Virus record (IMG/VR): IMGVR_UViG_3300014720_000173
Location: 1 to 24,947 of that record
Length of the DNA stretch: 24,947 bases
Origin: a virus
Reading direction: 5' to 3' (one strand)
Part shown: positions 1 through 24,947 of the stretch, piece after piece
How positions within the stretch are numbered: the first letter of the stretch is position 1
Layout: each line of letters begins with the position of its first letter
Made by a program: the position numbers and the translations under genes
The notes under the pieces: model-generated
Database searches by the model: none
Seen by the model: the letters and a program-made list of their open reading frames with translations, nothing else
Told to the model about the DNA's origin: nothing

Positions 1-2861
1 GGATTATATTTAGGATATAATCCTAACTTAGTAGGAGTAGGTGGAACATATGATCCTACAGTCGACGTATATTCAACTGTCTTAAGAATATCACCTATGT
101 TTAATGAAGTTAAAATTTGTATAGATGCATCATTAGTAACAAATTCATAATCTTTGCCAACAATTAACTGTGTATCATTAAGGTAAACTAATACACTTTT
201 ATCGGTAAGTGTATCCAATGTAAATTCATTATTGATAGGAAATTCAATATTAGCAGGGTTGGTTACAGTCCACTCACGCTCTTTCTTGTCCGGACCATAT
301 CCTACCATGTCTGAATAATAATATGAACTTAATAAATCTTTATCTGCATTTAATTCTTTAAGTATTTGATCAACTGCTTGTGCGGGCGTTAAATCATCAG
401 CCATATCACCCGCTTTACGTAGGAAGGCTAACTTAAATTGATTATATTGATCAGCAGCCTTATCTAGTGCTGTAATAAGACTATGTTCTTTTTTACCTAA
501 AAACATTAAACTGAAAGCGATAGGATTAAGATTTGATATTAATCTTTTTCCATGTGTTTCAATACTATCTATATCCCTTAAATTACTTTGTCCGGGAAAA
601 CTGCCTACAAATGCAGGACTACTTTCAGTCATGCTCTTTACATGATCACTTAGTTCAGTAAAGGTAAGTGTGCCGAACTTCTGATTTAAAGGATTGTTTG
701 TCAATGCTAAAGGAGATTCCCAATGTCCCGCTGAACCTAATGAATTATAAGTGTGTATTTTAACAAGTACATTAGATCCTGCTGAAATATCATTGTTAAA
801 TTGAACAATAACATTTCCGTTGGATTCAGATACACTATAAGTATCAGCCAAAATTTTAGCATTATTAACAAAAACTTCTATCACATAATCTGATAAAACA
901 GGCTTAAATGATTCAAGTTTAATTATAGCAGTATCAACTTCTAGTGTTTTAAATTCAAGTATAGGTATGCTATATTCGTTAGCGACCTGCCATGCATTTT
1001 TATAAACATCACCATCTTCGTGTGCGTATTTTACAAATGCATTGCTTGTTTTTACAGTAGAACCTGTGTTAAGAGTAATTACTTCATTGTTTAAATAATC
1101 TTCAAAAGTAAACCCACCTATACCTTGATTAGCATAATTTACAAAAATATTTAGAATAGGATCAAGATATGTGCCTACTTCATATCCCAAAATCTTATTA
1201 CCAGCAAAACTAGTAGATTCAAAACTATTACCGTCATTATCAAATAAATCAAATAACGGTGCTTCATTTAGTGAGTTATGATTCTGGCCCTGCGTCCATT
1301 CCGATCCGTTAAACCACCAGTTAGTTGATTTATATTTTACACCTTGATTAACAGAACAACAGATACCTGCCTGTGCTTCATATACTTCATTTAATTCTAA
1401 ACGTTTTTTACCGTTTATATAGATAAAGTTAACTTCGTATATCTTATTTCTAACCTGCTCACCTGTATCAGCAACAAATATAACACGTTGACCTTGTTCT
1501 AACCTTACTTGATCTGCAATGTGTCCTATACTTCCTTCTACTAGACTAAATGCATCTGTTATGTAGTCATCAATCAAATCAACGTTAGGAATACCTTGCG
1601 TTCCGAAATTAAACAATGTCAGATCTGCTTTAAATTCAATAATAGGTCTTTTAGCACGCTTATCATTAGGATAAACAGGAACTAAGTTATTAGCCTCAGC
1701 ACTCTTTGTTATTACATCTCTGTGAACCCATCTATTGTATCGTGTCCAAGGATTTAAATCCCTGCTACCTCTGTTTATTGTAATATATTCTGGATTGACG
1801 GGCAGAGCGCTGTAATTGTCGAAAGGGTATACATCAAAAGGACTAGCATCAAAGTTTTCGTCGTATATTTCACTTAGGTTATCGGTTGTCACAAGACTAG
1901 CAACATCTATTAACCGAATTGCATGTCCAACACCTTCAACAAAAAATTCTTTATCTATATAGGAAGCAGGTGTTACTGTACCTCCGAACCTAATTTTCAT
2001 ACCGTTCGTAAGTTCTACACCTGTACCAGATGTATATGATTGCTTTCCTACTATTTCATCATCAACATTAATAATACTATCTTCTGCGATATTTCTTACA
2101 GCGATAAGTCCTTTGGCAAGACTAGATGCATCTGCTGCATAATACAATGTGTCAGGTGTATCATCGTCTATCATCATTGTAACTACACCGCTGCTGATGC
2201 CATTATTGTTGATGTTAACATTATACGCATCGCTGCTACCCAGACTAGGTTGTGTTTTAATAAAAAACTTGTAAACAGAACTTACGTTAAAATTGTATGT
2301 ATTACCCCTATATAGTATTAGTAGAGGATCTTCTGTTACACCATTAGGTGTGAATACAAAACTAGTTTCACTATCATTGTCAGATACTGTAAATGTGCTA
2401 GTCGAATTTAGTTGTGTTCCGGTAATTGTTACTGTGTCGGCTCCATTGACTAACCAGTAATATTCTTGATAATTTACAAACTTGTCAAGATCAATATGCG
2501 GATTATATGAAGCAAAATGTGACCTGTATAACTTGTCAAAGTTACTGATATTTCCATTATTAAAACTTATTGTATTCGATAAATCATCTATACCGATTAC
2601 ATCATTTACAGCATCTGAATTATTCTTAATAACTAGAGCAGGTTCGAGTTGATAATCACGACGTAACTGGCTAGTCTCTGTCAAATAATTGTCAGTATTT
2701 TTATAGTTAGGGACTAGTTTTGATCCTATATAACCGTCAATACGCTCTAGGCTAGGTGGCTGTATGAGTTGATCAATTGTACTTGATAAAAACTTACTGT
2801 TTTTTTCCGATCTAATAAATTCAGGTAAAAGATTAACAGATTTAATACTTTTTTCAGCCAT
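1..2861 (-). CDS. Giant baseplate/virion structural protein, gp7-like by position (partial)
   Basis: An open frame on the minus strand runs from an ATG at 2861 to the left edge without a stop, giving 953 codons with the C-terminus missing. The start (MAEKSIKSVNLLPEF) lies one base after the gp6 stop, so it belongs to the baseplate operon and probably relies on coupled translation. From memory, marine T4-type phages carry a very large structural protein after gp6 with this sort of N-terminus (SKFLSSTIDQLIQPPSLERI). Around residues 170-257 there is a segment with YRGNTYNFNV, FFIKTQP, NNGISSG and DTLYY, a pattern recurring in marine phage virion proteins and resembling a cupredoxin-like beta sandwich. 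Placement after gp6 suggests a wedge role like T4 gp7, but I see no diagnostic gp7 motif; gp10 or a fibre-attachment protein are alternatives. Structural role is likely; the exact T4 equivalent is uncertain. Confidence 0.7.
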   Translation of the reverse strand, partial: MAEKSIKSVNLLPEFIRSEKNSKFLSSTIDQLIQPPSLERIDGYIGSKLVPNYKNTDNYLTETSQLRRDYQLEPALVIKNNSDAVNDVIGIDDLSNTISFNNGNISNFDKLYRSHFASYNPHIDLDKFVNYQEYYWLVNGADTVTITGTQLNSTSTFTVSDNDSETSFVFTPNGVTEDPLLILYRGNTYNFNVSSVYKFFIKTQPSLGSSDAYNVNINNNGISSGVVTMMIDDDTPDTLYYAADASSLAKGLIAVRNIAEDSIINVDDEIVGKQSYTSGTGVELTNGMKIRFGGTVTPASYIDKEFFVEGVGHAIRLIDVASLVTTDNLSEIYDENFDASPFDVYPFDNYSALPVNPEYITINRGSRDLNPWTRYNRWVHRDVITKSAEANNLVPVYPNDKRAKRPIIEFKADLTLFNFGTQGIPNVDLIDDYITDAFSLVEGSIGHIADQVRLEQGQRVIFVADTGEQVRNKIYEVNFIYINGKKRLELNEVYEAQAGICCSVNQGVKYKSTNWWFNGSEWTQGQNHNSLNEAPLFDLFDNDGNSFESTSFAGNKILGYEVGTYLDPILNIFVNYANQGIGGFTFEDYLNNEVITLNTGSTVKTSNAFVKYAHEDGDVYKNAWQVANEYSIPILEFKTLEVDTAIIKLESFKPVLSDYVIEVFVNNAKILADTYSVSESNGNVIVQFNNDISAGSNVLVKIHTYNSLGSAGHWESPLALTNNPLNQKFGTLTFTELSDHVKSMTESSPAFVGSFPGQSNLRDIDSIETHGKRLISNLNPIAFSLMFLGKKEHSLITALDKAADQYNQFKLAFLRKAGDMADDLTPAQAVDQILKELNADKDLLSSYYYSDMVGYGPDKKEREWTVTNPANIEFPINNEFTLDTLTDKSVLVYLNDTQLIVGKDYEFVTNDASIQILTSLNIGDILKTVEYTSTVGSYVPPTPTKLGLYPKYN

Positions 2862-2862
2862 A

Positions 2863-5800
2863 TTATGTTCCGCTTGTATTGACTATACTTGTTGTGTTCA
2901 ATTGATTAGCCGTAATGGCATCGATAATATCAATGTCATCTGCACTAATATCATTAATAAAAATCTCATTACTTAGACAACTTACTTCATATAAACTACC
3001 GAAATTACTTGCACGTGGTACAATTATAAAATTAGTAATGTCCGGAGTTAATAAATTCATAACATAAGCAGACAATTCACTAAAATAAAATGGTTGTCCG
3101 AAGTCCCAATTATCTAAATTGAAAAAATCTGTAATGGCCAAAAGTATTCTACTTTTAATTTCGTTATCGCTACTTGTTCTTGCAGGATTTTTTACTGCCT
3201 TAAAAGTTGCCTGTAGGCTAATAGGGGCTTTTTTACCGAATAATACTTTATATTTGACAGGTTGAAATACAATCTCGTCACTTATAGTTTTGATAGGTTC
3301 AAGTATACCAGTATAACTTTGCTCTAAACTAGTGCTCGTAGGGGGTAAAGGCTCACTACCTAGACCAGTTTGTAACCATGTTCTATACTCCGTATCATAA
3401 GAACGTGTTAGCAGATATATGTCAATTAGATTACTCTTACCTGGGTCTATTCTACGGTCTTCGCTGCTATTATGCTCATACTGAAACTTAATATCAGATC
3501 TACCTGGATATGCAAAATAATCCGGTTCATATACCCAGTCAGTACCATCATAACTATTAACTACATCGAAACTATCATCATAAAAATAGTAAAGTTGATT
3601 TGTCAATGTACCAGTAGGAACATTATCCGGTGTTGAATAAGCAAGTATCTGATCTCTATCAATTAAATTATACCTAATACCATCTTCAGATTTTTGAAAA
3701 TAAACAAACTTATCTAATTGCCAGTTGCTATCTGCTCCTACAACTGTGCCAGTAGATTCAGGTTTAACAATGTTGATAAAAGCATCAGGATCATCTAATT
3801 CGCCTAGATTATTTTTTTCATATAAACTTACAACAACTTTTTTAGGATCTACATAACCATCTTCCTCTACAATATTATCATCAACTTGCCATATATAATC
3901 TTTTTCTAATGAACCAGTTGTGATAGGATCTTCATTTACGCTGAGCACAGTGATCCTATCCTTTACCACAGTATTAGAAACGAAATCATAATTAACACTG
4001 TTTCTGTCTATAAAGAACGCAGTTTCTTGTTCACTTTCAAAAACTACATCAAGATATCTACTTCGTACTCTATAGTTTTTACCTGTCCAGGTAAATGCTA
4101 TTAACCAACTTGCATCAGAATTACTATCATCAAGACTGCCTTGATTAACCAGACTAAACGGATTGACTAGGTCTAGATTACTGTCAAGAATAATTTGCCA
4201 TTCTCTATTAACCTGACTAAATGTAATACCGAAGTTTCTCTGTGCTAAACATAGATTCACTAACTCATTTTCAAATTGCAGAGACAATACATTAATAAAC
4301 TTAGGAATAATTTCATAAGGAATAGCACCAGTAGATACATATGTACTCAATGTAATAGGTCCTGTACCATCGTCTAACACACCTGCTCCGGTATTACTAC
4401 CATCGCCTACTACCTGTACAACCTTTGCCCATATATAATTTTTAGTAGTATTACTTTTATTAAGAACTATTTTTCCTGTTGCAGAAAAATACTTGTTAGT
4501 AGGCGGTATGAACTTTATTAATGCACCAGGTAGAAAATATTTTAAATTATTGCTTGTAAATGTGCCTACACTGTAAGCAACATTATCTACATCTTCTAAA
4601 TACCCTTTAGCCTGATTAAGGACAGGAGCGTTCCAAGTTAGTGAAAGTGTTTCTAGGTTAGGTCTAGAATATTTGTCTAAGTAAAAAGATCTTAGTGTGG
4701 GAGAACTAACAACAGGTTCTACAAGTGTTTTAATAAATCCTAATATACCATTTCTATTATTAGATTGAAATTCAAATGTCTGTTCAGATGTCTTTTTATA
4801 TAACATGCCATCTGATGCAAATATGTTTGTCTTACTGTATTTGCCGCTAACATCACTTAATTCAAAATACTTACTAACACCGCTGCTTACTCTGTTTACA
4901 CTTTTAACTTTGATAATATCACTACCTAAAGTTAATGGAGCAATATTATAATCCTCGGCAGTTACCATTCTATTTTGTACATAGAATGATTGAGGTGCTT
5001 TGTTCTGTATGCTAACATTACTTTCTGTACTAGAACTATTGTTAATTGTATATTGTAGAGCAAATGTTAATGTTAGTATGTGATTTTGTCCAGCCTTACT
5101 TACATAAGGAACTTCAACAACAATACCATTCATCTGCTCAGGCTTAATTGTGTAGGTAAAACCATTGCTTTGTCTATAGAATAATCTAAATGATCCTTTA
5201 GGTAAGTTACCAAAATTGCCATCAGCAAAGTTTAAATCAATTTGATCTTGATCTCTTGTGCTTACTGAGAATATATCACGTTCATTATTTTTCAAACTAT
5301 TATAGATAACATTGTTTCCTACAACATCAGGAACCTTAGTCCATAATGTTTCATACTCTCCATCCGCACTTAATTTCCATAACCATACATCAGTTTGATT
5401 AATGTTATTAGCATTAATACCGATTATCTCATTTGCAACAGGATTATCAATGTTAAAATTGCTAGAAGTCAATTCACCTTGTCTAAAATGCACAAAAAAT
5501 CCTGTGTTTACACTTCCCGATCCTTGATTATCATTCTTATAAATGAGGCTAAATGTAGAACCGGGTTTAGGTGTTTCTTCGTATACAAATGCCTTGCCTG
5601 AAAATGTACAGGGCACTATTTCAAAAGTCATTGCTGTGCCATTAATGTTCTTTAAAAAACTGTACACAGGTACATCTGTGTTTGCACTGTTAATTCTGTA
5701 CTGTTCAGTCAATATACCATCAATAGTTTCTCTATTATAAGGCTTACCGAAACTGAAACTGCCGCCCATTGCACTGTTTAGAATAGAAATAAACTGTCCG

Positions 5801-6255
5801 TACCAGTTAGAATTTGTACTGTCGTTCCAACCTACAGTTACATTAGCAAGATTTAAACCATTAGAATCTACCACACTATCAGTTGTACTAACACTGGTTA
5901 ACTTCAAAAACCCGTTACCAGGTACATTTCTTGATGGTACATAACTGATTAATTGTGCTAATCTTAATATACTGTCCCTACGCTGTGCAGTTTCTATAAA
6001 GTTTTCACGGGCATTGAGGTCAATACGAAAACTTAAATTTTGTCCTAAAAAAGCAATAAGGTCAATTAGAGCAATATACTCACTTGATTCAATAAAGTCA
6101 TTAAAATCTTCAGGATAATTTTCCTGAAGATACTGTATCATTGTGCGTCTTAAGGTTTCAAAATCGTAACTTTGAAAGTCTGCATTGCGAAAAGACTGGT
6201 ATATTTTCTTCCAATCTTCTGTTACTAATAGTTTTGTTGAACTGGTAGGTATCAT
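2863..6255 (-). CDS. 6: Baseplate wedge protein gp6
   Basis: This 1130-residue protein matches the T4-type gp6 baseplate wedge subunit as found in marine phages. gp6 dimers build the inner ring of the baseplate that holds the wedges around the central hub and rearranges on tail contraction. The N-terminus (TEDWKKIYQSFRNADFQSYDFETLRRTMIQYL split over residues about 12-45, then DFIESSEYIALIDLIAFLGQNLSFRIDLNARENF) is the recognisable part; it resembles the gpJ-type wedge fold. T4 gp6 is about 660 residues, so this version is much longer, with an extended central region rich in beta-type sequence. The C-terminal part (DNWDFGQPFYFSELSAYVMNLLTPDI) is also typical. It lies between gp25 and the giant wedge protein in one minus-strand operon. 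The ATG at 6255 has no clear Shine-Dalgarno, but a late-box variant sits 21 nt upstream. Confidence 0.9.
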   Translation of the reverse strand: MIPTSSTKLLVTEDWKKIYQSFRNADFQSYDFETLRRTMIQYLQENYPEDFNDFIESSEYIALIDLIAFLGQNLSFRIDLNARENFIETAQRRDSILRLAQLISYVPSRNVPGNGFLKLTSVSTTDSVVDSNGLNLANVTVGWNDSTNSNWYGQFISILNSAMGGSFSFGKPYNRETIDGILTEQYRINSANTDVPVYSFLKNINGTAMTFEIVPCTFSGKAFVYEETPKPGSTFSLIYKNDNQGSGSVNTGFFVHFRQGELTSSNFNIDNPVANEIIGINANNINQTDVWLWKLSADGEYETLWTKVPDVVGNNVIYNSLKNNERDIFSVSTRDQDQIDLNFADGNFGNLPKGSFRLFYRQSNGFTYTIKPEQMNGIVVEVPYVSKAGQNHILTLTFALQYTINNSSSTESNVSIQNKAPQSFYVQNRMVTAEDYNIAPLTLGSDIIKVKSVNRVSSGVSKYFELSDVSGKYSKTNIFASDGMLYKKTSEQTFEFQSNNRNGILGFIKTLVEPVVSSPTLRSFYLDKYSRPNLETLSLTWNAPVLNQAKGYLEDVDNVAYSVGTFTSNNLKYFLPGALIKFIPPTNKYFSATGKIVLNKSNTTKNYIWAKVVQVVGDGSNTGAGVLDDGTGPITLSTYVSTGAIPYEIIPKFINVLSLQFENELVNLCLAQRNFGITFSQVNREWQIILDSNLDLVNPFSLVNQGSLDDSNSDASWLIAFTWTGKNYRVRSRYLDVVFESEQETAFFIDRNSVNYDFVSNTVVKDRITVLSVNEDPITTGSLEKDYIWQVDDNIVEEDGYVDPKKVVVSLYEKNNLGELDDPDAFINIVKPESTGTVVGADSNWQLDKFVYFQKSEDGIRYNLIDRDQILAYSTPDNVPTGTLTNQLYYFYDDSFDVVNSYDGTDWVYEPDYFAYPGRSDIKFQYEHNSSEDRRIDPGKSNLIDIYLLTRSYDTEYRTWLQTGLGSEPLPPTSTSLEQSYTGILEPIKTISDEIVFQPVKYKVLFGKKAPISLQATFKAVKNPARTSSDNEIKSRILLAITDFFNLDNWDFGQPFYFSELSAYVMNLLTPDITNFIIVPRASNFGSLYEVSCLSNEIFINDISADDIDIIDAITANQLNTTSIVNTSGT

Positions 6256-6275
6256 GGTGGTATTATTTGATACCG

Positions 6276-6283
6276 TATTTATT
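6276..6283 (-). promoter_or_regulatory. Candidate late promoter box for gp6
   Basis: On the minus strand the bases read AATAAATA, one mismatch from the T4 late consensus TATAAATA recognised by gp55-containing polymerase. Using the T4 spacing (box at -13 to -6) transcription would start near 6270, leaving a 15-nt leader before the gp6 ATG at 6255. It sits in the 48-base gap between gp25 and gp6, the longest gap inside the baseplate operon, which supports it; an 8-base AT-rich motif with one mismatch can occur by chance. Confidence 0.45.
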
Positions 6284-6303
6284 ATGGATATAAACTGCTA
6301 ATA

Positions 6304-6741
6304 TTATTGAACAACAAGACCTATCTGCTGATCAAATTGCAGTTTCATATTAGTGCTTTGATCAGTTCCGTTAAGTTGTAGCGTTATTTCTAATACATAA
6401 CCCTGATCATATTCAGTTAGATCTAACTGTGTAGGGGTTACCCTAGGGTCACTTGTACAGATATTTGTTATATCTTCTTGCAGTAATGTCCTAGTTTCTT
6501 CTGTTAGAGGTTCCATGATAAGGTCCCATATCACACTTCCGAACGTAGGATTCATTACTCTTTCACCTTTTCGTGTACGAAAATGATTGAGAATATCCTG
6601 TTTGATTAGGTCGAAATCATATAACCGTACACTTTGATCAGCATTGGCAATAGTGCTAAAGCCCTTGTAAAAATGGCTTCGTTTAACGGGTTGATTTACT
6701 ATTACCCTACTATTGTTAATAACTTGTGATTTATACGGCAT
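6304..6741 (-). CDS. 25: Baseplate wedge protein gp25 (lysozyme-like fold family)
   Basis: This 145-residue protein is a clear member of the GPW/gp25 family. gp25 forms part of the baseplate inner ring with gp6 and gp53, and its polymerised form seeds sheath assembly; relatives occur in contractile injection systems as TssE. Family signatures visible are the FYKGFSTI start, then RLYDFDLIKQDILNHFRTRKGERVMNPTFGSVIWDL (about residues 39-74; the R-x-GER-MNP-FG core) and a C-terminal beta hairpin with YVLEITLQL. Length is close to T4 gp25 (132 residues). No enzymatic activity is expected despite the historical lysozyme name. The gene follows the gp5-like gene after an 8-base gap. The ATG has no Shine-Dalgarno; a late-box variant lies immediately upstream (separate entry). 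Confidence 0.95.
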   Translation of the reverse strand: MPYKSQVINNSRVIVNQPVKRSHFYKGFSTIANADQSVRLYDFDLIKQDILNHFRTRKGERVMNPTFGSVIWDLIMEPLTEETRTLLQEDITNICTSDPRVTPTQLDLTEYDQGYVLEITLQLNGTDQSTNMKLQFDQQIGLVVQ

Positions 6742-6746
6742 AAGAA

Positions 6747-6754
6747 TATTTATG
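6747..6754 (-). promoter_or_regulatory. Late promoter box predicting a start on the gp25 ATG
   Basis: The minus strand reads CATAAATA followed by TTCTT and then the gp25 ATG. With T4 late-promoter geometry (box -13 to -6) position +1 is 6741, the A of the ATG itself, implying a leaderless transcript. The box overlaps the stop codon of the upstream gp5-like gene. One mismatch to TATAAATA. The same arrangement is found upstream of the small gene at 24062. It could also be a chance AT-rich string. Confidence 0.35.
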
Positions 6755-8264
6755 AATTAGCACTGCCTGTTAAAATGTCAGTATTGGTAGAACTAAACTT
6801 TTCTTTGTCATAATTTTCATGTTGAGGCCATGGCTCATGTGTAGGTGCCCTCTGCATAATACTTAACAAATCATCAGTTACATAAAACTTACCGTTACTC
6901 CACCCCACTGTTTTATCTCGGTTAGGTAATTTGTAAATTTTAAGTTTAATAGGATCTTCAGGAGTAGTTGCAGCAGTTGCCTGTGCGGCAGTGGGTCCGT
7001 TCATATGTATTTGATTAGCAGTTTCTAAATGACTGCCTACAGAAACAATGTTTGTATTTGCGTTAGCACTAAAATTATTATTTTTTCCTGCTATTATGTT
7101 GTTAGAGTTTGTAGTGGTATGATAGAAAGAGTCATTTACTCTAACGTGCATATCAGATTCTGCCTTAAGTTTTAGGTCTGTTTTTGCAATAATACCTAAA
7201 TTGTTAAAACTCAGTTTTCCTTCTTTATTCACTATTAGAGTAAAATCTGTTTCAACATTTACATTTACACTGTTACCTACACTAACATTTAAGTTGCGTA
7301 GTGCTTCTAAATTTATATCTCTATCTGCTCTAAAATTAAAGTCTGCCTCAGTTCTTATGCTTACACTATCTTTAGCATAGATATCAATCTTACCGTCACT
7401 GGTCATTTCAATCCATGCTGTGCCTCTACTGTTAGCAATATAGATCAAGTCCTGGCTGTTATGTAATAAAATTTGATGACCTGTTCTAGTTCGTATTCTA
7501 ACTAGTTCATTTTCACCATCTTGATCTCCATCGTCCATAACAAAGGTAGTGCCACCTAATCTACTTACAGGAAACTGTCTGTTACCCGTATATCCTAACT
7601 TACCTTTTTTGCCATCAGGGTCTACTGGTCCAGGTGTGCTAATGCCGAATACCATACTAGGTATTTCCCTACGACTACTACTAGATGTAATACCTCTCGC
7701 AGTATCTAATAGTAAACCCTGTGCTAGTAACCTGTCTGCAAATGGATGCACTGCTTTAGGTATGCGGCTAGGATCTTTCAATACATTTAATGTTTGACTA
7801 CCTCTATGTATCTCAGCCACAGGCACATTTGTAGTACCGTATTTCCTAATCTGCTCCTGTGTCATATTAGATGCTAGGCTGGCTGCTATCCCAGGAACCA
7901 TGTTATTCTGAAACTCGTCAGACACACAACCTATCCAGTATCCTTGATTAGGGTCACCTTCAATAAAAATTACTAAAACAGTAGTTCCTATGTCAGGAGG
8001 AACCATCCACATACCATAACTTTTTTGTACATCATTAAAGTCACTGCTATTGTTACCTTCAAACTTGATACTAGTGACTCCATAAAAAGGACTAAGATAT
8101 CTAACAGGATGTGTTAAACTTTGTAAATCATCCGGAATGGCCTGACTTTTTCTAAGCACAACTTCAAGCAATCCCATTCTAGTAGGATCTAAGTTGTTAG
8201 CGATTTCAGCAAGATAGGGACCTGATGAATTAAACCTGCTGCCTGTTCTTTGTTCTACTTTCAT
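6750..8264 (-). CDS. 5: Baseplate central spike protein, gp5-like, without obvious lysozyme domain
   Basis: This 504-residue protein looks like the central spike of the baseplate hub, related to T4 gp5 and VgrG. Residues about 1-125 look like the OB-fold domain, with DPTRMGLLEVVL, YGMWMVPPDIGTTVLVIFIEGDPNQGYWIGC, the region that docks on the hub. From about 255 onward, repeated short beta strands (LVRIRTRTGHQILLHN, then WIEMTSDGKIDIYAKDSVSI and further alternating V/I/N/D strands to about 410) fit the triple-stranded beta-helix needle. T4 gp5 is 575 residues with a lysozyme domain between these parts; here the linker of roughly 130 residues shows no convincing E-D-T lysozyme pattern. It sits between the large hub protein and gp25, as expected for a hub spike. 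The C-terminal 80 residues are non-repetitive. Confidence 0.8.
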   Translation of the reverse strand: MKVEQRTGSRFNSSGPYLAEIANNLDPTRMGLLEVVLRKSQAIPDDLQSLTHPVRYLSPFYGVTSIKFEGNNSSDFNDVQKSYGMWMVPPDIGTTVLVIFIEGDPNQGYWIGCVSDEFQNNMVPGIAASLASNMTQEQIRKYGTTNVPVAEIHRGSQTLNVLKDPSRIPKAVHPFADRLLAQGLLLDTARGITSSSSRREIPSMVFGISTPGPVDPDGKKGKLGYTGNRQFPVSRLGGTTFVMDDGDQDGENELVRIRTRTGHQILLHNSQDLIYIANSRGTAWIEMTSDGKIDIYAKDSVSIRTEADFNFRADRDINLEALRNLNVSVGNSVNVNVETDFTLIVNKEGKLSFNNLGIIAKTDLKLKAESDMHVRVNDSFYHTTTNSNNIIAGKNNNFSANANTNIVSVGSHLETANQIHMNGPTAAQATAATTPEDPIKLKIYKLPNRDKTVGWSNGKFYVTDDLLSIMQRAPTHEPWPQHENYDKEKFSSTNTDILTGSANS

Positions 8265-8265
8265 A

Positions 8266-11223
8266 TTAAGAATTAATTAATTTTGTCAATGGACTTTGTG
8301 CCTTACTGCCGAAATTTACACTGAGAGATGTGCTTAGATCTGCGCTATTAACTGCGCCCGAATTTCTCAACTTTGTTTCCTTACTGCTTGTGTCATTTGT
8401 TAAAATACTTAATGCTTGATCACTGCTTATTACAGAATCAACTGTACTCTTAGCAGAATTTTGACTGGTTAACGGATTAACAAACCGACTAGATTGCTGT
8501 AATAAATTTATTGTGTTAGATCTATCAACACCTGTTAAACTTGTAGGCGTTACCACACCATAGGCGTTTGCTAAACTTGCACCGCCACCTAACTGCATAA
8601 TATCTGCCAGATCAACTGTGTTAATTTCAGCAGCAGGTGCTCTTTGTGCAGGAGCATATGGAGGAATGTTTACAAGGTTAGCAACAGGAATATTGTTTAC
8701 TGCCAGACCTTTTTCTGCTGCTGCTTTAGGATCTACTCCATCAGGAAATACCTTAGCCAATGCACCTAACTGTAACAATGCTAGAGGACTACCGGATTGT
8801 AATTGTTCAGGACTAATACATAGTTTATTAGCCAGTTCGCTGATACCCATGCCTACAGCACTGGTAGCATTTGTTATAGCAGCATTAATTTCTTGTGCAG
8901 TTTTAGCAATAGGGCTAGTTAATTGATTTACACCTTGCTGTATCTGCCCTGCCACAGCATTTATTCCCTGTGCCAAAGGTGCTGTAATACTGTTTACAAC
9001 CTGAGCACCTAACTGATTCAGCCTGCTTAATTCTGATATAGCAGACTGTATCTGTCCGAAAATATTAATACCTATGCAAGGATCTCTCGGTCTAGCAACG
9101 GCCTTAGTAATATCTCTTACAGGAATAGTTTTAGGATCAGGTTCAACAAGAAAACTATCTTCAGGCCTAGTTTCTTCAATTGTAGAATCAGGCAGTATTT
9201 GTCCTGGAAGTCTTGTAATTTGTATACGTTGTTTAAACATACCATCAACAAACATGTGAGTGACTTCTCTAATCCAGAATATTCCGCCGAACTGTGCTTT
9301 GTTACTATCAAATATATAAGCACCGTTAGGACCTATATCAACAGGGTTCCTAAAATTAATCTTAATGAATACCTGTTCAGTGAGATAATTCATCTCACCT
9401 TCAGTGGTAAATCTATTATCTTTTTTGTAAACTTCATTAAATGAATTGCCGTGACCGCTGGTTCCTAGATATAGCGGATCTCCTATAATTTCTATTTCAC
9501 CGTTAATACCGTTTACTACAGAATTAATAATACTTTCATGAAGTTGTTTAGCCATAACATCAAATGCACTAAGACCAGGAGGACCAGCATTCGGTGTATT
9601 GCCAACATGTGTCTGTAACGAAGGCTGTACTAGACGTTGACTAGTTCCTGCTCTATCTTTTTTAGCATTTTCTACATCTGTTCCTCGCTCTTTTACACGA
9701 TTTTTAGCATCCTGAGCAAGACTGTTTTTATTCTCATCAAAATTAGACTGTCCTTTAAACACACTAATATTTTCAAATACTAGATGTTTATAATCTAATT
9801 TCATACTAATTAGATCTGAATTATTTCCTGTGTAAACATAATTGTATTCTCTTAAAATACGATCTTCTAGATCTTCTGCGGGCCACTTTTGTGCTGAAAA
9901 GCCAGGAATCTTTGTATAATGAACTGCATAAGGAACTACAATGTACGTATATTCTGTATAATTCTTATTAGAGACAGGGTCAATTTTAGGTTTGAGTTTA
10001 GTTCTAGGATGAATCATAAACCAATCAACCATACCGTTTTGAGGAATTTCTCCTTGATGCATCTTTTCTAGTAAACGTCTACCGTATTCACTGTCACGAA
10101 TTACTGCTTCAATAACAGAAGTAACATTAGTATTTTCATTGAATACACTAACACTAGATTGATTCTCCCCTTCTTTGACTCTACCGGTATCATCTACTCT
10201 GTTAGGATCGCCTGCATCAATACCTCTAGGTAACACATAATCTTTGCCTGGGGTTTTTAATTTAGATTTTGAAAAATAATTGTCTTTTACTGTAAGATCT
10301 ATATCACCTTTACTATCCACATCAGCAAACAGTATTTCGTAACTGTCAGATTCTGCTGCTGCTTCTTTATCTTTACTGGTGTTATTATTTTTCTTTACCT
10401 GTTCATTAAGATTTTTAGTTAGATTACCGAGTACTTCACCTACCGTGTTACCCTGAACACTAACCGGTATTTTTAATTTGTTAGGATTACCGAAGGCGCT
10501 CTCATGAAACGGAAATCCTTTACAGGCATATTTTGTACCACGTTCTGTAAATTCTTGTTGAATGTCGTTAAATCTAACTACAAAGTATCTATCAGAAAAA
10601 TCAATAGTTTCCGGTTCTGTAATATCTAAGCCATCAGGATATCCCTTAAATTCTATTTTAAATAAGAAAGGAGTTCCTATAGGACTTATATAACCTGCGC
10701 CTACACTGGCAACATGTAATGCTTCGATAAATCCGTTTATACTATAAGGTTCAAATACATCAAAACTTATTGTTTGCCCCAGTGTAGCACCTAGAGCATA
10801 TGTTGAAATAGTTTTTATCTCAATATTATTGATATACATATCGAAACGACCGGGACTTTTTAAATTAAAGTCTCTGACAATATCCCCTGCTTCTTTCGCA
10901 GATATTATTGTTGTAGTCGACTGCCCTAATTCGTTTTCATTAATAGTTTGTCTTGTTACATCTACAGATGCACTAGCCCGTAGTTCATTAATATCTTTGC
11001 CTGCTGAACTGAGTACTATTAAATCAAGTTGGTCAGTACTTACTTTCCAACTGTCAACATTATCTAGTTTTTCTTGACTGAGTGCTGCTAGAGTAATGTT
11101 ATAGGTATAAGATCGATATTTGTCTAATACATTGCCCTTAATAAAATCAGGAATAGGATCACTAGGCAATCTGGTGCTAGTTACTGTAACAGCCTCAGTT
11201 TTTCTTTCAACTTCTTCAGCCAT
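8266..11223 (-). CDS. Large baseplate hub protein, gp27-like by position
   Basis: This 985-residue protein starts one base after the gp53 gene and ends one base before the gp5-like gene, so it is cotranscribed with both. In T4 the hub is gp27 (391 residues) bound to gp5; the context makes this the likely hub ring protein, analogous to gpD/VgrG N-terminal tube-adaptor domains. The first 250 residues are beta-rich (YTYNITLAALS, YINNIEIKTIST, YFVVRFNDIQQEFTERG), and 400-680 contain further globular sequence (WFMIHPRTKLKPKID, FKQRIQITRLPGQ). The last 270 or so residues are unlike gp27: rich in Ala, Gln, Ser and Asn with helical stretches (SELSRLNQLGAQVVNS, ANKLCISPEQLQ), perhaps a coiled or disordered extension. 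I recognise no catalytic motif. Structural hub role is inferred mainly from position. Confidence 0.65.
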   Translation of the reverse strand: MAEEVERKTEAVTVTSTRLPSDPIPDFIKGNVLDKYRSYTYNITLAALSQEKLDNVDSWKVSTDQLDLIVLSSAGKDINELRASASVDVTRQTINENELGQSTTTIISAKEAGDIVRDFNLKSPGRFDMYINNIEIKTISTYALGATLGQTISFDVFEPYSINGFIEALHVASVGAGYISPIGTPFLFKIEFKGYPDGLDITEPETIDFSDRYFVVRFNDIQQEFTERGTKYACKGFPFHESAFGNPNKLKIPVSVQGNTVGEVLGNLTKNLNEQVKKNNNTSKDKEAAAESDSYEILFADVDSKGDIDLTVKDNYFSKSKLKTPGKDYVLPRGIDAGDPNRVDDTGRVKEGENQSSVSVFNENTNVTSVIEAVIRDSEYGRRLLEKMHQGEIPQNGMVDWFMIHPRTKLKPKIDPVSNKNYTEYTYIVVPYAVHYTKIPGFSAQKWPAEDLEDRILREYNYVYTGNNSDLISMKLDYKHLVFENISVFKGQSNFDENKNSLAQDAKNRVKERGTDVENAKKDRAGTSQRLVQPSLQTHVGNTPNAGPPGLSAFDVMAKQLHESIINSVVNGINGEIEIIGDPLYLGTSGHGNSFNEVYKKDNRFTTEGEMNYLTEQVFIKINFRNPVDIGPNGAYIFDSNKAQFGGIFWIREVTHMFVDGMFKQRIQITRLPGQILPDSTIEETRPEDSFLVEPDPKTIPVRDITKAVARPRDPCIGINIFGQIQSAISELSRLNQLGAQVVNSITAPLAQGINAVAGQIQQGVNQLTSPIAKTAQEINAAITNATSAVGMGISELANKLCISPEQLQSGSPLALLQLGALAKVFPDGVDPKAAAEKGLAVNNIPVANLVNIPPYAPAQRAPAAEINTVDLADIMQLGGGASLANAYGVVTPTSLTGVDRSNTINLLQQSSRFVNPLTSQNSAKSTVDSVISSDQALSILTNDTSSKETKLRNSGAVNSADLSTSLSVNFGSKAQSPLTKLINS

Positions 11224-11224
11224 G

Positions 11225-11524
11225 TTATATACCGATATCCCTACGCAGAGTAGATAACTTAGGCAAGTATATTCTTAACCCTGCCTTAAAATCAAACACC
11301 GGATCTTTAATTACATTTTTATTGCGTTGAGCAAATACCCACCATAAATTAACATCGCTATATAAGTCAAAGGCCAACAAATCAGGCCTATATTCATATT
11401 CTTTTGTTACACTATAGTACACATCATCAGTTTGAAACTCAAAATCACGATGCGTCATTACATCTAAGTAATTAGGCGTGGCTGATGTAGCATAATAAGG
11501 ACTAGTTTTAGAATATACAGCCAT
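11225..11524 (-). CDS. 53: Baseplate wedge protein gp53
   Basis: This 99-residue protein matches the gp53 family of T4-type phages. gp53 completes the wedge by clamping gp6, gp7 and gp25 together so that six wedges can join around the hub; its fold resembles a LysM domain. The signature is the run RPDLLAFDLYSDVNLWWVFA with RNKNVIKDP and the terminal GLRIYLPK (residues about 46-90). It is shorter than T4 gp53 (196 residues), as is usual for marine relatives. The start ATG overlaps the stop of the tube-cap gene by one base (TAATG), pointing to translational coupling, and the next gene follows after one base. Confidence 0.9.
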   Translation of the reverse strand: MAVYSKTSPYYATSATPNYLDVMTHRDFEFQTDDVYYSVTKEYEYRPDLLAFDLYSDVNLWWVFAQRNKNVIKDPVFDFKAGLRIYLPKLSTLRRDIGI

Positions 11525-12297
11525 TATAGATACCCTTTCTTCCTATGATCTTCTGTATTGTTTAACCATTTATCAACACTGTGATTCTTAATTTCATTTC
11601 TGCTATACATAATAATAGCACCTAATGTAATTGTACTAAGAGTAGGCACAGCATTTAACCCATAACCATTAATTAATTTATTAGTGAAATAATCAACTCC
11701 TTCAGGCAGATCTATTCTAAAATTTGTTATAGCAATAGGCACATTTTCTAACATAAATTGTCCATAAGCAAACAATCGACAAACTGGCGGCGGACTGCCT
11801 GCATTAAGATCCTTGCCCACACGCATTTTAGTCAATGCTTTCAGCAGATGAACAGTTGCTAGATAATTCTGTGCTTCTTCTGTATTCTGCACAGTAAACT
11901 TACCTGATATATTAAGCGGACCTACACTAGATCTTGCGTAAAATGCCTGCTGATAATTGCTGTGTACAGTTTGTATAGGACTGTAGTCTGCCTTATTTTC
12001 GTAGTTAATTTGTGGTGTGTAGGGAAAAACTATTCCACCGAAATGACTTAGTCTAGTATCAACTGTGGTATATCCTGTTAGATAACTAGAAGGTACCTTG
12101 ATACGCACACGCATGTCAGGCTGTCTGGCGCTGATCTGAGGACTGGTTATGTTTACCTGTGCAACATTTACCTGCGGACGTTCTGCTCCCGGGGCTACGA
12201 AATTGAAAATATTTTTTACAGACTGAAAACCGCTAGAGAAAGCAGAGCCTACTCTGTCAACTATTCCGCTAGGTCCTAAAACATCCGAATCAGCCAT
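11524..12297 (-). CDS. 48: Baseplate tail-tube cap/initiator protein, gp48 or gp54 type
   Basis: This 257-residue protein resembles the T4-type baseplate tube proteins gp48/gp54, which sit on the hub and start polymerisation of the gp19 tail tube. The most telling stretch is residues about 82-165: SHFGGIVFPYTPQINYENKA, a bulky aromatic run, then SVGPLNISGKFTVQNTEEAQ with NYLATVHLLKALTKM, a pattern shared with tail-tube-like proteins. The C-terminal VPTLSTITLGAIIMYSRNEI also fits. T4 gp48 has 364 and gp54 320 residues, so this is short. Adjacency to gp53 favours gp48, but gp54 is possible. It is the first gene of the minus-strand baseplate operon; an AAAGGGA Shine-Dalgarno lies about 10 nt before the ATG and a late-box variant lies upstream. 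Confidence 0.8.
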   Translation of the reverse strand: MADSDVLGPSGIVDRVGSAFSSGFQSVKNIFNFVAPGAERPQVNVAQVNITSPQISARQPDMRVRIKVPSSYLTGYTTVDTRLSHFGGIVFPYTPQINYENKADYSPIQTVHSNYQQAFYARSSVGPLNISGKFTVQNTEEAQNYLATVHLLKALTKMRVGKDLNAGSPPPVCRLFAYGQFMLENVPIAITNFRIDLPEGVDYFTNKLINGYGLNAVPTLSTITLGAIIMYSRNEIKNHSVDKWLNNTEDHRKKGYL

Positions 12298-12324
12298 AAA
12301 TATATTTCCCTTTACCTTATTTAA

Positions 12325-12332
12325 TATTTAAA
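12325..12332 (-). promoter_or_regulatory. Candidate late promoter box for the baseplate operon
   Basis: On the minus strand this reads TTTAAATA, one mismatch from TATAAATA. Predicted start is near 12319, giving a 22-nt leader that contains the AAAGGGA Shine-Dalgarno of the first baseplate gene. The position at the head of a late operon is right. The surrounding bases are a very AT-rich palindromic stretch, so the exact box is uncertain. Confidence 0.45.
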
Positions 12333-12355
12333 TAAACTACGCACTTAACAGACGG

Positions 12356-12383
12356 TTGACATTTGATTTTTTCATGTTATACT
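12356..12383 (+). promoter_or_regulatory. Sigma70-like promoter for gp55 and recombination genes
   Basis: A perfect -35 hexamer TTGACA (12356-12361) is followed after 16 bases by TATACT (12378-12383). Predicted transcription start is about 12390, just before an AGGA at 12391-12394 and the gp55 ATG at 12408. This would let unmodified host RNA polymerase make the late sigma factor before late transcription begins. It also argues against translation starting at the upstream in-frame TTG at 12363, which lies between the two hexamers. Confidence 0.65.
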
Positions 12384-12407
12384 GTAACAAAGGATATAAA
12401 AAACATA

Positions 12408-13331
12408 ATGACAACAGGATTAATAACAACAAGAAAAGTAAAATACCTAAATAACAGAGATCTATTAGCAGAGATACACAAGAGTAAGTGCAGTTTTTCC
12501 AGTTTTGTCAAACCCGATTATCAACAATACGACATCATATTAACCAGTTTAACCAAGGTTAACATCAGAACAATAGCGGAAGCCAAGCGTAATCGTGCCA
12601 AACGATTAGGCATACAGGCGTTTATTGCCGCAAGAAATAACGGGGATAAAAAAATAAAACTGGCAGAATGCACTCCGGATTATAAATCAATAGCAAAAAC
12701 AGATGTTATTATTCGTATAATGACATTTGATCATGTTCCTCTTGCACCGGGCAGAAAGAAAACTACCAAAACCACAGCCGATAGTCATGAAAAAGTAAAC
12801 TTTCCTCCCTTTCAACATTGGAAGTTCAATGATAATGAAGAACTTGTCTGTGTGGGTAAGAGCCACTGGCGTGGAGGCATGAAGACTGGCAAGTTTAATA
12901 AGGAACATGGACGTATCACCGAAGGTCTAGGACGTATGTTCATTAAACTTTCAGAACGTTATGCACAACGATCTAACTGGAGAGGCTATACCTATATTGA
13001 CGAAATGAAGGGACAGGCTATTCTGCAACTTAGCCAAATTGGTCTACAGTTTGATGAAAGTAAATCAGAAAATCCATTTGCCTATTATACAGCCGCAGTA
13101 ACAAACTCATTTACACGTATACTAAACATTGAAAAGAAAAATCAAAATATTCGCGATGACATGTTGGAAGAAGCAGGATTAACACCCAGTTCAACTCGTC
13201 AAAACGCACATGAATACGCAGAGGAAACTGCAAGACAGGCAGAACTTTATAAACAAATACGTATGCCTAAGAGCGAAGATGGTGAAGTTTCGGAAGAAGA
13301 ATCGGACATTGAGGAACAAACAGAGACTTGA
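12408..13331 (+). CDS. 55: Late-transcription sigma factor gp55, N-terminally extended
   Basis: This 307-residue protein carries a gp55-type late sigma factor in its C-terminal half. gp55 binds host RNA polymerase core and directs it to TATAAATA-type late promoters with help from the sliding clamp. The recognisable part is residues about 164-262: GRITEGLGRMFIKLSERY, NWRGYTYIDEMKGQAILQLS, then ENPFAYYTAAVTNSFTRILN and IEKKNQNIRDDMLEEAG, corresponding to region 2 of sigma70-class factors and its flank. T4 gp55 is 185 residues; residues 1-160 here are extra, with a basic stretch (IAEAKRNRAKRLG, 56-68) and IIRIMTFDHVPLAPGRKK (101-118). The acidic tail (EDGEVSEEESDIEEQ) could be the clamp or core-binding end. 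The ATG at 12408 is chosen over a TTG at 12363 because that TTG lies inside the promoter. Confidence 0.88.
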   Translation: MTTGLITTRKVKYLNNRDLLAEIHKSKCSFSSFVKPDYQQYDIILTSLTKVNIRTIAEAKRNRAKRLGIQAFIAARNNGDKKIKLAECTPDYKSIAKTDVIIRIMTFDHVPLAPGRKKTTKTTADSHEKVNFPPFQHWKFNDNEELVCVGKSHWRGGMKTGKFNKEHGRITEGLGRMFIKLSERYAQRSNWRGYTYIDEMKGQAILQLSQIGLQFDESKSENPFAYYTAAVTNSFTRILNIEKKNQNIRDDMLEEAGLTPSSTRQNAHEYAEETARQAELYKQIRMPKSEDGEVSEEESDIEEQTET

Positions 13332-13356
13332 CTTATTGTTCTAGAACATATACAAT
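13328..13356 (+). promoter_or_regulatory. Sigma70-like promoter with a 12-bp palindrome in its spacer, before gp47
   Basis: TTGACT (13328-13333) and TACAAT (13351-13356) are separated by exactly 17 bases; each differs from the sigma70 consensus by one base. The predicted start is about 13363, directly at the strong AGAGGAG ribosome binding site of gp47 (ATG 13376). The spacer contains the perfect palindrome TGTTCTAGAACA (13337-13348), the geometry expected of a repressor operator, though palindromes of this length occur by chance a few times in 25 kb. Confidence 0.5.
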
Positions 13357-13375
13357 TTAAAGAGGAGAACTTTAT

Positions 13376-14389
13376 ATGAACCTTTTTAAAAAGGTAGCGT
13401 GTTTTACGGATATTCACTTCGGCCTAAAGTCAAACAGTTCTACACATCTTAAAGATTGTGAAGACTTTGTAGATTGGTTTATAGACACTGCTCAGGCTAA
13501 TGGTTGTGAAACCGGAATCTTTCTAGGAGACTGGAGTCATAACCGTAATAGTCTTAACCTAATCACACTAGATACTAGCCTAAGATGCTTAGAAAAACTG
13601 GGAGCAGCATTTGAACAGTTTATATGGTTTCCAGGAAATCACGATCTGTTCTACAAAGACAAACGTAATATCCATAGTAGTGCGTTCGGACGCCATATTC
13701 CTGGCGTTACTGTCGTAGACTCTGTCACCACTCTAGGCGATGTTACACTTGTTCCTTGGCTAGTAGGTGATGAGTGGAAGTCTATGAAATCTGTCAAGAG
13801 CAAATACATATTCGGACACTTTGAACTGCCTCAGTTTATGATGAATGCCATGGTGCAAATGCCTGATCATGGTGAATTACAATCACAAGACCTTAAAGGT
13901 CCGGATTATGTGTTCAGCGGACATTTTCATAAACGTCAAAACAAAAACAATATATGGTATATAGGCAATGCCTTTCCTCATAACTTCGCAGATAATTGGG
14001 ATGATGAGCGAGGCATGATGATTTTAGAATGGGGTGGCGAGCCTGAGTTTGTAGACTGGGCAGATTGCCCTAAGTATAGAGTAGTTAAACTTAGTGATTT
14101 GATTGATGATCCGGATCGTATTATCAAATCTAAAATGCACTTAAAGGTAATATTAGACGTGGATATCAGTTTCGAAGAAGCAAACTTCATCAAAGAAAAC
14201 TTTGTAGCACAGTATAATATCCGTGAAATCAGTTTGGTGCAGGATAAAAACAATTTAGACAACGGGTTCGATGATAATATAGATACAAAGTTTGAAAGTG
14301 TGGATCAAATTGTAATAGAACAGTTAATCAATATTGATTCAGCACAGATAAACAAAAATACATTACTAGAAATATATAAAAATCTATGA
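13376..14389 (+). CDS. 47: Recombination endonuclease subunit gp47 (SbcD/Mre11-type)
   Basis: This 337-residue protein is the nuclease subunit of the gp46/gp47 complex, the phage Mre11-Rad50 equivalent that resects double-strand ends for recombination-dependent replication. Metallophosphoesterase motifs are in order: DIH (12-14), GDWSH (51-55; the usual second Asp of GDxxD is replaced), GNHD (87-90), GHFE (147-150) and SGHFH (181-185), providing the metal-binding Asp/His/Asn ligands. Length matches T4 gp47 (339). The strong ribosome binding site AGAGGAG lies about 9 nt before the ATG. The stop overlaps the start of the glycosyltransferase gene (ATGA), so the two are translationally coupled. 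The C-terminal 70 residues would form the adaptor contacting gp46. Confidence 0.95.
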   Translation: MNLFKKVACFTDIHFGLKSNSSTHLKDCEDFVDWFIDTAQANGCETGIFLGDWSHNRNSLNLITLDTSLRCLEKLGAAFEQFIWFPGNHDLFYKDKRNIHSSAFGRHIPGVTVVDSVTTLGDVTLVPWLVGDEWKSMKSVKSKYIFGHFELPQFMMNAMVQMPDHGELQSQDLKGPDYVFSGHFHKRQNKNNIWYIGNAFPHNFADNWDDERGMMILEWGGEPEFVDWADCPKYRVVKLSDLIDDPDRIIKSKMHLKVILDVDISFEEANFIKENFVAQYNIREISLVQDKNNLDNGFDDNIDTKFESVDQIVIEQLINIDSAQINKNTLLEIYKNL

Positions 14390-15207
14390 TCATTGATAGT
14401 TTTATTTTCTTCAACGAGTACGAAATATTAGAAGGCAGGCTAGAATATCTCTATCCTCATGTAGATTATTTTGTAATTGTTGAATCAAATATGACTTTTA
14501 GCGGTAAGCCTAAACCTATGTATTACATGCAGAACATGCCTAGGTTTAAACCTTATCTTGACAAAATATTATATTTCCCATATATTACAAGAGCAGAACG
14601 ATACGACTATAGCAGGTTGCCTACACATGATAGGGACTACGAAACAGGTCCTTGGGCTGCTGAACATGCACAGCGTAGACACATGGCGGCTTGTATAGAC
14701 CTGTTCAAGGATGAAGACATTATAATGTTTAGTGATGTAGATGAAATACCTCATAAGGATTGTATTCCAATCATACAACATAGTCTTAACAATGGTATTC
14801 ATGCACTGACAATAGAACAGGATCACTTTTCTTATAACTTTAGACAGAAACAGGTTATACCTATTAGAGGAACCACAGTTAGTAAAATAAGTTTTGCTAA
14901 ACAGCGTGATCCTCAAGAACAGCGTAATGAAAAATACGGATATCAATTCATTGCTAGGGGAGGATGGCATCTAAGTTATTGGGGAGATACTGAAAAAATC
15001 AAGTATAAAATAGAATCATTCAGTCATATGGAACTGGATAGAGATGAATTTAAAAATCCTGTACATATAAAGGAACGTATTAGATTGGGCAAGGATTTAT
15101 TCAATAGAGAGAACCCTTATGTATCAGTAGATCCTTCAGAGATACCAGAGGATGTAATGAGAATTTTTGGCAAATATAACGACTACTTAATCAAGGCAAA
15201 TGTTTAA
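14386..15207 (+). CDS. Family 17 glycosyltransferase-like protein
   Basis: This 273-residue protein resembles glycosyltransferase family 17 (beta-1,4-N-acetylglucosaminyltransferase type). Features seen: the N-terminal IIDSFIFFNEYEILEGRLEY (3-22), YFVIVESNMTFSGKPKP (28-44), and the DxD-type motif FSDVDEIP (115-122) expected to bind the metal and nucleotide sugar. Later motifs (GGWHLSYWGD, with KIKYKIESFSHMELD) also fit the family. No signal peptide or membrane segment is seen, so it would act in the cytoplasm on a sugar acceptor: phage protein, DNA base or host glycan precursor are all possible. It overlaps gp47 by 4 bases and gp46 by 8 bases, so it is built into the recombination operon, which is unexpected for such an enzyme. 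The fold call is fairly sure; the substrate is unknown. Confidence 0.85.
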   Translation: MIIDSFIFFNEYEILEGRLEYLYPHVDYFVIVESNMTFSGKPKPMYYMQNMPRFKPYLDKILYFPYITRAERYDYSRLPTHDRDYETGPWAAEHAQRRHMAACIDLFKDEDIIMFSDVDEIPHKDCIPIIQHSLNNGIHALTIEQDHFSYNFRQKQVIPIRGTTVSKISFAKQRDPQEQRNEKYGYQFIARGGWHLSYWGDTEKIKYKIESFSHMELDRDEFKNPVHIKERIRLGKDLFNRENPYVSVDPSEIPEDVMRIFGKYNDYLIKANV

Positions 15208-16981
15208 AATAAAAACACTGACAGTAAAGAACTTCATGAGCGTGGGCAATCAAACCCAGGCTGTAGATTTTAGCAAACAAAATCTTACCCTTGTGCTAGG
15301 ATCTAACCTAGACCTAGGCGGTGATGACACAGGATCACGTAATGGCACAGGTAAAACTACGATTATTAATGCTCTAAGTTATGGCCTATACGGACAGGCA
15401 CTGACTAACATACGAAAAGAAAATCTTATCAATAAGACAAACGGTAAGAACATGCTGGTCACTGTGGAGTTCGAGAAAGGTAAGAATAGTTATCGCATTG
15501 AAAGAGGACGAAAACCCAATGTTTTAAAAATGTTTGTTAATAATAACGAACTAAAAACAGAAGACAGCGATGACGAAAGCCAAGGTGATAGTAGAGAAAC
15601 ACAAAAAAGTATAGAAGACATGCTAGAGATTAGCCATACCATGTTCAAACATCTCGTGGCCTTGAACACTTATACAGAACCTTTTCTATCAATGAAGGCT
15701 GCGGATCAGCGTGAAGTGATTGAACAACTGTTAGGTATTACTCTGCTAAGTGAAAAAGCAGAAACATTAAAAAACCTAATCAAAGATACTAAAGATCAAA
15801 TACAACAAGAGAGCACAAGAATAGATGCTGTAAAGAACGCTAATGAAAATGTGCAGAAAAGCATAGACAGTCTGAAGATTAAATCAGCAGCCTGGGATAC
15901 AAAACATCAACAAGAACTAGAAAACCTCGGTAAGGCCATTGTCAACCTAGAATCTGTAGACATCGAAGCAGAATTACAGGCACACTCATCACTTAAAATA
16001 TGGTTGGATAATAGCGCAAAGTTATCTGGACTAAGAAAACAGCAGGCTACACTAGAGACTGCTATGGGTCAAGCAGAAAAGACTGTTAAAAAATACACAG
16101 CAGAAGTAGAAAAGTTGCTAGATCATAAGTGTCATGCCTGTGGACATGAACTTCATGACAGTCTACACGAGGCCATGCTAGCCGAAGCACTACAGTATAA
16201 AGTAGAAGCCGAAACATATGCTCTAAAAGTAGTAGAGGATTACGGACTTGTAGTAAATGAGATTGAAAAAATAGGCAAGCAGGGTCCAAGACCAGATACA
16301 TTCTACGATACTGAAGCAGAAGCATTGGCACATAGAAGCAACCTTGCTAACTTAGAAAAGTCTTTACTAGATAAAGCAGATACACGCAACCCATATGAAG
16401 AACAGGTCGCAGAATTGACTACAACTGCTATACAAGAAATAGACTGGACTGCGGTAAACGAACTTACTAAGTTAAAAGACCATCAAGAATTCTTGTTGAA
16501 ATTGTTAACAAATAAAGATAGTTTCGTACGAAAGCGTATTATTGATCAAAACCTAAGTTATCTTAACAAGCGTCTTGGCTACTATATTGATAGACTAGGT
16601 TTACCGCATAAGGTTCTTTTTCAAAACGACCTATCAGTAGAGATTACACAGTTAGGACAGGAACTAGACTTTGATAACCTAAGTAGAGGCGAACGAAACA
16701 GGCTAATATTAAGTATGAGTTTTGCCTTCAGAGATGTATGGGAAGGCTTATATCAAAGTATAAATCTGCTGTTCATCGATGAACTTATCGATTCGGGCAT
16801 GGATTCAGCAGGTGTAGAATCAGCACTAGCTATGTTAAAAAAGATTGGAAGAGAGCGCAGTAAGAACATTTACCTAATCAGTCATAAAGATGAACTGATA
16901 GGCAGAGTAAACAACGTATTGAGAGTTATAAAAGAAAATGGATTCACCAGTTATTCCAACGACGTCGACTACGTTGAGTGA
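15200..16981 (+). CDS. 46: Recombination endonuclease subunit gp46 (SbcC/Rad50-type ATPase)
   Basis: This 593-residue protein is the ATPase subunit partnering gp47. Seen in order: Walker A GSRNGTGKTT (45-54), long coiled-coil-forming segment (about 185-310), zinc hook CHAC (CxxC, 311-314) for dimerisation, return coil (about 320-450), ABC signature LSRGERNR (494-501), Walker B LLFIDEL (523-529) and the switch histidine in ISHKDE (560-565). T4 gp46 is 560 residues, so this is full length. It works in ATP-driven DNA end resection during recombination-dependent replication. An insertion of acidic residues before the Walker A lysine (NLDLGGDDTGS) lengthens the usual P-loop approach. The start overlaps the end of the glycosyltransferase gene by 8 bases and its end overlaps the next gene by 44 bases. 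Confidence 0.96.
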   Translation: MFKIKTLTVKNFMSVGNQTQAVDFSKQNLTLVLGSNLDLGGDDTGSRNGTGKTTIINALSYGLYGQALTNIRKENLINKTNGKNMLVTVEFEKGKNSYRIERGRKPNVLKMFVNNNELKTEDSDDESQGDSRETQKSIEDMLEISHTMFKHLVALNTYTEPFLSMKAADQREVIEQLLGITLLSEKAETLKNLIKDTKDQIQQESTRIDAVKNANENVQKSIDSLKIKSAAWDTKHQQELENLGKAIVNLESVDIEAELQAHSSLKIWLDNSAKLSGLRKQQATLETAMGQAEKTVKKYTAEVEKLLDHKCHACGHELHDSLHEAMLAEALQYKVEAETYALKVVEDYGLVVNEIEKIGKQGPRPDTFYDTEAEALAHRSNLANLEKSLLDKADTRNPYEEQVAELTTTAIQEIDWTAVNELTKLKDHQEFLLKLLTNKDSFVRKRIIDQNLSYLNKRLGYYIDRLGLPHKVLFQNDLSVEITQLGQELDFDNLSRGERNRLILSMSFAFRDVWEGLYQSINLLFIDELIDSGMDSAGVESALAMLKKIGRERSKNIYLISHKDELIGRVNNVLRVIKENGFTSYSNDVDYVE

Positions 16982-17252
16982 AAACTTAAAAATATATAAT
17001 GAATTGTATTCAGAATATATTAGTCTAGCCGTAGATTTGCATAATTATCATAGAACTTTTCAAACTCATTACGGTTATAGAACCTGCCAGGGAGTTAAAA
17101 AAAGCGGAAGGCGTATTAATGTGGTCTTAAAAAAACTACAGAAAATTGCTAGAGTGATATATCTACAACATAAAAAAGCCAACCCGTTAAAGAGGGGGCC
17201 TAAAGGGAAAAAGAATGGAAACAACAACAGCACAACTAAAAAAACTATTTGA
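16938..17252 (+). CDS. Small basic conserved-type phage protein, function unknown
   Basis: This 104-residue protein begins inside the last 44 bases of gp46 and its last 38 bases overlap the next gene. It is basic toward the C-terminus (KKSGRRINVVLKKLQKIARV, then ANPLKRGPKGKKNG), with a predicted helical middle (ENLKIYNELYSEYISLAVDL). A positively charged tail like this suggests nucleic-acid binding, perhaps support of gp46/47 on DNA. From memory, marine T4-type phages carry a similar small protein next to gp46, but I cannot name a function. Proline/threonine-rich first residues (SPVIPTTSTTL) may mean that the true start is a later codon, yet no other ATG fits better before the conserved-looking part. 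Confidence 0.65.
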   Translation: MDSPVIPTTSTTLSENLKIYNELYSEYISLAVDLHNYHRTFQTHYGYRTCQGVKKSGRRINVVLKKLQKIARVIYLQHKKANPLKRGPKGKKNGNNNSTTKKTI

Positions 17253-17412
17253 AGAATTTACAAAAGAAGATGAAAAATTTACCAGCGGTAATGCTGCTGC
17301 AGGAACTCGTGCTCGCAAGGCTTTGGCAGAAATGTCTAAGGTTATTAAGAGCAGACGCAATGAAATTACAGCAGAAAAGGCTGCTCGTAAGGAAGCCAAA
17401 ACTGCAAAATGA
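17215..17412 (+). CDS. Small lysine/alanine-rich helical protein, histone H1-like
   Basis: This 65-residue protein starts within the end of the preceding gene, with AAAGGGAAAAAG just before its ATG acting as a plausible ribosome binding site. The sequence (TRARKALAEMSKVIKSRR, residues about 30-47, then AEKAARKEAKTAK) is rich in Lys, Arg and Ala and should form a basic helix, similar in character to the Hc1 histone-like family and to small histone-like proteins in marine T4-type phages. DNA or RNA binding is inferred, not shown. It is cotranscribed with gp46 upstream and the GIY-YIG gene, which starts 3 bases after its stop. Confidence 0.65.
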   Translation: METTTAQLKKLFEEFTKEDEKFTSGNAAAGTRARKALAEMSKVIKSRRNEITAEKAARKEAKTAK

Positions 17413-17415
17413 TCA

Positions 17416-17850
17416 ATGACATGGTCATATGAAGGTAGAATTATAGAAGAATTACCCGAGGACTGTATTGGTTTTGTGTACCTTATCACTAATACAGTCA
17501 CAGGCAAAAAATATATAGGCAAAAAACTTAGCAAGTTTTCAAAAACAACATACAAAGTAATAAAATTAAAAAACGGCAACAAGAAAAAGAAACGCATCAA
17601 ATCAAAAATAGACTCAGACTGGCAGACATATTACGGCTCAAACGATCAACTTAATCAAGATGTAGCAGCATTAGGCCTAGATAAATTTATAAGAGAAATA
17701 CTATACTTTTGTAAAAGTAAAGCAGAATGCAGTTATGTCGAGGCACGCGAACAATTCACAAGAAAAGTATTAGAATCAGACGAATATTATAACGGACAGA
17801 TATCTGTTCGTGTACATGGCTCACATATCAAAGGCAAATTACTCGGTTAA
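17416..17850 (+). CDS. GIY-YIG nuclease-like protein
   Basis: This 144-residue protein contains a GIY-YIG-type domain: GFVYLI (19-24) and KKYIGKK (31-37) form the paired strands with the two motif tyrosines. Around 107-125 the sequence SYVEAREQFTRKVLES contains a candidate metal-binding Glu, followed by EYYNGQIS with the family's usual Asn. The customary catalytic Arg after YIG is not evident; a lysine-rich insertion (KLKNGNKKKKRIKSK, about 51-65) occupies this area. Free-standing GIY-YIG proteins in phages are often homing or DNA-processing nucleases; conserved placement near gp46 would instead suggest a resident DNA-metabolism role. It lies 3 bases after the preceding stop, and is the last gene before the non-coding structured region, which makes a homing role next to a structured RNA worth considering. 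Confidence 0.8.
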   Translation: MTWSYEGRIIEELPEDCIGFVYLITNTVTGKKYIGKKLSKFSKTTYKVIKLKNGNKKKKRIKSKIDSDWQTYYGSNDQLNQDVAALGLDKFIREILYFCKSKAECSYVEAREQFTRKVLESDEYYNGQISVRVHGSHIKGKLLG

Positions 17851-18320
17851 CGGCTAGCGCAGGCTAACTTCATGCGCCCTAAACCTGGACTCCGTGTCGC
17901 AGGGATGGAATCGTCGCCGGAACGATAACTCGACCACTACCCTTAAAGGATGAAGATCACAAACTGCCGTGATTTGGTTGTTTGAACAGGATATAAAGGC
18001 TAAAAGACGCTGATTTTTTTCAGCACGTCTTACACATATGATAGCGTATACGTGTAAGACCGCCGTTGTAACGAAGACGGGACGAGTAGGTACCGGACAA
18101 CCGCCTACACTATGTAACATAAAGAAAGCATTTAACAGTTAAATGTCATCTTTATAGCGCATTATAGTCCTAACGCTGTGTGACTATGCTACTCAGATGA
18201 TGCATAACTTCGCCCTGTCTGGGCGAAGTGTGACCACTTTATCTAGATGATACTAAAACATCTGCGATGAAATAAATGCGATGAGTGAAACGAAGAGCAA
18301 ACGAACGCAGTTCGTTTCAC
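17851..18320 (+). ncRNA. Candidate large structured non-coding RNA, unassigned
   Basis: No credible gene covers 17851-18360. The first 100 bases are 57% G+C by hand count, against 38% in a 60-base sample of the gene before it. Inverted repeats, with no mismatch unless stated: CCTGGAC 17884-17890 with GTC-G-CAGG 17896-17903 (one bulge); ATCGT/ACGAT 17912-17928 approx.; ATCAC 17956-17960/GTGAT 17969-17973; AAGACGCTGA 18004-18013 with TCAG and CGTCTT to 18031; GTCTTACAC 18027-18035/GTGTAAGAC 18052-18060; GTAGG 18086-18090/CCTAC 18104-18108; two 7-bp helices 18119-18155; ATAGTC 18164-18169/GACTAT 18182-18187; ACTTCGCCC 18207-18215/GGGCGAAGT 18221-18229; GTGAAACGAA 18285-18294/TTCGTTTCAC 18311-18320. 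Such density suggests an ornate phage RNA of about 470 nt, in the size range of GOLLD or ROOL, though I cannot match it to either. The strand is assumed from the flanking genes. A DNA-level role such as an origin is the main alternative. No clear promoter directly upstream. Confidence 0.6.
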
Positions 18321-18323
18321 TTA

Positions 18324-18331
18324 TATAAATA
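18324..18331 (+). promoter_or_regulatory. Perfect late promoter box TATAAATA
   Basis: An exact match to the T4 late consensus TATAAATA. Predicted start is 18337, giving a 24-nt leader containing a TGAGGT ribosome binding site (18348-18353) before the ATG at 18361. The box begins 4 bases after the last hairpin of the structured region, so it both marks a boundary of that region and assigns the downstream gene to late expression. Confidence 0.8.
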
Positions 18332-18360
18332 AATCAAAGACTATTCCTGAGGTAAAAGGT

Positions 18361-18867
18361 ATGAAAATTTCTGAATTAATCGAAAATACAGAGCAGGTAA
18401 ACGAGTTAGGTATGACTCCTATGGGTATAGGGCAACGTATGGCTACAGGTGCTCTGGCAAAACTGGGATCAACTACGGCTGCGGCTAATCTAGATGTAGG
18501 TAAGAGAGCGAACGAACTTAATACAACATTTAGACAATGGGCTCTACGTTCAGGAATTAATCTAGGGAGTGTGCCTCAAAAAGATATTCAGACATTTATG
18601 AAGCAGCAGGGTTTACCCGGTATGCCTATGCGTCAAAGCATTTATGACCTAAATGATAAAGCCACTAACAGTGCATTATGGAAGGCAGTTGCTCAGAATG
18701 CGTATAAGAGTAGTGGCAGTGCGGCTACAAGTGCTCCGCTAGGACAAAAATATAATGTAGGCAGCGGCTCTAGTAGTAGTGGCAGTGCTGATATACTTAA
18801 TCAAATACAAGGCATGCTGGGCAGTCTAACACCTCAACAACGTGCTAAACTAAAAACAGCACTTTAA
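18361..18867 (+). CDS. Small late protein with internal-protein-like N-terminus, function unknown
   Basis: This 168-residue protein has a good ribosome binding site (TGAGGT, 7 nt before the ATG) and a perfect late promoter, so it is probably a virion or assembly protein. Its N-terminus, MKISELIENTEQ, resembles the capsid-targeting leader of T4 internal proteins (MKTYQEFIAEA), including an LxE triplet (LIE, 6-8) of the sort cut by the prohead protease gp21. The middle is Ala/Gly-rich and helical (TTFRQWALRSGINLG, 45-59), and residues about 118-142 are a Gly/Ser-rich linker (GSGSSSSGSADI) before a short helical end (LTPQQRAKLKTAL). No catalytic motif is visible. It converges on the gp51-like gene with a 4-base stop-stop overlap. 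Internal head protein is my best guess; a general marine phage structural protein is the alternative. Confidence 0.7.
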   Translation: MKISELIENTEQVNELGMTPMGIGQRMATGALAKLGSTTAAANLDVGKRANELNTTFRQWALRSGINLGSVPQKDIQTFMKQQGLPGMPMRQSIYDLNDKATNSALWKAVAQNAYKSSGSAATSAPLGQKYNVGSGSSSSGSADILNQIQGMLGSLTPQQRAKLKTAL

Positions 18868-19091
18868 AAGAAAGGTAATCCACTCTTTTGAGTAGTCTCT
18901 AAGTTTTCTGTAATAATCTCTGCGATTATTTCTCTATCTATGATGTCAAGTTGATAGATCTGCTCCATAGTTAAGGAGCCTCGCATAAACCATCCTATCT
19001 TAAACAATTCTTTTTTATAGGCTTTTGACTCTCGGTCTAACTTTTCTACTTCTTTTTCTATCTGTTCATTAGAAAGAGTCAAAAGCCTCAT
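18864..19091 (-). CDS. gp51-like tail/hub assembly protein, candidate frameshift extension of gp26
   Basis: This 75-residue frame follows gp26 on the minus strand. Its ATG overlaps the gp26 stop (ATGA), so it may be made by reinitiation, but it is also exactly in the -1 frame after a slippery site and so may mainly exist as the C-terminal part of a gp26 fusion. The sequence is highly charged and helical (NEQIEKEVEKLDRESKAYKK, then SLTMEQIYQLDIIDREIIAE). By position it matches T4 gp51, a hub assembly factor absent from mature tails; lambda gpT plays the comparable part in long-tailed phages. A role in loading the tape measure protein is inferred from the neighbouring tape measure gene. T4 gp51 is considerably longer, so the name is by analogy. 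Confidence 0.65.
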   Translation of the reverse strand: MRLLTLSNEQIEKEVEKLDRESKAYKKELFKIGWFMRGSLTMEQIYQLDIIDREIIAEIITENLETTQKSGLPFF

Positions 19092-19100
19092 GCGAAAAAA
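19019..19100 (-). promoter_or_regulatory. Programmed -1 ribosomal frameshift signal at the gp26 3' end
   Basis: On the minus strand the heptamer T TTT TTC occupies 19100-19094 in the gp26 phase required for simultaneous slippage. After a 5-nt spacer (GCATG) a stem begins: AGGCTTTTGACTCT (19088-19075) pairs perfectly over 14 bp with AGAGTCAAAAGCCT (19032-19019), closing a 42-nt loop, in which TCTAA and TTAGA can add a further 5 bp. Slippage before the gp26 TGA gives codons CGC ATG AGG, entering the gp51-like frame and making a 364-residue product (288 gp26 residues, Arg, then all 75 residues). Confidence 0.85.
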
Positions 19101-19957
19101 TCAGATTCATTAAAGTTTAAGGGTATAGTATACTTGGCAGGAGCACCTGCTGCCTGTTGTTCCAGTGTAGATTCAAATTCTAAAGGCTTGAGATCATTGT
19201 GCTTCTTAAGTTCAGCAAGATGATTCTGTATTATATCAAATATGGCCTTGTCTACATTTTCAATAAATTCTGCTATAACTTTTTTATCAGTAACTTCTGC
19301 ATCCTCTGATAGTATTCTATCTATGCTGTCTACCATTAGTTCTGTGGTAATGTTAGTTAACATCTTAAAACTTTGATTAACATAGGCCATCTTTTTCTCA
19401 TCACTGAGTTTATCGTCATTTACAACCTGTAGTATTTTCTGTGTCTCAAAGGTTTTTATACTCATCTGTGTCATATGTCTATATGTCAAGGGTTTAACAA
19501 AGACAACAAGACTTTCATTGATTATGACCTGTTCTATCCAATAATTCTGACTTTGTTGTTCTAATACCTGTCTTAGGTCTAGGTCGTAATCTACTTCTTC
19601 ATCAGTATCCGGGACTGTATGTTTGAAAGGCATCTTCTCACCGTAGGTTGCTAGACGTATAGCAACTAGAATTGTGTCTAGGTCCAGGGTAGGACACTTC
19701 CAAGCATCCTTGATATTAGGCAAACAACTTTGTATAACATCCACAATACCCTGCCCGTTCATTAGAGCGTCCGGAGTTTTAAACATTAATTCATCTTTGG
19801 CTGTCATGGAATATACAGGTAACTCTGAATTTTCCGGCATGTCTATGCTGCCCGGAGGCCAATATTGCCCGTTACTGGGTAATCTAATATAGATTTTAGG
19901 CTGACGCATCCATTGACTCAGCGGATTATTCTTGATTTTGGGTTGAAACTGCTGCAT
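19088..19957 (-). CDS. 26: Baseplate hub assembly protein gp26 (T4 tail-assembly chaperone type)
   Basis: This 289-residue protein belongs to the T4 gp26-type family. The signature is the N-terminal NPLSQWMRQPKIYIRLPSNG with QYWPPGSIDMP, PVYSMTAKDELMFKTPDALM and the segment around CLPNIKDAWKCPTLDLDTIL (about 88-107), all typical of this family. gp26 is needed to build the baseplate hub, and the family is thought comparable to the tail-assembly chaperones (lambda gpG) that hold the tape measure protein before tube assembly. The gene lies back-to-back with the tape measure gene, which supports that role. Start: GGAG lies about 8 nt before the ATG, and a perfect late box is 38-45 nt upstream. 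Its last codons form a slippery site feeding the gp51-like frame. Confidence 0.88.
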   Translation of the reverse strand: MQQFQPKIKNNPLSQWMRQPKIYIRLPSNGQYWPPGSIDMPENSELPVYSMTAKDELMFKTPDALMNGQGIVDVIQSCLPNIKDAWKCPTLDLDTILVAIRLATYGEKMPFKHTVPDTDEEVDYDLDLRQVLEQQSQNYWIEQVIINESLVVFVKPLTYRHMTQMSIKTFETQKILQVVNDDKLSDEKKMAYVNQSFKMLTNITTELMVDSIDRILSEDAEVTDKKVIAEFIENVDKAIFDIIQNHLAELKKHNDLKPLEFESTLEQQAAGAPAKYTIPLNFNESDFFA

Positions 19958-19966
19958 ATAGTCTCC

Positions 19967-19974
19967 GATAAATA
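19967..19974 (+). promoter_or_regulatory. Candidate late promoter for the tape measure gene
   Basis: GATAAATA on the plus strand, one mismatch from TATAAATA. Predicted start about 19980, leaving a 50-nt leader before the tape measure ATG at 20030, with a weak CCGGAAC ribosome binding site. It lies nearer to the gp26 start than the oppositely directed gp26 promoter does, so the two promoters face each other. Confidence 0.5.
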
Positions 19975-19994
19975 AGTTTTAGACCTTGGTAAAA

Positions 19995-20002
19995 TATTTA
20001 TA
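19995..20002 (-). promoter_or_regulatory. Perfect late promoter box for gp26
   Basis: The minus strand reads TATAAATA exactly. Predicted start 19989, giving a 31-nt leader that carries the GGAG ribosome binding site of gp26 (ATG 19957). Together with the exact box at 18324 it supports TATAAATA as this phage's late signal. Confidence 0.75.
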
Positions 20003-20029
20003 TACCTAGATTATACCGGAACATAAACT

Positions 20030-22336
20030 ATGTCAGCAGCAACAGAAGCCACGTTAGAAGAATTATTATACGTCGCTAGATCGCAGAATACCAATTTGAA
20101 TAATATTCAACGACTGCTATCCGGCAGCGGTGGAGGTGGTGGCGGTAATGCTGGCGTAGGCAATGCTAGCCGTGACGCTGAACGTAATATAAGATCGATG
20201 AGTGCTGCCAGTGCTGCTGCCAGCGCTGCGCTAGGTGCTTTAAAACTTGCTAGTAATCTAGTAGGTGGTATTATAGGCACAGTAGTAGATGTGTTTAAAT
20301 CTCTAGTAGGTGGTATAACAAAAACAATACAAAACTTAGTACAATTTGGGCAAATGGCAATGATGGGCACAGCAAGACTCAGTGATTTTTATAGTGCTCT
20401 AGGTGATTTGCCCTTCTTCATGGGCACAATATTTCGAATGTACTCTGATATTATTCGTGTACGTGAAGCGACTCTAGATTCATTTAGACAAATATCAACA
20501 TCAGGGGCAACGTTTGGAGGCAGTCTAACTGAGTTTAGAAACACAGCCTTTAGAGCAAGGCTTACCATGCAGGAATTCAGCGAAGCAGTTAGAGGCAGTG
20601 CTGAAGCACTAGCCCCCATAGGCACGCAAGAAGGCGCACGTAGGTTCGGCTCTATAGTAGCACAACTAACTAGTGGTGCAATGAGCAATGCCCTATTCGG
20701 ACTAGGTTATACTGCTAAACAAATAGCAGATGGCACAGGCACGTTCCTCAGTGTAATCGGTGGCATGAATAGAGCAAGAGCAATGAGCGATGCTCAACTG
20801 GCTCAAGGTGCAGCGGGATTGTTATTAGAAATAGATTTATTAGCAAAGGCCACAGGCAAGAGCAGAGAAGAAGCAGAAAAAGCACTTAAGGATAAACAAT
20901 TTCAAGGTGCATTTGAATACTTTACAAACAGTCTAGCAACTGAACAAAAAACTGCGGTAAGGGCTATGATTAGTAGAGTGCAGGAAACTAGCCCTGCACT
21001 AGCAGACTTTATTAAACAGTTCTTAATGACAGGTGGTGGTCCTCTAGTAGCAATGAACGATCAGATGAGCGCTCTATTCTCTAGTATAGGCCCAGGACTG
21101 CAAGGCCTAGTAGCAGATTTTGCTGCTGCAGGAACACAGACTAAAGATTTAGCAGCGCGAGAAGCAGCATTAGAAATTAATCTAACTCGTGCAGCACGCA
21201 TGTTTGAAAGTAATGTGGTTACACCGCTAGGCAAATCTGCGTCTTATCTTGCCTTGCTTAACAACCCATTGCTTGCTCACGCAGGTTTGTTTAGTAGAGC
21301 GGTACGACAACAGGGAATGTCTGTTGATGAACAGACAAAGATATCTAAGCGTAATGTAGATGAACAAAACAAGGCTGCTAAAGGATCAGCAGCAGCCGCA
21401 GCACAGGCTGAATACAACATTAGACAATTCGGACAGGGCATATTTGCCATGGTAGAAAAGTTTATTACCCCTATAGCGCAACAATTAGAAGGTGTTTTAA
21501 AACAGTTTGTAGAATTTTTATTACCTACTATTAAAAAAATAATAAATTGGGCTATAGATTCTTTTAACTATATCAGCAAGGCACCTAGTATAGAGGAAGG
21601 ACTTAGAAGATTTTTTGAAAAAATGTCTCAAGGTTTAGGAAATGCTTGGGACGCAATACAGCCTGCCTGGATTAGAGTTATCAGGCCGGCAATGGAAAAA
21701 GTCTTTACAGAATTTGCAAACTTTATGAGACCTTATCTAGTTAAAATGTTAGATGGAATATTAGATACACTTAATGCATGGGCATATAGTATAATAGGGC
21801 CTAGGTTCGGTGTTGAAAATCCTGAGTTAAGACAATCAAGACGTAATGTTGAACATCAACAAATGGATTTAGACAGGTTACAAAGATTATATAATTCATA
21901 TGTAGGTGCGCTAGGAGTTAACGCAACAGAAACAAGAGATGCTCAAAATCAAATTCTTGAAGGTAATAGAAAGTTAGCCGAGTTAAAGCGTATACATGAA
22001 GAGACACGAGCTAGAATTAAATCAGGTATAAATCCGGATGTTCCTCCAATTATGAGCCCTGAAGGTGGAAGACATAGCGGAACAATAGGAATGACTGGTA
22101 GTTGGTGGGAGAAAGAATCCAAAACCTTAAATGTTCAGGCCGGAGAAACAGTTGCTACACAGGATCAAATCAAACAGATAGTGGACTATGCTAGTCAGAA
22201 CGGCGGAAATAATGAGTTATCACGCTTAAATACACTAATGGCGCAACTTGTTAAAGAAACTCAGAGAGTAGCAGATAACACTGCTCGCACCCTACAGGCC
22301 ACAAAGGAACTAAACGGCAACTTATACGCCGCATAA
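20030..22336 (+). CDS. Tail tape measure protein (gp29 equivalent)
   Basis: This 768-residue protein has the hallmarks of a tape measure protein: long helical, Ala/Gln/Arg-rich sequence, hydrophobic membrane-like stretches (about 75-115, LKLASNLVGGIIGTVVDVFK and following; and about 485-520, VLKQFVEFLLPTIKKIINWA) and a heptad-rich C-terminus (LSRLNTLMAQLVKETQRVAD, then TLQATKELNGNLYAA). It sets tail-tube length and is ejected with the DNA. T4 gp29 has 590 residues; at the usual 0.15 nm per residue this one would specify a tail of roughly 110-115 nm. A glycine run (GSGGGGGGNAG, about 32-42) marks an N-terminal hinge. Neighbours gp26/gp51-like and portal fit. The start is taken at the first ATG after a weak CCGGAAC; conservation begins at once (SAATEATLEELLYVA). 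Confidence 0.88.
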   Translation: MSAATEATLEELLYVARSQNTNLNNIQRLLSGSGGGGGGNAGVGNASRDAERNIRSMSAASAAASAALGALKLASNLVGGIIGTVVDVFKSLVGGITKTIQNLVQFGQMAMMGTARLSDFYSALGDLPFFMGTIFRMYSDIIRVREATLDSFRQISTSGATFGGSLTEFRNTAFRARLTMQEFSEAVRGSAEALAPIGTQEGARRFGSIVAQLTSGAMSNALFGLGYTAKQIADGTGTFLSVIGGMNRARAMSDAQLAQGAAGLLLEIDLLAKATGKSREEAEKALKDKQFQGAFEYFTNSLATEQKTAVRAMISRVQETSPALADFIKQFLMTGGGPLVAMNDQMSALFSSIGPGLQGLVADFAAAGTQTKDLAAREAALEINLTRAARMFESNVVTPLGKSASYLALLNNPLLAHAGLFSRAVRQQGMSVDEQTKISKRNVDEQNKAAKGSAAAAAQAEYNIRQFGQGIFAMVEKFITPIAQQLEGVLKQFVEFLLPTIKKIINWAIDSFNYISKAPSIEEGLRRFFEKMSQGLGNAWDAIQPAWIRVIRPAMEKVFTEFANFMRPYLVKMLDGILDTLNAWAYSIIGPRFGVENPELRQSRRNVEHQQMDLDRLQRLYNSYVGALGVNATETRDAQNQILEGNRKLAELKRIHEETRARIKSGINPDVPPIMSPEGGRHSGTIGMTGSWWEKESKTLNVQAGETVATQDQIKQIVDYASQNGGNNELSRLNTLMAQLVKETQRVADNTARTLQATKELNGNLYAA

Positions 22337-22340
22337 ACAT

Positions 22341-24050
22341 ATGAGCTGGAAAAAATATTTTACACCGGTTAACACATCAGGATCATTAAGTCCTATAAGC
22401 GGCGCAATGGCCACCGGTCCTAATGCCAGTAGAACTAACTATTCCAGTTATTTGCCTGACGTTTATTCAGGTCATCCTAATCGTTTAGAACGTTACGGTC
22501 AATATGATACCATGGATTGGGACAGTGAAGTTAATGCTGCCCTTGACATCATAGCAGAATTTTGCACACAGGAAAATACAGAAAACGGAACTCCCTTTCA
22601 GGTATTTTTTAAAGAGTCCGCTACGGGCACTGAAATAAGAATTATTAAAAAATATCTACAGCAGTGGACAAAACTTAACAAGTTTCATACTAGGATATTT
22701 AAAATAGTGCGTAATGCCTTTAAGTATGGCGATGTATTCTTTGTTAGAGATCCTGAAACACAGAGTTGGTTATACGTTGATCCTGCTAAGGTAGATAAGA
22801 TTATTGTAAATGAAAGTGAAGGTAAGAAACCTGAACAATATGTTATTCGTGATTGGAACCCTAACCTAGAAAAACTTAATGCTACTGCTATACAACCTAG
22901 CAATGTGCATGGAGGTGGTAGTCAATTCGGATCAAGTTACGGCACAGGACAGGGTGGCGCTGGTGGATCACGAGGTATGGTAGGAGCATTTCCTACATCG
23001 ACAAACGCTAGTAGATTCACACAAAATCAAAATCAATATACTATAGACGCCGAACATGTAATACATCTTTCAATGAGTGAAGGACTTGATAATAACTATC
23101 CGTTCGGCAACAGTCTATTAGAAAGTATCTTTAAAGTATTCAAACAAAAAGAACTATTAGAAGATGCTATTATCATCTATCGTGTTCAACGTGCGCCAGA
23201 ACGTCGTGTATTTTACATTGATGTAGGTAATATGCCCAGTCACTTGGCCATGGCTTTTGTTGAACGTGTTAAGAATGAAGTAAATCAACGTCGTATCCCA
23301 TCCAGCACAGGCGGTTCACAGACAGTTATAGATGCTGGATACAATCCTCTAAGCATAAATGAGGATTATTTCTTCCCACAAACAGCAGAAGGCAGGGGTA
23401 GTAAGGTAGAAATTCTGCCAGGCGGAACTAACCTAGGAGAAATCGATGATCTCAAATACTTTACCAATAAGTTGTTCCGTGCTTTACGCATCCCTAGCAG
23501 TTACTTACCTACAGGCCCGGATGATGGAGGCAGCAATTTCAATGACGGAAGAGTGGGAACTGCTTATATACAAGAACTTAGGTTTAACAAATACTGCGAA
23601 CGATTACAATCTTTAATACATGAAAACTTCGATACAGAATTTAAACTGTATCTAAGGAACAAAGGTATTAATATTGATAACAATATTTTCGATGTTAAAT
23701 TTAATCCTCCACAAAACTTTGCTGCATATAGACAGGCAGAGATGGACACAGCCCGTGTTAATGTATTCGGAACACTGGTAGAAGTTCCTTTCCTAAGCAA
23801 GAGATTAGCTATGAAACGTTTCTTAGGACTATCTGCTGAAGAAATTGCTGAAAACGAAAAGATGTGGAAAGAAGAAAATGTGGATGAAGATGAAGATCTA
23901 GCAGCCAGTGCTCAGATGCGTGGCGCTGGTGTCAGTGCTAATGCCATAGGATCTGAACTAGGAGCAGCAGGTGCTAACACCGCAGAACTTCCAGGTGAAG
24001 AAGAACCTGTAGCACCTGAAGGTGGCGCTGCCGAGCAGCCTCAAATATAA
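22341..24050 (+). CDS. 20: Portal vertex protein gp20
   Basis: This 569-residue protein is the T4-type portal protein, a dodecameric ring at one capsid vertex through which DNA is packaged and ejected, and which starts prohead assembly. Recognisable parts: YGQYDTMDWDSEVNAALDII (51-70), FKYGDVFFVRD (about 127-137), the long central stretch with VIHLSMSEGLDNNYPFGNSL and KQKELLEDAIIIYRVQRAPE (about 268-289), and the catalytic-looking but structural FFPQTAEGRGSKVEILPGG. T4 gp20 has 524 residues. Residues about 185-225 are Gly/Ser-rich (GGGSQFGSSYGTGQGGAGG), a flexible insertion, and the C-terminus is acidic then Ala/Pro-rich. It begins 4 bases after the tape measure stop with no clear Shine-Dalgarno, suggesting coupling. 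Confidence 0.96.
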   Translation: MSWKKYFTPVNTSGSLSPISGAMATGPNASRTNYSSYLPDVYSGHPNRLERYGQYDTMDWDSEVNAALDIIAEFCTQENTENGTPFQVFFKESATGTEIRIIKKYLQQWTKLNKFHTRIFKIVRNAFKYGDVFFVRDPETQSWLYVDPAKVDKIIVNESEGKKPEQYVIRDWNPNLEKLNATAIQPSNVHGGGSQFGSSYGTGQGGAGGSRGMVGAFPTSTNASRFTQNQNQYTIDAEHVIHLSMSEGLDNNYPFGNSLLESIFKVFKQKELLEDAIIIYRVQRAPERRVFYIDVGNMPSHLAMAFVERVKNEVNQRRIPSSTGGSQTVIDAGYNPLSINEDYFFPQTAEGRGSKVEILPGGTNLGEIDDLKYFTNKLFRALRIPSSYLPTGPDDGGSNFNDGRVGTAYIQELRFNKYCERLQSLIHENFDTEFKLYLRNKGINIDNNIFDVKFNPPQNFAAYRQAEMDTARVNVFGTLVEVPFLSKRLAMKRFLGLSAEEIAENEKMWKEENVDEDEDLAASAQMRGAGVSANAIGSELGAAGANTAELPGEEEPVAPEGGAAEQPQI

Positions 24051-24056
24051 TAAATA
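24049..24056 (+). promoter_or_regulatory. Late promoter box predicting a start on the ATG at 24062
   Basis: AATAAATA, one mismatch from consensus, followed by TTCGT and then the ATG. With the box at -13 to -6 the start is 24062, the A of the ATG. The arrangement matches that before gp25 base for base except for the first box base and one spacer base. It overlaps the portal stop codon. Confidence 0.35.
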
Positions 24057-24061
24057 TTCGT

Positions 24062-24313
24062 ATGCTTTTGAGAGAATTTATCTACGTTAACAGAACATCA
24101 TCTGATTATTATCAAGATGATAATCGCTATTTGAGTAGCAATGACTCCGATGTATTACGTAGCGGTGATACTAGAAAGGTTCGTCTAACACTACGCATGT
24201 TAGGCGAAATACGCAGGGCCAATGAAGCACATCAAAAAGAACGTAGAGAAGAACTAGTTTTAGTAAGAAAGATGTATGCTGCTCCTCCACCCGAAGCAGC
24301 ACCTCAGATTTAA
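24062..24313 (+). CDS. Small charged head-region protein, function unknown
   Basis: This 83-residue protein lies between the portal and the gp67-like core protein. It is rich in Arg, Glu and Asp; the middle (TRKVRLTLRMLGEIRRANEA, about 36-55) should be a basic amphipathic helix followed by an acidic/basic helical stretch (KERREELVLVRKMYA) and an Ala/Pro tail. In T4 the genes after 20 are 67 and 68, both prohead core proteins, so a core or scaffold-accessory role is a reasonable guess by position. The start MLLREFI weakly echoes the T4 internal-protein leader (QEFIAE) but lacks the cleavage Glu. There is no Shine-Dalgarno; a late-box variant directly abuts the ATG. Confidence 0.65.
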   Translation: MLLREFIYVNRTSSDYYQDDNRYLSSNDSDVLRSGDTRKVRLTLRMLGEIRRANEAHQKERREELVLVRKMYAAPPPEAAPQI

Positions 24314-24457
24314 TATAAAATTTGTCAATCAGAGGTAAAACTCTGTCAACTTTAGGTCAAAATGATTCATTTTAGGCCTATTTCACATATATTATAAGAT
24401 AACTCTGTAAATATACTCGACAGCCTTGCCGCTACAGTATAAAGGAGATTAACGGAC
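24314..24457 (+). other. Intergenic leader with hairpin, palindrome and repeats before gp67-like gene
   Basis: This 144-base gap holds a hairpin CAGAG/CTCTG (24330-24345, 6-nt loop), three copies of GTCAA (24324, 24345, 24356), a 15-base interrupted palindrome AAAATGATTCATTTT (24359-24373) and two TTTAGG copies 20 bases apart (24351, 24371). A late-box variant follows at 24406. The hairpin is not followed by a U-run, so it is a poor intrinsic terminator. An operator or transcript-processing site is possible. Confidence 0.4.
24406..24413 (+). promoter_or_regulatory. Candidate late promoter for the gp67-like gene
   Basis: TGTAAATA, one mismatch from TATAAATA. Predicted start is about 24419, giving a 39-nt leader that includes the strong AAAGGAG ribosome binding site (24441-24447) 10 nt before the ATG at 24458. 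A highly expressed prohead core protein would be expected to have its own late promoter. Confidence 0.45.
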
Positions 24458-24947
24458 ATGTCTAAATTTGAACAATTATTAGACTATCTTGTAAACGAAG
24501 AAATGGATAAAGCCAACGAACTTTTCCACGAGATAGTTGTTGAAAAAAGCCGCGATATTTACGAAAACCTAATCGCAGAAGAAGAGGAAGAAGAAGTCGA
24601 TGAAGCATCCGATGAAGAAATGGATGAAGCAGCAGAAGACGACGAAGAACTAGACGAATCAGAAGAAGACATGGACGAGTCAGAAGACGAGGAAATGGAT
24701 GAGGCTGAGGAAGAAACAGACGAAGGTTATGACGAAGAAGCCGACGAAGGCATGGAAGAACTAGAAGATTCTTACATGATGGACGGCGACGATGAAATGC
24801 CTGGGGATGAAGAAACAGGTAACCTAGGCGGAGATGTCGGCGACATGGGTGATGAAATGCCTATGGATCCAGAAGAAGAAGTTAAGATGGACATTAAAGC
24901 AGCCATTGACAAACTAGAACAGGCATTCGCTGCTATGGGCGGCGATA
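24458..24947 (+). CDS. 67: Prohead core protein, gp67-like, acidic (partial)
   Basis: An open frame starts at an ATG with a strong AAAGGAG ribosome binding site and runs to the right edge (163 complete codons). The first 40 residues (MSKFEQLLDYLVNEEMDKAN, then ELFHEIVVEKSRDIYENLIA) are a helical domain resembling the start of T4 gp67, the small acidic prohead core protein that is cut into internal peptides by the gp21 protease. Residues about 42-125 are overwhelmingly Glu and Asp, with a repeating unit of the form DEEMDEA or DESEEDMDES. The last visible part (EEEVKMDIKAAIDKLEQAFA) returns to helix. T4 gp67 is only 80 residues, so this is an enlarged version. It follows the portal region as gp67 does in T4. 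The scaffold protein gp22 is a less likely alternative. Confidence 0.75.
   Translation, partial: MSKFEQLLDYLVNEEMDKANELFHEIVVEKSRDIYENLIAEEEEEEVDEASDEEMDEAAEDDEELDESEEDMDESEDEEMDEAEEETDEGYDEEADEGMEELEDSYMMDGDDEMPGDEETGNLGGDVGDMGDEMPMDPEEEVKMDIKAAIDKLEQAFAAMGGD

Follow-up and report, generated by a model that had tools for sequence, protein, structure and literature searches.

A predicted −1 frameshift signal with a covarying hairpin at the end of a gp26-like gene in T4-related phages

The gp26-like gene, its 3′ end and its neighbourhood

The window analysed here is the whole stretch of 24,947 nucleotides of the IMG/VR virus record IMGVR_UViG_3300014720_000173. Its minus strand carries at positions 19088–19957 a gene for a gp26-like protein of 289 aa (the short form, TAC-N). 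The ORF matches the Pfam family PF12322 (T4_baseplate) with an E-value of 3.4e-13 and 50.2 bits, which is above the gathering cut-off of 24.5, and phrog_150 (baseplate hub) with an E-value of 3.8e-15. The AlphaFold2 model of the protein (pLDDT 83.5) has matches among predicted baseplate hub assembly proteins of the T4 type (E-value 2.9e-21). Nothing credible was returned when the PDB was searched with a gp26 profile or, by Foldseek, with the models of gp26 and of the extension; Foldseek likewise found no TAC of solved structure that resembles gp26. Pairs of CxxC motifs resembling a zinc site occur in the gp26-like proteins of jumbo phages (L036-L044) and T4, and are absent in the window's protein.

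The gp26 ORF ends with the minus-strand sequence GAT TTT TTC GCA TGA. It contains the heptamer T_TTT_TTC in gp26 phase (19094–19100), the 5-nt spacer GCATG that separates the heptamer from the stem (19089–19093), and the 0-frame stop TGA (19088–19090), which overlaps an ATG at 19091–19089 (ATGA). The −1 frame is open until a stop at 18866–18864. By conceptual translation a −1 shift would join gp26 residues 1–288 to an extension of 76 aa (TAC-C, 18864–19094 including the stop), and the predicted fusion product (TAC-NC, 18864–19957) of 364 aa would read ...DFF-RMRLL... across the junction. The phase of the heptamer, the length of the spacer and a fusion of 364 residues without an intervening stop had all been proposed in an earlier sequence-only reading and are borne out. 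The sequence TTTTTTC alone is not rare, with 13 occurrences in the window and 8.4 expected. Among the 18 predicted genes checked, no end other than that of gp26 has an in-phase X_XXY_YYZ within 45 nt; the next-nearest sits 49 nt from a stop.

Adjoining the gene and divergent from it lies a plus-strand gene for a protein of 768 aa (20030–22336). A homologous divergent neighbour is present in 10/10 relatives examined and spans 688–1097 codons from stop to stop. The Pfam search with the 768-aa protein gave no tape-measure match, and we regard this conserved, length-variable, head-to-head neighbour as the tape-measure candidate of the window's clade. The sequence-only reading had placed the signal directly beside the tape measure gene; what adjoins it is this conserved candidate, divergent in direction. 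In the same region, positions 17852–17983 of the plus strand match the Rfam family RF01718 (Polynucleobacter-1 RNA, 101 bits). This phage-borne RNA occurs near the chaperone gene also in L002, L003, L012, L029 and L091, so its place is conserved.

Slippery site and extension in the relatives

At least 596 environmental stretches code for relatives of the gp26-like protein. They were fetched by patterns at approximately residues 48–70, far from the heptamer, and the best 80 of them were compared. The in-phase T_TTT_TTC is kept in all 77 of these 80 that have sequence across the site, an outcome that the sequence-only reading had named as support, and stands 10 or 19 nt ahead of the 0-frame stop. 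In the same 77 relatives the −1 extension is open for 75–76 codons wherever the contig covers it; two of the contigs are truncated. FF dipeptides elsewhere in these loci are encoded by T_TTT_TTC in only 8 of 113 cases (7%).

The heptamer layout is also found in 11/11 jumbo-phage records (PA5oct, 30-3, Atu_ph07, CBB, Phosso, XaC1, RaK2, 121Q, Vibrio 2.275.O, SCTP-2 and BF), in which the 0-frame stop follows 10–40 nt from the heptamer, and the 76-aa extension is homologous to the jumbo-phage extensions (E-value 1.6e-20). T_TTT_TTC in S-PM2, P-SSM2, KVP40 and Aeh1, and T_TTT_TTT in HTVC008M, Cr30 and phiM12, stand where the −1 frame enters the short gp51. An SD-like GGAGGG was observed approximately 10 nt 5′ of the slippery site in P-SSM2, S-PM2 and Cr30 (L053, L054 and L056), a spacing that is dnaX-like. 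Such an upstream SD stimulator was looked for in the window clade and the jumbo phages, and is absent from both.

Alternatively, the two frames might be separate genes with translational coupling: a restart at ATGA would yield a free protein of 75 aa, and heptamer and stem would be incidental or regulate initiation. The window itself has the ATGA, and 13 of 104 unique relatives likewise have an ATG at the stop. Against this, gp26 ends with TAA at that place in 70 of the 104, and in 22 of the 77 relatives (among the 80 best of the at least 596) no ATG, GTG or TTG lies within 11 codons of the junction; PA5oct and RaK2 likewise lack a start codon near it. With an ATG at the stop in few relatives and no nearby start in many, the −1 ORF cannot be accounted for by separate translation. 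Coupling also predicts neither the invariant in-phase heptamer nor the constant −1 relation. As a family-wide mechanism it is refuted by the missing start codons, and we consider it very unlikely to account for the locus. In many relatives the downstream frame is not a gene of its own, since it has no usable start codon there.

A divergent relative, L091, deviates from the general pattern. At positions 9021–9100 of its 148-kb contig the heptamer and the 5′ arm are kept, and an in-frame TAG stands 12 codons into the extension; the peptide past the TAG is still clearly homologous to the extension. Recoding of TAG is unsupported, as the long ORFs of the locus are open without reading it through. 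The amber codon may be a sequencing error, a natural knockout or decay. A search for siblings returned L091 alone.

The naming of the extension deserves some care. T4 gp26 and T4 gp51 both belong to PF12322 (E-values 8.8e-64 and 3.9e-52), and T4 gp51 corresponds to a complete gp26 paralog to which a C-terminal extension is added. The curated profiles link both proteins; an HHalign comparison of the gp26 alignment with the single T4 gp51 gave no link. The extra C-terminal part of T4 gp51 matches the short cyanophage gp51 (phrog_634), and in cyanophages and KVP40 the short ORF after gp26 is named gp51. The 76-aa extension is clearly the positional equivalent of the T4 gp51 C-terminus. In sequence, the jumbo-phage extensions match cyanophage gp51 plus the T4 tail weakly (E-value 2.7e-4, probability 41%), and a direct comparison of the window-clade extension with the T4 gp51 tail is weak as well (probability 1.8%). 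The label “gp51-like” thus fits the cyanophage and KVP40 naming and is less apt with respect to T4, where gp51 is the full-length paralog; for the extension it is justified more by position than by similarity in sequence.

The hairpin downstream of the heptamer

The putative stimulatory stem is formed on the minus strand by a 5′ arm at 19075–19088 and a 3′ arm at 19019–19032. It comprises 14 perfect base pairs with a loop of 42 nt and starts 5 nt past the heptamer. A perfect 14-bp stem had been described before; its 5′ arm had been placed 2 nt before the end of the gp26 stop and in fact starts on the last base of that stop. The stem is the sole perfect inverted repeat of at least 12 bp in the window (loop up to 100 nt). 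The chance expectation of a 14-bp repeat is about 0.02 per window and about 4e-6 at the junction spot, which agrees with the earlier judgement that such a repeat at this spacing is very unlikely by chance. The RNA fold of the junction segment has a z-score of −4.3 and is more stable than 200 shuffles. Elsewhere in the window, at 18281–18324, a near-perfect 14-nt inverted repeat (93%) with a 16-nt loop lies just before a 168-aa plus-strand ORF at 18361.

Covariation of the stem was counted in the window's register. Over 14 pairs and 14 distinct sequences, 95.9% of the cells are standard pairs, compared to 30–57% for slid control structures. Two-sided, compensatory changes occur at 4 stem pairs, and the observed covariation score was reached by 0/500 shuffles, so that pairing is kept through compensatory changes, which the sequence-only reading had named as support. 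If 51 sequences in this register are chosen by pairs 2–9 only, pairs 10 and 11 are still paired in 88–92% of them, with several Watson-Crick types.

One could argue that the arrangement is a coincidence, the FF codons being constrained by the protein and the stem being a by-product of coding RLL..ESKA. The FF dipeptide and parts of the extension are indeed conserved as protein. Synonymous recoding of the −1 frame matched the window stem in 0/300 cases, the window stem being better than 300/300, and the stem also beats such recodings in most of the window's clade. Together with the rare use of T_TTT_TTC for FF elsewhere and the compensatory changes, this recoding null refutes the coincidence, to which we attach next to no credence.

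In other subclades different stems take the same place, for instance AGGATCTTACC/GGTGAGATCCT. The stem of S-PM2 is TGTTCTATAATAAT/ATTATTATAGAACA, and the hairpins of P-SSM2 and S-PM2 are unrelated in sequence to that of the window. Among 73 unique sequences drawn from the 80 best of the at least 596 relatives, 66 have their best stem beginning 3–6 nt past the heptamer. Folding of the junctions did not find a strong hairpin in HTVC008M, BF, RaK2, L126, L135 and L164.

The position of the hairpin also bears on transcriptional slippage at the T6 run, by which mRNAs one base longer or shorter would give the fusion. The run is present at the site; six T are short for slippage of bacterial RNA polymerase, which counts against this explanation. 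The conserved phase and a hairpin 3–6 nt downstream, near the 5–8 nt distance given for ribosomal frameshift stimulators (PMC4066793), fit ribosomal slippage instead. Transcriptional slippage therefore appears highly improbable.

Proposed mechanism and comparison with known systems

We propose, with a probability of about 0.9, that one gene gives rise to short and long tail assembly chaperones of the lambda G/GT type by −1 frameshifting. Most ribosomes would stop at TGA and release the short gp26-like protein. A minority may pause at the hairpin, where tRNA-Phe could exchange its pairing with UUU-UUC for one with UUU-UUU in the −1 frame; the shifted ribosomes would read 76 more codons to complete the long form of 364 aa. 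Both the shift and its rate are an inference. By analogy with lambda gpG/gpGT, the tape measure protein might become covered with many short and few long forms, the latter recruiting tail tube subunits through their helical C-terminal extension.

The chaperone function is suggested by the family, the gene order in relatives and the literature. The frameshift could be real and the protein nevertheless a component of the baseplate hub, as databases label PF12322 and phrog_150 baseplate or baseplate hub and older T4 genetics put gp26 in the hub (PMC3004832). The same review gives gp26 and gp51 as hub assembly chaperones (PMC3004832), and later work, as cited in the relevant passages of PMC10885494, names them tail assembly chaperones. 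The nearly classical order in HTVC008M (tail tube, 26, 51, small ORF, tape measure) is a further argument against a hub component, and in KVP40 tail tube, 26 and 51 are followed by an unnamed large gene. A hub component is accordingly an unlikely reading, and we keep to that of a tail assembly chaperone.

The claim of a lambda gpG/gpGT-like arrangement in a T4-type phage is supported by heptamer, phase and covarying stem in the relatives. As in lambda, a −1 slip shortly before a tail gene ends is predicted to give a minor, C-terminally extended form, and in HTVC008M and KVP40 the gene lies between the tail tube and the tape measure or large gene. The lambda slippery sequence is G_GGA_AAG, whereas the window has T_TTT_TTC. 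The window family further differs by its strong covarying hairpin, in the window's clade the gene and the tape-measure candidate are divergently arranged, and the searches made found no relation of the protein families.

Among T4-like phages, chaperones of the PF12322 family with short and long forms are already described in what is reported of Vladimirov et al. 2022 (Virology 566:9-15). According to the account in PRFect (PMC10885494), some T4-like phages do not frameshift and have a short gene as well as a fused one; the passage citing the same work in the Adele paper (PMC12846349) mentions that TAC-N genes of T4-like phages have poly-T slippery sequences. As in the window, the gp51 of cyanophages and KVP40 is a −1 extension. 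T4, RB49, RB43 and Ac42 instead have a short and a long paralogous gene of the family, so that the two forms come from separate genes and not from one gene with a predicted frameshift. Phage Adele (Vandenendeviridae/Andersonviridae) shares a conserved −1 frameshift at a T-rich motif, GTTTTT, near the TAC-N end and an extension that is routinely missed in annotation, as stated in the corresponding passages of PMC12846349. It belongs to another phage lineage, and the passages on its frameshift do not mention a covarying hairpin.

The −1 frameshift strategy is thus known from lambda G/GT and has been discussed for T4-like phages. The covarying hairpin, the spread to jumbo phages and the unannotated extension may be new. 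It seems probable that the ancestral state of the T4-related supergroup, including jumbo phages of 280–490 kb, was a frameshifted single gene with U_UUU_UUY, in most cases with a hairpin behind it that evolves independently. In T4, RB49, RB43 and Ac42 a duplication would then have put genes 26 and 51 in its place, T4 gene 51 being the fixed fusion form.

For annotation this means that phage records list the C-terminal extension as a separate small gene (S-PM2, KVP40, 121Q) or miss it altogether (RaK2, PA5oct). The locus also extends the set of recoding signals by one that is strongly backed by covariation. According to a review of 2016, the G/GT-type frameshift is conserved widely among long-tailed phages “except T4” (PMC5009743); a signal of this type is present in many T4 relatives. 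That T4 genes 26 and 51 correspond in these relatives to the short and the long form of one chaperone offers a testable account of both genes.
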